A stretch of 64,000 bases of DNA from Desulforamulus hydrothermalis Lam5 = DSM 18033 (GTDB taxonomy: Bacteria > Bacillota > Desulfotomaculia > Desulfotomaculales > Desulfotomaculaceae). The notes beneath the pieces are model-generated. The model saw only the letters and a program-made list of their open reading frames with translations, made no database searches and was not told where the DNA came from. Location of the stretch: positions 49,887 through 113,886 of the forward strand of contig NZ_CAOS01000015.1 of assembly GCF_000315365.1 (NCBI RefSeq), written 5' to 3'. The stretch's first letter is position 1. The number at the start of each line of letters is the position of its first letter. Shown piece after piece: positions 1 through 64,000 of this stretch. A program made the position numbers and the translations under genes.

Positions 1-36
1 CAGCCTTTCAATTATTTCCTGTAGGTGATGGTTACT

Positions 37-315
37 CTACATTTCCATCTCTGTTTGCAAATTCTCCAAGCGGTTTTGCAGTTCAACTATGCGGCGATTT
101 TGTTTTAATAAATTTTGTGCGTAACGGTAATTTTCTTTATGGAGTTTACGGTTTTCCTTTTCCAACCGGCTGACAAACATAGATTTATCCTTTTCAATCT
201 TTTCTATAAGGTTCATTAGCACTCGTCGGCTAAGCCTCAATTGTTCAACTTTTTCTTCCAGTTCCTGAATCCTTTTTTGCAGATACTGAAGATCCGCACT
301 GCTGTTCAAAACCAC
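37..315 (-). CDS. Small coiled-coil protein of unknown function
   Basis: The 92-residue product is not recognised. It is highly charged and rich in Leu, Glu, Lys, Arg and Gln, with heptad-like spacing from about residue 8 to the end, so a single long coiled coil is the clearest feature. There is no signal peptide or membrane segment. The start is a GTG at 315-313 with AAGGGGTGG just upstream on the minus strand. It lies 59 nt downstream of the aminotransferase gene and is probably co-transcribed with it. The SD and start codon can pair with an upstream CCACCACC stretch (see findings). Coding status rests on the good RBS and coherent composition. Confidence 0.6.
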   Translation of the reverse strand: MVLNSSADLQYLQKRIQELEEKVEQLRLSRRVLMNLIEKIEKDKSMFVSRLEKENRKLHKENYRYAQNLLKQNRRIVELQNRLENLQTEMEM

Positions 316-374
316 ACCACCCCTTGCAAAGGCTCTTACCGTAGTATATGCTTGGTGGTGGTGTTGTAGACATT

Positions 375-1544
375 TTACTGATTAAACCGGAATAATGAAG
401 CAATTCGCTGGATTGCCTCCCGCAAATCTGCCTCCTTTTGCACCAGGGCAATGCGCACATAACCTTCCCCCTGAGCACCAAAAGCAACCCCGGGCACCAC
501 TAATACCCCGGTGGCTTCTAAAAATTCCAAACAGAAATCCCGGGAGGAGCGGTATCCTTTGGGAAGGGGTGCCCAGATAAACATGGAAGCCTGCGGTTTC
601 GTCACCTGCCAGCCCAGTTTAGCCAGCCCCTCAACAATTATATCACGTCTTCTTTGATAAACAGCCGCAGTTTCACGGACGCATGTTTGGTCGCCGGTTA
701 AGGCAGCAATACCGGCTTCCTGCACCGCTGCAAAAACACCGTAATCAATATTTGACTTAATGCGCTCAAGGGCCCGCAAAACATCCGCATTGCCCACCGC
801 AAAACCAATCCGGCAACCGGCCATATTATAGGTTTTGGATAAAGAGTAAAATTCTATACCTACCTCTTTGGCGCCCGGCACTTCCAAAAAGCTCATCGGC
901 TTATAACCGTCATAAGCCAGCTCGGCATAGGCCACATCATGACATACCACTATGTCGTAGGCTTTGGCAAAAGCCACAACTTCTCGAAAGAAATCGGCAT
1001 CGGCACAGGCAGCCACCGGATTATTGGGGTAATTAAGCGTCATCATGCGGGCCCGTCCGGCCACTGAGGGTGGAATCTCGGTTAAATCCGGCAGAAACCG
1101 GTTCTTGGCCAATAAAGGCATGGGATATAATTCACCCTCCGCCAGTAAAATAGAGGCTGCATAGATGGGGTACCCAGGATCCGGCACTAAAGCAACATCG
1201 CCCGGATTAATTAAGGCCAGGGCCAGATGGGCCAGACCGTCTTGCGAACCCATTAAAGTCAGTACCTCGGTGGCCGGGTCCAGCTCTACGTTAAACCGCT
1301 GCTTGTACCAACCGGCCAGGGCCTGATGCAGTTCTCTTTTGCCGCTTATCGGATAGGCATAATTGCGGGGATTTTCCACTCCCTTACGCAACGCCTCAAC
1401 AATATGGCGGGCAGGAGGTAAATCGGGACTGCCTACGCTTAAATCAATAACTTTAATTCCGGTAGCTTCTTTCTTAGCCTTAGCTCTGGCCAGTTCCGCA
1501 AAAATACCGGGCGCCAAAGCGTCCATCCGGCGTGCCAGCTTCAT
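375..1544 (-). CDS. Class I/II PLP aminotransferase, LL-diaminopimelate aminotransferase-like
   Basis: This 389-residue fold-type I aminotransferase transfers an amino group using pyridoxal phosphate. Visible family motifs are GSQDGLAHLAL (about residue 99, cofactor phosphate side), NYPNNPVAA (about 171), and SLSKTYNMAGCRIGF with the Schiff-base lysine near residue 237. An Arg in the C-terminal GYVRIAL would bind substrate carboxylate. The length is normal for the family. The window carries dapA, asd, dapG and dapB but no succinylase or acetylase dap genes, so an LL-diaminopimelate aminotransferase role is an attractive inference. Alanine or aspartate transaminases have the same motifs, so substrate is uncertain. 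It is 42 nt downstream of the PHP gene and probably in one transcript with it. The start is ATG at 1544. Confidence 0.85.
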   Translation of the reverse strand: MKLARRMDALAPGIFAELARAKAKKEATGIKVIDLSVGSPDLPPARHIVEALRKGVENPRNYAYPISGKRELHQALAGWYKQRFNVELDPATEVLTLMGSQDGLAHLALALINPGDVALVPDPGYPIYAASILLAEGELYPMPLLAKNRFLPDLTEIPPSVAGRARMMTLNYPNNPVAACADADFFREVVAFAKAYDIVVCHDVAYAELAYDGYKPMSFLEVPGAKEVGIEFYSLSKTYNMAGCRIGFAVGNADVLRALERIKSNIDYGVFAAVQEAGIAALTGDQTCVRETAAVYQRRRDIIVEGLAKLGWQVTKPQASMFIWAPLPKGYRSSRDFCLEFLEATGVLVVPGVAFGAQGEGYVRIALVQKEADLREAIQRIASLFRFNQ

Positions 1545-1586
1545 TGTTGCTCAACTCCATCCTGTCTTACTGTTGAAAGCACGGGA

Positions 1587-2420
1587 CTAATTTTTCCCGG
1601 CTGCTGCTTTTAATAATTGTACCGTCCGGTAGGGTGCCACAGCAGCCCCAAGCACGTTGCAAGTGTCATGCACGGCACCGTGATAGTCCGAACCTCCGGT
1701 GGCAATCAAACCTAATTTTTGGGTCAGACGGTAATAATGCTCTACCATTAAAGGATTGTGTTTGCAGTGCCATACTTCCAATCCCTTAAGGCCGGCTTCC
1801 ATTAGATCGGGTAAATAAGGGTCCAGTTTGACCAGCCCGGGATGAGCCAACACCGGCACCCCGCCTGCCCGGATGATTAATTGAATGGCCTCGGCAGGTG
1901 ACAGTTTTTCCCTTGGGATAAAGGCCGGTTTACCGGCTCCCAGGTAATTGTTAAAAGCCTCCTGCAGAGAAGCAACATATCCTTTTTCCAGCATCGCCCG
2001 GGCTATATGTGGCCGACCCACTGAGCCCCCCTCAGACAATTCTTTCACTCGGTCAAAATCAATATTTATACCTAATTGTTTTAACTTTTTCACCATTTTC
2101 CTGGCCCTGGTTAATCGTTCACCCCTAAATTCCGCCAGCTTGCTAATAAATTCATCGTTTTGGGGATCAATTAAATAGCCCAGGACATGGATTTCTTGCC
2201 CTTCAAAATAGGTATTGACTTCTACCCCGGATAAAACTTCTAAATTAAAATCAGCAGCCGCCTGTTGTGCTGCCCGAACACCGGCCAGGGAATCGTGATC
2301 AGCCAGGGCAATGGCCCGGAGACCTAACCTGACAGCCTTTTCTACCACTTCGCCGGGAGTATCCGAACCGTCTGAAGCAGTGGTGTGAATATGTAAATCA
2401 ACACACAAAATAATCACCAC
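1587..2420 (-). CDS. PHP-domain metal-dependent phosphoesterase (nucleoside 3',5'-bisphosphate phosphatase/RNase AM type)
   Basis: The protein (up to 277 residues) has the complete PHP metal-binding set: DLHIHTTASDG at the N-terminus, ADHDS near residue 41, a Glu in SGVEVNTYF, HVLGY, VLAHPG near residue 192, and GGSDYHG near residue 242. This pattern and length match the family that contains E. coli YciV (RNase AM), which removes phosphate from nucleoside 3',5'-bisphosphates or trims short RNA 5' ends. A cytosolic nucleotide-recycling role is inferred from that family. The start is ambiguous: a GTG at 2420 overlaps the weak SD-like AGTGGTG, and a TTG at 2408 has better spacing from it. Neighbours are a dipeptidase upstream and an aminotransferase downstream. 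Confidence 0.8.
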   Translation of the reverse strand: MVIILCVDLHIHTTASDGSDTPGEVVEKAVRLGLRAIALADHDSLAGVRAAQQAAADFNLEVLSGVEVNTYFEGQEIHVLGYLIDPQNDEFISKLAEFRGERLTRARKMVKKLKQLGINIDFDRVKELSEGGSVGRPHIARAMLEKGYVASLQEAFNNYLGAGKPAFIPREKLSPAEAIQLIIRAGGVPVLAHPGLVKLDPYLPDLMEAGLKGLEVWHCKHNPLMVEHYYRLTQKLGLIATGGSDYHGAVHDTCNVLGAAVAPYRTVQLLKAAAGKN

Positions 2421-2509
2421 TTTTTTATTCCCAGTATTCCCATGTCGGAAGCTAACCCATTCTATAATTGTTTCTAGTTAGGATGCAAATTTCCTCTAAG
2501 GAAAAACAA

Positions 2510-3451
2510 TTAACCGCAAACTTCTTTAAACAGACGCAGCCAGTTATTGCCAAGTATTTTTTCAATATCACCTGTATGATAGCCTCTTGCTGACAAACCC
2601 CTGACTAGATTGGGAACCGCCACGCCGGCATCGTGCAACCCTGCCGCGGTAGTAACAATGCCGTCAAAATCAGAGCCCAGTCCAATGCTGGAGATGCCGC
2701 CGACTTTATACAGATGATCAATATGATCTAAAAGTTTGTGCAAGGACGGCTGCCGGCTATCAATAAATTGCGGCACATAAGTAACCCCGATAACACCTCC
2801 CCGATCGGCAATAGCTTTAATTTGCCGGTCTGTAAGATTACGAGGATGATCACAAAGCTGACGACAGTTGGAATGAGTTGCCGCCACAGGAATCTTAACT
2901 TCCGCCAAAACATCCCAAAAGCCTGGCTCAGCCAGGTGAGATACATCAATAATCATTCCCAGTTGAGCCATCCGCTGCACTACCTGCCGGCCCAATTGAG
3001 TTAGCCCGGTGGCTGCTGCCCCCATACCAACGCCGTCTGCCAGCTCGTTACGGCCGTTCCAGGTTAAAGTTAACCCCCTGACGCCCAGGCGATAATAAAG
3101 ATCAAGTTGTTTAACCCGGCCGTTAAGGGCTTCCCCGCCTTCTATGGTAAGCACCGCTGCTATCTTATTTTTCTGCATGGCATTTTCTATATCTGCATAA
3201 CAAGTAACATGTTCGATTAAGTCATGATTAAATTTAATTTCTTTTTGAAACAGATTAATCAATTCATTTGTATAATCAACCGGATCAGTAAGATTGTCCG
3301 GCCCCACAAAGATTGCAAAAAATTGGACATCCACACCTCCCTTGCGTAAGCGAGGCAGGTCCAGATGGCCCTGTGCGGACAACCTTCCCAAGCTCCTGTT
3401 TTGCTGGGCCAGCACAGTCAAAGTATCGCAATGTGCATCCACCACCGGCAA
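2510..3451 (-). CDS. Membrane dipeptidase (renal dipeptidase family, peptidase M19)
   Basis: This zinc dipeptidase (about 313 residues) has the M19 signatures in order: DAHCDTL (His and Asp ligands) near the N-terminus, TIEGGEAL (bridging Glu), DVSHLAEPGFWDV (His), ATHSNCRQLCDHPRNL (His and substrate Arg region) and GLGSDFDG (Asp). The family cleaves L-X dipeptides, including those with a D-residue, and often acts on cell-wall-derived peptides. No signal peptide is seen, so it is probably cytosolic here. The longest frame starts at a GTG at 3463, but that GTG lies inside the SD AAAGGTGG. A TTG at 3451, 8 nt after the SD, puts the HxD motif at the usual distance and is preferred. Confidence 0.85.
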   Translation of the reverse strand: MPVVDAHCDTLTVLAQQNRSLGRLSAQGHLDLPRLRKGGVDVQFFAIFVGPDNLTDPVDYTNELINLFQKEIKFNHDLIEHVTCYADIENAMQKNKIAAVLTIEGGEALNGRVKQLDLYYRLGVRGLTLTWNGRNELADGVGMGAAATGLTQLGRQVVQRMAQLGMIIDVSHLAEPGFWDVLAEVKIPVAATHSNCRQLCDHPRNLTDRQIKAIADRGGVIGVTYVPQFIDSRQPSLHKLLDHIDHLYKVGGISSIGLGSDFDGIVTTAAGLHDAGVAVPNLVRGLSARGYHTGDIEKILGNNWLRLFKEVCG

Positions 3452-3490
3452 AGGGCAGCCCACCTTTCACTGTATACAAAATAAGCAAGA

Positions 3491-3517
3491 AACCTGTTTG
3501 CCGCCGGCAAACAGGTT
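3491..3517 (-). terminator. Intrinsic terminator after spoVS
   Basis: A perfect 13-bp inverted repeat (AACCTGTTTGCCG, its complement, one base between) starts 23 nt past the spoVS stop. On the minus strand it is followed by TTCTTGCTTATTTTG, a moderately U-rich tail. Confidence 0.75.
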
Positions 3518-3539
3518 GTACCAATTGACTGGTGAAGAT

Positions 3540-3800
3540 TTATCTGGGTTCTACAATTAGCTTAATGGCAGTTCTTTCATCTCCGTCAATAATTACATCA
3601 GTAAAGGCAGGGATACAAATTAAGTCAACTCCACTGGGGGCCACAAAACCTCTGGCAATTGCAATAGCTTTTACCGCCTGGTTTAATGCACCGGCTCCAA
3701 TGGCCTGCATTTCCGCGCAACCGCGCTCCCTCAGGACACCGGCCAGCGCCCCGGCTACAGAATTTGGATTGGACTTTGCTGAAACTTTTAACACTTCCAT
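3540..3800 (-). CDS. spoVS: Stage V sporulation protein S
   Basis: The 86-residue product MEVLKVSAKSNPNSVAGALAG... is almost textbook SpoVS, a small, very conserved Alba-like protein that affects septation and coat/cortex steps in Bacillus sporulation and is widespread in endospore formers. The frame stays open upstream, but the true start is ATG at 3800, preceded by AAGGAGGGTATCAGC; the 13 extra residues of the longer frame have no SD. It is transcribed from an apparent sigma-H promoter (separate entry) and ends at a terminator, so it can be monocistronic. It follows ymdB, the same order as in Bacillus subtilis. Confidence 0.96.
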   Translation of the reverse strand: MEVLKVSAKSNPNSVAGALAGVLRERGCAEMQAIGAGALNQAVKAIAIARGFVAPSGVDLICIPAFTDVIIDGDERTAIKLIVEPR

Positions 3801-3854
3801 GCTGATACCCTCCTTAGTTTGTTTGGCGATTGCTCTCATCCCTGTATTGATTTT

Positions 3855-3881
3855 ATTCTGCAGACTCCTAAAAATTCCTCC
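3855..3881 (-). promoter_or_regulatory. Sigma-H-type promoter of spoVS
   Basis: On the minus strand the -35 is GGAGGAATT (3881-3873) and the -10 is GCAGAAT (3861-3855), with an 11-bp spacer. Both match the Bacillus sigma-H consensus (RnAGGAwWW, 11-12 bp, RnnGAAT) at every position. The expected start of transcription is near 3848, about 48 nt before the spoVS ATG. Bacillus spoVS is known to be sigma-H controlled. Confidence 0.75.
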
Positions 3882-3927
3882 TATTGTAAGAAATTTATAA
3901 ATTTTATGGGGAGGGTATGCCTAAAAT

Positions 3928-4707
3928 TTACTCTAATTCAAATATGCGTTCTATTTTTAGGGCTGTGCCTGTGTTTGGATCAACATCAATAACCACAGCA
4001 TTAAACTGATATGCGCTGTCTGCCACCTCAAAGCGCCGGGGCATTTGTGTAATAAACTTGTCAATAACCAGGTTGGTACTTACACCGATAACTGAATCTC
4101 TGGGGCCGGTCATGCCAATATCAGTAATGTATGCGCTGCCTTTAGGCAAAATTCGCTCGTCCGCAGTCTGGACATGGGTATGGGTACCGCAGACGGCCGT
4201 CACACGTCCGTCCAGGTACCAGCCCATAGCCACTTTTTCTGAGGTAGCTTCCGCATGGAAATCTACAAAGATTAATTTGACTTTATCTTCAAGTTGTTTA
4301 AGAATATTGTCCACCGTACGGAAAGGACAGTCCAGTTCCTGCATATATATTCTGCCTGAAATATTAATAACGGCAATGGCATGACCTGTTTGGCTTTCAA
4401 AAATATTAAAACCTGCTCCCGGCGTACCAGGAGGATAATTGGCCGGTCGCAGGAGCCTTTTTTCTTTGTCAATATAAGTAATAATTTCTTTTTTATTCCA
4501 AACATGATTTCCCATGGTGAAAACATCTACTCCGGCGGCATATAACTGCCTGGCGATGTCCTTTGTAATGCCATGTCCGCCGGCGGCATTTTCCCCGTTG
4601 GCAATGACAAAATCTATGTTTTGTTCCTGTCGTATAAAACTTAAATTATCCAACACAGCCTTTCTGCCCGGCCGTCCTACGATGTCTCCAATCATTAACA
4701 CACGCAA
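3928..4707 (-). CDS. ymdB: YmdB-family metallophosphoesterase (2',3'-cAMP phosphodiesterase)
   Basis: The 259-residue protein carries the calcineurin-like metal site of YmdB: GDIVGRPGRKAV (Asp8), NGENAAGG (Asn and Glu), MGNHVWNKKE (Asn-His), DFHAEATSEK (His) and CGTHTHVQTAD (His-x-His). Bacillus YmdB hydrolyses 2',3'-cyclic AMP and controls biofilm and motility decisions. The length is usual. The start is a TTG at 4707, 11 nt after GGGAGGC. It sits between an unknown 172-residue gene 17 nt upstream and spoVS downstream. The rny-ymdB-spoVS neighbourhood is conserved among endospore formers, which supports a link to RNA turnover and development. Confidence 0.93.
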   Translation of the reverse strand: MRVLMIGDIVGRPGRKAVLDNLSFIRQEQNIDFVIANGENAAGGHGITKDIARQLYAAGVDVFTMGNHVWNKKEIITYIDKEKRLLRPANYPPGTPGAGFNIFESQTGHAIAVINISGRIYMQELDCPFRTVDNILKQLEDKVKLIFVDFHAEATSEKVAMGWYLDGRVTAVCGTHTHVQTADERILPKGSAYITDIGMTGPRDSVIGVSTNLVIDKFITQMPRRFEVADSAYQFNAVVIDVDPNTGTALKIERIFELE

Positions 4708-4724
4708 TTTATCCGGAAGCCTCC

Positions 4725-5243
4725 CTACTTATTAAAAACCAGTACACGTCCTTCTTCTCTGAAGGCATATAGTCTTTTCGTTTCTGATTTTCTCTTAATA
4801 CTTTCCAACATATGTTCAATCAGTTCTTCTTGAACAAGCAAGTCTTCATCGTTTGGTCGGTCACTTTCTTCGGTTACCAGACTCTCCTGAACATAACCGC
4901 GGAACAGGTCCACCATGAGGGTGATTTCCCCCTGTACCAGTGTGTCCACATCTCTCTCAATTTCAATCATGGTAAGGGCATCTGATATTTCATAAGCCAG
5001 CTGAACAACCCGCGGCGACTTACCTTCCAGCACATGAAAAACCTCAATGCTGCTGATTATCTTTTCCTTTAACTGAACAATTTCATTTTCCTGCAATACC
5101 CCGGCATACATAAATGTAAATTTTAACAGGTTATGCTCCGGGTCAAAATTAATTCTGGCCACTTCGGGATACCTGATCAGGATGGAAATTAACAAGCTAA
5201 CACTGTTAGTTAAATCTTCCTTTCCTTTATAACGAAAATCCAA
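4725..5243 (-). CDS. Conserved-looking protein of unknown function between rny and ymdB
   Basis: The 172-residue product is not recognised. It is acidic (a run rich in Glu and Asp around residues 120-145), has no signal peptide or membrane segment, and looks like an alpha/beta cytosolic protein. The N-terminal part (about residues 10-115) alternates beta-like segments such as LLKFTFMYAGVL with helices; the C-terminal third is helical and charged. The start is a TTG at 5243 with AGGTGGTG upstream. It lies 17 nt before ymdB, so the two are almost certainly co-transcribed. A role near RNase Y or YmdB is possible from position alone. Confidence 0.75.
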   Translation of the reverse strand: MDFRYKGKEDLTNSVSLLISILIRYPEVARINFDPEHNLLKFTFMYAGVLQENEIVQLKEKIISSIEVFHVLEGKSPRVVQLAYEISDALTMIEIERDVDTLVQGEITLMVDLFRGYVQESLVTEESDRPNDEDLLVQEELIEHMLESIKRKSETKRLYAFREEGRVLVFNK

Positions 5244-5367
5244 AAAAATTCACCACCTGTTTGTTCAATCCAAATAGTAATAATTCTTTGATCAAGATAA
5301 CATTCCTGCCGGTTATTATTTTTTGTCGAAAAAACTTTGTGCCAGTTTTGGCAGTAAGTGGCTTTAC

Positions 5368-5399
5368 AATAAAAACGACCCAGCAGGGCCGTTTTTATT
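5368..5399 (-). terminator. Intrinsic terminator after rny
   Basis: Minus-strand hairpin AATAAAAACG-GCCC/GGGT-CGTTTTTATT with the U-run built into the 3' arm, beginning 9 nt after the rny stop. Confidence 0.75.
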
Positions 5400-5407
5400 G
5401 CAGATCA

Positions 5408-6949
5408 CTATTTAGCATATTCTACATGTCTGGTTTCCCTTATAATAACTACTTTAATTTGCCCGGGATAATCCAGTTCATTTTCAATCTTCTTGGCAAT
5501 ATCCCTTACCAGACGAACGGCTGCCAGATCGTCTATCTTTTCCGGCTTAACCATGATGCGAATTTCTCGCCCCGCTTGAATGGCAAAGGACTTATCCACA
5601 CCGTCAAATTCCCCGGCTATTTCTTCCAGCTTTTGCAGTCGTTTTATATATGATTCCAGGGTTTCCCTTCTGGCTCCGGGACGGGCGGCAGATATAGCAT
5701 CGGCAGCTTGTACCAGTACAGCTTCAATAGTTTTAGGTTCTTCATCGCCGTGGTGGGCTGCAATGGCGTGAATGACTTCCGGACTTTCCTTATACTTTTG
5801 ACATAAATTTACACCAATAGCCACGTGAGGCCCTTCTACCTCATGATCCACTGCTTTGCCAATGTCGTGCAGCAAACCTGCACGCTTGGCCAGTTTCACA
5901 TCTATTCCCAGCTCGGCCGCCATCAGACCGGCCAGGTGGCAAACCTCAACGGAGTGCTTTAAAACATTTTGTCCATAACTGGTACGGAACTTTAATCTTC
6001 CCAGAAGTTTTACCAACTCGGGATGCAGTCCGTGTACACCTGTTTCAAAGGTTGCTTGTTCTCCGGCTTCCCGAATTTGTACTTCCACTTCTTTCTGGGC
6101 CTTTTCGACCATTTCTTCAATTCTGGCCGGGTGTATACGCCCGTCGGAAATCAACCTTTCCAGCGCTAAGCGGGCCACTTCCCTGCGAATGGGATCAAAC
6201 CCGGACAAAATAACAGCCTCAGGTGTATCATCAATGATTAAGTCGATACCGGTTAAGGTTTCAAAGGCTCTGATATTGCGACCTTCTCTGCCGATAATGC
6301 GACCTTTCATTTCGTCGTTAGGCAAAGGAATGACAGCCACCGTAGCTTCTGCTACATGATCAGCCGCACACCTTTGAATGGCTGAAGATATAATATCGCG
6401 AGCTCGTTTTTCAGCCTCCTCTTTGGCTCTGTTTTCGTATTCTTTAATCATAAGAGCCATATCGTGTTGAAGATCTTTTTCAATATCATTCAGCAAAATT
6501 TGACGTGCTTCTTCTGAAGAAAGCCCGGAAATCCTCTCCAGTTCAGCCATTTGGCGTTGCAAAATATGATTGAGTTCAGCTTTACTGTTCTCAATTTCAA
6601 CCTCTTTCCGACTAAGGGATTCTTCTTTCTTTTCAATAGAATCCATTTTACGGTCCAAGGTTTCTTCTTTCTGAAGAAGCCTTCTTTCCAATCGCTGCAA
6701 CTCATTTCTGCGGTCGCGAATCTCTTTTTCCATTTCGTTGCGCAGCTTGAGAACTTCTTCTTTAGCCATAACTATGGCTTCACGCTTTTTGCCTTCAGCA
6801 TCCTTTTCAGCTTCTTCTAAAATCTTTTTTGCCTGTACTTCAGCCGAGGCAATTTTCCCTTCGGCAATATTTTTCCGAATAAAGTACCCCGCTGCCAGGC
6901 TGCCTAAAGCAGTAACCAACATTACTAAAATCATTTGCATCGGCTCCAT
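5408..6949 (-). CDS. rny: Ribonuclease Y
   Basis: This 513-residue endoribonuclease starts mRNA decay at the membrane. One N-terminal membrane helix (about residues 5-25) is followed by a long charged coiled coil to about residue 200, a KH RNA-binding domain ([19 protein letters not shown]) and an HD domain with HSVEVC and [15 protein letters not shown]. Length and domain order are typical. The frame opens at a GTG (6958) that lies inside the SD; ATG at 6949, six bases after GGGAGGTG, is the likely start. It lies downstream of recA and a putative non-coding RNA whose terminator ends about 55 nt before it, so it probably needs its own promoter or read-through. Confidence 0.96.
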
Positions 6950-7003
6950 AGTTTTCACCTCCCTGCCTATTAATTATCAAAGTTTTAATACAAACTTAAG
7001 CAA

Positions 7004-7199
7004 TAAAAAAACCGAGTAACACTCGGTAGAAAAAGAACAGATATCTGGAAATGTCCATATCACGGGCAAAAAACCATCTTAGGATATTGGAACACAACAA
7101 CAACGCCAAAAACCCTAACAGAACAAGGATTGTGCCTTAAGGATATTGGATTTTATATATATATAAACTGTTGCCAGATATCAAATTCTATTTTCTCCC
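7004..7199 (-). ncRNA. Candidate structured non-coding RNA with its own promoter and terminator (6S-like fold)
   Basis: No credible reading frame exists in this 324-nt gap between recA and rny. A near-consensus promoter predicts a minus-strand transcript from about 7199 to the terminator at 7011-7027. The two ends can pair over a long stem: AGAAAA and GAA near the 5' end with UUC and UUUUCU near the 3' end, then a perfect GAUAUCUGG/CCAGAUAUC. Inside, UCCAAUAUC can pair with GAUAUGGA, CUUAAGG with CCUAAG, and CACAA with UUGUG, giving a rod with internal bulges. Size and rod shape resemble 6S RNA, but its sequence was not recognised, and no SRP RNA, tmRNA or RNase P landmark is present. A long rny leader or processed recA 3' region are alternatives. 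Confidence 0.6.
7011..7027 (-). terminator. Intrinsic terminator of the putative ncRNA
   Basis: Minus-strand ACCGAGT-GTT-ACTCGGT hairpin followed directly by a run of U residues (7010-7005). Confidence 0.85.
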
Positions 7200-7206
7200 A
7201 ACGATA

Positions 7207-7235
7207 ATTGTACATCTTTTTATTATCACTGTCAA
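7207..7235 (-). promoter_or_regulatory. Sigma-A promoter of the putative ncRNA
   Basis: Minus-strand TTGACA (7235-7230), 17-bp spacer, TACAAT (7212-7207). This is one of the best sigma-A matches in the window. The predicted start is the G at 7199. Confidence 0.8.
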
Positions 7236-7242
7236 GTTTGTC

Positions 7243-7267
7243 TGCTACCCCCTGGCAACCCGGGGTA
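7243..7267 (-). terminator. Weak hairpin just after recA
   Basis: Minus-strand TACCCC/GGGGTA stem with a 10-nt loop begins within 10 nt of the recA stop. It lacks a clear U-run, so it may only stabilise the 3' end of the recA mRNA. Confidence 0.35.
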
Positions 7268-7273
7268 ATAAAC

Positions 7274-8320
7274 CTAACCCATATCTTCCTCAGTCAAGTC
7301 ATCCGTCGGCCCGTTGACGGTAGGCAACTCAGCACCACCCATGGCTAATTTTTCCCGTACTTTACGTTCAATTTCCTGCGCCAGTTCCGGTCTTTCCTTT
7401 AACAGTTCTTTAACATTTTCCCTGCCCTGACCCAATCGCTCGTCACCGTAAGAATACCAGGCACCGCTCTTGCTGATAATTTTTAAGTCAGTGGCTACAT
7501 CCAGCAGGCTGCCTTCTTTGGAAATGCCGGTACCGTACATAATGTCAAATTCTGCCTGTTTAAAGGGCGGAGCTACCTTGTTTTTCACTATTTTCACTCT
7601 GGTGCGGCTGCCAATAATATCTGTGCCTTGTTTGATGTTTTCATGTTTGCGAACTTCCATACGAACCGAAGCATAAAACTTTAAAGCCCTGCCCCCGGTG
7701 GTTACTTCCGGCGAACCGTAAACAATGCCTACCTTCTCCCGAATCTGGTTAATAAAAATAACGGTGGTTTTCGATTTGCTTACAATTCCTGTCAGCTTTC
7801 TTAAGGCCTGGGACATTAACCTGGCCTGCAATCCTACATGGGCATCTCCCATTTCTCCTTCAATTTCAGCTCGGGGCACCAGGGCTGCCACCGAGTCCAC
7901 CACCACCACATCAATGGCGCCGCTGCGAACCAGTGCTTCGCAAATTTCCAGGGCTTGTTCGCCGGTATCCGGTTGGGAAACCAACAAGTTCTCAATGTCA
8001 ACACCCAGGCGCCGGGCATAAACCGGATCCAGAGCATGTTCAGCGTCAATAAAAGCCGCCATGCCGTTATTCCTCTGGGCCTCAGCAATTACATGCAGTG
8101 CTACGGTGGTTTTACCGGAAGATTCCGGGCCATAGATTTCCACCACGCGGCCCCGGGGCAAGCCCCCCACTCCCAGGGCGATGTCCAGAGATAAGGCCCC
8201 GGTGGAAATGGCTTCTACATTGAGCTTAGTGGCGTCCCCCAGCTTCATGATAGATCCTTTGCCAAAGTGTTTTTCAATATGAGCCAAGGCCAGTTCAAGG
8301 GCTTTTTGTTTATCGGACAT
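7274..8320 (-). CDS. recA: Recombinase RecA
   Basis: This 348-residue DNA-dependent ATPase forms filaments on single-stranded DNA, drives strand exchange and triggers LexA self-cleavage. Walker A GPESSGKT is at about residues 64-71, Walker [11 protein letters not shown] follows, and loop L2 is around [12 protein letters not shown]. The acidic C-terminal tail ([10 protein letters not shown]) is normal. The frame is open to 8338, but ATG at 8320 has GGAAGGAG seven bases upstream and gives the usual [12 protein letters not shown] start. It is transcribed alone or nearly so, from a sigma-A promoter with a LexA box directly downstream. Confidence 0.98.
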
Positions 8321-8344
8321 AAAAAAACTCCTTCCCAAACCATT

Positions 8345-8359
8345 CTAAACATATGTTCG
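8345..8359 (-). promoter_or_regulatory. LexA (SOS) box of recA
   Basis: Minus-strand CGAACATATGTTTAG matches the Gram-positive LexA/DinR operator CGAACrnryGTTyG closely, with the core GAAC-N4-GTTT. It covers about +3 to +17 of the predicted recA transcript, so bound LexA would block promoter clearance. Confidence 0.8.
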
Positions 8360-8368
8360 CTTTTTTCC

Positions 8369-8398
8369 ATTATAAGGTGTTAACTGCAAACCAGTCAA
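8369..8398 (-). promoter_or_regulatory. Sigma-A promoter of recA
   Basis: Minus-strand TTGACT (8398-8393), 18-bp spacer, TATAAT (8374-8369); predicted start near 8362. Confidence 0.75.
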
Positions 8399-8399
8399 T

Positions 8400-8443
8400 A
8401 AAAAAGCAAGAGTTCAGGTTCGAAATATGTACGAACACTGAAC
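8400..8443 (-). terminator. Intrinsic terminator after the DEAD-box helicase gene
   Basis: Minus-strand hairpin with arms GTTCAGTGTTCG and CGAACCTGAAC (one bulge), then CTTGCTTTTTTATTG. It separates the helicase transcript from the recA promoter. Confidence 0.8.
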
Positions 8444-8462
8444 CCTGAAAATAAACAGTGCG

Positions 8463-10061
8463 CTACCTTCTGGCCTTGGCAGGCTCTACAAACAGTCGTT
8501 TGCCTTTAAATTGCTGCTTGTGCAGGCAGCTGATGACACAGTTGGCCCATTCCTCAGGTACCTCTACAAAACTAAAGTTTTCATAAATATTAATGCTGCC
8601 GATTTGCTCCCCTGGCACGCCGGACTCCTCGGAAATCAGTTTGATAATTTCCGACGGGGAAGTTTTTTCTTTACGACCCAGGGTAAGAAATAATCTTACC
8701 ATGCCCGGTTTAGCACCGGTATTGCCAAAACTGGCGGTTTCAAGGCTTACTTCTTCCGCAGCCGGTTCCAGGTCAAGGGACAGTTTAAGAGCCGCTGCTG
8801 CAATATCCATAGGATCATACTCATCGATCAAGCTGTCAACAATAGAACGATAATAACCCAGCTTACCCTCTTCCATCAGGCGCAACAGGCGTTCTTTGAT
8901 ACCTTCTTTTTGGCGTTCCGCCACATCAGCCACACTGGGCAAGCGCTCCCGTTTGATTCTGGTCTTGGTGATATTTTCAATCAGGCGTAACTGCCGGTAC
9001 TCCCGGGGATTAATAATGGTAATAGCCACCCCTGATCTGCCCGCTCTGCCGGTACGGCCAATCCGGTGCACATAAAATTCCGGATCCTGCGGAATGTCAT
9101 AGTTAATCACATGAGATACTCCCTCAATGTCCAAGCCCCTGGCAGCAACGTCAGTGGCCACCAACAATTCCACTTCGCCTGACCGGAACTGCCTCATAAC
9201 ATTGTTTCTTTGTTGCTGGCTGAGATCACCATGCAGGGCCGCAGCTGTATAACCCCTGGCCTGCAAACCCGCCACCAGCTCATCCACGCCCCGCTTTGTA
9301 CGGCAGAAAACAATCCCCTGGGCAATATCCGTGGTGTCCAACAGACGGCACAGAGCTTCTAATTTATGTTTTTCCGGCACTTCATAGTAGACCTGGTCAA
9401 TTTGCGGGGCCGTCAGGGTGCTTTTGCTCACCGTAACGTATTGGGGATTTTTCATATATTGCTGGGCCAAGCGAACAATTTCAGCGGGCATGGTAGCTGA
9501 GAACAACAGCGTCTGACGCTCAGCCGGAATGTGTTTTAATATCTCTTCTATATCTTCAATGAATCCCATATCCAGCATTTCATCCGCTTCGTCCAGTACC
9601 ACCAGGCGCACCTGGTCAGTCTTTAAGGTATGGCGCCGGAGGTGATCCAGCAGGCGGCCCGGTGTCCCTACCACAACTTGCACACCCTGCCGCAGCGAGC
9701 GGATCTGTCGTTCAATGGATTGCCCGCCATAGATCGGCAGCACTTTGACACGGCAAAAACGACCGATTTTGCTGATTTCCTCCGCCACTTGAATGGCTAA
9801 TTCCCTGGTAGGGGTAATGATCAGGGATTGTAAAACTTTTTTGCGAAAATCTATTTGTTCCAATAAAGGTATACTGAAGGCAGCCGTTTTGCCGGTACCC
9901 GTTTGTGCCTGACCAATCACATCATGGCCCGCTAAAACATGAGGAATTGCCAGCTGCTGTATGGGTGTGGGCTCTTCAAACCCCATTTCAACAAGCCCGT
10001 CCACAATCTTCTTATTAATAACCAGTTCACCGAATAATTTTGTTTCTTTTCTTTGGTTCAT
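8463..10061 (-). CDS. DEAD-box ATP-dependent RNA helicase with a C-terminal DbpA-type RNA-binding domain
   Basis: This 532-residue RNA helicase shows all core motifs: Q-motif PTPIQ, AQTGTGKT (about 52-59), PTRELA, TPGRLLDHL, LDEADEML, SAT, then domain 2 with VATDVAARGLDIEGV and HRIGRTGRAG. After a helical linker, residues about 455-532 (SPSEIIKLISEESGVPGEQIGSI...) look like a DbpA/CsdA-type RNA-recognition domain. It would unwind structured RNA in ribosome assembly or decay. CshA lacks this kind of tail, so a DeaD/DbpA-like role is more likely; the exact orthologue is open. The start is ATG at 10061 with AGAAGGA upstream. cinA ends 23 nt upstream, so the two genes may share a transcript. Confidence 0.93.
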   Translation of the reverse strand: MNQRKETKLFGELVINKKIVDGLVEMGFEEPTPIQQLAIPHVLAGHDVIGQAQTGTGKTAAFSIPLLEQIDFRKKVLQSLIITPTRELAIQVAEEISKIGRFCRVKVLPIYGGQSIERQIRSLRQGVQVVVGTPGRLLDHLRRHTLKTDQVRLVVLDEADEMLDMGFIEDIEEILKHIPAERQTLLFSATMPAEIVRLAQQYMKNPQYVTVSKSTLTAPQIDQVYYEVPEKHKLEALCRLLDTTDIAQGIVFCRTKRGVDELVAGLQARGYTAAALHGDLSQQQRNNVMRQFRSGEVELLVATDVAARGLDIEGVSHVINYDIPQDPEFYVHRIGRTGRAGRSGVAITIINPREYRQLRLIENITKTRIKRERLPSVADVAERQKEGIKERLLRLMEEGKLGYYRSIVDSLIDEYDPMDIAAAALKLSLDLEPAAEEVSLETASFGNTGAKPGMVRLFLTLGRKEKTSPSEIIKLISEESGVPGEQIGSINIYENFSFVEVPEEWANCVISCLHKQQFKGKRLFVEPAKARR

Positions 10062-10084
10062 TTATGTCCTTCTTTCTTTCTTAG

Positions 10085-11320
10085 TTACTTACCTTGCAAA
10101 AAATGCTTGGCCATTTTCAGAGCGGCATTGACCGTTCCGTTGCGGATGGCCTTTCGCTCGCCGGGAAAACGGTATTCCCGGAAGCAAATTCCCGTCGGTG
10201 ATGACAAAGCGATATAAACCAGACCCACCGGTTTCCCCTCAGAGGAAGTAGGACCGGCCACCCCGGTAACAGCCAAGCCCAGACTGCTGCCTAATTCCCG
10301 CCGCACCCCTTCAGACATGGCAATGGCTGTTTGCCGGCTCACCTGACCAAACTGCTGCAAAATTTCAGCGGGAACACCTAGAATTTTTTCTTTGATGCGG
10401 CTGTTGTAGGCAACAACCCCGCCCACCAGATAGCGCGAGGCACCGGGAATGTCTGACAGTTTCGCTTCAATTAAGCCGCCGGTGCATGATTCAGCCACCG
10501 CAATCGTCATGCCGGCATCCATGAGCAGCTGACCCACCACCTGCTCAATTTTTTCATCATCTTCAGCAAAAATATATTGAAATAACCGGCGTCGTACTTG
10601 ATCTGACAATTCTTGTACCAAGCCGGCGGCTTCGTCCAGGGTTGATCCCTGTCCGGTAATGCGCACTTCCACCACGCCAGGCTGCACTAAAAAGGCAATT
10701 TCCGGATTGCCCTTGCCGCATAAGTCTTCGATTAATTCTTGCACAGAGCTTTCCCCGATACCAGTCAGTCGAAAAGACTTAGAAGTGCATAAGGTTCCCC
10801 GGTGAGGCAAACTGTTCAAGTAAGGCACCACATAACTTTCAAACATGGTTTCCAGTTCCCAGGGAGGTCCGGGCAAGATAATGATGGCCTTTTTATCAAC
10901 CTCCACAATTGCTCCCGGTGCAGTGCCTCTGGTGTTGGGCAAAATTTTGGCACCTTCCGGGAAATAGGCCTGTTTAATGTTGTTAGTGGGCATCTCCATG
11001 CCTCTTTGGGCAAAATAATCCTTAATAGCCCTGAGAGATGCCTCATCCAGCTTCATATCAAGCTCTAAAACTTCTGCCACGGTTTCTTTGGTTAAGTCAT
11101 CAATGGTGGGACCCAGCCCACCGGTAATAAAAATCAGGTCAGACCGCTCCAGAGCTTGCAGCAGTACTAACCCCATACGCCCCCAGTAATCCCCTACTGT
11201 CGTGTGCTGTATAACTTCGATTCCCATTTCAGTTAAGCGCCGGCCTAAATACTGGGCATGGGAATTCAATACTTCACCCACCAGTAATTCTGTACCGGTA
11301 AAAATTATTTCTGATTGCAA
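10085..11320 (-). CDS. cinA: CinA: competence/damage-inducible protein, NMN amidohydrolase family
   Basis: The 411-residue protein has the two CinA parts: an N-terminal MoeA/MogA-like domain (GTELLVGEVLNSHAQYLGRRL, TGGLGPTIDDLT, PGPPWELE) and a C-terminal PncC-like domain (VAESCTGGLIEAKLSDIPGAS, AVTGVAGPTSS). CinA proteins deamidate nicotinamide mononucleotide and hydrolyse ADP-ribose; in streptococci cinA sits with recA and is induced in competence. Here too it is close to recA, with a helicase gene between. The frame opens at a GTG (11329) that is part of AAAGGTG; TTG at 11320 is spaced correctly and gives MQSEIIFTGTELL, the normal N-terminus. Confidence 0.94.
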   Translation of the reverse strand: MQSEIIFTGTELLVGEVLNSHAQYLGRRLTEMGIEVIQHTTVGDYWGRMGLVLLQALERSDLIFITGGLGPTIDDLTKETVAEVLELDMKLDEASLRAIKDYFAQRGMEMPTNNIKQAYFPEGAKILPNTRGTAPGAIVEVDKKAIIILPGPPWELETMFESYVVPYLNSLPHRGTLCTSKSFRLTGIGESSVQELIEDLCGKGNPEIAFLVQPGVVEVRITGQGSTLDEAAGLVQELSDQVRRRLFQYIFAEDDEKIEQVVGQLLMDAGMTIAVAESCTGGLIEAKLSDIPGASRYLVGGVVAYNSRIKEKILGVPAEILQQFGQVSRQTAIAMSEGVRRELGSSLGLAVTGVAGPTSSEGKPVGLVYIALSSPTGICFREYRFPGERKAIRNGTVNAALKMAKHFLQGK

Positions 11321-11423
11321 CCATATCACCTTTTTCCTGCTTGATCATTAGTAGTAATTCGCCGGTACTGCAGTTTTCCCTTCACAAATATTAGAGAAAA
11401 GCGCAATTTAAGAGAAATGAACA

Positions 11424-11447
11424 AAAGAGACCATTTTCGGTCTCTTT
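11424..11447 (-). terminator. Intrinsic terminator after the FtsH-like gene
   Basis: AAAGAGACC/GGTCTCTTT stem with a 6-nt loop, closing AAA/TTT pairs and further T residues on the minus strand. It is nearly symmetrical and could stop transcription from either side. Confidence 0.75.
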
Positions 11448-11469
11448 ATTGTTTCCATTTTTTATCATT

Positions 11470-12951
11470 TTATGCAGCAAGAGGAGGAATTAAAGCCCTG
11501 AATTCTTCTCCTGAAATCTTTTCTTGCTCCAATAAAACTTGCACGGTAGCCTGCAAAAAATCCTGATGCTGTTGCATAACCCGATAAACCCGTTGTTCCT
11601 GCCCGTTAATTATTTCTGAAACAACTTGATGCTTCAGTTCCCCGGGCAGGCTTTCCAGACTTACCACACCCAGCTTAGACATGCCTGCTTTAATCATGGT
11701 ATCTGCTGTCTGTAAGGCTTTTTCATAATCGTTGGCTGCACCTGTACTGCGGTTGCCGTACACAATTTCCTCCGCCACCGCACCTGCCAGCATAATGGCA
11801 ATTTGGTTTTCCAGGTAATCCTTGGTATATAAATAAGTATCGTCTTCCGGGTTTTGCCGCATATAGCCCAGTGCACCGCCACGGGGAGTTACGGTAAGCG
11901 TGGACACCGAACCCGGACGCACCCATTCACTGATAAAAGCATGACCGATCTCATGGACGGCTACCCTTTTCAATTCATCGGGGTTGGGTTGACGGTCCAG
12001 TTTCTCGCCCATTATTACTTTGTCCACCGCTTCGTGGAAATGACGATAATGTATTTCCTTTAACCCTTCCCGCATAGCCAGTATGGCTGCTTCGTTGGCC
12101 AGGCTCTCCAGATGGGCGCCCGAAAAACCAAAGGTTTCTTTAGCGATCCGCGAGAGGTCGACATCATCCGCCAATGGTTTATTACGGGTGTGCAGTTTTA
12201 AAATCTCCAAACGTCCCGCTTTATCCGGCAAGTCAACTTTCACCTGCCGGTCAAATCGTCCCGGGCGCAGCAAGGCCGGATCCATCATATCCACCCGGTT
12301 AGTGGCTGCCATAATTAAAAGGCGCACATTATCATCTGCTTTTATGCCGTCCATCTCCACCAGCAGTGCATTCAAGGTCTGATCGTATTCCATATGCCCG
12401 GCATGCTGACCCCGTTTGGCAGCCAGCACCTCAATTTCATCAATAAAGATTATGGCATTTTTTTTCTTTTGTTTAACGGCCGTCGCCCTAGCGGTTTGAA
12501 ATAATTTGCGAACCCGCTGGGCACCCACTCCGGCATACATTTCCACAAAGTCTGATCCGCTGGCAGAAACAAATACCGCATCAGTATAGCCGGCTGCCGC
12601 CCTGGCCATCAGCGTTTTACCGGTACCCGGCGGGCCGGTCATTAAAATCCCTTTCAAAGGACGAATGCCCAGGCTTTGTATCGCCTGATGATTTATAATA
12701 AAATCAAGCGCTTCTTTTAATTCTTTAATGGCAACAGCCTGTCCGCCGATGTCATCGAAAGAAATATCCTGCCGCCTGGCGGGTGTTGCAGCCTGTCCAA
12801 AACCTGATTTTACCATGCCCTTGGCACCCGTCAAATAAAGCAAAGCACCACCAAAGGCCAGCAAAAAAATAACGGGAGTTATATCATAACCGGCAACCGC
12901 AGCAAACACCAGCAGTGCAGCTGCCAGGCCGATACTAATTTCTTTTAACAA
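11470..12951 (-). CDS. Compact FtsH-like membrane AAA+ zinc metalloprotease
   Basis: This 493-residue protein has the FtsH order of domains but is about 120-150 residues shorter than standard FtsH because the loop outside the membrane is missing. Two short hydrophobic segments (about residues 4-45) lead straight into the AAA+ module: Walker A GPPGTGKT near 107, Walker B IIFIDEIE near 170, second region of homology NRVDMMDPALLRPGRFDRQ. The protease part has HEIGH near 335 and the third zinc ligand Asp in GAANDYEKA near 408. It should degrade membrane or short-lived proteins. It is probably a second FtsH besides a full-length one elsewhere. TTG at 12951 follows AAGGAGGTG by six bases; the GTG at 12960 is inside the SD. 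Confidence 0.85.
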   Translation of the reverse strand: MLKEISIGLAAALLVFAAVAGYDITPVIFLLAFGGALLYLTGAKGMVKSGFGQAATPARRQDISFDDIGGQAVAIKELKEALDFIINHQAIQSLGIRPLKGILMTGPPGTGKTLMARAAAGYTDAVFVSASGSDFVEMYAGVGAQRVRKLFQTARATAVKQKKKNAIIFIDEIEVLAAKRGQHAGHMEYDQTLNALLVEMDGIKADDNVRLLIMAATNRVDMMDPALLRPGRFDRQVKVDLPDKAGRLEILKLHTRNKPLADDVDLSRIAKETFGFSGAHLESLANEAAILAMREGLKEIHYRHFHEAVDKVIMGEKLDRQPNPDELKRVAVHEIGHAFISEWVRPGSVSTLTVTPRGGALGYMRQNPEDDTYLYTKDYLENQIAIMLAGAVAEEIVYGNRSTGAANDYEKALQTADTMIKAGMSKLGVVSLESLPGELKHQVVSEIINGQEQRVYRVMQQHQDFLQATVQVLLEQEKISGEEFRALIPPLAA

Positions 12952-13504
12952 TGCCGGCACCTCCTTGCCATATGACTACTTGAGCGGGAATTTGTCTGGG
13001 TATTACTTTGTGCAGAAAATGCCCATCCGGTTTTGTCAGTTGAATATAAATAAAGTTTTCATCCACAAAAACTTTTCCTGACGCACCCTGCCGGGAGGCG
13101 GCAGCCGTTACTAGGGACGCAACTTCCGGAAAATTAGCTGCTATCTGGGCCTGATAAATAACAAACTGACATTCATCAAAAGCCTGCTCCAAAGAAGCGT
13201 CGGGTGCGCTGACCAGTTCAATACGATACGGTGTTTTACCCATCAACTTGTTTGTTAAATAATTAATTTCCTGATAAGCTGTCATCAAGTTGTTAGCATT
13301 TTTTGATAATTTTACTTTTACTACTGTTTGGTTTGCACTCTCCTCTATCATATATTCATCTACCAGGTTATTTTCAGCCAGCATCTTATTTAACGGCTGC
13401 TGATAGTTATATTTTTGATATGCCCACTGGCCGCCAAAAGCGAGAACCAGTCCGCAAACAAAAGCCAAAAAAATAACCGGCAATTTAAGGCCGTGCCACT
13501 GCAT
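12935..13504 (-). CDS. Membrane-anchored protein of unknown function, upstream partner of the FtsH-like protease
   Basis: The 189-residue product is not recognised. It has one N-terminal membrane helix (about residues 5-27, LPVIFLAFVCGLVLAFGG) and a predicted outside part of about 160 residues with alternating beta-like and helical stretches and no clear motif. The start is probably ATG at 13504, about 8 nt after GGAAAGGG; a GTG three codons earlier is possible. Its end overlaps the start of the FtsH-like gene by 17 bp, so the two are translationally coupled. A role as substrate adaptor, inhibitor or membrane partner for that protease is an inference from this coupling. Confidence 0.7.
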   Translation of the reverse strand: MQWHGLKLPVIFLAFVCGLVLAFGGQWAYQKYNYQQPLNKMLAENNLVDEYMIEESANQTVVKVKLSKNANNLMTAYQEINYLTNKLMGKTPYRIELVSAPDASLEQAFDECQFVIYQAQIAANFPEVASLVTAAASRQGASGKVFVDENFIYIQLTKPDGHFLHKVIPRQIPAQVVIWQGGAGIVKRN

Positions 13505-13548
13505 AGCCACCACCCTTTCCAGCTTTCGTATTGATATTATGCTATACT

Positions 13549-13557
13549 ATTATAGCA
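13549..13557 (-). promoter_or_regulatory. Candidate extended -10 promoter for the membrane protein/FtsH-like pair
   Basis: Minus-strand TGCTATAAT (TGnTATAAT), about 45 nt before the ATG at 13504. No good -35 is present. It overlaps a small palindrome GCTATA-N4-TATAGC (13541-13556) that could be an operator. Confidence 0.45.
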
Positions 13558-13604
13558 CGACAGTATATACGATTCTTTATGAAACCAATGGAAAAAGCCT
13601 GCAT

Positions 13605-13648
13605 AAAAAACCCGTATCACTTCCATTACAAGTGAAGTGATACGGGTT
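13605..13648 (-). terminator. Strong intrinsic terminator after pgsA
   Basis: Perfect 15-bp stem (13609-13623 with 13634-13648), 10-nt loop, and six U residues on the minus strand. Confidence 0.92.
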
Positions 13649-13692
13649 AACCTCCAAAATCCGTTGCGATCATTTTAAACGCAACTGACCCT

Positions 13693-14238
13693 TTAATACT
13701 CGCCCTTCTTCAGCAGGTGCCAACCTTTGGACATATAATCAGCGCCCGACCAGATGGTAAAAAAGACAGCCACTGCCATGGCAATTTTGCCCAGCTCAAA
13801 ACCAAGTAACTGAAAGGTAACGTTATGCAAAAACATGGCCACAATGGCAATAATTTGCGTAACCGTCTTCCATTTACCTAACTTACTGGCAGCAATCACT
13901 ACCCCGTCAGCCGCTGCAATAGCCCGCAGGCCGGTCACCATAAACTCTCTGCCTATGATCAGCACGGCCACCCAGGCTGACAGTTTTCCCAATTCCACCA
14001 ACACGATCAAGGCAGCAGAAACCAATAGTTTATCTGCCAGAGGGTCCATAAACTTGCCCAGGGTTGTAACCTGCTTGTTTTTTCTGGCAATATAACCGTC
14101 CAAACCGTCTGTACTGGCCGCCAGTATAAACACCCCGGCGGCAATGAGGTCGCCGTATTTAATTCTCAGGGTAACTACTGCTAAAAAAACAGGAATCAAA
14201 AACATCCTGGCCAAGGTTAGCCGATTGGGTAGGTTCAT
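13693..14238 (-). CDS. pgsA: CDP-diacylglycerol-glycerol-3-phosphate 3-phosphatidyltransferase
   Basis: This 181-residue integral membrane enzyme makes phosphatidylglycerol phosphate from CDP-diacylglycerol and glycerol 3-phosphate, the committed step to phosphatidylglycerol and cardiolipin. The CDP-alcohol phosphotransferase signature is complete: DGLDGYIAR, eight residues, G, then FMDPLADK. Four to six hydrophobic helices are visible. Its ATG overlaps the rimO stop (ATGA), so it is coupled to rimO. CDP-diacylglycerol comes from CdsA, encoded at the other end of the window. Length and motifs are typical. Confidence 0.96.
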   Translation of the reverse strand: MNLPNRLTLARMFLIPVFLAVVTLRIKYGDLIAAGVFILAASTDGLDGYIARKNKQVTTLGKFMDPLADKLLVSAALIVLVELGKLSAWVAVLIIGREFMVTGLRAIAAADGVVIAASKLGKWKTVTQIIAIVAMFLHNVTFQLLGFELGKIAMAVAVFFTIWSGADYMSKGWHLLKKGEY

Positions 14239-15569
14239 GGAGCCAACTCTCCCATCAAATCATACTCCAGTGCCCGGGTTATTTTAACTTTAACTATTTC
14301 GCCGCTATTTAACGGTTTAGGACTGATAATTTCCACTGTGCCGTCAATCTCCGGAGCGTCATAAACAGAACGACCGGTATATACTCCTTTGGCTGCATCC
14401 ACCGTTTCTTCCACCAGTACTTCCATTATTTGACCAAGGCGCTTCCTGTTCTGCGCCAGCGAAATCTCTCTCTGCAAGGCCATCGCCCGATGATAGCGCT
14501 GTTGCTTCAGACGCCCGTGAACCTGGTTGGCCATTGCAGCAGCAGGAGTTCCTTCTTCCTGTGAATAGGTAAAAACGCCGGCCCGATCAAACTTCATCTC
14601 TGCCATAAAGTCCAACAGTTCTTGAAAATGTTTATCGGTTTCGCCGGGAAAACCTACAATAAAAGAAGTTCTGATCGCAAGATCCGGTATCGCTTGCCGC
14701 AGTTTATTTACCAGTTCGCGTGACTGTTGTTGGGTAACCGGGCGCCGCATGGCGCGCAGGATATCATCTGCCGCATGCTGCAACGGCAGGTCAATATATT
14801 TGCACACATTGGGGGTATCCGCAATAGCTTGAATTAATTCATCCGTAAAACGGTTGGGATAGCAGTACATCAAACGTATCCAACTTAACCCCGGGATGGC
14901 ACCCAGCCTGCGGATTAATTGTGCCAGCCGGTACTCACCGTACAGGTCCAGGCCATACCTGGTGGTGTCCTGGGCAATCAAAATAACTTCTTGACAGCCT
15001 TTCCTTACCAACTCTCTAATTTCTGTTTCAATAGATTCCATGGGCCTGCTGCGAAACTTGCCCCTGATATCAGGAATGGCACAATAAGCGCAACGATTGT
15101 CGCAGCCCTCCGCTATTTTTACATAAGCCGTATAGGAAGGCGTACTTAACAACCTGGGCGTTTGCTCGTCGTATAAGTACAGGGGCTCATTAACATGACA
15201 TTTGGGGGCATGATCACTTAACACACTCTGTACAATGGCAACAATATTACCAATCTGGCCCGGTCCTACCAGCGCATCAATTTCAGGAATCTCCTCCATC
15301 AACTCCCGGTGATAGCGCTGAACCAGGCAACCGGTGACAATCAAGGCTCGGCAGCGTCCCTGTTCTTTATACCGGGCCAGCTCAAATATATACCTAATGG
15401 CCTCTTCTTTGGCCGCTTGAATAAAACCGCAAGTATTCAGGATCAAAACATCTGCCGCAGCCTGGTCGGCAGTTATCTGAAAATCGGCCTTTTGCAACAT
15501 GCCCAGCATAACTTCAGAATCCACTAAATTTTTCGGGCAACCCAAGCTGACTAATCCAATGGCGGGCAT
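14235..15569 (-). CDS. rimO: Ribosomal protein S12 methylthiotransferase RimO
   Basis: This 444-residue radical-SAM enzyme adds a methylthio group to an aspartate of ribosomal protein S12. Domains in order: N-terminal UPF0004 with GLVSLGCPKNLVDSE and further Cys residues (NTCGFI, TGCLVQRY) for the second iron-sulphur cluster; radical SAM with CDNRCAYCAIP; and a C-terminal TRAM domain (GRSVYDAPEIDGTVEI). The SLGCPKN sequence separates RimO from MiaB. The open frame begins at a TTG at 15590, but ATG at 15569, six bases after AAAGGAA, gives the normal MPAIGLVSLG start. It heads a two-gene unit with pgsA. Confidence 0.96.
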   Translation of the reverse strand: MPAIGLVSLGCPKNLVDSEVMLGMLQKADFQITADQAAADVLILNTCGFIQAAKEEAIRYIFELARYKEQGRCRALIVTGCLVQRYHRELMEEIPEIDALVGPGQIGNIVAIVQSVLSDHAPKCHVNEPLYLYDEQTPRLLSTPSYTAYVKIAEGCDNRCAYCAIPDIRGKFRSRPMESIETEIRELVRKGCQEVILIAQDTTRYGLDLYGEYRLAQLIRRLGAIPGLSWIRLMYCYPNRFTDELIQAIADTPNVCKYIDLPLQHAADDILRAMRRPVTQQQSRELVNKLRQAIPDLAIRTSFIVGFPGETDKHFQELLDFMAEMKFDRAGVFTYSQEEGTPAAAMANQVHGRLKQQRYHRAMALQREISLAQNRKRLGQIMEVLVEETVDAAKGVYTGRSVYDAPEIDGTVEIISPKPLNSGEIVKVKITRALEYDLMGELAP

Positions 15570-15605
15570 CAATATTTCCTTTCGTAACAAATAATATTTT
15601 TAAAT

Positions 15606-15634
15606 AGTATAAAACACCTAAAGAAAGCTGTAAA
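15606..15634 (-). promoter_or_regulatory. Sigma-A promoter of rimO-pgsA
   Basis: Minus-strand TTTACA (15634-15629), 17-bp spacer, TATACT (15611-15606), placed 7 nt past the yajQ stop. Confidence 0.7.
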
Positions 15635-15640
15635 GTTCAA

Positions 15641-16141
15641 CTAAAAGGTGCGATAATTAGTAAACTCAACCGGAATAGTTAACTCCATGCCTTTTATCAA
15701 AGCAATGGCCGCCTGCAAATCATCCCTGTTTTTGCCTGCCACCCGCAATTGATCACCCTGAATGGAAACCTGTACTTTAATTTTACTGTCTTTGATGGTT
15801 TTAACAATCTTTTTGGCAATGTCCTGATCAATACCCTGTACCAGGGTTACCACCTGACGAACCGTATCACCGGCCGCCGGTTCAACTTTTCCGTAACGCA
15901 GTGACTTGAGATTAACACCCCGTTTCACCAATTTGCTCTCTAATATATCTATGACGTTGCGCAGTTTAAAGTCATCATCACTAATTAAGGTAATCTCTGC
16001 TTTGCCGTCAAACATAATTTTGCTTTTGCTGCCCTTGAAATCAAAGCGATTTTCTATTTCTCTTAAAGCCTGATTAACAGCGTTAACAACCTCCTGCAAA
16101 TTAACGCGGCTTACAATATCAAAACTGTTTTCCTTGGCCAT
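15641..16141 (-). CDS. yajQ: YajQ-family nucleotide-binding protein
   Basis: The 166-residue protein belongs to the YajQ/UPF0234 family: [21 protein letters not shown] at the start, RFDFKGSKS, and a repeated alpha/beta fold ending in [11 protein letters not shown]. Members bind nucleotides or RNA, and some bind cyclic di-GMP. The start is ATG at 16141 directly after CAAGGAGGTTTTGAC; the longer frame to 16165 has no SD. It is the first minus-strand gene left of the plus-strand islet, and reads away from a dprA-like gene. No strong promoter was found; a TTGACA-like sequence at 16193-16198 with a TATAAT-like element about 19 bp on is possible. Confidence 0.95.
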
Positions 16142-16250
16142 GTCAAAACCTCCTTGTGCTTGCAATAATAAAAATTATACCATAATGGATAAAGTTGTCA
16201 AAAAAGAAGCTCAGAATATTTTAGCATGGAACAGGTACTCACAAAGTCAC

Positions 16251-16326
16251 TGCAGGTTATTCCTGCTCAGACTGTAGACAAACCACCGCTAATGTTTGTC
16301 GACACTCTGTGCAGGTTATACCTGCT
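16251..16326. repeat. Palindromic intergenic element, copy D, flanked by 17-bp direct repeats
   Basis: Three parts abut with no gap: a 17-bp copy of TGCAGGTTATTCCTGCT (16251-16267); an inverted repeat with arms 16268-16283 and 16294-16309 (CAGACTGTAGACAAAC and its near complement, 10-nt loop); and a second 17-bp copy with one difference (16310-16326). Each flank is itself a palindrome (GCAGGTTATACCTGC). The inner ends (CAGACTGTAGACA, and TGTCGACACTCTG on the right) match the ends of the other copies at 18.4, 23.0 and 24.3 kb. Confidence 0.7.
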
Positions 16327-16341
16327 ATTAATGGTTTGTTG

Positions 16342-16363
16342 CCGATTTGCCTTTTGTTATAAT
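16342..16363 (+). promoter_or_regulatory. Promoter of the dprA-like gene
   Basis: TATAAT at 16358-16363, 21 nt before the ATG, with a weak -35 (TTGTTG, 16-bp spacing). It lies just right of element D. Confidence 0.5.
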
Positions 16364-16383
16364 GTTTGTGGAGGGTTTTTCCA

Positions 16384-16965
16384 ATGAACTTAAATTACTT
16401 GGGGAATTTCCCCTTTGAAAAGCAAGTTGTTGCCATTATCGGTCCCCGGCCGCCGGCTCCCGGTTGTTCCTTAGTTGAACTACTGCAGCACCGGCGCGAC
16501 TGTGCCATGGCCTATCAACTGGCGGGCCAGGCAGCTGCTAAAGGGTTCGTGGTTTTGTCCGGCTTGGCTTCCGGTATTGATACGGCCGCCCACTGGGGTT
16601 GTTTGGATGCCGGCGGTATCACTGTTGCTGTAGTACCCTTTGGACTGCAAGCAGCCGTCTACCCGGCTGAAAATCAATTTTTAATGCAAACCATTGTTGG
16701 CAGGGGGGGCTGCATCGTCAGTCAGTTTTCTCCCGAACAGCCTGCTGCTAAGTGGACCTTTGTAGCCAGGGACAAAACACAAGCCCAGTTGTCTGAGAAA
16801 ATTATCGTGGTAGGTAGCTTTCCCCCCAACGGCTTGATTAACGGCGGTACTAAGCATTGCGCCAGGTGGGCCAGAAAGCTGTCAAAGCCTTTGTACCATT
16901 ACCGTGAGATCAACGGCCGTTATGTGGTACTGCAAGATGCCCAGGTTATGATTGACGAAAGTTAG
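16384..16965 (+). CDS. Stand-alone DprA/Smf-like Rossmann-fold protein
   Basis: The 193-residue protein contains the DprA signature SGLASGIDTAAHWGCLDAGGITVAVVPFGL (about residues 60-90, reading in two parts) and FVARDKTQAQLSEKIIVV, typical of the DNA-processing Rossmann-like fold. DprA normally loads RecA on incoming single-stranded DNA. This version lacks the N-terminal SAM-like part and the C-terminal winged helix, and full DprA is about 290-370 residues. Related short proteins (SLOG superfamily) may bind nucleotides, so a function other than competence is possible. The start is ATG at 16384 with GGAGGG eight bases upstream. It is the first gene of the plus-strand islet and has its own promoter and terminator. 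Confidence 0.8.
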   Translation: MNLNYLGNFPFEKQVVAIIGPRPPAPGCSLVELLQHRRDCAMAYQLAGQAAAKGFVVLSGLASGIDTAAHWGCLDAGGITVAVVPFGLQAAVYPAENQFLMQTIVGRGGCIVSQFSPEQPAAKWTFVARDKTQAQLSEKIIVVGSFPPNGLINGGTKHCARWARKLSKPLYHYREINGRYVVLQDAQVMIDES

Positions 16966-17006
16966 CTTTGCCTTTTTGCATTTTTATTTTAAAATCCGGC
17001 TATCAT

Positions 17007-17076
17007 AAACCTGCTTGATAATTTAACTTGCGGATAAGGTTGATTAACCGCAAGCTGAATTATCAAACAGGTTTTG
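17007..17076 (+). terminator. Long terminator after the dprA-like gene
   Basis: A hairpin of about 25 bp with small mismatches (AAACCTG.TTGATAATT...CTTGCGG paired with CCGCAAG...AATTATCAA.CAGGTTT), followed by TTTGTTTATTTATT. Confidence 0.8.
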
Positions 17077-17156
17077 TTTATTTATTAATATATTTGTTAC
17101 TTGCCAAAATTTAATCTATTAACTATGATAACTAAAACATCCGGAGGAAAATATCT

Positions 17157-17420
17157 ATGATTAAGGTGAAAAGACTTTCCTTAGAGGAAATTATTGATCT
17201 GGAATGGCTGGCCATATTGGTTGATCAGGTGCTGGAATACAATAACTATACTGTTCCGCTGGAAGAAAAGCACTTAAAAATGATTCAATTGGCCATAAAT
17301 GGGTCTCTTGATTTGGAAACCATCGCCAGTTATGTGGTGGATTATTTGTCGCCTGAAGCAATTAATTTTTCCTTCCAATATGCAGAATCAACCGCACTGT
17401 CTGAAGAAGAAGCAGGGTAA
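17157..17420 (+). CDS. Small acidic protein of unknown function
   Basis: The 87-residue product is not recognised. It is acidic and mostly helical by composition, with no membrane segment or metal motif. ATG at 17157 follows CGGAGGAAAATATCT, a strong SD. It is the second gene of the plus-strand islet and follows the long terminator of the dprA-like gene, so it should have its own promoter in the AT-rich 80 nt upstream; none there is convincing. A sporulation or regulatory role would be a guess. Confidence 0.65.
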   Translation: MIKVKRLSLEEIIDLEWLAILVDQVLEYNNYTVPLEEKHLKMIQLAINGSLDLETIASYVVDYLSPEAINFSFQYAESTALSEEEAG

Positions 17421-17496
17421 AATGTATACTGTTTAGCCTTGGCCAGTTAGCTGAAGTATGATATACTTTTTGCCAAAAGTACAAGGTGGTTGCGCT

Positions 17497-17652
17497 TTGA
17501 AAAGTAAACTAAACTGGAAGTTCATTTTAAGTGCTGCAGGTTTCTTGCTCATCGGTGCCAGTATGATTTTTCCTCAGGAACGCTGGTTAATTATCACCGG
17601 CGCATTGTTGTTTGTGTTTGGTATGGTAAAAAAACCTCGGCAGCGTAAGTAA
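17497..17652 (+). CDS. Small membrane protein of unknown function
   Basis: A protein of about 51 residues with two hydrophobic segments (FILSAAGFLLIGASMIF and WLIITGALLFVFGMV) joined by a short polar turn, and a basic C-terminus (KKPRQRK), which predicts a small helical hairpin in the membrane. The open frame reaches back to an ATG at 17458, but TTG at 17497 is seven bases after AAGGTGG and is the better start. It ends directly in a terminator stem. The family is not recognised. Confidence 0.6.
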   Translation: MKSKLNWKFILSAAGFLLIGASMIFPQERWLIITGALLFVFGMVKKPRQRK

Positions 17653-17683
17653 ATTACTCGGGTCTACGGCCCGAGTAATTTAC
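17649..17683 (+). terminator. Intrinsic terminator after the small membrane protein
   Basis: Perfect 14-bp stem (17649-17662 with 17670-17683), 7-nt loop, overlapping the stop codon. It is symmetrical, with A/T-rich ends, and could work in both directions. Confidence 0.8.
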
Positions 17684-17777
17684 TTTGGCAATAATTTGCA
17701 ACATGTTGTGTTTAACATCAAGAGTAAAACAGAGATATAAAAGACAAAATAGTAAAAAAACCTGGAGGTGAACCCTA

Positions 17778-17963
17778 TTGCGAGACAACACCTGGAGATA
17801 TCCTAATTTTGGTTTTTGGGCGGTGCACATTGCTTCACTGGCTGCCATGGGCTACCTGGCTTATAAAGCAATAGATTGCAGATGTAATGTTGATTACTCG
17901 GAAAACCGGGCTTTTCCTGAAAGAATCCCGACAACCAGAGAGCCGCAAACAGATCAATTTTAA
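17778..17963 (+). CDS. Small protein with one membrane segment, unknown function
   Basis: The 61-residue product starts at a TTG (17778) after the strong SD GGAGGTG. It has one hydrophobic segment, FGFWAVHIASLAAMGYLAY (about residues 11-29), then CRCNVDYSENRAFPERIPTTREP, a polar tail with two Cys. It is not recognised. It is the fourth gene of the islet and is followed by its own terminator. Confidence 0.6.
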   Translation: MRDNTWRYPNFGFWAVHIASLAAMGYLAYKAIDCRCNVDYSENRAFPERIPTTREPQTDQF

Positions 17964-17968
17964 TCCTG

Positions 17969-17995
17969 CCCGACTTCGGTCGGGTTATTATTTTA
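17969..17995 (+). terminator. UUCG-loop intrinsic terminator
   Basis: CCCGAC-TTCG-GTCGGG (17969-17984) followed by TTATTATTTT. Confidence 0.9.
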
Positions 17996-18050
17996 GTGGC
18001 AAAGCAGGTTTTTAAAAAGCGTCGGAGAAAGTAATTATTAGGGTGATTTT

Positions 18051-18359
18051 ATGCATTTTGTCTGGCTGCTGCTGGGGTTACTGGGCGCATTATGGATTTT
18101 TTGGGACACACGCAAACAGGGTTATCCTTGGGAATCCTCTTTTCGCTGGGCGATTGGTACCTTTTTTGCACCTGCGGCAGTAATACCCTTTTATTTACTG
18201 CAGTCACTCCGGCGGTCTAAAAACCGAAGCAGGCATCACACCGGCAATCCCCAGGACATTACCGCCCAAATGCAGGTACGGTGTAGCTGCTGCGGAAACT
18301 TCTACCAGGGCAACCGGTTGACCTGCCCCCACTGCCAAAGGGTTATTAAAGATGAATAA
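18051..18359 (+). CDS. Membrane protein with a C-terminal zinc ribbon
   Basis: The 102-residue protein has two N-terminal hydrophobic segments (about residues 2-18 and 33-50), then a basic stretch (RRSKNRSRHH) and a C-terminal four-cysteine ribbon CSCCGNFYQGNRLTCPHC. The second CxxC pair and the spacing are those of a rubredoxin-like zinc ribbon. Such small membrane zinc-ribbon proteins are common and mostly uncharacterised. The SD (AGGGTG) is weak and far from the ATG at 18051. The stop codon is inside the first copy of a 22-bp palindromic terminator. Confidence 0.7.
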   Translation: MHFVWLLLGLLGALWIFWDTRKQGYPWESSFRWAIGTFFAPAAVIPFYLLQSLRRSKNRSRHHTGNPQDITAQMQVRCSCCGNFYQGNRLTCPHCQRVIKDE

Positions 18360-18376
18360 GGAGCCGGCGGCTCCTT
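18355..18376 (+). terminator. Palindromic terminator, first of two identical copies
   Basis: AAGGAGCC/GGCTCCTT palindrome starting at the stop codon of the zinc-ribbon gene, followed by TCGCTC. An identical 22-bp copy lies at 18473-18494. Confidence 0.6.
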
Positions 18377-18472
18377 TCGCTCATCAAGTGCTGTTACCGG
18401 TGCTTCGACAAGTCGCCGGCAGGGGATCATAAAACCACTTCACTTTGTTTCAAAACTATATCTGCAGTCTGG
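18377..18472 (+). repeat. Palindromic intergenic element, copy A, between two 22-bp direct repeats
   Basis: The core at 18397-18471 (ACCGGTGCTTCGACAAGTCG, then GCAGGGGATCATAAAACCAC, ending TATCTGCAGTCTG) matches the minus strand of 22919-22995 over about 73 bp with few differences, and matches 24284-24352 more loosely. It sits exactly between duplicated palindromic terminators. No reading frame is conserved between copies. Confidence 0.75.
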
Positions 18473-18494
18473 AATAAGGAGCCGGCGGCTCCTT
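18473..18494 (-). terminator. Palindromic terminator, second copy, after the rodZ-like gene
   Basis: Same 22 bp as 18355-18376. On the minus strand it lies 16 nt after the rodZ-like stop and ends in CCTTATT. Confidence 0.6.
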
Positions 18495-18510
18495 ATTGTA
18501 TTGCATGTTG

Positions 18511-19269
18511 TTATCCCTGTGTCAATTGAGGCTCTTCCCCGGCATTAAAGGTTTGACGTCTTACTTTGCCCGGCTCGCCAAGTCGCCCCAGGTCTTTGCC
18601 GTTGACGCTTACTTCCACCGCCCCGGCATTACCCACATGCAGGTATATTTTTTCATCAGCTGTAAAATCCTTGGTTTCCCCCGGATTGACCAGGCCGGAA
18701 AAAACAGTTTTGCCGTCAGCCACAATCTGCATCCAGCTTTGACTGTCCGTCACTTTCAACACCACTCGCACTCCCTCAGTTGGTTTGGACTGGCCGGTTT
18801 CCGGCCGGTTATTGTTAATGGGAGCACTGGGAAGGGTTTGATTAACCGGAGGCTGCTGCACGGTGTTCGGCAGTTCCGGCTTGTTATGTTCCGGGCTGTC
18901 GCCCATATGGTAAAGAGCATTAAAAGCCAGCAAAGCAATAACAGCAAAACCCGCTACCGCATAATGCCATCTCTTGCTGCTTGGGGCAGCTGCAGGTTCC
19001 GGGGGCGGCTGCTCGGTTTCATTTTTGTGCAATGCGGTTTCCGGGCTTAATTGATTATATTCTGCCATCACCTGCTCTACATCCAGTTCCAAAAACCTGG
19101 CATAAGTTCTTAAAAATGCTTTGGCATATACCTGTCCCGGCAAAACAGCAAAGTTTTCATTTTCCAACGCTTGCAGATACTTGGCACGAATTTTGGTGGC
19201 TTCTTCCAGGTATTCAAATGAATACCCCTTCCTGATCCTCGCATTCCTCAAAACTTCCCCGATCGGCAT
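18511..19269 (-). CDS. RodZ-like helix-turn-helix membrane protein
   Basis: The 252-residue protein has the RodZ/YmfM layout: N-terminal helix-turn-helix (IGEVLRNARIRKGYSFEYLEEATKI, split over about residues 2-27), one membrane helix near residues 105-122 (WHYAVAGFAVIALLAFNALY), a Pro/Asn-rich linker, and a C-terminal beta-rich domain (VVLKVTDSQSWMQIVADGKTVFSG). RodZ anchors MreB and helps set rod shape. In Bacillus the rodZ gene (ymfM) also lies near pgsA. ATG at 19269 is preceded by GGAGGTG. The start lies 56 bp inside the end of mnmH, an unusually long overlap that implies coupled translation. Confidence 0.85.
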   Translation of the reverse strand: MPIGEVLRNARIRKGYSFEYLEEATKIRAKYLQALENENFAVLPGQVYAKAFLRTYARFLELDVEQVMAEYNQLSPETALHKNETEQPPPEPAAAPSSKRWHYAVAGFAVIALLAFNALYHMGDSPEHNKPELPNTVQQPPVNQTLPSAPINNNRPETGQSKPTEGVRVVLKVTDSQSWMQIVADGKTVFSGLVNPGETKDFTADEKIYLHVGNAGAVEVSVNGKDLGRLGEPGKVRRQTFNAGEEPQLTQG

Positions 19270-20341
19270 AGGATTCACCTCCGCTTTCAACCGGTACTCT
19301 GTACTCCGGCCTTGTCGTCACCCATTGTGCCAATTCAATGGCAGCCCTGTCCAGGTCATCACAGTTAACGGAAAGATCGTAGTCTTGACTGGGACCGTCC
19401 GGATAATTATACAGCGGATCGTAATAATGTGTAAGTAAATAGGAGATCACTTCGTCAAAACGCTTGGCAGCAATTTTTTGGCTTAAATCGTTAACAACTT
19501 TCAGGCCTAGGGATTTTTTTAACAAACCGGTACTGTACTGTAATTGTTGAATATTTTCTGCCGAACCGTCAGTATACTCCTCAATAATTCTTTTTACCCG
19601 TACAGGGAGTGACGCATATAAAAGAACCCGGTATCCTCCGTTCATGGCATTGAAAACTGCCGGCGGCACTATTAGTTTACCCAACCTGCGGCTTTCACAC
19701 TCTGTAATAATAACCCCTTGCTTCTCAGAAGCCATCAATCTTTGAACAATTTGTGCTTCAAAATCCTTTTGCGAAGGAGACGCGGGCAGACCGATTTTAC
19801 CAAAAGCAGAGCCCCTATGTTGTGCAATGGTCTCCAGATCTAAGACAGGCAAAAATTGCCGATTAAGCTTATGTAAGAGCAAGGTTTTTCCTGTGCCGGT
19901 AAGTCCATGCAGCACAATAACTTTGTGCGGTATCCTCTCACGTTCCAAATACCTGTGCACGAAGCGGCGATATGCCTTATAACCGCCCTGAATACGGGAT
20001 ACAGGTAATCCTAAGGTGTTTAATATAGAGGTAGTGTATTTGCTGCGCATGCCACCGCGCCAGCAGTAAAGCAACACTTTTTTATCCTTTACAAGTTCAC
20101 CGATTTGATTAAAAAATTCAGGCAGTTTCGGACTTGCCAGCTCTAACCCTAAACGCTTTGCTGCCTCCGGTCCTACGGTTTTGTAAACTGTACCGATGCG
20201 GGCACGTTCCTGGTTCGTAAATAAAGGTATATTTACAGCACCGGGAATGCAACCCTCAGCGTATTCCCCCTCAGACCGCAAGTCAACAAAGCAAACATCT
20301 TTCATCTGCAATGCGTCAATTATTGTTACCTCATCAGTCAT
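19214..20341 (-). CDS. mnmH: tRNA 2-selenouridine synthase
   Basis: This 375-residue enzyme (SelU/YbbB) replaces sulphur with selenium in 2-thiouridine at the wobble position of some tRNAs, via a geranylated intermediate, using selenophosphate. An N-terminal rhodanese domain carries LLYCWRGGMRSKY (active Cys near residue 93); a P-loop domain follows with LHGLTGTGKT and ITECESRRLG. Its presence implies selD elsewhere and selenium use. ATG at 20341 follows AAGGAAG; the frame to 20371 has no SD. It has a good sigma-A promoter and overlaps the rodZ-like gene downstream. Mixing a tRNA-selenation gene with a shape gene is unusual and may be accidental. Confidence 0.93.
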   Translation of the reverse strand: MTDEVTIIDALQMKDVCFVDLRSEGEYAEGCIPGAVNIPLFTNQERARIGTVYKTVGPEAAKRLGLELASPKLPEFFNQIGELVKDKKVLLYCWRGGMRSKYTTSILNTLGLPVSRIQGGYKAYRRFVHRYLERERIPHKVIVLHGLTGTGKTLLLHKLNRQFLPVLDLETIAQHRGSAFGKIGLPASPSQKDFEAQIVQRLMASEKQGVIITECESRRLGKLIVPPAVFNAMNGGYRVLLYASLPVRVKRIIEEYTDGSAENIQQLQYSTGLLKKSLGLKVVNDLSQKIAAKRFDEVISYLLTHYYDPLYNYPDGPSQDYDLSVNCDDLDRAAIELAQWVTTRPEYRVPVESGGESYADRGSFEECEDQEGVFI

Positions 20342-20400
20342 ACTTATACTTCCTTGCTGCCACCGTTCCAAATTGTTATTTATCCTCTCATATCAAGGTC

Positions 20401-20429
20401 AGTATAGCATGACCGAAAGCAATGGTCAA
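20401..20429 (-). promoter_or_regulatory. Sigma-A promoter of mnmH and the rodZ-like gene
   Basis: Minus-strand TTGACC (20429-20424), 17-bp spacer, TATACT (20406-20401). The spacer contains part of a GACC/GGTC inverted repeat. Confidence 0.75.
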
Positions 20430-20466
20430 CTTTTGCCAAACTGCGGCTTAACCGGCTTGCCGCCGT

Positions 20467-22746
20467 CTATTTATTACTTTTAAAGGTTTGCAAATATTGC
20501 TCCATAGTCATTAAAACAGCCCTGGGCTTACTTCCTTCATATCCTCCCACAATACCTTTTTGTTCCATAATATCAATTAACCGGGCGGCTCTGGCATAAC
20601 CAATATGCAGCCGCCGCTGCAACATAGAGATAGAAGCGTGACCGGTCTCAATCAATATTTTGACTGCTTCCGGCAAAAGTTCATCCTCGGCTTCCGGAAC
20701 TTCCTGTTCTTTCGGCTCTTCCTTGGCCACCGACTCATCATATACCGGGTCAGACTGTTTCTTTAAATAATTGACCACATCTTCAACCTCCCGGTCTGAC
20801 AAATAGGCCCCTTGTACCCGGATAGGTTTGGGAGCCCCCACCGGGAAAAACAGCATATCTCCTTTGCCCAGTAATTTTTCTGCGCCGGCCATATCTAAAA
20901 TAGTTCTGGAATCCACCTGGGAAGAAACCGCAAAGGAAATCCGGGAAGGAATGTTAGCTTTAATCAAGCCGGTAATAACGTCCACCGAGGGACGCTGCGT
21001 AGCCACCACCAGGTGAATGCCCGCCGCCCTTGCCATTTGAGCCAGGCGGCAAATAGCATCTTCCACATCGGCCGGTGCCACCATCATTAAGTCGGCCAAT
21101 TCATCAATAATTACCACCATTAAAGGCAATGGCTGTTGCCCCTGGGCCGGTTCCCTCTCTAAAAACAGATTGTTGTACCTGGCAATATCCCGCACACCGG
21201 CTTTGGCAAACAACTCATAGCGCCTTTCCATCTCTCGCACGGCCCAGCGCAGTGTAGTAGCAGCTTTTTTAGGATTGGTTACCACCGGGGCTACCAAATG
21301 GGGGATGCCGTTATAAGTAGCCAACTCTACCATTTTAGGGTCAATCATTAAGAATTTGACTTCATCCGGTGTAGCTTTGAAAAGTATGCTGGCTATCAAT
21401 GTATTAATGCACACGCTTTTACCGGCTCCGGTAGCGCCGGCAATCAAAAGGTGGGGCATTTTGGTAAGATCAGCGATGATCGGGGTGCCTGCAATATCTT
21501 TGCCCAGTGCTACCGTTAAACGGGAAGGCGCACTGGCAAATTCTTTAGATTCCAGCAGGTCCCTGATGTGAACCATAGATATTTCTTTATTGGGAACTTC
21601 AATACCCACTGCTGCCTTCCCGGGAATAGGTGCTTCTATCCGCACATCCGGTGCGGCCATGGCCAGAGCAATATCGTCCGCCAAACTGACAATGCGGCTA
21701 ACCTTTACTCCTGCAGGCGGTTGAATCTCATAACGGGTAATGGCAGGGCCTCGGGAAACCTGGGTTACTTTTGCTTTAATGCCAAAGCTTTCCAGGGTTT
21801 CTTCCAGCTTGGCAATATTTTCGGTAATGTCTTTGGCGCTGGAAATATTCTTACTGCCTTTTAAGGGCCGGGACAACAGGTTTAAGGGCGGCAACTTAAA
21901 GGTGCTGACATCCTGCAGTGTCAGTTGAGTAAAAGAAGCGCCGATTTCTTCCTCCACCTGCGCTGTTGCCAGCTCGGTCTGCTGTGACTGATGGCTCTGT
22001 TTTAAATTGTCGCGTCCCATAAGATTGAGGGGCCCTGTTTTTTCCAAATCATCATTACGGCCGGCCTGCCACGGCGCCTCCGAATATGAACCAGGGTCCG
22101 GCGACGTTTGAATAATTACCGGGTTATGGCTTGTCTTTCCATCAATAGACGGCAGATCTTCCTCAACTTCGGTAAATAAGAAGTCATTGAGTTTTTTACC
22201 TGTTCTGTGAAAACATTGCTTGGCCCGGGAACCGGTTTTTTCGGCCAGGGTGGCCATGGAAGTATTGGTCATTAACAACAGCGCCACCAGCAAACCGGCA
22301 GTCAGCAGAATATAAGTACCCGCTTGGCCAAATGATTTAATTAATAAAAAGGCAATCACAGCACCTACCAGACCGCCCCCTTGACCGGCAGCAGTCTCAT
22401 CCGCAATACCGGCCAGTATTTCGATAAAGCTTGGCTTTAAAGGGGTTAGCAGGCTTAATACAGTTAGAATTATAAAAAACAACAAAACAGCCCCGTAAGC
22501 TTTTATGTTAACCGGCGTACGGTTCCGTTCAATAATAAGCTTTATGCCAAACAGCCCTAAAAAAGACATTAAGACAAGGCCGCCAAAATTTCCGAACATA
22601 CCTTTAAGAACCCGGCCCACAAAACCACCCACGGCCCCCAGGGGTGTATTGGCATAACTTATAAATCCTAATACCGCTATGGAAATAAGCAAGATCCCAA
22701 AGATTTCGTACTTTAGGTCATCTCGCAGTTTTTTAAGCAAATCCAA
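20467..22746 (-). CDS. ftsK: FtsK/SpoIIIE DNA translocase
   Basis: This 759-residue motor pumps chromosomal DNA across a closing septum, at division or into the forespore. The N-terminus has four hydrophobic segments in the first 180 residues; a polar linker follows; the motor has Walker A GATGAGKS (about residue 435) and Walker [12 protein letters not shown]; the C-terminal gamma winged helix ([24 protein letters not shown]) reads the polarity sequences. The position next to tepA and ylzJ matches Bacillus spoIIIE. The open frame begins at ATG 22761, but that ATG overlaps the SD GGAGGTG. TTG at 22746, six bases after the SD, is preferred. Confidence 0.96.
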
Positions 22747-22883
22747 GGCAGGCACCTCCATTTAATATATACTACAGAAATTTCCAAAACCCTTTTAAGG
22801 AAACCGGTCGGAAAATCTCAACCGGCAGGCCAAAATATATTATCACAAATTGGTTTCTATTTCCATTTACTAAATATATATAC

Positions 22884-22918
22884 AGAAAAAACAAAAACAA
22901 CACTACATCGGTGTTGTT
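22884..22918 (-). terminator. Intrinsic terminator after ylzJ, abutting repeat copy B
   Basis: AACAACAC/GTGTTGTT stem (22896-22903 with 22911-22918), 7-nt loop, then TTTGTTTTTT on the minus strand. It ends exactly where element B begins. Confidence 0.8.
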
Positions 22919-23107
22919 CAGACTGTAGACATAAGGTTGTAAAACAAAGTAAGGTGGTTTTATGATCCCCTGTCGGCGACTTGTCGAAGCACCGGCAGCG
23001 GCAAGATTTCGCCTCACCGGCAGCTTCCGGCCGGCCTAATGGCTCCTTTCGCTCAGCCGGCCGGAGAACCGAAAAACCACCTGACAGTTCTCATAACTTT
23101 ATCTGCA
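22919..23107 (-). repeat. Palindromic intergenic element, copy B (composite, about 189 bp)
   Basis: The 362-bp gap between ylzJ and ftsK holds this element and a terminator. Minus-strand 22995-22919 matches copy A's core. The right end, plus-strand 23073-23107 (AAAACCACCTGACAG to TTTATCTGCA), is a diverged inverted copy of the left arm, so the element has imperfect terminal inverted repeats of about 35-40 bp. The middle has GC-rich palindromes (CCGGCCGG) and GGCTCCTTTCGCTC (23041-23054), which also occurs at copy A's left end. The right end touches the ylzJ stop codon. Confidence 0.7.
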
Positions 23108-23108
23108 A

Positions 23109-23315
23109 TTAAATGATTAACCCCGGATATACATCCTGGTTAAGATAGTGGGAAAGATCAGAGCTGTTGATGCGCACCACTCTTTTTTTACAGTCAGCCG
23201 TTCTTTCCGCCAAAACCGGAATCCCTGCCACCGAAATTGACTCATAGGAAGGGTATTCCTGCCGGTCCAATCCGGCCAGTACTTGTTCGGCCGGCAGCGG
23301 TGTCCAGAGAATCAT
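23109..23315 (-). CDS. ylzJ: YlzJ-like protein
   Basis: The 68-residue protein begins [17 protein letters not shown], the pattern of the YlzJ family of short proteins found between tepA and spoIIIE in endospore formers; function is unknown. No membrane segment or metal motif is seen. Its ATG overlaps the tepA stop (23312-23315), so it is translated by coupling. Synteny with Bacillus tepA-ylzJ-spoIIIE supports the name. Confidence 0.8.
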
Positions 23316-24160
23316 TGCAATATGCCCCCTTCTTTACCTTTGCCACTTTCTATCAATCTTTTCAATTTACCCAAGGCTTTTCCAACACCGCCTACTTCAT
23401 CAATTAAGCCGTATTCCACAGCTTCCTTGCCAATCACCACCGTACCGATATCTCTGGCCAGCTCACCGGTTTTAAACATTAATTGCCTAAAGGTTTTTTC
23501 AGAAATTTTAGCATGCTCGGTCACAAAACGGATGACCCGATCCTGCATTTTATCTAAATATTCGTAGGTTTGCGGTACACCGATTACCAGGCCGGTAAGC
23601 CGTATGGGATGGATGGTCATAGAGGCAGTTGGGGCAATAAAACTATAATTGCCTGCCACCGCAATGGGCACTCCGATGCTGTGCCCGCCACCCAACACCA
23701 GGGTCACCGTCGGCTTGGTCATGGTGGCCACTACCTCGGCAATGGCCAGGCCGGCTTCCACATCTCCGCCTACAGTATTAAGTATTATTAATACACCTTC
23801 CACGTTTTCATCCTGTTCTATGGCCACCAGCTGCGGTATGATATGTTCGTATTTAGTGGTTTTATTCTGGTTTGGCAATACAATATGGCCCTCAATTTGC
23901 CCAACAATAGTAACACAATGAATATTACTTTTAATATTTTCCGGCACGGTCGGTGTCCCCAGTTCTTTGATATTTTCCAAAGTTCCTTTGGCCTGTCCGG
24001 TAACTCTCCTGGGGGTACTTGGCGTCCCGGGATTAGGTTGCGGATTACCGGCCGGGCTTGCCGGGGGCGTATGAGGAAGTCCGGGCGGCTGCAGCGGATT
24101 GGGAGCTGCCGGATTGACGGCTATCTGCCCAGGTTGGCGGCTGGCAGAACGTTGTTTCAT
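23312..24160 (-). CDS. tepA: TepA, ClpP-fold translocation-enhancing protease
   Basis: This 282-residue member of the Clp/crotonase superfamily has a long, low-complexity Pro-rich N-terminus (residues 1-60, many [15 protein letters not shown]) followed by a ClpP-like domain. The nucleophile Ser is in [15 protein letters not shown] and the His in [24 protein letters not shown] matches the oligomer/active-site strand. Bacillus TepA is reported to help protein export, and related proteins act in spore germination. The SD GAGGAG is about 12 nt from the ATG, a wide spacing. The Pro-rich tail may mediate membrane or partner binding. It is followed directly by ylzJ. Confidence 0.9.
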
Positions 24161-24283
24161 GCGAAAGAGTCACTCCTCTTATTTTCTGTCCTGGTACTAG
24201 TATGCTTATGTCCGCCCCTCCTAATACCATTAAAATTAGATAATGTGGCAAAAACAGGAGACTTATCTCTGAATCACTGAAAA

Positions 24284-24352
24284 CAAGCGGCCGGCAGGGG
24301 ATCATAAAACCATTGACTTAACTTGTTTGACAACCTTTGTCGACTGCTCTGA
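24284..24352 (+). repeat. Palindromic intergenic element, copy C
   Basis: Plus-strand CAAG, CCGGCAGGGGATCATAAAACCA, a diverged middle and an end TTTGTCGACTGCTCTG align with copy A (18410-18471) and, at the right end, with copy D. It lies between tepA and the rnj terminator, 16 nt from the latter. The rest of the 236-bp gap (24161-24283) holds the tepA leader and no recognised site. Confidence 0.6.
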
Positions 24353-24367
24353 AACACCTCAGAAACT

Positions 24368-24394
24368 AAAAACTCCCGTCAAGCGGGAGTTTTT
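24368..24394 (-). terminator. Intrinsic terminator after rnj
   Basis: AAAAACTCCCG/CGGGAGTTTTT stem with a 5-nt loop, starting 3 nt after the rnj stop. The closing A/T pairs supply the U-run on the minus strand. Confidence 0.9.
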
Positions 24395-24396
24395 GT

Positions 24397-26061
24397 TTAT
24401 ACTTCCATGATGATCGGTAAGATCATGGGCCTTCTCCTAGTTTTTTCATACAAAAATTTGCCTAAATCATCCCTGATTTGTGACTTAATGCCTGCCCATT
24501 CGGAAATCCCCCGGTTACAGCACTTGTCCAGGGCAATTTTTACCTTGGCTTTAGCCTCTTCCATAAGAATTTCCGATTCACGCACATATACGAACCCTCT
24601 GGAAACAATATCCGGCCCGGCCAGTACCTGGTTGTTTTCTTTATCCATGGTCACAACCACAATTAAAATACCGTCCTGCGACAGCTGTTTTCTGTCCCGC
24701 AAAACAATGTTGCCCACATCGCCAACACCCAGCCCGTCCACCAGCACCCTGCCGGAAGTTACCCTACCGGTCATGCGTCCCTGCTTACGGGTAAATTCAA
24801 ACACTTGTCCGTTTTCGCCAACAAAAATATTTTCGGCAGGTATCCCCAGTTCCCTGGCTAACTCAGCATGTTTTTTCAACATGCGGTATTCACCGTGAAC
24901 CGGGATAAAAAACTTAGGCCGCACTAAATTAATCATCAGCTTTAGTTCCTCTTGACTGGGGTGACCGGACACATGGATACCGGAAACCGCTTCGTAAATA
25001 ACTTTCGCTCCCAGCTTAAAAAGTTGATCAATAATGCGGGCCACCAGTTTTTCGTTACCGGGAATCGGCGTAGCAGAAATAATTACAGTATCGCCGGGCA
25101 AAATGTCCACCTGGCGGTGATCCCCCAGGGCAATACGGGTTAGAGCAGACATGGGCTCGCCCTGACTGCCGGTAGTAAGCAGGACAACCTTATTTTTGGG
25201 CAACCGGGCCGCTTCATCCAATTCCACCAGGGTGCCCGGCGGAATTTGTAAATAACCAAGTTCGCTGGCCACTTGCATTACATTAACCATACTCCGGCCC
25301 ACCACAGCCACATGGCGGCCGTACTTATGAGCCATAGTAATGGCTTGCTGCAGCCGATGCACATTAGAAGCAAAAGTGGCAATAATAATTCTTTCCGTGG
25401 CATTGCGGAAAGTTTCATCAAAGGTATTGCCTACTACCCTTTCAGACATGGTATAACCCGGTCGTTCAACATTGGTGCTGTCCGACAGCATAACTAATAC
25501 GCCCTTTTCGCCCAGGGCCGCAAATCTGGGTAAATCGATCACTTCACCGTCCACAGGAGTTTGATCGATTTTAAAATCACCTGTATGCAACAAAGTACCT
25601 ACCGGTGTATGTATGGCAATGGCCATGGCATCCGGTATGCTGTGAGAAACCCGGATAAACTCACACTTAAAGGGGCCTATTTGAATAATATCCCTTGGTT
25701 TTACGGTATTCAGCTGAACCTGGTCCAGCATGTTGTGTTCCTTCAGTTTACCTTGAACCAAACCAAGGGCAAGTTTGGATCCGTACACCGGCACATTGAT
25801 TTGCCGCAGGACGTAAGGCAGCGCTCCGATGTGATCTTCGTGGCCGTGGGTAAGCAGTATGCCCAGTACTTGTTCTTTGTGTTCCAACAGGTAAGTAATG
25901 TCCGGGATGACAATATCAATACCCAGCATTTCTTCTTCCGGAAACATTAAACCACAATCAATAAGTACAATATTTTCCCCGAATCTCACCGCAGTCATGT
26001 TTTTACCGATCTCGCCTAATCCCCCCAGGGGAATTACAGCCAGTTTAGGTTCTTTTGCCAA
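24397..26061 (-). CDS. rnj: Ribonuclease J
   Basis: This 554-residue beta-CASP metallo-beta-lactamase-fold ribonuclease has 5'-3' exonuclease and endonuclease activity in RNA decay and maturation. Motifs: LLTHGHEDHIGALP (zinc ligands, about residues 71-77), HTGDFKID, SDSTNVERPG, TTGSQGEPMSAL, the beta-CASP His in HVSGHPSQEELK, and PVHGEYRML. The start is TTG at 26061 after AGGAGGTG. It has a sigma-A promoter about 140 nt upstream, a long leader for this window. In Bacillus the rnjB copy lies in this place between dapA and tepA; whether another RNase J exists cannot be seen here. Confidence 0.95.
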   Translation of the reverse strand: MAKEPKLAVIPLGGLGEIGKNMTAVRFGENIVLIDCGLMFPEEEMLGIDIVIPDITYLLEHKEQVLGILLTHGHEDHIGALPYVLRQINVPVYGSKLALGLVQGKLKEHNMLDQVQLNTVKPRDIIQIGPFKCEFIRVSHSIPDAMAIAIHTPVGTLLHTGDFKIDQTPVDGEVIDLPRFAALGEKGVLVMLSDSTNVERPGYTMSERVVGNTFDETFRNATERIIIATFASNVHRLQQAITMAHKYGRHVAVVGRSMVNVMQVASELGYLQIPPGTLVELDEAARLPKNKVVLLTTGSQGEPMSALTRIALGDHRQVDILPGDTVIISATPIPGNEKLVARIIDQLFKLGAKVIYEAVSGIHVSGHPSQEELKLMINLVRPKFFIPVHGEYRMLKKHAELARELGIPAENIFVGENGQVFEFTRKQGRMTGRVTSGRVLVDGLGVGDVGNIVLRDRKQLSQDGILIVVVTMDKENNQVLAGPDIVSRGFVYVRESEILMEEAKAKVKIALDKCCNRGISEWAGIKSQIRDDLGKFLYEKTRRRPMILPIIMEV

Positions 26062-26208
26062 AACCGCACCTCCTATGATCTGAAAATATCAATATAATCA
26101 AATGAAAATAAGCAAGCCATTGTCATTTTCGGTGAGAAACCAGGAGAAGGCGGGGAAAATATTTAATTGTACGTTGTTGTGGATCCGTCCCTTAAACCTA
26201 CGCATACA

Positions 26209-26237
26209 ATTATACTCAAATTAATTCCTAACGGCAA
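26209..26237 (-). promoter_or_regulatory. Sigma-A promoter of rnj
   Basis: Minus-strand TTGCCG (26237-26232), 17-bp spacer, TATAAT (26214-26209), predicting a 5' leader of about 140 nt. No riboswitch family was recognised in the leader. Confidence 0.65.
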
Positions 26238-26255
26238 TATGATTACCCAGAAGTG

Positions 26256-26295
26256 CCAAAAAAATACAAACAGGACACATGAGGGTGTGTCCTGT
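26256..26295 (-). terminator. Intrinsic terminator after dapA
   Basis: Perfect 10-bp ACAGGACACA/TGTGTCCTGT stem, 6-nt loop, then TTGTATTTTTTT on the minus strand. It ends the dpa/dap operon. Confidence 0.9.
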
Positions 26296-26303
26296 CAGAT
26301 GAA

Positions 26304-27194
26304 TTATAACAAACCGGTGTTTTGCATTACATTTTTAACCGACTCAATTTCATTTCCGGTGGCCTCTACCAGAGGTAACCGCACCCCTCCCACGGCAAAC
26401 CCTTTCAGGTTTAGTGCAGCTTTTACCGGTACCGGATTGGTGGTAATAAATAATCCTTTAAACAGCGGGTACAGGTTTTTATGCATATTGGCCGCCAGGG
26501 TAGTATTGCCGGAGGTGTACGCATCAATCATTGCTTGAATTTGCTTGCCGGCCACATGGGCAGCCACACTGATCACGCCTTTGGCCCCCAGGGAAAGCAT
26601 AGGCAAGGTCATGGAATCATCACCGCTGTAAATGGCAAAATCCTCGGGCAGCAGACTGCGCAATTCAGATACCTGATCGATATTGCCGGCGGCTTCTTTT
26701 ATGGCTGCAATATTGGGCACATCCTTCGCCAGTCTGGCCACCGTGGACGGCAGTACGTTAATCCCGGTACGCCCCGGTATGTTATACAGGATAACCGGCA
26801 AACTGGTGCTCTCTGCCACCGCCCGAAAATGGCGGTAAAGCCCTTCCTGGGAAGGCTTGTTATAATAGGGCGCCACCAGCATTACACCGTCACAGCCAAC
26901 TTTTTCGGCCTCTTTGGTTAAGGCGATGCTACCTGCTGTATCGTAGCTGCCGGTGCCCGCTATCACGGTCGCCTGCCCCCCCACTTCTTCTACCACGGCT
27001 TTGCATAAATTAATTTTTTCTTCTTTACTAAGGGTGGGCGACTCGCCGGTGGTACCGCACACCACCAAACCGTCCGAACCGTTTTCCACCAAGTACCTGC
27101 TTAACTTTTTGGCCTGGGCGTAGTTTACCGATAAATCCGCATTAAACGGGGTCACCATGGCAGTAATAACCCGCCCGAAATCAATGGCAGTCAT
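26304..27194 (-). CDS. dapA: 4-hydroxy-tetrahydrodipicolinate synthase
   Basis: This 296-residue aldolase condenses pyruvate and aspartate semialdehyde, the first step unique to diaminopimelate and dipicolinate. Visible are [12 protein letters not shown] (substrate site), [10 protein letters not shown] (active Tyr), AIKEAAGN (Schiff-base Lys) and [10 protein letters not shown]. Length is typical. ATG at 27194 has AAGGATGGTG upstream. It is the last gene of dpaA-dpaB-asd-dapG-dapA, the same order as Bacillus subtilis, so its product can feed both spore dipicolinate and cell-wall or lysine synthesis. Confidence 0.97.
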
Positions 27195-27231
27195 TGACTT
27201 TCACCATCCTTAATTTAACTTATTTCACCAC

Positions 27232-28473
27232 CTACAACTGTTGGTCTTTTTCTTTATGTCCCAGTTCAAACTTGCGGTGCAAGGCACGAATGGCTTTGTA
27301 CATATCTTCTTTCTCTACCAATACCCAGATGGTTGTATGAGAATCGGCAGACTGTAAAATTTTAATACCTTCTTCACTAAGCGCCTGCACAATACGGGCC
27401 ATTACCCCCGGCACCCCGGTCATACCTGCACCTACGGTAGAAACCTTGGCACAGTTAGGTTTTAATTGCGGTTTAATACCAAGATTTTCCAATACGGCCA
27501 CAGCCTTAGCCGCCATTTCATCTTTTACCGTAAACATAATGGTTTCCGGGCTGACATTGATAAAATCAACACTAATATCCGCCAGGGCGAGGGCTGTGAA
27601 AATTCGCCGGGCCGGCTCATCTACGGCCAAATCCGGCAGGTTAATTTTAAATTGGGTGACACCGGCAATGTGGGTAACGCCGCTGGCCAACCGGTCTCTG
27701 GTAATATCTATGGTGCCATATACCTCGTGATGACTGGTAACCAGGGTACCCGGTGTACCTGAAAAGGTGGAACGAACCCGGAGGGGTATGTTTTTTTGCA
27801 TAGCAATCTCGACCGCCCTGGGGTGAATGACCTTGGCCCCTTCATGGGCTAGCTGGCAAATTTCGTTGTAGGTTACGGTATCCAAAATGCGGGCATCTTC
27901 CACAATGCGGGGGTCCGCCGTCATAATTCCTTCCACATCGGTATAAATATCAACGCATTCTGCATTAAGGGCTACCCCTAATGCAGCAGCTGTCGTATCA
28001 CTGCCCCCGCGTCCCAAAGTCGTAATCTCGCCTTGTTCGCTGATACCTTGAAAACCGGCCACTACCACAATTTTGCCCAGTTCGGCATATTTAATAATAT
28101 TTTGCGGGTCCACCCGGATAATCCTGGCATCATTATGATTGCCATCAGTAATAATACCCGCCTGGGCGCCGTTTAAAAGAACCGCCTGCCTGCCCATCCC
28201 CTGCAGGGTATTTACCATGGCAACACCTGAGATAATTTCCCCGCAGGACATTAACATATCCATTTCCCTGGCCGGCAGATCGCGGTGAATGGACAGCACA
28301 AAATTTAATAAGGTATCAGTAGCATATGGCTCTCCCGCCCTGCCAATGGCCGAAACCACTACCACCGGCAGATATCCTTCGTCAGCCGCAGCAATAATCC
28401 TGCTGGCTACCAGCTCTCTTAACTCCTGCGTCACCAGGGAGGTTCCGCCAAATTTCTGCACAAGAAAACGCAT
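27232..28473 (-). CDS. dapG: Aspartate kinase (DapG type)
   Basis: This 413-residue kinase phosphorylates aspartate to start the aspartate pathway. VQKFGGTSLV at the N-terminus, GFQGISEQGEITTLGRGGSDTTAAAL (in parts, about residues 150-175) and two C-terminal ACT domains are seen. Bacillus DapG is inhibited by diaminopimelate; the same effector is inferred from synteny, not from sequence. The open frame extends to 28500, but ATG at 28473 lies one base after the asd stop, with GGAGAAG upstream, giving near-overlapping coupled translation. Confidence 0.95.
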   Translation of the reverse strand: MRFLVQKFGGTSLVTQELRELVASRIIAAADEGYLPVVVVSAIGRAGEPYATDTLLNFVLSIHRDLPAREMDMLMSCGEIISGVAMVNTLQGMGRQAVLLNGAQAGIITDGNHNDARIIRVDPQNIIKYAELGKIVVVAGFQGISEQGEITTLGRGGSDTTAAALGVALNAECVDIYTDVEGIMTADPRIVEDARILDTVTYNEICQLAHEGAKVIHPRAVEIAMQKNIPLRVRSTFSGTPGTLVTSHHEVYGTIDITRDRLASGVTHIAGVTQFKINLPDLAVDEPARRIFTALALADISVDFINVSPETIMFTVKDEMAAKAVAVLENLGIKPQLKPNCAKVSTVGAGMTGVPGVMARIVQALSEEGIKILQSADSHTTIWVLVEKEDMYKAIRALHRKFELGHKEKDQQL

Positions 28474-28474
28474 A

Positions 28475-29497
28475 CTATTTCTTCTCCAGTAAGCAGTCAT
28501 ATTTTAGTAACAGTTCCGCAATCTGCACCGCATTGGTGGCAGCACCTTTACGGATTTGGTCCCCCACCACCCAAAGATTCAAACCGTGGGCAATTGAGTT
28601 GTCCTCCCTGATGCGTCCCACAAAAACCTCATCCTGATGAGAGGTGTACAGCGGCATGGGATAAATATTGTCAGCAATATCGTCCTGAACGATAACGCCC
28701 GGTGCTTGAGCTAAAATTTCTTTTGCTGCGGCGGCAGTTAATTTGCGTTCAGTTTCAATATTAATTGACTCTGAATGACTGCGATAAACCGGCACTCTGA
28801 CAGTGGTGGCAGTTATTTGAATGTTGTCATCATGCATAATTTTTCTGGTTTCTTTTACCATTTTCCATTCTTCTTTGGTATAATCCATATCCTGGAAGAC
28901 ATCAATATGGGGAATTAAGTTAAAAGCAATGGGGTGGGCAAATTTTTTCGGTGGATGCTCCCTGCCCTCCAGCACTGCTTTCACTTGTTCAGTCAACTCT
29001 TCAATGCCTTCTTTACCGGCGCCGGACACCGCCTGGTAGGTAGAAACCACCACCCGCTTAATGCCGGCTGCATCGTGCAGGGGTTTCAAAGCAACCACCA
29101 TTATGATGGTTGAACAATTTGGGTTAGCAATAATCCCCTTGTGCCATTTTACATCCTCTGGGTTAACTTCGGGCACCACCAGGGGTACCGCAGGGTCCAT
29201 CCGATAATTGCTGCTGTTATCAATTATAACACAGCCACGTTCCACAGCCGCCGTACCAAACTCCAAGCTGGCTTTGCCGCCTGCAAACAGCGCAATGTCC
29301 ATATCGGTAAAGGAATCCGGAGTAGTTTCTTCAACAACATATTTCCGGCCCCGGAACTCAATTTCAGTTCCCGCCGAACGGGAAGTAGCGCATAGTCTTA
29401 AATTGTTAACGGGAAAATTGCGTTCATCCAATATATTTAAAATTTCCTGTCCTACCGCTCCGGTTGCACCGACCACAACCACATTGACTTTTTTCAA
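28475..29497 (-). CDS. asd: Aspartate-semialdehyde dehydrogenase
   Basis: This 340-residue enzyme reduces aspartyl phosphate to aspartate semialdehyde with NADPH. VVVGATGAVGQEIL is the nucleotide-binding loop; ANPNCSTIIMVVALKPL holds the catalytic Cys; QAVSGAGKEG and the His in PVYRSHSESINIE complete the site. Length is normal. It lies third in the dpa operon, directly before dapG. Confidence 0.97.
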   Translation of the reverse strand: MKKVNVVVVGATGAVGQEILNILDERNFPVNNLRLCATSRSAGTEIEFRGRKYVVEETTPDSFTDMDIALFAGGKASLEFGTAAVERGCVIIDNSSNYRMDPAVPLVVPEVNPEDVKWHKGIIANPNCSTIIMVVALKPLHDAAGIKRVVVSTYQAVSGAGKEGIEELTEQVKAVLEGREHPPKKFAHPIAFNLIPHIDVFQDMDYTKEEWKMVKETRKIMHDDNIQITATTVRVPVYRSHSESINIETERKLTAAAAKEILAQAPGVIVQDDIADNIYPMPLYTSHQDEVFVGRIREDNSIAHGLNLWVVGDQIRKGAATNAVQIAELLLKYDCLLEKK

Positions 29498-29547
29498 TCT
29501 TCCTTTCCCTCCTAAAAGATATAGAGTTTGATACCCCGCTCCGGAAG

Positions 29548-30132
29548 TTAAGGCTGCACTAAAATAGGCTGAATTTGTTTCCCTTGCAAGGCCTGTTCGA
29601 TCGTATCGATAATCAAATCCATGCGGCTTTTCAGGGAATTGGGTTTTCCGGTGGGACTATCCTGACCAAATGGTACCATATAAACATTCTTGGTGTTAAG
29701 AAGTAAACCAAGATTTTTTGCATTTATACCTAAACCGTCATTGGTAGAGATTGCCAGCACCACCGGACGTTGATTTCTCAAATGGGCTTTGGCTGCCATT
29801 AAAACCGGTGTATCGGTAATTCCGTTGGCTAATTTAGCCATAGTATTGCCGGTACAGGGAGCAATCACCACCACATCCACCAGTTTGTCGGGACCGACCG
29901 GTTCAGCGCCGCTGATACTGTTGATCGGCTCTTTACCGGTAATTTGTTTTAACAGGTCACGCCATTTTTGCACTGTGCCAAAACGGGTGTCCATAGTATC
30001 CACTGCATAACTGACGATGGGCAAAACCTCTGCCCCCTGATCAACCAGCTCTTGAATTCTCGGCATCACTTCATCTAAAGTACAGTGAGATCCAGTCAGG
30101 GCAAAACCAATACGTATGCCTTTTAAACGCAT
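29548..30132 (-). CDS. dpaB: Dipicolinate synthase subunit B
   Basis: This 194-residue flavoprotein-like subunit (SpoVFB) has the fold of flavin-binding decarboxylases: IGFALTGSHCTLDEV near the start, PISYAVD-like segment, VVIAPCTGNTMAKLANGITDTPVLMAAKAHLRN and LAISTNDGLGINAKNLG. With DpaA it makes dipicolinic acid in the mother cell for the spore core. The frame opens at a GTG inside the SD; ATG at 30132, six bases after GGAGGTG, is preferred. It follows dpaA with a 25-nt gap. Confidence 0.95.
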   Translation of the reverse strand: MRLKGIRIGFALTGSHCTLDEVMPRIQELVDQGAEVLPIVSYAVDTMDTRFGTVQKWRDLLKQITGKEPINSISGAEPVGPDKLVDVVVIAPCTGNTMAKLANGITDTPVLMAAKAHLRNQRPVVLAISTNDGLGINAKNLGLLLNTKNVYMVPFGQDSPTGKPNSLKSRMDLIIDTIEQALQGKQIQPILVQP

Positions 30133-30157
30133 ATACCGCACCTCCGTAAGCCACTCC

Positions 30158-31057
30158 TTAATGTCCGTTGCGTTCTAACTCCTGTGCCAACAGAGAAGGG
30201 ATCACCTTTGATAAGATTTGACCGGCAGTTTTCGGGGCCACTTTACCAGGCAGGCCCGGGGCCAGTAAAGCTTTAATGCCTAACCTGGCGGCGGCTTCAA
30301 AATCGGTGCCGCCCGGTGGGGAGGCAACATCAATAATTACTGCGTCCTCCCTGGCCTTGCTTAACAGGCTGTTATTCAGCACCAGAGCCGGTACGGTATT
30401 AAAGATAATGTCTGCCCTGGCAATGGCATCCGGCAATTCCGGGAAAGATAAAGGCTCCATACCCATCTCATACACCCTGGCCCGGTGAGCTGCTGACCTG
30501 GCAACCACTGTTACCTTTGCCCCCATGCCTTGCAGCAGCCTGGCCAGGCTGGCGCCGGTACGACCAAAACCCAGAACAAAGGATTTGCTGTTATGGATGG
30601 TAATATCTGTATTCTCCATGGCCATTTGAACAGCGCCCTCTGCCGAAGGAATAGAGTTAAGTATAGCTACCTCGTCCAGATCCAGAACTGTGATCAGTTT
30701 AACATTGCTGCGCTGGACCATGTCTTTCAGCATTGGCCGGGCAAAACCCACAAACACTGGGGTACGGGGAGGCAGCTTTACCAGTAATGCTTCCGAAAGT
30801 ACCAGAGGCTTTTCTTGATAAACACAATAAAGGTTGCCTTTTTCCAAAATACCGGGTACCGGCAGGATTACTGCTTGAACATCCGCCAGTGCTTCATCAA
30901 TGCTCCCATACAGGCTGACATGCGGAGGATCTTGTTTTACCGGCAGGCCAACCACCCTCACATGCGCACCAAGGCGAGATAAGGTGGAAACCAGTACAAT
31001 TTCCCTGGCGTCACCACCCAGGACGGCCACCTTGACCCCCTTCAAGTCGGGCTGCAT
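30158..31057 (-). CDS. dpaA: Dipicolinate synthase subunit A
   Basis: This 299-residue dehydrogenase-like subunit (SpoVFA) oxidises dihydrodipicolinate with DpaB. An N-terminal domain (VAVLGGDAREIVLVSTLSRLGAHVRVVG) is followed by a second Rossmann fold with VLGFGRTGASLARLLQGMGAKV and IIDVASPPGGTDFEAA. ATG at 31057 has GAGGAGGG upstream; the seven-codon extension to 31078 has no SD. A sigma-K-like promoter lies about 35-65 nt upstream, fitting mother-cell expression. dapB lies 109 nt further upstream and may also read through. Confidence 0.95.
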   Translation of the reverse strand: MQPDLKGVKVAVLGGDAREIVLVSTLSRLGAHVRVVGLPVKQDPPHVSLYGSIDEALADVQAVILPVPGILEKGNLYCVYQEKPLVLSEALLVKLPPRTPVFVGFARPMLKDMVQRSNVKLITVLDLDEVAILNSIPSAEGAVQMAMENTDITIHNSKSFVLGFGRTGASLARLLQGMGAKVTVVARSAAHRARVYEMGMEPLSFPELPDAIARADIIFNTVPALVLNNSLLSKAREDAVIIDVASPPGGTDFEAAARLGIKALLAPGLPGKVAPKTAGQILSKVIPSLLAQELERNGH

Positions 31058-31091
31058 GATATCCCTCCTCTCAACCATCTATGACACACTA

Positions 31092-31121
31092 CATGATATG
31101 AGTGTCCTGAGGGGGTGGTGC
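31092..31121 (-). promoter_or_regulatory. Candidate sigma-K promoter of dpaA-dpaB-asd-dapG-dapA
   Basis: Minus-strand GCACC (31121-31117), 16-bp spacer, CATATCATG (31100-31092) against the Bacillus sigma-K pattern mACm, 15-17 bp, CATAnnnTA; one of the final -10 bases differs. Bacillus spoVF is sigma-K dependent. Confidence 0.45.
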
Positions 31122-31166
31122 TTGTACCTGCGGTCTTAAGGCAGGTGCGGTAATATCCATATTTAG

Positions 31167-31964
31167 TTATTCAAATAAAAGATTTTCCAGTCCATAAACC
31201 AGATGATCCAGGTTCATAACCCTGCGAATGGCCAGAATAAGCCCGGGCATAAAGGACTCTCTGGAGATGGAGTCATGACGAATGCTGAGTGTCTGGCCAA
31301 GGCCGCCAAAAATCACTTCCTGGTGGGCAACAAGCCCCGGCAGTCTTATACTGTGAATACGCATGCCGTCAAAGTTGCCTCCCCTGACCCCGGCAATTTT
31401 TTCAAACTCACTGGGCATGCCCTGGGATATTTGTCCCCTGACAGCAGCAACGGATTCAGCCGTTTTTACTGCCGTACCTGATGGAGCGTCCATCTTTTGA
31501 TCATGGTGCAGCTCAATAATTTCCACATGAGGGAAAAACTTGGCCGCCTCGGTGGCAAACTTTATCATTAACAGAGCACCAATGGCAAAATTTGGTGCAA
31601 TCAATCCCCCCAGGCGCCGTTGGGCAGCTAATTGTCTAAATTCTTCAATTTCCGCGGTATTCATACCGGTAGTGCCAATTACCGGTCGTACACCGGCATT
31701 AATGGCTGTTTTAATGTGTCTTTGCACCACACCGGGACGTGTAAAATCAACCAGGACATCAGGCTTTACATCCCGCAGTACTTGTTCAAGATCGCCGGCA
31801 ACCACAATATTTATGTCCGGTTGGCCGATAAATGTACCGATGCTGTGGCCAATTTCTTTACTGTCCACCGCCCCTACCAGTTGCATTCCTTCAGCCTTCA
31901 CAATGGCCTTGCAGGATTCCAGCCCCATTTTACCGAGAGCCCCTGCCACAACTGCTTTAATCAT
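31167..31964 (-). CDS. dapB: 4-hydroxy-tetrahydrodipicolinate reductase
   Basis: This 265-residue NAD(P)H-dependent reductase acts just after DapA. Motifs: AGALGKMG (dinucleotide loop), DFTRPGV, GTTGMN, and the catalytic ELHHDQKMDAPSGTA. Length is normal. It has its own sigma-A promoter and lies upstream of the dipicolinate operon, so vegetative dapB expression can be separate from the sporulation promoter. It competes with DpaAB for the same intermediate pool. Confidence 0.97.
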   Translation of the reverse strand: MIKAVVAGALGKMGLESCKAIVKAEGMQLVGAVDSKEIGHSIGTFIGQPDINIVVAGDLEQVLRDVKPDVLVDFTRPGVVQRHIKTAINAGVRPVIGTTGMNTAEIEEFRQLAAQRRLGGLIAPNFAIGALLMIKFATEAAKFFPHVEIIELHHDQKMDAPSGTAVKTAESVAAVRGQISQGMPSEFEKIAGVRGGNFDGMRIHSIRLPGLVAHQEVIFGGLGQTLSIRHDSISRESFMPGLILAIRRVMNLDHLVYGLENLLFE

Positions 31965-32019
31965 AAAAACACCGCCTTTTCATAAGTACATGAGATTTTT
32001 TGCTTAATTATTGCATTTT

Positions 32020-32049
32020 ATTATCTATTACCACATTTATGCTTGTCAA
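32020..32049 (-). promoter_or_regulatory. Sigma-A promoter of dapB
   Basis: Minus-strand TTGACA (32049-32044), 18-bp spacer, GATAAT (32025-32020); TAGATA with a 16-bp spacer is an alternative -10. Confidence 0.65.
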
Positions 32050-32057
32050 GTTCAAAC

Positions 32058-32077
32058 AAAAAAACCCCATAGCGGGG
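32058..32077 (-). terminator. Intrinsic terminator after ymxH
   Basis: CCCC-GCTAT-GGGG stem followed by TTTTTTTG on the minus strand. The stem is short but the U-run is good. Confidence 0.8.
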
Positions 32078-32112
32078 CACTGCAAGTGGTTTTATAAAAT
32101 TCTACCGGGCTT

Positions 32113-32382
32113 TTAATACTTGTACCTGGAGAAAAATTGATTGCCATAATTCAGTTCTACTATGATTATTTCCTCGCCAATCTTGCGGATACTTTCCCAG
32201 GGAATAACCATTTGTGGTTTATCCGTCCACATATTAATTAAGTTGGTTTTTTTGGGTAAAATAATGGAACAAATGGCTCCCGACTCAATATCAATGGTTA
32301 CATCAGATTCACCGATAATCCCCAACCGTGCTCCATTATGAATATTTACTATTTCTTTTCCAATTAACTCACCTAAACGCAC
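32113..32382 (-). CDS. ymxH: YlmC/YmxH-family PRC-barrel protein
   Basis: The 89-residue protein is a single PRC-barrel-like domain (RLGELIGKEIVNIHNGARLG..., IPWESIRKIGEEIIIVEL), a family widespread in endospore formers and linked to sporulation by distribution. The frame is open to an ATG at 32421 inside the preceding gene, but GTG at 32382 lies eight bases after AAGGGGTG and gives the usual N-terminus, so it is preferred. The order M16 peptidase-ymxH-dpaA is as in Bacillus. Confidence 0.85.
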   Translation of the reverse strand: MRLGELIGKEIVNIHNGARLGIIGESDVTIDIESGAICSIILPKKTNLINMWTDKPQMVIPWESIRKIGEEIIIVELNYGNQFFSRYKY

Positions 32383-32396
32383 CGCTGCCACACCCC

Positions 32397-32744
32397 TTAT
32401 CTGAACTTTAACCTTTGCCACCCTTTTTTCAGACGGCTGAAAAACGGACTGATGATGGCCAGGATAAAGGATACCGCTGCCATTGGCTCCAAACTGACCG
32501 CCGCAATATTAACCCTGGCCGGCACATCAATTTCCAAGAAAGTTTTTAACATGACCAAGGATAAATAAATACCGCCGGCAGTGCCCACCAGGCCCGCCAG
32601 TGACTCAGACAAAGGTGAGGCCTTGCTCTCTCCGATGACATCCCATTCTTTACGATAACGGCTCATTCTCATACGTTCCCGCAGGGATAAAACCACCAAC
32701 ACAGCAGCCAGCAGACCCACTGCCATACTCTCTGCCAAATTCAT
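32397..32744 (-). CDS. Small integral membrane protein of unknown function
   Basis: The 115-residue protein has three hydrophobic segments (MAVGLLAAVLVVLSL, LVGTAGGIYLSLVMLK, MAAVSFILAIISPFF) and a basic C-terminus. It is not recognised; no catalytic motif is seen. ATG at 32744 follows GGGAGGTGG directly; the longer frame to 32810 has no SD. It lies between the M16 peptidase gene and ymxH, and all three look co-transcribed. Confidence 0.75.
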   Translation of the reverse strand: MNLAESMAVGLLAAVLVVLSLRERMRMSRYRKEWDVIGESKASPLSESLAGLVGTAGGIYLSLVMLKTFLEIDVPARVNIAAVSLEPMAAVSFILAIISPFFSRLKKGWQRLKFR

Positions 32745-32821
32745 CCACCTCCCTGCTACATCATATGAAGGTGGTGGACAAATATGCCTAAAAGAAAGTC
32801 CCCTGGTCACAGGGGAAAAAA

Positions 32822-34090
32822 TTAATCTTTTAAGGTATCCAGAACGTTTTTCAAATCACCGCAATCCTGCCAGGGCCCTATAGCCGCCATGGCAAAACAC
32901 TCCGGTTGGAACAGCCGGGCAGCCGCCCGCTGGGTATCTTCTACAGTAACCCGGTTTAGTTTAGCTACAATTTCTTCCGGGCTATATACTTTACCTAAAT
33001 AGAGTTCAGATTTACCAAGCCGGCTCATATGTGTATTGACACTTTCCAGTGACAATAATAAATTGCCTTTCAACTGATCCTTGGCTCTTTGCAATTCTTC
33101 CCTGGTTACACCGTTCTTTTTAATGTCTTTGATTTCTTTAAAGATCAGTTCCATGGCTTGATTAACATTTTGCCTGCTAAGTCCTGCATAAACACCAAAA
33201 ATACCGGTGTCGTAGTAAGAGCTGTGGTAGGAATAAACCGTATAAACCAGTCCCCGCTGTTCTCTGATCTCTTGAAACAACCGGGAAGACAGCCCGCCGC
33301 CCAGCACGGTATTAATAACCTGGACAGTATAAACAAGGTCGCTGTCTAAACTGACGCCCGGCGCCCCGATGACCATATGTACTTGCTCGGTTTCTTTATT
33401 GCGGCAGTTTACCTGGGAGGTATGACGGGGCTTTGCCAGCTGCCTGTCAATTACACTACCCTCTAAACTGCCAAACAAGGGTGATAGCTTTTCGACCACC
33501 TGTTGATGAGCAATATTGCCGGCTACCGAAATGACCATGCGATTAGGCTTATAGTGATCTTTCATAAAGGAGCGCAAATCCCGGTAGTTTAAAGACGATA
33601 CGGTTTCAGAGGAACCAATAATTGGTCTGCCCAAAGAGTGACCGGACCAGATGGTTTTTGCAAACATGTCATGCACCAGTTCATCCGGGGCGTCTTCGTA
33701 CATCTTAATTTCTTCCAGGATGACGTTTTTTTCCCGCTCCACATCCTGTTCAGATATCTTGGAATGGAACAACATATCGGTCAGGATGTCTACCGCCAGG
33801 TCAAAATGTTCATCCAACACTTTGGCATAGTAACAGGTGTATTCTTTGGTGGTAAAGGCGTTTAATTGCCCCCCCACGGCATCCAGCTCTTCAGCAATCT
33901 GCTTGGCTGTGCGATGTTTGGTTCCTTTAAACAGCATGTGCTCAATATAGTGAGAGATGCCGGCCTGGTCATTACTTTCATCACGGGAACCCACATCCAC
34001 CCAAATACCGATGGCAACAGAGCGGACATGCGGTACCTGTTGAGTCAAAATTCTTACTCCGTTTGCTAGTACTTCTTTTTGGTAAAACAT
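32822..34090 (-). CDS. mlpA: M16-family zinc peptidase (processing peptidase-like)
   Basis: This 422-residue peptidase carries the inverted zinc motif HYIEH (about residues 47-51) with the third ligand Glu about 75 residues on (EKNVILEEIKMYEDAPDELVHDMF region), and a C-terminal homologous half without the motif (GGGLSSRLFQEIREQRGLVYTVYS). It matches Bacillus YmxG/MlpA in length and position. Substrates are unknown; small peptides are likely. ATG at 34090 follows AGGAGGTG. It has a sigma-A promoter. Confidence 0.92.
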   Translation of the reverse strand: MFYQKEVLANGVRILTQQVPHVRSVAIGIWVDVGSRDESNDQAGISHYIEHMLFKGTKHRTAKQIAEELDAVGGQLNAFTTKEYTCYYAKVLDEHFDLAVDILTDMLFHSKISEQDVEREKNVILEEIKMYEDAPDELVHDMFAKTIWSGHSLGRPIIGSSETVSSLNYRDLRSFMKDHYKPNRMVISVAGNIAHQQVVEKLSPLFGSLEGSVIDRQLAKPRHTSQVNCRNKETEQVHMVIGAPGVSLDSDLVYTVQVINTVLGGGLSSRLFQEIREQRGLVYTVYSYHSSYYDTGIFGVYAGLSRQNVNQAMELIFKEIKDIKKNGVTREELQRAKDQLKGNLLLSLESVNTHMSRLGKSELYLGKVYSPEEIVAKLNRVTVEDTQRAAARLFQPECFAMAAIGPWQDCGDLKNVLDTLKD

Positions 34091-34131
34091 TACAACACCT
34101 CCTGGCAGCACAATAAACCTATCTTTCGCCA

Positions 34132-34161
34132 ATTATATACAAAATCCTTTTCCTTTGGCAA
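34132..34161 (-). promoter_or_regulatory. Sigma-A promoter of the M16 peptidase operon
   Basis: Minus-strand TTGCCA (34161-34156), 18-bp spacer, TATAAT (34137-34132). Confidence 0.65.
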
Positions 34162-34240
34162 GTGTTCAGAAAACCGGCAATAAATATTGAGATCAGGCCA
34201 TAACGATAATCATTGTAAGTATGCCCTTCCCTTGAATATA

Positions 34241-34978
34241 TTAATTACCTGTTATCTCATTTTGGTCCGGCAAGTCAGCGATTAATTCGCCTACCGTGAC
34301 AAATTGATACCCCTCTTTTTTCAACAGTTTGATAATTTCCGGCAGCGCTTTAACAGTAGGGGCTGTTGGATGCATCAAGACAATTGCGCCGTTATGAGCT
34401 TTTTCTACCACCCGCCTTACCATCACGTGCGGTGCCGGCCGTTGCCAGTCGATGGTGTCAATGCTCCATAAAATAAAGGTATAACCCTGTTCCTCAGCAG
34501 CTTTTAATACCGCCGGACCTCTTTCCCCGTAAGGCGGCGCATATAAGCGGGGACGCTTATGAATGGTATCATAAATCAACTTTTCGGCTCTTTGCATATC
34601 TTGCAGATTGCCGGCCTTGGAAAGCCTGTCAGGATGGGGATGGCTATAGCCGTGAGAACCTATTTCATGTCCGGCTGCATCAATTTTTTGCAACAAATCA
34701 GGAAAATCTCTTACCCAGGTGCCACCTACAAAAAAAGTAATTTTAACCTGGTGATCCGCCAGCACTTCCAGCATTCTGGGTATATATTCTTCTCCCCAAA
34801 ACACATTACAGGTCAAGGCAATCTTTTTTTCCCGATCACTGCCCCGGTAAACCGGAGCAATGGTTCTTTCATATTTTTCCCGGCTGGCTAAAATGCCTAA
34901 ACCCACCAAAAACATAATAATGAGCAGCCACAAGAAAACTTTATAAACAGGGCCCCGGCGTATATAAAATATCCGCAT
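34241..34978 (-). CDS. ylxY: YlxY-type polysaccharide deacetylase-like protein, probably catalytically impaired
   Basis: The 245-residue protein has an N-terminal membrane anchor (about residues 12-30) and a NodB-like barrel. The usual TFDDG motif is replaced by LTCNVFWG, so the catalytic base and metal-ligand Asp pair is missing, while the His pair (SHGYSHPH) and later motifs (APPYGERG, LMHPTAPT) remain. Bacillus YlxY has comparable changes as far as I recall. It probably binds peptidoglycan or acts as a regulator in sporulation rather than deacetylating it. It lies between pnp/sleB and the M16 gene as in Bacillus, preceded by GGGGGGGAAGAT. Confidence 0.85.
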   Translation of the reverse strand: MRIFYIRRGPVYKVFLWLLIIMFLVGLGILASREKYERTIAPVYRGSDREKKIALTCNVFWGEEYIPRMLEVLADHQVKITFFVGGTWVRDFPDLLQKIDAAGHEIGSHGYSHPHPDRLSKAGNLQDMQRAEKLIYDTIHKRPRLYAPPYGERGPAVLKAAEEQGYTFILWSIDTIDWQRPAPHVMVRRVVEKAHNGAIVLMHPTAPTVKALPEIIKLLKKEGYQFVTVGELIADLPDQNEITGN

Positions 34979-35065
34979 ATCTTCCCCCCCAAAAAAGCAC
35001 TCTTTTCAATCTCTATGCTGGCGGGGAGAAGATTATATCTTATTTACAACAGCCTGCTTGTCCCC

Positions 35066-35099
35066 AAAATATAACCCCCTTGCACCTGTTGCAAGGGGG
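35066..35099 (-). terminator. Intrinsic terminator between sleB and ylxY
   Basis: Ten-bp stem CCCCCTTGCA/TGCAAGGGGG with a 5-nt loop, then TTATATTTTGG on the minus strand. Confidence 0.8.
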
Positions 35100-35177
35100 C
35101 TGGTTGAAAGCACAAGGTCTTGTTCGCCGCAAATAAATTTTTTGTTCAACGGTTCGGGCTGTTGGTTCGTCAACCGT

Positions 35178-35894
35178 TTAGTAAGCAAACACATGGTTGC
35201 CTATTTTATTAACTATTGGACGGCTCCACACCCACCGGCTGGTGGCGGTTTGCGGATTCCAATAGTAAAGCGCTCCGCCGGTAGGATCCCACCCTTTGAT
35301 AGCAGCATTTACTGCCCGGAAAGCAGATTCATTGGGTGTTAAATAAAATTGCCGGTCGTGTACCGCTGTAAAGGCCCAGGGCTGAAAAATAACGTCCTGC
35401 ACGGTACGGCCAAAAAGTCCGGATTGCAGGCGGTTTAATACCACCGCCGCCACCGCCACCTGCCCTTCAAAGGATTCTCCTCTGGCTTCGCCGTGCACAA
35501 CTCGCGCCAGGTCATAAATATCCTGACGGGAAAACTGCAGGCCGCTGCGTGATGCTGCAGCTGCCGTCCTGGGCCGTTGTGCTTGATTACCGCTGACCTG
35601 AGCAATGATGGCCGAGGCGGTCTTTTTTCCCACCACTCCGTCTGTTTTTAAGCCGTTGCGCCACTGAAAATTTTTTACTGCGTTAAAGGTCTGCCAGCCG
35701 AACTTACCGTCTAAATCGCCAACCGGATAACCCAGGTAATCAAGGTTTTTTTGCAGCTGCCAAACATCATAGCCGGACATGCCTAACTTTAATGTTCTGT
35801 CACCTAAATAGGCAGCGGCATCATTAACAGGCATAACAAAAAAGCACACTGCGCACAACAATGCTATAATTCTTGTTAAGTTATTTACACTCAT
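35178..35894 (-). CDS. sleB: Spore cortex-lytic enzyme SleB-type cell-wall hydrolase
   Basis: The 238-residue protein has a signal peptide (about residues 1-28, ending DAAA), a peptidoglycan-binding domain (LGMSGYDVWQLQKNLDYLGY, residues about 30-95) and a C-terminal hydrolase_2 domain with DLARVVHGEARGE, where the Glu is the catalytic acid of the lytic transglycosylase. SleB degrades spore cortex during germination. No ypeB follows directly, unlike Bacillus. ATG at 35894 has AAAGGAG upstream; the 14-codon extension has no SD. A SleB paralogue with a vegetative role is possible. Confidence 0.9.
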   Translation of the reverse strand: MSVNNLTRIIALLCAVCFFVMPVNDAAAYLGDRTLKLGMSGYDVWQLQKNLDYLGYPVGDLDGKFGWQTFNAVKNFQWRNGLKTDGVVGKKTASAIIAQVSGNQAQRPRTAAAASRSGLQFSRQDIYDLARVVHGEARGESFEGQVAVAAVVLNRLQSGLFGRTVQDVIFQPWAFTAVHDRQFYLTPNESAFRAVNAAIKGWDPTGGALYYWNPQTATSRWVWSRPIVNKIGNHVFAY

Positions 35895-36018
35895 TGCTGT
35901 CACTCCTTTTAAAGCAAAGCTTATAAAATAATACAACGTTATTTTACCTATTCTTTAGGAGTAATGGCAAAGAGTGTATCAGCTGTTATATCAAGATAAC
36001 CGCATGTCATGTCCACAT

Positions 36019-36080
36019 AAAAAAACATAGCCGATAAACTGAAGTTAAATCAAAGGATAACTTCAATTTACCGACCTATG
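36019..36080 (-). terminator. Long intrinsic terminator after pnp
   Basis: CATAG..CGGTAAA.TTGAAGTTA pairs with TTAACTTCA.TTTATCG..CTATG, then TTTTTTT on the minus strand, beginning 6 nt past the pnp stop. Confidence 0.92.
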
Positions 36081-36085
36081 AGAGA

Positions 36086-38308
36086 TTATTCCTTGGCAAC
36101 CTTTGGGCGATGTAAGTGCTTGCGTTCTCTGCGTTCCCCTTTGTCAGCCGGTTCTTCCTGAGGAGTAAGGCCCAAGTCTTTCATGGCTTCTTTTCTCGAC
36201 AGCTTCAGGCGGCCCTGCTGGTCGAACCCGATAGCTTTTACCGTAATGGTATCGCCTTCTTTCACAATGTCTTCGGTCTTTTCTACCCGCTGGAAGTCCA
36301 GTTGAGAAATGTGTACCAGGCCTTCTTTGCCTGCAAGCCCCATCACACCGGGAATGACTTCTACAAAGCAACCGAAATCAGTAACCCTGGTAACCTTACC
36401 GGTGTATAACTTGCCTACTTCAACTTCAGCCGTTATGGCTTCAATAATCTGCAAAGCTCGTTTGCCCTTTTCACGGTCAACGGCAGCAATAAACACCCTG
36501 CCATCGTCCTCGATATCAATATCTGCGCCGGTTTCCTCCACCAGTTTTTTAATAATTTTACCGCCCGGGCCAATCACATCTCTGATTTTGTCCGGATGAA
36601 TGCTGGTACGAATAATACTCGGGGCGTGCTGGGAAATTTCAGGTCGCGGCTCAGGCAGCACTTCCAGCATTTTGCCTAAAATATACATGCGTCCCCGGTG
36701 CGCTTGAGCCAATGCCTGTTCAAAAACCTCTTTCGTAATACCGGGTATTTTTATATCCATCTGCAGGGCAGTAACGCCTTTAGCGGTGCCTGCAACCTTA
36801 AAGTCCATATCCCCCAGGTGGTCTTCCAAGCCCTGGATATCTGTTAAGACAGTAAATTTATCTTCTTCCATAATCAGCCCCATGGCCACGCCGGCCACCG
36901 GTGCCTTGAGGGGTACCCCGGCATCCATTAAAGCCAGAGTACTGCCGCAAACACTGCCCATGGAAGTGGAACCGTTTGATTCAATAGCTTCCGAAACCAC
37001 CCGGATGGTGTAGGGAAAAACTTCTTCCGGCGGTATCATCGGTTCCAAAGCCCGCTCTGCCAACGCTCCGTGACCAATCTCACGGCGTCCCGGCGACCGC
37101 ATGGGTTTAGTTTCCCCGGTACTAAAGGGCGGAAAATTATAGTGGTGCATAAAACGCTTACTTTCTTCCAAACCAAGGCCGTCTAAAATTTGCTCATCAC
37201 TGATGGAACCAAGGGTTGCTACTGACAGTATTTGGGTTTGGCCCCTGGTAAACAAACCGGTACCATGGGTACGGGGCAGCACTCCCACCTCCACAGAAAT
37301 AGGACGAATTTCGTCAATGGCCCTACCGTCAATACGCAGCTTATCATGAGTAATTATGCGGCGTACCACTTTCTTTTCGGCTTTTTCCAGCAGCATGGTA
37401 ATTTCTTTGGAATTTTCCGGGAATTGCTCCAAAAATTTTTCCTGCAAACCGGTAAGAACTTCTTCCATATAGGCTTCTCTTGCCTTCTTGCTCAGTTTTT
37501 CCCGGGAACAATGCAGTACCGCTTCGCGAATAACTTCTTCGGCTTGCGGCAAAACGGCTTCGGTTATGGCAGCATCCACTTCCGGCTCAGGAATAACCAT
37601 TTTTTCTTGAGCCAAGCCCAGCGCTAAAGCATCTTGCCGGAAATTTTCAATAAACTGTACAATCTCTTTAATAACTTCATGCCCAAACATGATGCCTTCC
37701 AGGATTTGATCCTCAGGCACTTCTTTAGCACCTGCTTCAACCATCATTACCGCGTCATCGGTTCCGGCCACCACCAGGTGCATGTCACTGTTTTCCGCCT
37801 GGCGCACCACCGGGTTAATAACAAATTGGCCGTCTACCCGACCTACAATGACGCCGCCGATGGGTTTTTTAAGCGGAATTTTAGATATATGCAAGGCTGC
37901 CGAAGCACCGATCATGGCAGCAATTTCCGGTGCGTTATCCTGATCAACAGATAAAACTGTTGCCACCACCTGAACTTCGTTTCTCATGTGTTTGGGAAAC
38001 AGCGGCCGGATGGGGCGGTCGATCAGACGGCCCGACAAGATAGCTTTCTCGCTGGGACGTCCCTCGCGCTTAATAAAGCCACCGGGAATCTTGCCAACAG
38101 CATAAAGCCTTTCCTCGTAGTCCACCGTAAGAGGGAAAAAGTCAATATCCCTGGTATTTTTCGCCACCGTAGCGGTAACCAGTACCACCGTTTCGCCGTA
38201 CTTTACCAAGACGGCTCCGCTGGCTTGTTTGGCCAGCCTGCCTGTTTCCAGGGAGAGAACTCTGCCCCCCAGGGTCATTTCCCTGATTAATACTGGATTA
38301 TCTGACAC
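36086..38308 (-). CDS. pnp: Polynucleotide phosphorylase
   Basis: This 740-residue 3'-5' phosphorolytic exoribonuclease has two RNase PH domains (about 15-145 and 325-460), a helical linker, a KH domain ([20 protein letters not shown], about 550-610) and a C-terminal S1 domain ([20 protein letters not shown]). FTRGQTQIL and [15 protein letters not shown] are active-site motifs. The frame opens upstream, but GTG at 38308 is seven bases after GGAGGT and gives [11 protein letters not shown]. It follows rpsO, a very conserved pairing. Confidence 0.97.
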
Positions 38309-38419
38309 TATTACTACCTCCACACTCCAAGTTGTTGACAAATCTTAGCAGTTCGACATTTTTATTAGTATTTCCTTCTTTCTGTGCCAAAAATACTAGG
38401 TATTACTTAAAGCAAATAA

Positions 38420-38453
38420 TATAAAACAAAAGTGGGCCCAATAGCCCACTTTT
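38420..38453 (-). terminator. Intrinsic terminator between rpsO and pnp
   Basis: AAAAGTGGGC/GCCCACTTTT stem (38428-38437 with 38444-38453) and TGTTTTATATT on the minus strand, 5 nt after the rpsO stop. Confidence 0.88.
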
Positions 38454-38458
38454 ACTGC

Positions 38459-38728
38459 TTACTTACGCAGACCCAGTTTTTCTAAGATGGCACGATACCG
38501 GTCAAAGTCACGGTCGCGCAGGTAATTAAGCAACGCCCGACGCTGGCCAACCATTTTCAACAGCCCACGACGAGAGTGATGATCCTTTTTAAAGGACTTC
38601 AGGTGCTCGGTTAATTGGTTGATCCGCTCTGTAAGAAGAGCAATTTGCACCTCCGGCGAACCGGTATCGGTTTCATGGGTTTTAAAAGCCTGAATAATTT
38701 GGTTCTTCTTTTCTGCAGACAGTGCCAC
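38459..38728 (-). CDS. rpsO: 30S ribosomal protein S15
   Basis: The 89-residue S15 ([31 protein letters not shown]..., [19 protein letters not shown]) is complete. It binds 16S rRNA early in 30S assembly. GTG at 38728 follows AAGGAGGTGAACATT; the open frame runs on to 38827 but has no other SD. The leader contains a hairpin whose loop can pair with the SD (separate entry). Two small unknown genes lie upstream in what may be the same transcript. Confidence 0.98.
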
Positions 38729-38731
38729 AAT

Positions 38732-38804
38732 GTTCACCTCCTTATTTGCATAATCCCTGTTATCCAAGCCAACCGTCGGAGTGAACGAGTTCCCTAGATA
38801 ACAG
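38732..38804 (-). promoter_or_regulatory. S15 autoregulatory leader candidate (hairpin with SD-complementary loop)
   Basis: Minus-strand CTGTTATC (38804-38797) pairs with GATAACAG (38764-38757). Between them, GUUCACUCC (38786-38778) is complementary to the rpsO SD region GGAGGUGAAC (38741-38732) over nine pairs with one bulge, allowing a pseudoknot that hides the SD. S15 is known to repress its own translation in several bacteria. Confidence 0.6.
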
Positions 38805-38813
38805 TTCCCGGGA

Positions 38814-38843
38814 ATATTACTTCCCAATTATGGTAATTACCAA
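38814..38843 (-). promoter_or_regulatory. Candidate promoter just upstream of the rpsO leader
   Basis: Minus-strand TTGGTA (38843-38838), 18-bp spacer, TAATAT (38819-38814), inside the 3' end of the preceding gene. The predicted start is at the base of the leader hairpin. Confidence 0.4.
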
Positions 38844-39038
38844 ACGGCCATTTTCAATATCTTTTGCTACGATATCGAACATGCGGCCTGATTTGGTAAA
38901 AAAACCTCGAAATCTGGTGGCTGTTGGTATGCGGCCCGGAATCCCTCTGGCTGCTGCTATAATATCTGCCGTAGTAATTTTATCTTGACGCAGGTCCCTC
39001 AGCCTTTTGCGAGCGTGTTCGGTAATAATGATACGCAT
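38817..39038 (-). CDS. Small basic protein, RelE/DUF4258-like in appearance
   Basis: The 73-residue basic protein begins [22 protein letters not shown] and ends [20 protein letters not shown], an arrangement of helix then beta strands that resembles small ribonuclease-toxin-like or DUF4258 proteins; no family is certain. It lies 12 nt after the upstream small gene, an organisation like a toxin-antitoxin pair. Position between ribF and rpsO could instead mean a ribosome-linked housekeeping role. Confidence 0.65.
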
Positions 39039-39050
39039 ACAACGCTCCGC

Positions 39051-39281
39051 TTAGCAGTTACGGTACAGGTTAATCAGTTTTTCATCTTCTTCCTGCACCA
39101 AAAAGGCATACAGGGCATCCTGAAAGGCCGCCAAACGTACATTATCAATGTTGGACTTTAGATAGAGAGATTCCAATTCACGCTTGAGAGATTGAAACTC
39201 CTCGCTTAAACATATTAAGGCAATGTGATTAAGCCAGCGTTTAACCTCCTCTTCCGGAGTATCATGCTTTGCATACCCCAT
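39051..39281 (-). CDS. Small helical protein of unknown function
   Basis: The 76-residue protein is not recognised. It looks all-helical and acidic (EEEVKRWLNHIALICLSEEF, LESLYLKSN, QDALYAFLVQEEDEKL). ATG at 39281 is nine bases after AAGGAG; a TTG two codons earlier is too close to the SD. It has a good sigma-A promoter and directly precedes the basic 73-residue gene. The acidic-then-basic pair suggests interacting products. Confidence 0.65.
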   Translation of the reverse strand: MGYAKHDTPEEEVKRWLNHIALICLSEEFQSLKRELESLYLKSNIDNVRLAAFQDALYAFLVQEEDEKLINLYRNC

Positions 39282-39327
39282 GGGCAACGTCTCCTTTCGT
39301 ACGGATCTCGGGACGTGTGCCGCAACT

Positions 39328-39356
39328 ATTGTAGCATAATTACTGCCATAAGTAAA
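39328..39356 (-). promoter_or_regulatory. Sigma-A promoter of the small gene pair and rpsO
   Basis: Minus-strand TTTACT (39356-39351), 17-bp spacer, TACAAT (39333-39328). Confidence 0.7.
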
Positions 39357-39412
39357 TGTTAGGTATTATTAAATATATTAGGGGCAGCCAATAACTATTC
39401 TGTTTTGCCATA

Positions 39413-40351
39413 TTACTCCGGATGGTCAAATCTGGCACTTTGTACGTCAGCTTGAATTTGATTTACCAGGTCGGTAACAGAAGAAAATTTCTTTTCATCC
39501 CGCAAGCGGCGAATATATTTGACTTTTATTTTTTTGCCATATATATTGCCGTGGAAATCCAACAGATGTACCTCAATATTGATCGGTTGTTGATAACCAT
39601 GAAAAGTTGGTTTGTTGCCCACATTGGCAACGCCCAGATAGGTTTCGCCGGCCAAATCTACATGGACGCTGTAAACACCCTTGGCCGGCACCATCATGCC
39701 AGCCGGACAGTCAATATTGGCGGTAGGAAAGCCCAAAGTGTTACCCCGGCGCTCACCGTAAACCACCGTACCCTCGGTAAAAGGAGGATAACCCAGCAGT
39801 TTTCTGGCCGACACCACATCTCCCTCTGCCAGCTTATGGCGTATTAAAGTGCTGCTGACCACCTGCTGACCAACCTTAACCGGCGGAATTACGCTTAAGG
39901 TGTAACCGTACGCGGCGGCATATTGCCAGAGGGTCTCGGCATTGCCGCGCCCCCGGTGGCCGAAGGAATAATTGTAACCTACCACAATTCCTTGAACATT
40001 TAATTGCTGAACCAGGACATCTCTGATAAACTCAACCGGGCTTAACTGGGCAAATTCCAGCGTAAAGGGCAGTAAAATTAAAACATCAACCCCTAATTCC
40101 TCCATCATAACTCTTTTGGCATCCTGATCCAGCAGCATGGGTGGAGCCAGCTCAGGTTTCAAGACAGACAGAGGATGCGGGTGAAAGGTTAGCACAGCTG
40201 CCGTTCCCTTGGACCGGCGGGCCATTGCCACTGCTTCACCAATCAGCTTTTGATGGCCCAGATGCAGTCCGTCAAAATTTCCTATGGCAGCAACAATATG
40301 GCAATATTTGTCTTTAAGCCCGGTAAGGCTGTCATATACGCGCAATTTCAA
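39413..40351 (-). CDS. ribF: Bifunctional riboflavin kinase/FAD synthetase
   Basis: This 312-residue enzyme makes FMN and FAD. The N-terminal adenylyltransferase has AIGNFDGLHLGHQKLI and VVGYNYSFGHRGRGN; the C-terminal kinase (from about residue 185) has GNTLGFPTANI and PAKGVYSVHV. Length is typical. The start is TTG at 40351 after GGGGGTTA. It has its own promoter downstream of truB. No FMN riboswitch is seen, as expected for ribF rather than rib biosynthesis genes. Confidence 0.96.
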   Translation of the reverse strand: MKLRVYDSLTGLKDKYCHIVAAIGNFDGLHLGHQKLIGEAVAMARRSKGTAAVLTFHPHPLSVLKPELAPPMLLDQDAKRVMMEELGVDVLILLPFTLEFAQLSPVEFIRDVLVQQLNVQGIVVGYNYSFGHRGRGNAETLWQYAAAYGYTLSVIPPVKVGQQVVSSTLIRHKLAEGDVVSARKLLGYPPFTEGTVVYGERRGNTLGFPTANIDCPAGMMVPAKGVYSVHVDLAGETYLGVANVGNKPTFHGYQQPINIEVHLLDFHGNIYGKKIKVKYIRRLRDEKKFSSVTDLVNQIQADVQSARFDHPE

Positions 40352-40385
40352 TAACCCCCTGCCAGTCGCAACAATCGCCCTTTAT

Positions 40386-40414
40386 AATATAATACCTATT
40401 AACGTTTTGGTAAA
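40386..40414 (-). promoter_or_regulatory. Sigma-A promoter of ribF
   Basis: Minus-strand TTTACC (40414-40409), 17-bp spacer, TATATT (40391-40386), 25 nt after the truB stop. Confidence 0.6.
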
Positions 40415-40439
40415 CCATAAAAACATAAACAAGTTGTTT

Positions 40440-41372
40440 TTAAGGAACAAGCACCAGCTCAGGTTTAAAAATCAAACGTTTGACAGCTTGTTGTTCCTCC
40501 TGAACAGCCTTGTAAATTGCCAACAGTTGCCGGTCAGCCTGCACCCTTACTAAATCGCCCGGGTTAATTTGGCCTGTCCTGGCCAGAACACCCGCCGGAT
40601 AAAGAGTGGCACCGGAGGTTACCGATTTTATTGCGCTGGCATGAACTTCCACAGCCGGCAGGTGGTGAACTGCCTGGGTCATAGGTATAATTGCCGCGGC
40701 CCAGTTCTTTTCTGCCGCCAATTTAGTCAGTTGTTCCAGGGTGACAGCCCCGGCCAGTTCAAAATGACCTACCCGGGTGCGCAGCAAAAAGGACATATAG
40801 GCGCCACACCCCAGGGCCTGTCCGATATCGGAGCAGAGGGTACGCACATATGTCCCCTTTGAACATGTTACATCAAACAAAATACGGGGATGTGGCGTGT
40901 GCCAATGCCAGCTGTCAATGATTTTAAGTTGATAAATTGTTACCAGCCGGCTGGGCACCTCCACAATCTTTCCTTGCCGTTCCCATTCATACAGCCGCTG
41001 CCCCTGCACTCTGACGGCAGAGGTCATCGGGGGCGTTTGTTTCAGCTGACCCGTAAAGCCGGCAAAAACTTCCTGCAGACGTTCCCAAGTGATGCCGGCA
41101 GCACTTTGCCGGGCCACCACCTCGCCAAAGGCATCCTGGGAAGTAGTGGCAATGCCAAGAGTAATCTCACCCCTATAGGTCTTATCCCCTTCCGCTAAGA
41201 ACCTGGCCAGCTTGGTAGCTTTGCCCAGGCAAACAGGCAGTACGCCGGCAGCGCCCGGATCAAGGGTACCGGTATGCCCGCATTTTTTAATACCGGTAAC
41301 CTTTCGTACATACTGAACCACATCATGAGAAGTCATACCAGGAGGCTTTAATATATTAAGAATGCCGTCCAC
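40440..41372 (-). CDS. truB: tRNA pseudouridine(55) synthase
   Basis: This 310-residue enzyme makes pseudouridine 55 in the T arm of tRNAs. GILNILKPPGMTSHDVV, GHTGTLDPGAAGVLPVCLG (catalytic Asp near residue 39) and CSKGTYVRTLCSDIG are family signatures. A C-terminal PUA-like domain (VTSGATLYPAGVL) is present. GTG at 41372 follows GAGGCG. It overlaps the nrnA end by 17 bp. Confidence 0.97.
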   Translation of the reverse strand: MDGILNILKPPGMTSHDVVQYVRKVTGIKKCGHTGTLDPGAAGVLPVCLGKATKLARFLAEGDKTYRGEITLGIATTSQDAFGEVVARQSAAGITWERLQEVFAGFTGQLKQTPPMTSAVRVQGQRLYEWERQGKIVEVPSRLVTIYQLKIIDSWHWHTPHPRILFDVTCSKGTYVRTLCSDIGQALGCGAYMSFLLRTRVGHFELAGAVTLEQLTKLAAEKNWAAAIIPMTQAVHHLPAVEVHASAIKSVTSGATLYPAGVLARTGQINPGDLVRVQADRQLLAIYKAVQEEQQAVKRLIFKPELVLVP

Positions 41373-42345
41373 CGGAATCGCCTCGCATTAATTCTTGTGC
41401 TTCGTGCAAAACCATAGCCTGCACCTGATCCAGGCTGCCTGACACCGTGCAACCGGCAGCTCTCACATGCCCGCCGCCGCCAAATTTACCGGCTAAAAGA
41501 TTGACATTCACCCGGTATTTGGAGCGAAAACTTACTTTAACCAATCGTTCGTCTAACTCTCGAAAAACAATAGCCAACTCCACCCCTTTAATTTTTCTGG
41601 GGTAATTTATTAATCCCTCGATATGCTGCTCGCAGGCGCCTACTGATTTTATCTGTGACTGGGAAATACTCAGCCAGGCTATTTGACCGCACGGGCTGAC
41701 CTTCAATGTTCCCAGGGCAACTTCCAGCAGCTTTAAGGAAGCCAGGGGTTGCTCGCCAAAAATTTGATTAGACAAGCGGGCTACCGGAATACCGCAGGCC
41801 AACAGCCGGGCTGCCCTGTTGTGAGTATCGGAGGTTGTATTTTCATAGCGGAAGGAACCCGTATCTGTGACAATAGCTGTGTAAAGATTAACAGCCAGCT
41901 CCATACTAATGGGAACCTGCAACATATCCAACAGATCCATGATGATCTCCCCGGTGGCAGCGGCTGCCGTCCGCACGTAATTGTATTGTCCAAAGGGCCG
42001 GTCATTGACATGGTGATCAATAACCGCAATAGGCAAGTTGCTTTTTAGCACAGGTTCCAGCGCTTTTCCTAAACGCTCGGGCACTGAGCAATCCACTGCC
42101 ACCAGTAAGTCATAAGGCTGTTGCGGTACTTCGCCAACCAGTACGGTATCTATGCCTGGCAGAAACTGATAAAGCTCCGGGATAGGGTCTGAGCTAACTA
42201 TGGTTACGTCTTTACCCAGCCACCGCAGTCCCAAGCCCAGAGCCAGCACTGAACCAAGGCTGTCACCGTCAGGCATCACATGACCGCACAACAAAAGACG
42301 CTGGGATTTTTTAATGGCTGCTGCTACCGCCGGCAAGTTACTCAT
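41356..42345 (-). CDS. nrnA: Bifunctional oligoribonuclease/PAP phosphatase NrnA
   Basis: This 329-residue DHH/DHHA1 phosphoesterase degrades nanoRNAs and pAp. Motifs: LLCGHVMPDGDSLGSVLAL, VDCSVPERLG, DHHVNDRPFG (the DHH), ATGEIIMDLL and the C-terminal GGGHVRAAGC. ATG at 42345 has AGGAG about 11 nt upstream and lies inside the end of rbfA; the longer frame is not supported. In Bacillus it sits elsewhere, but in many clostridia it lies between rbfA and truB, as here. Confidence 0.95.
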   Translation of the reverse strand: MSNLPAVAAAIKKSQRLLLCGHVMPDGDSLGSVLALGLGLRWLGKDVTIVSSDPIPELYQFLPGIDTVLVGEVPQQPYDLLVAVDCSVPERLGKALEPVLKSNLPIAVIDHHVNDRPFGQYNYVRTAAAATGEIIMDLLDMLQVPISMELAVNLYTAIVTDTGSFRYENTTSDTHNRAARLLACGIPVARLSNQIFGEQPLASLKLLEVALGTLKVSPCGQIAWLSISQSQIKSVGACEQHIEGLINYPRKIKGVELAIVFRELDERLVKVSFRSKYRVNVNLLAGKFGGGGHVRAAGCTVSGSLDQVQAMVLHEAQELMRGDSGGRHS

Positions 42346-42697
42346 GCGATGTGTTCTCCTGACGGTTAATTTGCTGCAGAATTTCCATAATGCGCGTCCC
42401 ATGATCCAAGGAAGTATCTAATTTGAATATAATTTCCGGCGCATGACGTATTTTAATTCTGCGACCGATTTCCGAACGCAGATAACCGGCACACTTTTGC
42501 AGCACATTTAATGTTTCTTTGCGCCGTTCCTCGGAGCCCATAACACTGACAAATACTTTGGCATAGGACAGGTCTCTGGTAACTTCTACCCCGGTAACCG
42601 TAACAAAACCCACCCTGGGGTCCTTTATATCATTGCTCAGTATATCTGCCGTCTCTTTTTTAATTGCTTCAGCAATACGTTCCGGTCGGTGTGACAT
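42338..42697 (-). CDS. rbfA: Ribosome-binding factor A
   Basis: This 119-residue KH-fold protein helps mature the 5' end of 16S rRNA. RPERIAEAIKKETADILSNDIKDPRVGFVTVTGVEVTRD (in parts) and the C-terminal IRHAPEIIFKLDTSLDHGTRI are typical. The frame opens at a GTG inside the SD; ATG at 42697, six bases after GGAGGTG, is right. It overlaps nrnA by 8 bp and follows infB by 38 nt. Confidence 0.96.
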   Translation of the reverse strand: MSHRPERIAEAIKKETADILSNDIKDPRVGFVTVTGVEVTRDLSYAKVFVSVMGSEERRKETLNVLQKCAGYLRSEIGRRIKIRHAPEIIFKLDTSLDHGTRIMEILQQINRQENTSHE

Positions 42698-42735
42698 GCA
42701 ACACACCTCCTATTTTGTCTTTAATATAAATATAT

Positions 42736-45435
42736 TTATGCCAGTTCCCTCTTAATGGTTTCTACAGTATAGGCTTCAATGATGTCTCCTTCCTGGATGT
42801 CATTAAAGTTCTCAATGGTAATGCCACACTCATAACCCTGTGCCACTTCTTTTACATCATCTTTAAAACGCTTTAATGAATCCAGTTTACCTTCGTGAAT
42901 GACAATACCGTCGCGAATCAAGCGAATTCCGGCATCTCTTACTATTTTTCCTTCAGTCACATAACAGCCTGCAATGGTGCCGATTTTTGAGGCTTTGAAA
43001 ATCTTTCTGACCTCAACATGCCCCATAATGACTTCTTTATACTCGGGGTCTAATAAACCGCTCATGGCTTTCTTGACATCGTCAATAACCTCGTAGATAA
43101 CCCGGTAAAGGTGAATGTCAATCTTTTCTGCCTCAGCTATTTTCCTGGCATTAGCATCCGGTCGCACATTAAAGCCAATGACAATGGCATTGGAAGCTGT
43201 GGCCAGCATAATGTCAGATTCATTGATGGCTCCCACACCACTGTGTATAAGATTTACTTTTACTTCATCCGTACTCAACTTTTCTAAAGCCTGGGCCAAA
43301 GCCTCAATGGAGCCTTGCACATCTGCTTTCAGAATGATCGGCAACTCTTTAATTTGGCCTTCTTGAATATGCTTAAACAGGTCATCCAGGGAAATTTTAG
43401 CAGTTGCTTTTAGAATTTCTTCCCGTTTGCGCAACTGCCTTTTTTCAGCCACTTCTCTGGCCAGCTTTTCGTCCTCAACAACCACCAGAATATCGCCGGC
43501 TTCCGGGACATCAGACAAGCCAAGTATTTCTACCGGCATACTGGGGCCGGCTTTTTTCACCCGGCGTCCCTTATCATCAATCATTGCCCTGACACGCCCG
43601 AAAGCATGCCCCACAACAATAGTATCTCCCACATGCAGGGTACCATTCTGAACCAGTACCGTAGCCACCGGGCCGCGACCTTTATCCAACTCGGCCTCCA
43701 CCACAGTACCCCGGGCCGGGCGGTTGGGGTTGGCCTTTAACTCGTGAACCTCGGCCACCAGCAAAATCATTTCTAACAAGTTATCCAGACCCATACCGGT
43801 TTTAGCTGATACAGGAACTGCGATAACATCGCCGCCCCAGTCCTCTACTACCAGTTCATGTTGGGTAAGCTCCTGTTTAACCTTATCGGGGTTGGCTTCC
43901 GGTTTGTCCATTTTGTTGATGGCGACAATAATAGGCACATTGGCGGCCTTGGCGTGGTTAATTGCTTCTACTGTTTGCGGCATTACCCCGTCATCTGCCG
44001 CCACCACCAGAATGGCAATATCCGTTATTTGTGCGCCGCGCGCCCGCATGGCTGTAAAAGCAGCGTGCCCCGGCGTATCCACAAAGGTTATTTTCTTGCC
44101 GTTGTGTTCTACCTGATAAGCACCGATATGCTGAGTAATGCCGCCGGCTTCGCCGGCAGTTACATTGGTCTGCCGGATAGCGTCTAATAAGGACGTTTTG
44201 CCATGATCCACGTGTCCCATAATAGTAACCACCGGCGGTCTGGGTACCAGTTGAGCGGGATCATCCTCCGGTTCGGTCATGATCAGTGCCTCTTTGTCAA
44301 CTGCCACTTTTAGTTCTGCTTCTACGCCGTATTCCCCGGCAATTAAAGCAGCTGTATCAAAATCAATTTCCTGGTTAATGGTAGCCAGAACCCCTAAATT
44401 CATTAATTTTTTAATAACCTCAGCGGCCGTTTTCTTTAATTTTTCCGCCAGTTCCTGTACCGTAACGGTTTCGCCGATTTGGACAGGACGCTTATCCGGG
44501 ATGACCGGCGGAGCAGGCTGTTCCTGTTTCTTTTTAGATTTCTGCAAGCGGTGCTTATTGAGCTTGGTGTTTTCTATGCTCTGATCAGCCCATTTGCCGT
44601 CTTTTTCATAATTTTTACGGCGATCCCCCTTGGTTTTATCCGGTGCCTTGGTTGGCTTCGGCTGGGCAATTTGTTCCGGCGGCTTGGGAATGGAGGGATT
44701 GCTCGGACGTGGCCCACCTCCCCGGCCGCCGTGGGCCGGCCTGACATTGCCGCGATCTTTGCCTGGGCCGGCCGGCCGATCCCCCTGGGGCGGTCTGGCT
44801 CCCCCGGCACGTTCTGCCTGCTGGGGTCTGCCCTGGGCGCCGGCTGACTGCTGTCCGGCAGCACTTTTTACCTGGTTTTGGTTAAAGCGCTCCCGCTGCT
44901 CAGGTCTTCCCTGATGATGCGCCTGAGTTGTACGCTCTCCCTGCGGCCTGCCACCCCCGGGCGGTCGCTGGGGGCGGTTATGTCCTGCTGCCTGATGAGC
45001 CGTATCTTTAACTTCCTGTCTGCCCCCGTCCTTAGCGGCAGAAGTTCTTACCGGCCGGTTATCTCTGGGCGGACGCTGCGGTGATTTGGGTTTGTCTTCA
45101 TATCTCCGATCGGGTGGGCGGTTGGGAACCCTGTCTACCAGTCCCGGTCCTTTGCTGTTGTCGGGTCTAAAAAATTGATCCTTTTCTTTTTTGCCTTCCA
45201 TTCCTTGCCCTCTACCCCGTTCCTGCATATTTTGTTTAGTTACCGGTTCAGTTTTCTTTTCCTCTGGCAAACCTTTTGGGGGTCTGTATGAATGCAATAT
45301 CTTTTGGACATCACTATCTTCCAAAGCACTCATGTGTGATTTTACTTGAATACCCAATTCAATTAGTTTATTGATAAGGTCTTTATTTTCTATATTCAGC
45401 TCTTTTGCCAGCTCATGGACCCGTTTTTTGGCCAT
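42736..45435 (-). CDS. infB: Translation initiation factor IF-2
   Basis: This 899-residue GTPase brings initiator tRNA to the ribosome. It has an N-terminal IF2_N helix bundle ([18 protein letters not shown]), a long low-complexity Arg/Gly/Pro/Gln linker (about residues 70-290), a second IF2_N domain, then the G domain: G1 [33 protein letters not shown] and SAKTG. Domains II-IV follow. The linker is long for a clostridial IF-2 but not exceptional. ATG at 45435 has GGAGGTGAATAT upstream. It lies in the rimP-nusA operon. Confidence 0.98.
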
Positions 45436-45476
45436 ATATTCACCTCCATAAATTCAGCAACCTGTCAAAAAACCTT

Positions 45477-45788
45477 TTACTTCTCCCCCTTTTCCAGCAG
45501 ACCTTGAATGCCCCGGGCAAAATTTTCATCCAGGACGGCTACTGCAGCACGGGGAGATTTTCCCAAGGCACACCCCAGTGCTTCTTTAGTTAAAGCCAGC
45601 ACCACAGGGACATTCTTAGACCGACCCATTTGCACATAATCCTGTTTAATTCTTTCAGACGTATTGGCAGCAACAATCAGCAATTTTACCTTACCCCTGG
45701 CCAACTGCTGCCGCACTGCAAAATCCCCCGCTGCCACCTTGCCGGCCCGCTGGCTCAAGCCTAACAGATGAAAAACAGGTCCATGCAC
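45477..45788 (-). CDS. ylxQ: L7Ae/L30e-family K-turn RNA-binding protein YlxQ
   Basis: The 103-residue protein has the L7Ae fold: LLGLSQRAGKVAAGDFAVRQQLARGKVKLLIVAANTSE and VPVVLALTKEALGCALGKSPRAAVAVLD. The family binds kink-turn RNA. Its GTG start is 2 nt after the ylxR stop, with a weak SD inside ylxR, so it depends on coupling. The order nusA-ylxR-ylxQ-infB is standard. Confidence 0.93.
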   Translation of the reverse strand: MHGPVFHLLGLSQRAGKVAAGDFAVRQQLARGKVKLLIVAANTSERIKQDYVQMGRSKNVPVVLALTKEALGCALGKSPRAAVAVLDENFARGIQGLLEKGEK

Positions 45789-45790
45789 TG

Positions 45791-46057
45791 CTACTTCACC
45801 ATCCCCTGCCTGAGAGTTTCTATAATTTCAGGTGAGATGGTGCATTCCAGGGACCGTTCGAGCCTTTTACCTTTAACAGCCTTTTGCAAACAATCAGGAT
45901 GAGGGCAAATATAGGCGCCCCGGCCTGATTTTTTTCCGGTGGGATCAATTTCAACCGTTTCCTGGGGAGTTCGCACCACCCGTATCAGTTCCCGCTTGGG
46001 CTTCATTTCTTGACAACCAATGCACATCCTGAGCGGAACTTTTTTTACCCTGGGCAC
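45791..46057 (-). CDS. ylxR: YlxR/RnpM-family RNA-binding protein
   Basis: The 88-residue DUF448 protein has MCIGCQEMKPKRELIRVVR (CxxC) and GRGAYICPHPDCLQKAV. The Bacillus protein, renamed RnpM, binds and modulates RNase P. It starts at a GTG (46057) after AAGGAGGTTTTGCA, 12 nt past nusA. Confidence 0.93.
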   Translation of the reverse strand: MPRVKKVPLRMCIGCQEMKPKRELIRVVRTPQETVEIDPTGKKSGRGAYICPHPDCLQKAVKGKRLERSLECTISPEIIETLRQGMVK

Positions 46058-46069
46058 TGCAAAACCTCC

Positions 46070-47233
46070 TTACTTCTCATCTTCTTCAAGCAACTCATCA
46101 GCTGCCGGATATGAATTGTAGTCCTCAACATAGTCGTCTGTCAAGTAATCTTCCCGGCTGCCGTTCAAGTCGGCTTGATCATGGTAGTCAGGATAAAGTT
46201 CTGCCATCTGTGACTCGCTCTTAATGTCAATTTTCCAGCCGGTCAGTTTGGCAGCCAGGCGGGCATTTTGACCCTCTTTGCCAATGGCCAAAGACAGCTG
46301 GTAATCAGGCACAATAACCCGGGCAACTTTTTCATCCTCCCAAACTTCCACCGCCACCACCTTGGCCGGGCTGAGAGAAGACGCCACATACTTGGAAGGA
46401 TCCTGATTCCATTTGACAATATCAATCTTTTCCCCGTTTAATTCGTTTACAATATTTTGTACCCGCATACCCTTAGGACCGACACAGGCCCCCACCGGAT
46501 CAACATTTTCATCTTTGGAGTAAACCGCAATTTTAGAGCGGTAACCGGCTTCCCGGGCAATCGACTTCAATTCTACCACGCCGTCTTGCAGTTCCGGCAC
46601 TTCCATTTCAAACAGCCGTTTTAAAAGCCCCGGGTGGGTACGGGAAACCAAAATTTGAGGACCTTTGGTGGTTTTCCGCACCTCAACGATATAGGCTTTT
46701 AGGCGGTCCCCCTGACGGTATTCTTCATTGGGCATTTGCTCAGAAGGCGTCAGGATAGCTTCGGTTTTTCCCAGCTCAATATAGACATTTTTATTTTCAA
46801 TGCGCTGCACCACCCCGGTCAGAATGTCTCCTTCCCGGTTAGAAAATTCTTCATAAATAATGTTTCTTTCCGCTTCGCGGATGCGCTGAACCACTACCTG
46901 TTTGGCTGTTTGCGCAGCAATACGGCCAAAATTGCGCGGCGTTACCTCATTTTCAACCATGTCCCCTAAATTATAGCGGGGATCAATTTTCCTGGCTTCT
47001 TCCAAAGAGATTTCTACCCGGTCATCCTGAGCTTCTTCTACCACCGCACGCTGAGAATAAACTTTAAAATCACCGGTTTCTCTGTCAATATGAACTCTGG
47101 CATTTTGCAAAGAACCAAAGTTGCGCTTATAGGCAGACAGCAAGGCTGCTTCGATGGCTTCTAAAAGCACATCCACTGAGATACCCTTTTCCTTTTCCAG
47201 ATCCTTTAAAGCTTCTAAAAACTCACTATTCAC
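46070..47233 (-). CDS. nusA: Transcription termination/antitermination factor NusA
   Basis: The 387-residue factor binds RNA polymerase and nascent RNA. The N-terminal polymerase-binding domain (NSEFLEALKDLEKEKGISVDVLLEAIE), an S1 domain (EGDILTGVVQRIENKNVYIELG) and two KH domains (VGACVGPKGMRVQNIVNEL; LAIGKEGQNARLAAKLTGW) are clear, followed by a short acidic tail (about residues 345-387). The open frame goes to 47260, but GTG at 47233, after GGGAGGAGCAACAA, gives the usual start. It follows rimP with 23 nt between. Confidence 0.97.
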   Translation of the reverse strand: MNSEFLEALKDLEKEKGISVDVLLEAIEAALLSAYKRNFGSLQNARVHIDRETGDFKVYSQRAVVEEAQDDRVEISLEEARKIDPRYNLGDMVENEVTPRNFGRIAAQTAKQVVVQRIREAERNIIYEEFSNREGDILTGVVQRIENKNVYIELGKTEAILTPSEQMPNEEYRQGDRLKAYIVEVRKTTKGPQILVSRTHPGLLKRLFEMEVPELQDGVVELKSIAREAGYRSKIAVYSKDENVDPVGACVGPKGMRVQNIVNELNGEKIDIVKWNQDPSKYVASSLSPAKVVAVEVWEDEKVARVIVPDYQLSLAIGKEGQNARLAAKLTGWKIDIKSESQMAELYPDYHDQADLNGSREDYLTDDYVEDYNSYPAADELLEEDEK

Positions 47234-47256
47234 TTGTTGCTCCTCCCATAATAAAT

Positions 47257-47718
47257 TCAAAATTCCACTGCCAGACGTGCCGCGGCAACTTGCCGGTGGG
47301 GTAACATCAGTTGTTTTCCTTTTATATCCAGCAGAACCCCTTCGTCAGTATAGTCCAGCAATTTGCCGGTAAAGGATTTGGCCCCGTTAATAGGAGCAAA
47401 GGTAGTAATATTAACCAGATGACCGTTAAAGCGCTGAAAATCCGCAGGCTTTTTTAAAGGCCGTTCCAACCCCGGTGAAGAAACCTCTAAAAAATAGGCC
47501 TGGGGAATCGGATCCAATTGATCCAGTATTGTGTCAATCTTTTCCGACACAGCCTGGCAATCATCCAGATCTACACCCCCAGGCTTATCAATGAAGACTC
47601 TCAGGTACCAGTTACCGCCCTCTTTGACATATTCAACATCTACCAGTTCCAGGTTTGCTTCATCAATAACGGGTTGAACGGCTTCCGCAACTTTTTCTGC
47701 TATGGTATGTTTTGCCAA
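47257..47718 (-). CDS. rimP: Ribosome maturation factor RimP
   Basis: The 153-residue factor helps 30S assembly. LVDVEYVKEGGNWYLRVFIDKPGGV, DDCQAVSEKI, LEVSSPGLERPLKKPADF are family hallmarks. It starts at a TTG (47718) after AAGGAGGATTTGC. It is the first gene of the operon through truB and has a sigma-A promoter about 105 nt upstream. Confidence 0.97.
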   Translation of the reverse strand: MAKHTIAEKVAEAVQPVIDEANLELVDVEYVKEGGNWYLRVFIDKPGGVDLDDCQAVSEKIDTILDQLDPIPQAYFLEVSSPGLERPLKKPADFQRFNGHLVNITTFAPINGAKSFTGKLLDYTDEGVLLDIKGKQLMLPHRQVAAARLAVEF

Positions 47719-47756
47719 AGCAAATCCTCCTTACGGTTTTTACCCAAGGTAATACG

Positions 47757-47780
47757 AAAGAGTGGGAATGACCCACTCCT
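47757..47780 (-). promoter_or_regulatory. Hairpin in the rimP leader
   Basis: GAGTGGG-TCATT-CCCACTC in the leader RNA (arms 47760-47766 and 47772-47778), followed by TTTCG only. It is too U-poor to be a clear terminator; an attenuator or stabilising hairpin is possible. Confidence 0.35.
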
Positions 47781-47829
47781 CTCCTTACACAAAAAATTAA
47801 AACATCAGCGACATTCAAAAAGCATAATT

Positions 47830-47858
47830 AGTATACCATACAAACCATTTCTTGACAA
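47830..47858 (-). promoter_or_regulatory. Sigma-A promoter of the rimP-nusA-infB operon
   Basis: Minus-strand TTGTCA (47858-47853), 17-bp spacer, TATACT (47835-47830); predicted start near 47823. The remaining part of the 244-bp gap shows no other feature. Confidence 0.75.
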
Positions 47859-47962
47859 GGCTTCCGGACGCCCGGCTTCTGCATTCAGGTATAAGGATTT
47901 GTTACTATCCTATCTCAAGCACCTTAATTCTATGCACAAAAAACCAGGTAATTTATCCGGAC

Positions 47963-48997
47963 TCACGCAGCTCTGACATAAATGTGGTTGGAAAAAATCC
48001 AAGGCCGCGGCCACCGGCTGCCTTTATAAACCTCCACCCGGTATACTCCCGGTGCCGCTTGCGGCAGCCGTACAGTACCGGCATGGGTTTGACAAAATAA
48101 TTTGCCGTCTTTAATAATTCTAATTTGAGCCGGCTCAGGTAAAGTCACTTTTATTACCAGTCCCGGTCTGTATCTTACTTCTTCTCCCATATACCAGCAC
48201 CTGTTACCGTGCTGGATCAAAAAAGAAAAAAACTGCACTTTGCCGGCAAAGTGATTGACCAGATAACTGCAGCCCTGTTTCAGGGCAGATAAAATCAGCC
48301 GGCGATCCTTTGCAACATCTCCCCGCAATGGCTGTCGGGTTAAAACATGGGTGCGCAAGGTTTTAAACTGGTGCAGGTAACTGCTGACAACGGTTGGCAA
48401 CCAGTTAAATTGTCTGCCCCCATGGGCATCCACCCCGGCAATGGCCGGTACCGGACGGGTACACCCCAACCGGTCCCACCGCAGCAAGGTTTCCGGATGG
48501 GGCGGTTGTAACCGTGCTTTAGGGAAAAAAAAGTTTTTCAGCAATCCCCCCAGGGTTTTAAAACCTCCCATCCACTGGGCAAAAAAATTCCAGATTTCCA
48601 CACCGAATGGCAAATCCAGATCCCAGCTTTCCCAATGCATGCGTCCGGGAAATAACGGGTTTTCCCGTTGGTCAGGGTGAGCCAAAAAACCAAATCCACC
48701 CTGCCGGTACACCTCCCCGACGTATTGCTGCGGCGGTAATAGCCGGCTGGGGACGTTGTTAATATCATAACACAAAAAATGGTTGCGCTGAGGTGTCACC
48801 TCTGCCCCGATCAGCACCAGCACGCCGTGCAGATAGCACTCTCCTTCAAAGTGCTTGGCTTGCAGGGTATCGTGGTCATTAATTAAAATAAAATGCGCCC
48901 CTGATCTGCAGGCAACCCGTGCAATCTCCTTTAAATCGGCCGAGCCGTCCGAATAACTGGTATGAATATGGGCAATACCGGAATAGTTGTAGAGCAT
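47963..48997 (-). CDS. PHP-domain protein with a C-terminal beta domain
   Basis: The 344-residue protein starts with a PHP-like metal site: IAHIHTSYSDGSADL, INDHDTL, GAEVTPQRNHFL (Glu, His), FLAHPDQ and IAGVDAHG. The C-terminal 90 residues (RYRPGLVIKVTLPEPAQIRIIKDGKLF) look like a beta-sandwich, rare in PHP phosphatases. It may act on a phosphorylated polymer or sugar; the substrate is unknown. It lies between rimP and a pdaA-like gene, apart from the translation operon. No signal peptide is seen. Confidence 0.8.
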   Translation of the reverse strand: MLYNYSGIAHIHTSYSDGSADLKEIARVACRSGAHFILINDHDTLQAKHFEGECYLHGVLVLIGAEVTPQRNHFLCYDINNVPSRLLPPQQYVGEVYRQGGFGFLAHPDQRENPLFPGRMHWESWDLDLPFGVEIWNFFAQWMGGFKTLGGLLKNFFFPKARLQPPHPETLLRWDRLGCTRPVPAIAGVDAHGGRQFNWLPTVVSSYLHQFKTLRTHVLTRQPLRGDVAKDRRLILSALKQGCSYLVNHFAGKVQFFSFLIQHGNRCWYMGEEVRYRPGLVIKVTLPEPAQIRIIKDGKLFCQTHAGTVRLPQAAPGVYRVEVYKGSRWPRPWIFSNHIYVRAA

Positions 48998-49081
48998 TTT
49001 AACACCTCAATTAATTAGTCAACAAATCTCCCACAACTATTCTAATGGATTTGTCCGAACAAGTATAAAGGTAATTTCTAG

Positions 49082-50041
49082 CTATCTGATTTCGTCCAAA
49101 CTGGCAAACCGGTAACCCTGGGCCTGGCAATCTTTAATAAGGTCCGCCAGCATTTCTGCATTGGCTTTGTTGACAGCATGCAGCAAAATCACTGCCCCGT
49201 TATGCAACCGTTCCATAACGGTATTGTGGTTTTGCTCCGGGGTACCGGCATCCGGACGCCAGTCGACCAGAGCCACGCTCCAAAAAACATGGCGATAACC
49301 CAGATCTCGGGTTAATTTTAAGGTTCGTTCACTATACTCACCCATCGGCGGGCGCAGATACTTCATCGAAGCGCCGGTTAATTGGGCAAAGCTGTCGCTG
49401 ACAGACTGGATTTCCTTTATCACCGCCGCATCACTGATTTGCGGCAGGCTGGGATGACGGTCGGTGTGATTGCCCACAAGGTGACCTTCCTGCACCATAC
49501 GTTTTACCAAATCCGGGTGTTTGCGCAAGTAATCCCCGGTAATAAAGAAAGCGGCTTTGATCCCTGCTTCCTGCAGGGTATCCAGTATTTTGGGGGTGTA
49601 ACCGTTCTCATAACCTTCGTCAAAAGTTAAATAGATATTTTTTGCACCGGTATCCCCGTGATAGATGCCGTTATACTTCTCTAATAAAGCCTTTCCCCGG
49701 GGATTAACCTCCGGCAGTTTATGTTCTTTGTTTGGCTTATAATACCAGCTTAATTTTTCATTGTCGGTTAACGCTTGAGCAGTTGCCTGTGGCCGGGCGG
49801 CAACCGGACTCTGCTGCCCGCTGTTAGGGTCAGGCTCTGCCACCTTGGCTGTCTCCCGGCCGGTCTCCCGGTCACTTCCCGCCGGCAGGGCAGGAGCCGG
49901 CCGGCTGTTCTCTGTACTGATCGGTACCGGCGGGGTCACCTGCTCTTGTCCTGGAGAATTTTTACTATACAGCATCAGTCCTCCCCCCGCCATGAACAGG
50001 ACAAACACCGTTGCAGCAGCCACTAATAGACCTTTTTTCAT
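49082..50041 (-). CDS. PdaA-like peptidoglycan N-acetylmuramic acid deacetylase
   Basis: The 319-residue protein has a signal/anchor (about residues 4-25), a Pro/Gln-rich linker to about residue 95, and a NodB deacetylase domain with the PdaA-type motif YLTFDEGYENGYTPKIL, metal His pair in GNHTDRHPS, RPPMGEYS, and LLHAV. PdaA prepares muramic-delta-lactam in spore cortex, and the TFDEGYENG form is typical of that subfamily. ATG at 50041 follows GGGAGGT. It points away from the plus-strand gene at 50216. Confidence 0.88.
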   Translation of the reverse strand: MKKGLLVAAATVFVLFMAGGGLMLYSKNSPGQEQVTPPVPISTENSRPAPALPAGSDRETGRETAKVAEPDPNSGQQSPVAARPQATAQALTDNEKLSWYYKPNKEHKLPEVNPRGKALLEKYNGIYHGDTGAKNIYLTFDEGYENGYTPKILDTLQEAGIKAAFFITGDYLRKHPDLVKRMVQEGHLVGNHTDRHPSLPQISDAAVIKEIQSVSDSFAQLTGASMKYLRPPMGEYSERTLKLTRDLGYRHVFWSVALVDWRPDAGTPEQNHNTVMERLHNGAVILLHAVNKANAEMLADLIKDCQAQGYRFASLDEIR

Positions 50042-50215
50042 GGTTACCTCCCAAATTAAGTTGTTGGCAATTGATAAAATACCGCAAGTTTGCTTTATAT
50101 TATTTCCCTTAACCAGGCAGGACAGTCATATTATGCCAGCAGTGTAAATATATAAATTACGAAGCCATTTATCTGTTGTGCCAAGCCAAAACCAAAAAGT
50201 TGGGGGAACCTCAGT

Positions 50216-51502
50216 ATGATTATCCAAATCAGCCGGCTTCGCATTATTCAGTATACGGTTGTTTTGTTTGTTCTGCTGGTCTTCTGGTTCGCAGCAGCCT
50301 TCGGGGTTACTTGCCGGGTGGAAGACAGTGTAGAGGGGGAAGTAATCGTTACCTTTAAATTCTTGGTGCCCATGAAACCTCTTGCCTCCGGCCGGCTGGT
50401 GCTTTATCAAACATCAGACCAGGCACCCCTTCCCTTTTCCGGCCGCTGGATAACAGCCAATACACTGCAAATAAAAATAAGCGAACCGGGTTACCCGCGA
50501 GGTCAGCTTTATTATTACCGTTTTAAAGCAGCTCCGGCCATGATTTGGCCTTTTTATGTATGGGCCGGCGGCCAGTTTCAGCCGCAGGTAAAGCTGCGCT
50601 TGGCAGGTATTGCCGGTGACCCTGTGCCATCCCGGGGACCGGTTATTCTACAGTTTAACACTGATGTAGAGCCAGGGCAAATACAGCAATATATTGATCT
50701 TCCGCTGCCAGGGAAACTGGAGCCTGCCCCGGCAAATCCAAAAGCACAAGGCGCCGTTTCAGACTACAGCCGCTGGCTATTCTGGCCGGCCAAAAAATTG
50801 ACAAACCGGCAGCAGTATGCTATCAAGTTAAAAAAAGGTTTACCTGGTAAAAACGGCACCCGGCTGGCAGAGGACATCATTGTACATTTCCAAACCGCGC
50901 CGGAGTTTTTAATTGAACAAGTGTTACCCCGTCCGGGTGCCGCCAGTGTCTGGTTAACCCGCGATCTCATAATCACAACCAATCAAAAGTTAAAATCCGG
51001 CCGGTTTATCATTCCGGGATTACCGGGTACCACCCGGGTCACAAATAATCAGGCAAAATACATACCCGAGCGGGTGATGCTGCCGGGTCAAACCTATCAC
51101 GCAAAAGTCCGTTTGACGGCCGCCAGCAATGAAACGCTGGACTATGAGTTTTCCTTTACTACGACCAATCTGGGCAACAGCAAGTGGCTGGAATTAAAAC
51201 TTGGTGCTTCACCAACTTTATGGTTGATGGAAGGCAATAAAACCTTAAAAAAAATGACGGTGGCTGTTAAGTCAAGACAACTTCCTACAGGCACCCTTTA
51301 TGAACAAAACCGCCGGACAGGTGCTCCGGGTTGGTTATGGCTAAATGCCGACATCCTGCTGCACCACCTGCCGGCCAACATGTCCGATCACCACGGGAGC
51401 CTGGGTCTTCCCAAATCATACAGCTGCATTTACCTGAATGAAGCAGATTTAAACCTGTTGCTCAGCACCCTGCCCCGTGGTTTTATGCTGATCTGCCACT
51501 AA
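50216..51502 (+). CDS. Membrane-anchored protein with Ig-like domains and a degenerate L,D-transpeptidase end
   Basis: The 428-residue protein has an N-terminal anchor (about residues 10-30), then about 300 residues of beta-rich segments that resemble bacterial Ig-like domains (PSRGPVILQFNTDVEPGQI, TRDLIITTNQKLKSG), and a C-terminal 110-residue part. Its end, HHGSLGLPKSYSCIYLNEADLNLLLSTLPRGFMLIC (in parts), follows the YkuD active-site layout, where SHGCIRL is expected; here it is SYSCIYL, so the Cys stays but His and Gly are lost. It may bind or remodel peptidoglycan weakly. It is the only plus-strand gene in its half of the window. The SD GGGGGAA precedes ATG 50216. Confidence 0.65.
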   Translation: MIIQISRLRIIQYTVVLFVLLVFWFAAAFGVTCRVEDSVEGEVIVTFKFLVPMKPLASGRLVLYQTSDQAPLPFSGRWITANTLQIKISEPGYPRGQLYYYRFKAAPAMIWPFYVWAGGQFQPQVKLRLAGIAGDPVPSRGPVILQFNTDVEPGQIQQYIDLPLPGKLEPAPANPKAQGAVSDYSRWLFWPAKKLTNRQQYAIKLKKGLPGKNGTRLAEDIIVHFQTAPEFLIEQVLPRPGAASVWLTRDLIITTNQKLKSGRFIIPGLPGTTRVTNNQAKYIPERVMLPGQTYHAKVRLTAASNETLDYEFSFTTTNLGNSKWLELKLGASPTLWLMEGNKTLKKMTVAVKSRQLPTGTLYEQNRRTGAPGWLWLNADILLHHLPANMSDHHGSLGLPKSYSCIYLNEADLNLLLSTLPRGFMLICH

Positions 51503-51547
51503 TACAACTTTGCAAAGTAAAACATGATTTTAGGTTTAGTTGCAAAC

Positions 51548-54500
51548 TTAAAATAACACCATTTGATCGGATGCCTGCAGATTGGCCAAACAACCGTGGT
51601 TTTGCAAAACCTCAATTACAGTCTTGGAAACCTTGGCTCGGTTGCGCAAGTCATCCACCGATGTGAAGGGGGCCTCCTGCCGGGCGGCCACAATGTTTTG
51701 GGCAGCGGCAGTGCCTACACCCTGCAGACCGGCAAAGGGCGAAAGCAAGCCGGCCGGAGTAACGATAAATTTTACTGCATCCGATTTTTCCAGATTTACC
51801 GGCAACAGTTTAATCCCCCGGCAGTTGGCCTCCAGGGCCACTTCTAAAATAGTAAGCATGTTTTTCTCTTTTTGCGAAGCGCCGTTTCCTTTAGCTTCGA
51901 TTTCTTCAATTGCCTGCCTGATTTTTTGCGGTCCCTGAACCATCAGTTCGGCATCAAAATCATCCGCCCGTACTGTAAAATATGCTGCATAGAAGGCCTC
52001 CGGACAGTAAACTTTAAACCAGGCAATGCGGAAGGCCATCATAACATAGGCGGTGGCATGAGCCTTGGGAAACATGTATTTTATCTTGCGGCAGGACTCA
52101 ATATACCATTCCGGCACGCCATGGGCCCGCATGGTTTCTGCGTCTTCTTCCTTAACACCCTTGCCTTTGCGAACACCTTCCATAATTTTAAAAGCCTGTT
52201 TGGGCGGCAGTCCTTTATATATTAAGTAAACCATGATATCATCCCGGGCTGAAATGGCTTCTGACAGTTTGCAGGTGCCGGAGCAAATTAAATCCTGGGC
52301 GTTGTTTAACCAGACATCTGTGCCGTGGGAAAAACCTGATATGCGCACCAGCTCGGAAAAGGTGCTTGGTTTGGTATCCACCAGCATCTGGCGCACAAAT
52401 TTGGTGCCAAATTCCGGAATGGCATAAGTCCCCACCGGAGAGCGGATTTCCTCGGGCGTCACACCAAGAGCGTCGGTAGAAGAAAATAAACTCATGGTTT
52501 TGGGTTCATCCAGCGGGATTGTTCTGGCGTTAATACCGGTTAAATCCTCCAGCATACGGATTACTGTGGGATCGTCATGTCCCAGAATATCCAGTTTAAC
52601 CAGACTGTCGTGGATAGAATGATAGTCAAAATGAGTAGTGGTGATTTCAGAATTAACATCATCGGCCGGGCGCTGAATCGGCGTAAACATGTGCACATCC
52701 AGGTTATTGGGTACCACCATCAACCCGCCGGGATGTTGACCGGTGGTTCTTTTTACTCCTGCACAGCCCAGCACCAACCTTTTTAATTCAGCATTTCTTT
52801 TCTTAATGTTTCTTTCATCAAAATAATTTTTGACAAACCCGAAGGCAGTTTTTTCCGCTATGGTGCCAATGGTTCCCGCCCGAAAGACAAAATCCTTGCC
52901 GAACAGTTCTTCGGTGTATTTATGAGCTCGGGGTTGATATTCCCCTGAAAAGTTTAAATCTATATCCGGCACTTTATCGCCGTCAAATCCTAAAAACACC
53001 TCAAAAGGAATATCATGTCCGTCCTTTAGGTAAGCCGTGCCGCAAAGGGGACAGGTTTTATCCGGCATATCCGCCCCGCAGCCGGCGGATCCGTCCATGA
53101 TAAATTCACTGTGCAGGCAACCGGGACAGCGGTAATGAGGCGGCAACGGGTTAACCTCAGTAATGTTTGTCAGAGTTGCCACCAAGGAGGATCCTACCGA
53201 TCCTCGGGAACCTACCAGATAACCGTCATCCAAAGATTTTTTTACCAGTTTATGGGCAATTAAATAAAGCACGGCAAACCCGTTGCCGATGATCGACTTC
53301 AGTTCTTTGTCTATTCTCTGCTGAACAACTTCCGGCAGCGGATCTCCATACAGTTCCCTGGCCCTTTGCCATGTCATATCAGTAATTTGCTGTTCTGCTC
53401 CTTCAATATAGGGCGGGTGTAAGGTATCCGGGATAGGTTTGAAAAATTCAACAGTTTCAGCTATTTTCCTTGTGTTCTCGACCACCACACGATAAGCCAT
53501 TGCTTCTCCCAGGTAAGAAAACTCCGCCAGCATTTCATCGGTGGTCTTAAAGTATAAAGGGGCCTGCGAATCGGCATCCTCAAAGCCTTTACCGGCCATC
53601 AAGATACGGCGGTAGATTTCGTCTTCCGGATTAAGAAAATGCACATCACCGGTTGCCACCACCGGCACACCCAGCCTGTTACCCAGTTCAACTATCCGAC
53701 GGTTAAGTTCCTTTAAATCATCCAGTGAATTTACCTGACCGGATCGTACCAGAAACTCGTTATTTCCCAAGGGCTGTATTTCTAAATAATCGTAAAAAGC
53801 AACAATTTGTTCCAGTTCTTCCTCCGAAGCACCGGCCAGCAGAGCTTGATAAAGTTCCCCTGCCTCGCAGGCTGACCCCACCAGCAACCCTTCCCGGTGT
53901 TTAATTAATTCTTGCCTGGGAATTCTTGGCTGGCGGTGAAAGTATTTTAGATGGGATAAGCTAATAAGCCGGTATAGATTTTGCAAACCAATTTCATTTT
54001 TGACCAGAATTGTGACATGCCTGGCTTTTAATTTATCCTGACTGATCCCCCGACCCAATTCACTGAGACCCTGCAAATCCTCAACACCTTGTTGTAAAAT
54101 CTTATTCAGCAAGATCTGCCATAGTTTACCGGTTGCCGCTGCATCATCTACCGCCCGGTGGTGATTGGCCAGTTCAATTTTAAATTCTTTCACCAGGGTA
54201 TCCAGTTTGTGATTTTTTAACTGGGGCAGCAGTACCCTTGCCACCCCCAGAGTGTCAATAACGGGATTTTTTATTTCTACCTGCAGCTGCTTGCGAAAAC
54301 CTGTTTTTAAGAAGCTGGCATCAAAAGAAGCATTATGAGCCACCAAAACAGCGTTGCCGATAAAATCGCGCAATGCTGCCAGGGCTTGCTTAGCCGGTGG
54401 TGCTTCTTTTACCATCTCAGGCGTAATACCGGTTAACTTGGTGACTTCAAAAGGAATCTCCTTTTCCGGCTTAACCAATGTGCCATAACGAGCTGTTTCT

Positions 54501-55810
54501 TCCCCGTTAAGGTATTTCACAGCACCTATTTCAATAATCTCAGCCGTTTGGGGAGAAAACCCGGTGGTTTCAAAATCCAGTACCACATACTCAAGATCTT
54601 TCAATAAAGCGTTGGTCTGCCAATTTAACAGGGTAGTAATTCCGTCATCTATGAGATAGCCTTCTACACCATAAATTAATTTAATACCTGCTTTTTTAGC
54701 CGCTGCATAGGCCTCCGGAAAGGCCTGCACCACGCCGTGATCAGTAACCGCCACAGCCGGGTGACCCCAGACCGCAGCTTGTTTGATAACATCCGCTGCA
54801 CTGCACACACTGTCCATGGCGCTCATTTTTGTGTGCAAGTGAAGCTCTACCCTTTTTTCCAAGGCGTTATCCTGACGAACCGGCGCTTCTGCCAGGTTGA
54901 TATCGTAAGCCATTAGTGTCAATTCCTGGGAAAATTTATCGTACTGAACCGGCCCACGTACCAGCAGCCATTGTCCGTTTTGCAGGCGCTGAGCTGTTGT
55001 TTGATCGTCTTCGTCCAGAAACTTTTTTACTTCAATGGAATCTGTATAATCGGTAATGTTGAAAGTTAAGATCTGTCTGCCCGATTTTAGTGATTTGACA
55101 TCCAAGTCAAAAATTTTCCCTTTAACTATTAAGGACTTTTCTTCATCTTGAATTTCTTGAATAAGTTTAGGGTCACCTTTAATCAATTTACCCGCAATAA
55201 CCTTTTCATCAGCGGCAGCAGCACCGGCATCCGTTTTTCTCTCCCGCTGTCCGGCAGTCTGAACAGCTGACAATTTTTCCCACAGAGTGCGTTCGGCTTG
55301 TTCTTGCATGGCGCACCAGTCAATTACCGGGTCAGCTGCTGACTGCACCTGAAAAACAACTTTATAATCAAGGGAAAAAAGTGTTTTAATACGATCTTGC
55401 AAAAACAAATCGCAATCTCTGGCCTTGAGTAATTGCCAGCTAACCTCGTCGGGCAGGTAAATCTCCAGGCAGTCCTTTTCGCATTGCCAACGGGCGTTGT
55501 TTACCCAGCCCCGGGCAGCCGGAAATTTCTGAACCAGCTCTGCCTTTAGCATTTCTAAATCAGGCCGGTCAACACAACATGGCTGCAGGTTAACCTCTAA
55601 TAAAACCGGCCCCGGTGTCAGGGCAGCCAGGGCCGTTTTTATTTTAAAAACATCTTCACTGGTTAGTTGTTGATTAATTTTTAATAAAACTTTCCATTGT
55701 CTTTTGGCCAGATTAACAATAACCCGTACTACCTGGGCGTGTTCGCATATTTCCCGCAGTTCATCATTGCCGGTCTGGCCGGCCAGCAGATCATATAACG
55801 AAACTGCCAA
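51548..55810 (-). CDS. polC: DNA polymerase III alpha subunit, PolC type
   Basis: This 1420-residue replicative polymerase of low-GC Gram-positives has, in order: N-terminal domain, OB fold (about 220-300), a PHP domain (VELHLHTKMSAMDSVCSA) interrupted by a 3'-5' exonuclease (YVVLDFETTGFSP, HNASFDASFL, HHRAVDDAAAT), palm and fingers with DIDLNFSGEYQ and zinc-binding CPGC/CPLC, and a C-terminal clamp-binding QMVLF. The open frame reaches 55870 but TTG at 55810, seven bases after GGAGGG, gives the normal N-terminus. No terminator is evident between it and the converging plus-strand gene (51503-51547). Confidence 0.98.
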   Translation of the reverse strand: MAVSLYDLLAGQTGNDELREICEHAQVVRVIVNLAKRQWKVLLKINQQLTSEDVFKIKTALAALTPGPVLLEVNLQPCCVDRPDLEMLKAELVQKFPAARGWVNNARWQCEKDCLEIYLPDEVSWQLLKARDCDLFLQDRIKTLFSLDYKVVFQVQSAADPVIDWCAMQEQAERTLWEKLSAVQTAGQRERKTDAGAAAADEKVIAGKLIKGDPKLIQEIQDEEKSLIVKGKIFDLDVKSLKSGRQILTFNITDYTDSIEVKKFLDEDDQTTAQRLQNGQWLLVRGPVQYDKFSQELTLMAYDINLAEAPVRQDNALEKRVELHLHTKMSAMDSVCSAADVIKQAAVWGHPAVAVTDHGVVQAFPEAYAAAKKAGIKLIYGVEGYLIDDGITTLLNWQTNALLKDLEYVVLDFETTGFSPQTAEIIEIGAVKYLNGEETARYGTLVKPEKEIPFEVTKLTGITPEMVKEAPPAKQALAALRDFIGNAVLVAHNASFDASFLKTGFRKQLQVEIKNPVIDTLGVARVLLPQLKNHKLDTLVKEFKIELANHHRAVDDAAATGKLWQILLNKILQQGVEDLQGLSELGRGISQDKLKARHVTILVKNEIGLQNLYRLISLSHLKYFHRQPRIPRQELIKHREGLLVGSACEAGELYQALLAGASEEELEQIVAFYDYLEIQPLGNNEFLVRSGQVNSLDDLKELNRRIVELGNRLGVPVVATGDVHFLNPEDEIYRRILMAGKGFEDADSQAPLYFKTTDEMLAEFSYLGEAMAYRVVVENTRKIAETVEFFKPIPDTLHPPYIEGAEQQITDMTWQRARELYGDPLPEVVQQRIDKELKSIIGNGFAVLYLIAHKLVKKSLDDGYLVGSRGSVGSSLVATLTNITEVNPLPPHYRCPGCLHSEFIMDGSAGCGADMPDKTCPLCGTAYLKDGHDIPFEVFLGFDGDKVPDIDLNFSGEYQPRAHKYTEELFGKDFVFRAGTIGTIAEKTAFGFVKNYFDERNIKKRNAELKRLVLGCAGVKRTTGQHPGGLMVVPNNLDVHMFTPIQRPADDVNSEITTTHFDYHSIHDSLVKLDILGHDDPTVIRMLEDLTGINARTIPLDEPKTMSLFSSTDALGVTPEEIRSPVGTYAIPEFGTKFVRQMLVDTKPSTFSELVRISGFSHGTDVWLNNAQDLICSGTCKLSEAISARDDIMVYLIYKGLPPKQAFKIMEGVRKGKGVKEEDAETMRAHGVPEWYIESCRKIKYMFPKAHATAYVMMAFRIAWFKVYCPEAFYAAYFTVRADDFDAELMVQGPQKIRQAIEEIEAKGNGASQKEKNMLTILEVALEANCRGIKLLPVNLEKSDAVKFIVTPAGLLSPFAGLQGVGTAAAQNIVAARQEAPFTSVDDLRNRAKVSKTVIEVLQNHGCLANLQASDQMVLF

Positions 55811-55914
55811 TTTAAAACCCTCCGTAGTCTTGAATCGTTTTCTCTGACAAGCAGCCGACAGCCCCGTCAAAAAGAAAGGGCAGCACAGTCCGGGCCGGTT
55901 TCATTTTATAATTA

Positions 55915-57057
55915 TTATTTATGAAAAACAAGTTCTTCAATTGCATCTGCGGCAGCCGCTGCTGAGCGGGGGCAACCAATGGATCCGGCCGCTTCAATCA
56001 TAGCACGCTGCACTGCCGGATGGTTAAGGTAGTTCTGCACCTGGCGGACAAGATCGTGATAACCCCTTACCAGTCTGGCAGCCCCGACGCTTTCCAAAAA
56101 TTCCGCATTGCGTTCCTCTTGGCCCGGAATCGGGTCGGTGATCAACATAGGTAAATTGCTGGCCATGGCTTCAGAAGATGTAAGCCCGCCTGCCTTGCCT
56201 ATCATCAGGTCGCAGGCTGCCATAAGATCATGTATGTTGTTTAGATAGCCCCATACATGAACCTTGGTAGGCAGGCCGGGAGCAGCTTTAAGCAATTTGC
56301 TTCTTAACGTTTCGTTGCGCCCGCAGACAACCACCAGCTGGCAGGGCAGCCTAACAGCAGCCAGTTCTTTTACCACTTCAGCCAGCGGTCCCATGCCCAG
56401 CCCGCCGCCCATGATGAGAATAGCCGGCAGGTGAGCAGCCAATCCCCATTGCTGCCGCAGCAGGTTGCGGTCTTTAGGAACAGCAAAACGAGGGTCGATG
56501 GGAATGCCTGTAGCCTTTACTTTAGCAGCATCTATACCATAATCGATAAAGGACTTAATCAGTTGCGGGGCAGCAACCAGGTAGCAATCAACTTCACGAA
56601 AAAGCCAGAAAGGGTGTACTGTAAAATCGGTAATGGCTGCAATTATGGGCATGTTGCATTTTCCCTTGGTTCTCAGGTGACTGAGAATCCCCAGGGGGAA
56701 AGGATGAGTACAAACAACCGCCTGGGGCTGCATTTGCTCAATAAACGAAATTAGTTTTGGTGCTGCCAACCGGTTGAGCACACGGTTAAATTCTTGTTTG
56801 GCAAAACCGGACAAGGGTTTTTCTTTTTCCGCCTGCCGGTATAAATAACCGTAAATAACCGGGGACATTTTAATTATCTCCATGTAAGTCCCCAGTACCA
56901 CTTTTTCAATCAGAGGGCTGGCGTAGCGAAAGGTATCAAGAACAGTAACCTCCGCCGCCGGGTTGCGCTGCCGTATTTCTTCTTTAATTGCCGCTGCGGC
57001 CCTCATGTGGCCTTCTCCGGCTGATACCGACAATACCAAAACTTTATTCAATATCAT
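55915..57057 (-). CDS. GT28 glycosyltransferase, MGDG synthase/UgtP-like
   Basis: The 380-residue enzyme has the N-terminal MGDG-synthase part (LVLSVSAGEGHMRAAAAIKEEI, VCTHPFPLGILSHLR, TDFTVHPFWLF) and the C-terminal nucleotide-sugar part (ILIMGGGLGMGPLAEVV, MIGKAGGLTSSEAMASNLPMLI, PGQEERNAEFL). Such enzymes move a hexose from a UDP-sugar to diacylglycerol, making membrane glycolipids and lipoteichoic acid anchors. ATG at 57057 follows TAGGAG. It is 11 nt from proS and co-transcribed with it. The substrate is not defined by sequence. Confidence 0.88.
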   Translation of the reverse strand: MILNKVLVLSVSAGEGHMRAAAAIKEEIRQRNPAAEVTVLDTFRYASPLIEKVVLGTYMEIIKMSPVIYGYLYRQAEKEKPLSGFAKQEFNRVLNRLAAPKLISFIEQMQPQAVVCTHPFPLGILSHLRTKGKCNMPIIAAITDFTVHPFWLFREVDCYLVAAPQLIKSFIDYGIDAAKVKATGIPIDPRFAVPKDRNLLRQQWGLAAHLPAILIMGGGLGMGPLAEVVKELAAVRLPCQLVVVCGRNETLRSKLLKAAPGLPTKVHVWGYLNNIHDLMAACDLMIGKAGGLTSSEAMASNLPMLITDPIPGQEERNAEFLESVGAARLVRGYHDLVRQVQNYLNHPAVQRAMIEAAGSIGCPRSAAAAADAIEELVFHK

Positions 57058-57067
57058 AAAAGAACTC

Positions 57068-58777
57068 CTATAAGGTTGGTAAAATTTCCTTCACCCGGTC
57101 CACCGCGTCAGACAAGGGCAGCAAATCCGTTTGCCCGGAACGACGCTGGCGCATCTCCACCAACCCTTCCTGCACTGCCTTACTGCCTACCACTATCCGT
57201 AAGGGGTAACCCACTAAATCAGCATCCTTAAATTTAACGCCAGGGCGTTCTGGACGATCATCCAAAACAGCTTCTAACCCTGCTCGGTTAAGTTCCTGGT
57301 AGAGCTTTTCCGCCAGCTGCATTTGGGCGTCATCTTTGGCTGACACCGGAATCACCACTACATGGTAGGGAGCAATAGCGGCCGGCCAAATAATACCGTC
57401 TTGATCGTGGTTTTGTTCAATGGCTGCTGCCATTGTGCGGGTCACCCCGATGCCGTAGCAGCCCATGACAATATGCCGCTCCTTGCCATGTTCATCCAGA
57501 AAAGTTGCTCCCAAAACTTTGCTGTATTTGGTTCCTAACTTGAAAATCTGGCCCACTTCAATCCCCCGGGCCTCCTGTAGTTGAGCGCCGCATTTGGGAC
57601 ATGGCTCACCGGCTTTTACCATACGAATATCTGCCACCAGGTCGGGGGTAAAGTCCCGCCCCGGATTCACATTAATCAGGTGGGTGTCGGTTTTGTTGGC
57701 ACCCGCCACAGCATTGGCCAGGGCCATTACTTCCGGATCAGCCACAATGCGTATATTGGCTAAACCAACCGGCCCTACATAACCGGTAGGAGCCCCTGTG
57801 GCTTGCCGGACGGCTTGTTCGTCTGCCAATTCAAGGTTAATTGCCTGCAGGGCGTTAAGCAGTTTTACTTCGTTGACGTCATGATCACCCCTGACCAGAG
57901 CTGCCACGACATCCCGCTCCGTTTTATAAATCATGGTTTTGATAACCTGGCAGGGTTCCACACGCAAAAAGGCTGCCACTTCCTCAGCAGACTTTTGACC
58001 GGGGGTGCTGATTTCTTGCAGTTGACCGGCCTGGACTGCAGGATCAAGGCCGGCTGCCGGGGTAGCAGCGGCTTTTTCTACGTTGGCTGCGTAATCACAG
58101 GCATTGCAATAAAGTATGGCTGCTTCGCCGGATTCGGCTAACACCATAAATTCATGGGTGGTGCTGCCGCCGATAGCCCCGGAATCTGCTTCCACCGGCC
58201 GACAGGTTAAACCGCACCGTTTAAAGACATTGGTATACGCCTCATGCATTTTGCGGTAGCTGATATCCAGACCCGCTTCATCCAAATCAAAGGAATACAG
58301 GTCCTTCATAATAAATTCCCTGCCCCGCATGAGTCCGAACCGGGGCCGTCGTTCATCCCGGTACTTGTTGGTAATGTGGTACAGCATTAAAGGCAATTGC
58401 TTGTATGAACGAACCTCATTGCGCACGGTAACTGTAATAACTTCTTCATGGGTGGGAGCCAAACAAAAATCCCGCTCATGACGATCCTTTAAACGGAACA
58501 GTTCCGGGCCGTAAACCTGCCACCGGCCGGATTCCAGCCACAACTCCGCCGGTTGAATGATAGGCATCAGCATTTCCTGCCCGCCTTGCTTGTCCATTTC
58601 CTCACGGATAATCTGCATAATTTTCTTTAATACCCGCTGGGCCAGCGGCAGATATGTATATATGCCGGAAGCCGTCTTCCGAATAAAACCGGCCCGCAAC
58701 AAAAGCCGGTGGCTGACCACTTCAGCCTCCGCCGGCACTTCTCTTAAAGTAGGCAATAACATTTGACTGACGCGCAT
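57068..58777 (-). CDS. proS: Prolyl-tRNA synthetase
   Basis: This 569-residue class II synthetase is of the bacterial type with an insertion editing domain. Motifs: [60 protein letters not shown] (motif 2), an INS domain around 220-385, and [10 protein letters not shown] (motif 3). The 66-nt gap to ispG has only an SD (AGGAGGATTAAG) and no T-box, so proS is expressed from an upstream promoter. Confidence 0.98.
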
Positions 58778-58843
58778 GTCTTAATCCTCCTGCTGTAAAC
58801 TTTTGCTTGAGATGTTGTGGTATTTGCTGCAAACCGCCTTACC

Positions 58844-59893
58844 TTATAACTTTTCTATTTCCTTCATCAGTTCTGCCAGAAGATTTTCCTCAGGAACCTG
58901 GCGGATAATCTTGCCATGGCGAAATAGTAAACCCATTCCCCTGCCGCCGGCTATACCCACGTCAGCTTCTCTGGCTTCGCCCGGTCCGTTAACGGCGCAC
59001 CCCATCACCGCCACTTTTATGGGTTTTTCAAGGTGAGCCAGCTTTTCTTCCACTTGTTCGGCCAGTTTGATCAGATCAATTTGAGTTCTGCCGCAGGTGG
59101 GGCAGGAGATCAACTCCGCGCCACGCTGTCTTAAACCAAGTGCTTTAAGAATTTGCCAGGCTACATATACCTCATGTTTGGGATGACCGGTCAATGATAC
59201 CCTTATGGTATCGCCAATTCCCTGAGCCAACAGGGCACCAATGCCAACTGCTGACTTAATGGTGCCGCTTTTCACAGTGCCTGCCTCGGTTACTCCCACA
59301 TGCAGCGGGTAGTCTACCCGGGCCGACAGTTTGCGATAGGCCTCCAGCATCAAGGGAATATGAGAGGCCTTGAGGGAAACTTTAATTTCCCGGTAATCCA
59401 GTTCTTCCAGCAAGCTAATATGGTTTAAGGCACTTTCTACCATGGCATCCGCAGTTATGCCGCCATATTTTTTCAGTAACTCCTTTTCCAGCGAGCCGGC
59501 ATTTACCCCGATGCGAATGGGCACCCGGCGCTCACGGGCAGCAGCTACAACCTCCCGTACTTTGTCTTTGCCACCGATATTACCGGGGTTGATCCGCAAC
59601 CCGTCCACGCCGGCCTGTAAAGCAGCCAGAGCCAGCCGATAATCAAAATGAATGTCAGCGATTAAAGGTATGTTAATGCTTGCTTTAATGGCCGGCAAGG
59701 CTGCCGCGGCTGCCTGATCAGGTACGGCTACCCGGATTACCTCACAACCCGCCTGCGTAAGTTCATTAATCTGTGCGACGGTAGCCTGGGCATCCCGGGT
59801 ATCGGTGTTGGTCATAGACTGAATGACAACCGGCGCCCCCCCGCCAATTTGTACCGATCCCACCATCACAGGGCGTGTTTTTTTAAATCTCAT
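58844..59893 (-). CDS. ispG: 4-hydroxy-3-methylbut-2-en-1-yl diphosphate synthase
   Basis: This 349-residue iron-sulphur enzyme performs the next-to-last step of the MEP isoprenoid route. [36 protein letters not shown] and the cluster Cys in [11 protein letters not shown] and [14 protein letters not shown] are seen. Length fits the bacterial short form. It is 11 nt after rseP. With dxr it shows a MEP pathway. Confidence 0.97.
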
Positions 59894-59904
59894 TTTAACC
59901 TCCG

Positions 59905-60942
59905 TCAGCGATTGCCAAACATGAGTGAAACTATGTCGTTATAAGTAATTACTACCATAAGCAACAGCAATAAGCCAAAACCGATCAAATGAATAAAACT
60001 TTCTTTAGATGGTTCCACCGGCCTGCCGCTGATTTTCTCCCAAAGTAAAAACAGCACCCGACTGCCGTCTAAAGCCGGAATAGGCAACAAGTTGAACAGT
60101 CCCAGGTTAATGCTTAAAAAGGCAGCCAATTGCATTACCTGAAAAATGCCAAACTCAGCTGCTTTGCCGATTTCGCTAACCACCCTGACCGGCCCTCCCA
60201 AATCAAGGGGAGCCTGTTGAGTAAACATTTGACCTAAAAAGGCCAGGATTAAACCGGATATCTGGATAGTAAAGGAAGTACCTTTAGCCAGGGCAGAAAA
60301 AGGATCCATTTTTTTCAAAGCCGGCTTTATGCCCATTTTATACTGGCCTGATTTATCTTTAACGGCAGTAGCTGTCAGATTGAGTTCCTGATTATCCCGG
60401 CGCACCTTCACTTGCAGCGGCTGTCCGGGGGTTCTGTTGGTCGCCGCAACCAATTGATCCCAGGTTTGTACAGGCTGGTTATTGACGGCAACAATTACAT
60501 CGCCGATTTGCAAGCCGGCTTGCTGGGCAGGCGAACCGGCAAGGACTTCGCCAACTTTGGTAGTTGACGGATCCGGTACTCCCTGCACCATTAAGATTAA
60601 GGCAAAAAGAACCGCCGCCAGTACAAAATTCATAAGCGGTCCGGCAATAATTACCGCTGCCCTTTGCATGGCGGATTTATGATTAAAGGTTTGTTCAACC
60701 GGAATATCTTTATCTGCCTCTTCATTTGGATCCATACCGGCCATCCGCACAAAACCACCCAAAGGCAGCAGGCGCAAGTTGTACCTGGTACCGCCCCGGT
60801 GGAAGCCAATGATTTTAGGACCAAACCCCAGTGAAAACTCATGCACCAGTATTCCTACTCTTTTAGCAACCAGAAAGTGGCCCAACTCATGAAAAAAAAT
60901 CAATAAACCAAAGACAACCACCGAAGCGATAAATGTTTGCAT
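59905..60942 (-). CDS. rseP: Site-2 zinc protease RseP/RasP
   Basis: This 345-residue membrane protease cleaves anti-sigma factors and signal peptide remnants within the membrane. [13 protein letters not shown] near residue 20, a PDZ domain ([27 protein letters not shown]) and the C-terminal motif [14 protein letters not shown] are present. The open frame extends 25 codons upstream without SD support; ATG at 60942 follows AGAGGTGAAGTT. It follows dxr with 10 nt. Confidence 0.96.
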
Positions 60943-60952
60943 AACTTCACCT

Positions 60953-62113
60953 CTACTGTCTTTTGATGATTTTTTGAGCTTCTGCCCTAGCCCAGCTGTC
61001 AATTTGAATAATCTCATCCAGACCGGCAGGGTTTACAGGTTGGTATTTGTCCAGGGTTTTAGCTACAATATAGGGTATATCTAAAAAGTTAATACAGCCT
61101 GCCAAAAAAGCATGTACGGCAACTTCATTGGCAGCATTTAATACCGCCGGTGCCGCCCCGCCCTGCCGTCCTGCCTGATAAGCCAGCGCCAGTGCAGGAA
61201 AACGCTCAGTATCCGGCTCCTCAAAGGTTAATCCTTTAAGCCGGTTAACCTGCAGGCGGGGCAGTTGGTTAAACCAGCGTTCCGGGTAGCTCAGGGCATA
61301 TTGGATAGGTATGCGCATGTCCGGCATTCCTAAATGAGCCAGCAGTGAACCGTCGCCATATTCTACCATTGAATGAATAATACTCTGGGGATGAATTACC
61401 ACATCAATTTGGTCATAGTCCACATTAAACAGCCATCTGGCTTCGATAACCTCCAGGCCTTTATTCATTAATGTGGCAGAATCAACGGTGATCTTTTGTC
61501 CCATGGACCAGTTGGGATGCTGCAAAGCCATGGCAGGCGTAACCTGCTTAAGAGCGGCCTGATCCAGCTGCCGGAAAGGACCGCCCGAGGCAGTAAGCAG
61601 CAATCTTTGCACAGCCTGTCGGTTTTCTTCTTGTAAACATTGCCAGATGGCAGAATGTTCGCTGTCCACAGGCAGGAGGGAAACCCCGTATTGCTCCGCC
61701 AGCCCTGATACATATTGACCGGCTGCCACCAAAGTTTCTTTATTGGCCAATGCAATTTGCTTCCGGGCTTTAATGGCAGCACAGGTTGGTATTAAACCTA
61801 CCGCACCGCTTAAGGCGGTTACCACCAGGGAAGCCTCGGCACAAGTTGCCACTGTAATTAAACCATCCAAGCCGTAATGAATTGCCGGTCGGTAAGCACA
61901 GCCGGCCAATTGTTCTTGCAGCCATTTGGCATCTTCGGCCAGTTCCAAGGATACCAGCCGCGGCCGGTAGCGTAAACATTGCTGCAAAAAGGCCTGACGG
62001 TTTCTGCCGGCCGCCAGCGCAACTACTTTCAAACGTTGAGGAAAAAGCTCCACAACCTCCAGGGTTTGTCTGCCAATGGAGCCTGTACTTCCTAATATGG
62101 CAATATACTTCAT
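60953..62113 (-). CDS. dxr: 1-deoxy-D-xylulose 5-phosphate reductoisomerase
   Basis: This 386-residue NADPH enzyme commits carbon to the MEP route. LGSTGSIGRQTLEVVELFP, ALANKETLVAAG, PVDSEHSAIWQCL, TASGGPFR and GQKITVDSATLMNKGLEVIEARWLF (in parts) are all family motifs. Length is typical. It lies between an AI-2E family permease gene and rseP. Confidence 0.97.
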   Translation of the reverse strand: MKYIAILGSTGSIGRQTLEVVELFPQRLKVVALAAGRNRQAFLQQCLRYRPRLVSLELAEDAKWLQEQLAGCAYRPAIHYGLDGLITVATCAEASLVVTALSGAVGLIPTCAAIKARKQIALANKETLVAAGQYVSGLAEQYGVSLLPVDSEHSAIWQCLQEENRQAVQRLLLTASGGPFRQLDQAALKQVTPAMALQHPNWSMGQKITVDSATLMNKGLEVIEARWLFNVDYDQIDVVIHPQSIIHSMVEYGDGSLLAHLGMPDMRIPIQYALSYPERWFNQLPRLQVNRLKGLTFEEPDTERFPALALAYQAGRQGGAAPAVLNAANEVAVHAFLAGCINFLDIPYIVAKTLDKYQPVNPAGLDEIIQIDSWARAEAQKIIKRQ

Positions 62114-62133
62114 GCTTTGGCACCTCAGTTATT

Positions 62134-63222
62134 TTATTTCACCCTTGGAGTGGGAATTCCTGCTTTAATAACTGCCTGTACGGCAATTAACAAAATAGGC
62201 CCGGCAACCATGCCCAAAAACCCCAATACCTTAAAACCTACAAACAAGGCCACCAGGGTAGCCAAAGGGTGCAGTCCCAGGTTGGTGGCCACCACTTTGG
62301 TTTCCAAAAGCTGCCTGGTAACCAAAATAACCAGGTATAAAACCAGCAGTTTGCTGCCAAAAACAGCATTGCCGGTCAAAAAGGACCAGCCCACCCAAGG
62401 CAGCACAACCGTGCCCGGTCCCAGCACAGGTATTATATCAAAAAAGCCGATCAACAGGCCCATTGTCAAAGCATATTCCGCCCCAATTAAGTATAGGCCG
62501 ATAATACTGATTAACGTGCTTATGCTAACCAAAACACCTTGTGCCTTTAAATAAGATACAAACGCCTCTACCACTTCTTTTATCACTTGCAGGCTTTGTT
62601 CACCGTAAGGAGCCGGCCACACCCGCAACCACTGCCTGGTTAAGACACGCCTGTCCTTACTGATAAAATAAGTGGCAAGAAAACTGACAATTATTAATGT
62701 AATAATTCCCGGTACTGCTGAAAACGTACTTAACAGTGAATTAAGCGTAATGCTTAAGAAATCTTGCAAAGTTTGCGCCGCTGAACCAAAGGACTGTTGA
62801 ATGTAATCCGTAACTGCCGGCGGCAGTTCACCATAAAACCGGTAAAATTTCGGCAATGATACTTCGACCCAGTGCTGTATATCAAGGATTATGTATGGCA
62901 AGGTTTTGGATAAATGAATCAATTCAGCTGTCAGCCGCAATAATAACAGGGTAATAACAGATCCCACCAAAGAAAGTAAGAACAACATGGCCAGTGCTAC
63001 GGCCGGACCTCGGGACAGGCGGACCTTGCTCTGCAATACCCCGACTACCGGTTCCAGTAAAAAGCTGATAAACAAAGCAATAATAAAAGGAGTAATTAAG
63101 GGAAGGACAAATGTAACCCCTTTGATGATATACTGTGATATTTTATCTAAGATAAAGAAAGCTGCTAAAAGAAGTAGACCCGCCAATACGTAATTCAAGG
63201 CGGTCTTCAGCCACGACGGCAA
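62134..63222 (-). CDS. AI-2E family permease
   Basis: The 362-residue protein has about eight membrane segments and the family pattern: FIIALFISFLLEPVV near the N-terminus, a large loop around residues 100-160, and GFFDIIPVLGPGTVVLPW followed by VTRQLLETKVVATNLGLHPLATLVALFVGFKVLG near the end. Members export autoinducer-2 or transport other small solutes or sodium; the substrate here is not known. The GTG at 63231 is part of the SD GAGGTG; TTG at 63222 is preferred. It is inserted between cdsA and dxr, which are adjacent in many Firmicutes. Confidence 0.9.
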   Translation of the reverse strand: MPSWLKTALNYVLAGLLLLAAFFILDKISQYIIKGVTFVLPLITPFIIALFISFLLEPVVGVLQSKVRLSRGPAVALAMLFLLSLVGSVITLLLLRLTAELIHLSKTLPYIILDIQHWVEVSLPKFYRFYGELPPAVTDYIQQSFGSAAQTLQDFLSITLNSLLSTFSAVPGIITLIIVSFLATYFISKDRRVLTRQWLRVWPAPYGEQSLQVIKEVVEAFVSYLKAQGVLVSISTLISIIGLYLIGAEYALTMGLLIGFFDIIPVLGPGTVVLPWVGWSFLTGNAVFGSKLLVLYLVILVTRQLLETKVVATNLGLHPLATLVALFVGFKVLGFLGMVAGPILLIAVQAVIKAGIPTPRVK

Positions 63223-63247
63223 ACTTCTCACCTCAATAAATTTATAT

Positions 63248-64000
63248 TCAAATTATAAACAGTTTAACAATGTAGTATACCAAAGGGGTGGTAATCAGCA
63301 GGCTGTCAAAACGGTCCAATATACCCCCGTGACCTGGGATAAGATGTCCGGAATCCTTCACTCCGGCCTGTCTTTTGATGGCTGATTCAAACAAATCACC
63401 CAATAAGGAAGCAATCCCAACCAGAGCTCCCAACAATACAACCGGCTGCACAGGCAGGTCAGGCAAAAATTGCGCCAGCAAACAGGCTGTCAGGGCTGCA
63501 CCCGCGACTCCTCCCACAGCACCTTCAACGGTTTTTTTGGGGCTAAGCAGCGGTGCCAGCTTATGCCGGCCTATTGCTCGCCCCACAAAGTAGGCAAAAG
63601 TATCGCTGGCCCAGGTGGTGGTTAATATTAACAGCAACCAGGCCAAGCCTCCGGGGAGCTCCCGTGTCAGGTAAAGAAAAACCAGGTTTCCTAAATATAA
63701 AGTAGCTGCCAAGTTAGCAAAAACATCTGTCGGCGTTTTTTTAGGGTAACAAAAGACTAACCACAAGAGATTAATCAGCACTAACAAGACATAAATAACA
63801 TTAATTATTGTATCTTTATATTGGTATGCGCCGGCAAACAGAATTAAGCCTCCGATTTGTATTATCCAACCGGCAGGTTGCAACCCCAGACCTTTAAGAA
63901 TGGTTGTCATCTCTAATGCAGCTGCCGTAAATATCAGCATGGTTATAAGCCAGAGCAACCAACTGCCATACCAGGCAGCCAGCAGGGCTATCGGTATTCC
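63248..64000 (-). CDS. cdsA: Phosphatidate cytidylyltransferase (partial, runs off the window)
   Basis: This membrane enzyme makes CDP-diacylglycerol, the precursor used by PgsA. About 250 codons are visible with at least six hydrophobic segments and the signature VGIASLLGDLFESAIKRQAGVKDSGHLIPGHGGILDRFDSLL (in parts; Ser, Lys-Asp and final Asp residues). The frame is open through the window end (GIPIALLAAWYGSW before the first internal TTG), so the start lies beyond position 64000. An internal start near 63958 would remove the usual N-terminal helix. Confidence 0.95.
   Translation of the reverse strand, partial: GIPIALLAAWYGSWLLWLITMLIFTAAALEMTTILKGLGLQPAGWIIQIGGLILFAGAYQYKDTIINVIYVLLVLINLLWLVFCYPKKTPTDVFANLAATLYLGNLVFLYLTRELPGGLAWLLLILTTTWASDTFAYFVGRAIGRHKLAPLLSPKKTVEGAVGGVAGAALTACLLAQFLPDLPVQPVVLLGALVGIASLLGDLFESAIKRQAGVKDSGHLIPGHGGILDRFDSLLITTPLVYYIVKLFII

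Follow-up and report, generated by a model that had tools for sequence, protein, structure and literature searches.

Organization of the recA-rny locus

The window, by which we mean the whole 64,000-nt stretch of Desulforamulus hydrothermalis DNA analyzed here, carries on its minus strand, between recA and rny, a promoter, a rod-shaped RNA of ~198 nt, and a strong intrinsic terminator (Table 1). Both the TTGACA-17-TACAAT promoter and the hairpin with a U-run, which a preliminary description had read from the sequence, are present, and each is the best of its own kind within positions 6940-7290, where shuffled sequences average 0.1 terminators. The transcription start of the RNA is estimated at 7203-7199, and the end of the U-run is separated from the Shine-Dalgarno sequence of rny (6963-6956) by ~40 nt. 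The CCGAGTNNNACTCGGTTTTT of the terminator has a single occurrence in its own genome. Judging from the sequence, the promoter appears to drive the leader and, on the present reading, rny.

Immediately ahead of recA, and two genes away from rny, lies the gene of a DEAD-box RNA helicase of the CshA/DeaD/DbpA type (8463-10061, minus strand), which contains a DbpA RNA-binding domain and scores slightly below the CshA equivalog cut-off; hence, genes of RNA degradation are clustered here. A reading frame of 172 amino acids between rny and ymdB (4725-5243, minus strand) has no match in Pfam or NCBIfam.

Table 1. Features of the recA-rny locus, with positions in the window.
Feature	Position	Strand	Evidence
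Promoter, sigma-A type, TTGACA-17-TACAAT	7207..7235	-	11 of 12 consensus positions
Leader RNA of rny, ~198 nt, rod	7004..7203	-	Match to model R1, 158.9 bits; covariation; folding z -2.8
Closing stem P1, 5' arm, with the invariant UUGG-NAGAAAAUAGAAU at the 5' end	7174..7201	-	Columns 4-18 nearly invariant in 89 sequences; staged folding
AU-rich hairpin GUUUAUAUAUAUAUAAAAUCC just inside P1 (consensus GGGUUUU-AUAUAGAU-AAAAUCC)	7148..7168	-	Two-sided changes in helices 5-6
Closing stem P1, 3' arm CCAGAUAUCUGUUCUUUUUCU, adjoining the terminator	7028..7048	-	Inner P1: 6 of 6 pairs with two-sided changes; 85.7% of cells paired
Terminator: hairpin ACCGAGUGUUACUCGGU (7027-7011) and U-run U7 (7010-7004)	7004..7027	-	
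rny (ribonuclease Y), ATG start at 6949	5408..6949	-	TIGR03319, 798.5 bits
recA, upstream of the leader	7274-8320	-	TIGR02012 (RecA)

Fold of the RNA

The leader RNA folds better than its dinucleotide shuffles, with a z of -2.8 and only one of 200 shuffles equally good. The minimum-energy fold contains the pairing of the RNA ends described previously, namely the closing stem GAUAUCUGG/CCAGAUAUC together with the flanking AGAAAA...UUUUCU, and the two copies of UCCAAUAUCCU are likewise present. The inner pairings that had been thought to continue the rod, CUUAAGG/CCUAAG and CACAA/UUGUG, are absent from this fold, and the region differs between families. Across 89 relatives, P1 and the next hairpin (GGUUUU...AAAAUCC), in which the first UCCAAUA lies, show both conservation and covariation, and the interior of the rod consists of this AU-rich hairpin and a variable part. 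The motif TATATA/ATAGAT is enriched in the leaders, in line with a conserved AU-rich hairpin.

Conservation and covariation in the order

We found the leader by blastn in all eight congeners searched and as fragments across the order (Desulfotomaculales). The covariance model R1 has matches in 89 of the 113 genomes of the order, representing 40 of 55 genera. Among the carriers with a name are Desulforamulus, Pelotomaculum, Desulfofundulus, Desulfoscipio, Desulfotruncus, Sporotomaculum, and Thermincola. There is one copy per genome, except for one fragmented genome with two partial matches on two contigs. In one genome of the order lacking an R1 match (L139), the promoter, rod, and terminator are plain by eye; hence, some at least of the R1 misses are divergent and not absent.

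RNAalifold on a MAFFT alignment recovered the terminator alone, with the stem arms misaligned, and a structure-guided model was then used. In the resulting 89-sequence alignment, 85.1% of the cells pair, a count that leans toward the structure because the alignment was made by fitting to the model, and the covariation score is 0.212, compared with 0.122 for shuffled sequences and ~0.05 for slid partners. Variants of the closing stem, such as GAUACUAC/GUAGUAUC, GAUAUCUGG/CCAGAUAUC, and UUGGCAUC/GAUGUCAA, are legible by eye and free of any model. The opening 15 nt of the leader, GGNAGAAAAUAGAAU, are almost invariant. Conservation and covariation in relatives, which had been named among the checks on this RNA, were both found: the RNA is kept in 89 genomes, and the pairs of its closing stem covary strongly.

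Four contigs titled Deltaproteobacteria, Nitrospiraceae, Actinobacteria, and Armatimonadetes (L079, L088, L121, and L131) show the leader pattern of the Bacillota and are probably mislabelled metagenome bins. In three further sequences (L071, L072, and L075), the leader is only ~90 nt long and the terminator loop CCGAGUAGAAACUCGG resembles the reverse complement of the usual CCGAGUUUCUACUCGG.

Linkage to rny in the order and across the phylum

All 89 R1 matches in the order lie directly upstream of rny on the same strand, which strongly supports the earlier suggestion of a new RNA tied to RNase Y. The distance from the 3' end of the RNA to the rny start codon has a median of 41 nt and a minimum of 9 nt, and it is at most 100 nt in 87 of the 89. 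A link to recA was also considered and rejected: in families f6 and f7, a NifU-like gene takes the place of recA upstream, while the leader and rny are retained, so the partner is rny and not recA. As in an attenuator-type leader, the promoter, leader, and terminator are co-directional and stand immediately upstream of one gene across species, and rny appears to have no other promoter, since a scan limited to the promoter consensus finds no promoter-like site downstream of the terminator on the minus strand (6940-7004). In most genomes, moreover, the gap between the terminator and rny is too short to leave room for a second promoter. As far as the sequence goes, it is hardly possible for rny to be transcribed from its own locus other than via the leader terminator; transcription from recA could be an alternative route.

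We surveyed the regions upstream of rny in 80 genomes of the phylum outside the R1 matches, one of which (L139) belongs to the order. Of the 80, 79 have a promoter of the form TTGAC-17..19-TAnnnT no more than 390 nt ahead of rny, compared with three of 80 equal-length upstream control stretches. Within the same distance, a CCGRG...CYCGG terminator with a T-run is present in 48 of the 80 against one in the controls, and the CCGRG..CYCGG terminator is present in 47 of 48 sequences of the order; several phylum leaders without it have different terminators at the same place. The leaders range from 24 to 390 nt in length across the phylum, with the promoter and terminator as the constant parts, and in the longer ones, the pairing of the first with the last 50 nt exceeds that of shuffles (p<=0.05) in 28 of the 35 outgroup leaders and 41 of the 43 from the order. 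Five members (L205, L206, L212, L213, and L216) have the same promoter without a terminator, 25-61 nt from the rny start. Because it drives rny directly in these members, the promoter appears to be rny's own, and the "small RNA" is accordingly most likely the terminated leader. The RNA was previously called self-contained, which is not supported and is probably wrong, as the promoter appears to belong to rny and the RNA to be its terminated 5' leader.

Outside the order, R1 itself gives eight weak matches, all of which lie between recA and rny, a position that validates them independently. A search with a class-level model returned the same order again and nothing further. It appears that an ancient leader, unrecognized until now, fronts rny in most of the Bacillota sampled.

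Other arrangements upstream of rny were seen in individual lineages. Four members of one phylum lineage (L175, L186, L218, and L159) have another terminator, AGCCAGGGGCA...CUGGCU. An upstream UGCCCCUGG is complementary to the loop and the 5' strand of this terminator; inspected by eye, the loop varies in concert with its partner, and the pairing is possibly a lineage-specific antiterminator. In L145 and L155, an upstream AGUAGCCC is able to pair with GGGCUACU/GGGCUGCU inside the terminator, and the alternative fold is clear by eye.

6S RNA and other Rfam families

The preliminary description offered, as one of two readings, a divergent 6S RNA, with which the leader has in common its size of ~200 nt, its rod shape, and a promoter and terminator of its own. 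This identity is rejected. RF00013 has no match in the window at the gathering score (46.4 bits) and none on 6950-7290 when the threshold is relaxed to E=5, whereas two RF00013 genes above the cut-off, with 99.6 and 60.6 bits, lie on other contigs of the same genome and serve as a positive control. Unlike 6S RNA, the leader is also obligately linked to rny. A 6S RNA is a rod whose large central bubble mimics an open promoter; the leader, too, is a rod, and its interior holds the AU-rich hairpin and the variable part. Considering these points and the 49 further relatives without an Rfam match, tRNAs aside, we give the 6S reading next to no chance. The two genuine 6S genes are situated at C12:106631-106818 and C3:458326-458502; B. 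subtilis likewise has two 6S RNA genes.

The proposed search with 6S and all bacterial models was run and gave no match at the gathering score and no credible one at E<=5. Except for tRNAs, known Rfam families are absent from the window and from the 49 relatives, which were drawn from the order and the phylum, and rne5 (RF00040) has no match in the window.

A proposed attenuation switch

We consider it quite likely that the RNA is no free-standing sRNA but forms the 5' leader of rny transcripts and that it sets the expression of RNase Y by attenuation. The case for its identity as a cis-leader is strong, and autoregulation of rny via attenuation is probable; a switch in which the 5' end and the terminator compete for the CCG is a more tentative proposal. 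Transcription from the TTGACA/TACAAT promoter would yield the ~198-nt rod-shaped leader, after which transcription would either be halted by the built-in terminator, with a short stable RNA as its product, or read through into rny, whose ribosome-binding site lies ~40 nt downstream, and this choice would determine the amount of RNase Y. In the nascent RNA, the 5' (U)UGG would first pair with the CCG(A) in the 5' strand of the terminator, extending P1, and the terminator could form only by displacing this pairing. Stabilization of the rod, by whatever signal, would favor read-through, and a cut or opening of the rod would favor termination. If RNase Y cuts or binds the AU-rich leader, less RNase Y would be made, closing a feedback loop.

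In the window RNA, the energy of the terminator-less state is -46.0 kcal/mol and that of the terminated state -50.2 kcal/mol, a difference of 4.2 kcal/mol. When this RNA is folded in stages, the 5' UUGG pairs with the terminator CCGA and extends P1 until the last bases of the terminator emerge, and in nearly all the order members examined, the CC is already paired with P~1 while the terminator is still incomplete. Position 3 of the leader, before the GG, is a pyrimidine in 89 of 89 sequences and is able to pair with the next G of the terminator. Against the switch, P1 and the terminator overlap by only 3-4 bp, so the terminator could displace the pairing of the 5' end easily.

Compared with shuffles, direct complementarity between the 5' end and the terminator is null within the order (median z of 0.01) and weak outside it (median z of -0.48, with 19% at p<=5%). 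In truncated transcripts, the pairing of CCGAG shows no excess, with 0.66 against 0.65 in shuffled leaders on average. A simple antiterminator between the 5' end and the terminator loop, suggested to the eye by AGAAACU/AGUUUCU in several outgroup leaders, was rejected on the same grounds, being null in the order and weak outside.

In a bolder version, which we find possible but doubtful, a phylum-wide and hitherto undescribed class of leaders would sense the activity of RNase Y or the load of RNA decay and attenuate rny, with the 5' terminus as the antiterminator strand. If so, a cut in the rod would switch rny off, and much of the Bacillota would possess a built-in meter of RNA decay.

Alternative explanations

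The main rival for the identity of the RNA is a free-standing trans-acting sRNA, 6S-like or other, with constitutive termination and a gene that stays ahead of rny by chance, while rny is transcribed from elsewhere. The strong conserved promoter and terminator, the stable closed rod, the invariant 5' sequence, and a size and shape like those of 6S would suit such an RNA, and in RNA-seq, it would be indistinguishable from a terminated leader. We nevertheless regard it as improbable, since it faces the adjacency to rny in 89 of 89 cases at a median of 41 nt and would leave rny without a promoter. In members lacking the terminator, moreover, the identical promoter drives rny directly. The variation in length across the phylum, from 24 to 390 nt with the promoter and terminator kept, also fits a leader better.

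For the mechanism, the main rival is termination at a fixed ratio combined with decay, that is, an insulating terminator followed by an ordinary rny 5' UTR, in which a fixed low share of transcripts reads through and nothing is sensed; the rod would protect the RNA end or feed the decay of the mRNA by RNase Y/J1, as in B. subtilis. The chance-level antiterminator complementarity in the order agrees with this, as does the autoregulation in B. subtilis, which acts via cleavage of the 5' UTR and ORF (PMC10303841). The conserved 15 nt at the 5' end and the covarying apical hairpin, however, exceed the needs of a fixed-ratio terminator, and we hold this explanation, too, to have a small probability. 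Taking the self-repression of B. subtilis RNase Y together with the evidence from the locus, we consider feedback control of rny by attenuation most likely.

Comparison with known systems

RNase Y initiates most mRNA decay in the Bacillota, and to our knowledge, its own control has been detailed only for B. subtilis, as cleavage of the mRNA. If the attenuation reading is true, a major decay enzyme is controlled at the level of transcription elongation in most Bacillota, and the leader offers a model, comprising a promoter, a rod, a terminator, and an alternative pairing, that is testable in any tractable species of the Clostridium type. It would also urge caution, since conserved "small RNAs" may be terminated leaders.

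In enterobacteria, the rne 5' UTR (RF00040, rne5) is a structured leader of the main decay-initiating endonuclease and mediates feedback control; we know of no intrinsic terminator ahead of that gene. The rny leader is unrelated to rne5 in sequence and structure and belongs to a different enzyme. A contrast with the rne 5' UTR has also been drawn in the B. subtilis study (PMC10303841). The rny mRNA of B. subtilis is transcribed from its own sigma-A promoter and begins with a 5' UTR of 164 nt, and experiments show that RNase Y represses itself partly by cutting this 5' UTR, most strongly within its initial 50 nt (PMC10303841). The study describes mRNA decay by RNase Y/J1 and not attenuation, and it does not mention a terminator (PMC10303841). 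The B. subtilis 5' UTR thus resembles our leader in preceding the same gene and having its own sigma-A promoter, but as published, it is described without a terminator, a rod, or conservation across species (PMC10303841).

The terminator-type leaders of the Bacillota, such as attenuators, T-boxes, and riboswitches, share with the rny leader the order of promoter, structured leader, intrinsic terminator, short gap, and gene, as well as, in our proposal, a leader helix that competes with the terminator. In contrast to them, the rny leader bears no known aptamer or T-box signature (no Rfam match), and no more than 3-4 bp of the terminator are shared with its alternative pairing. The open-access literature searched contains no description of the rny leader, which falls short of proving that none exists. 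Rfam 15 likewise lacks a family of this kind, so that the leader would form a new one. A terminator-bearing leader is a known kind of device, and the rny leader family is, as far as could be checked, a new example of it.
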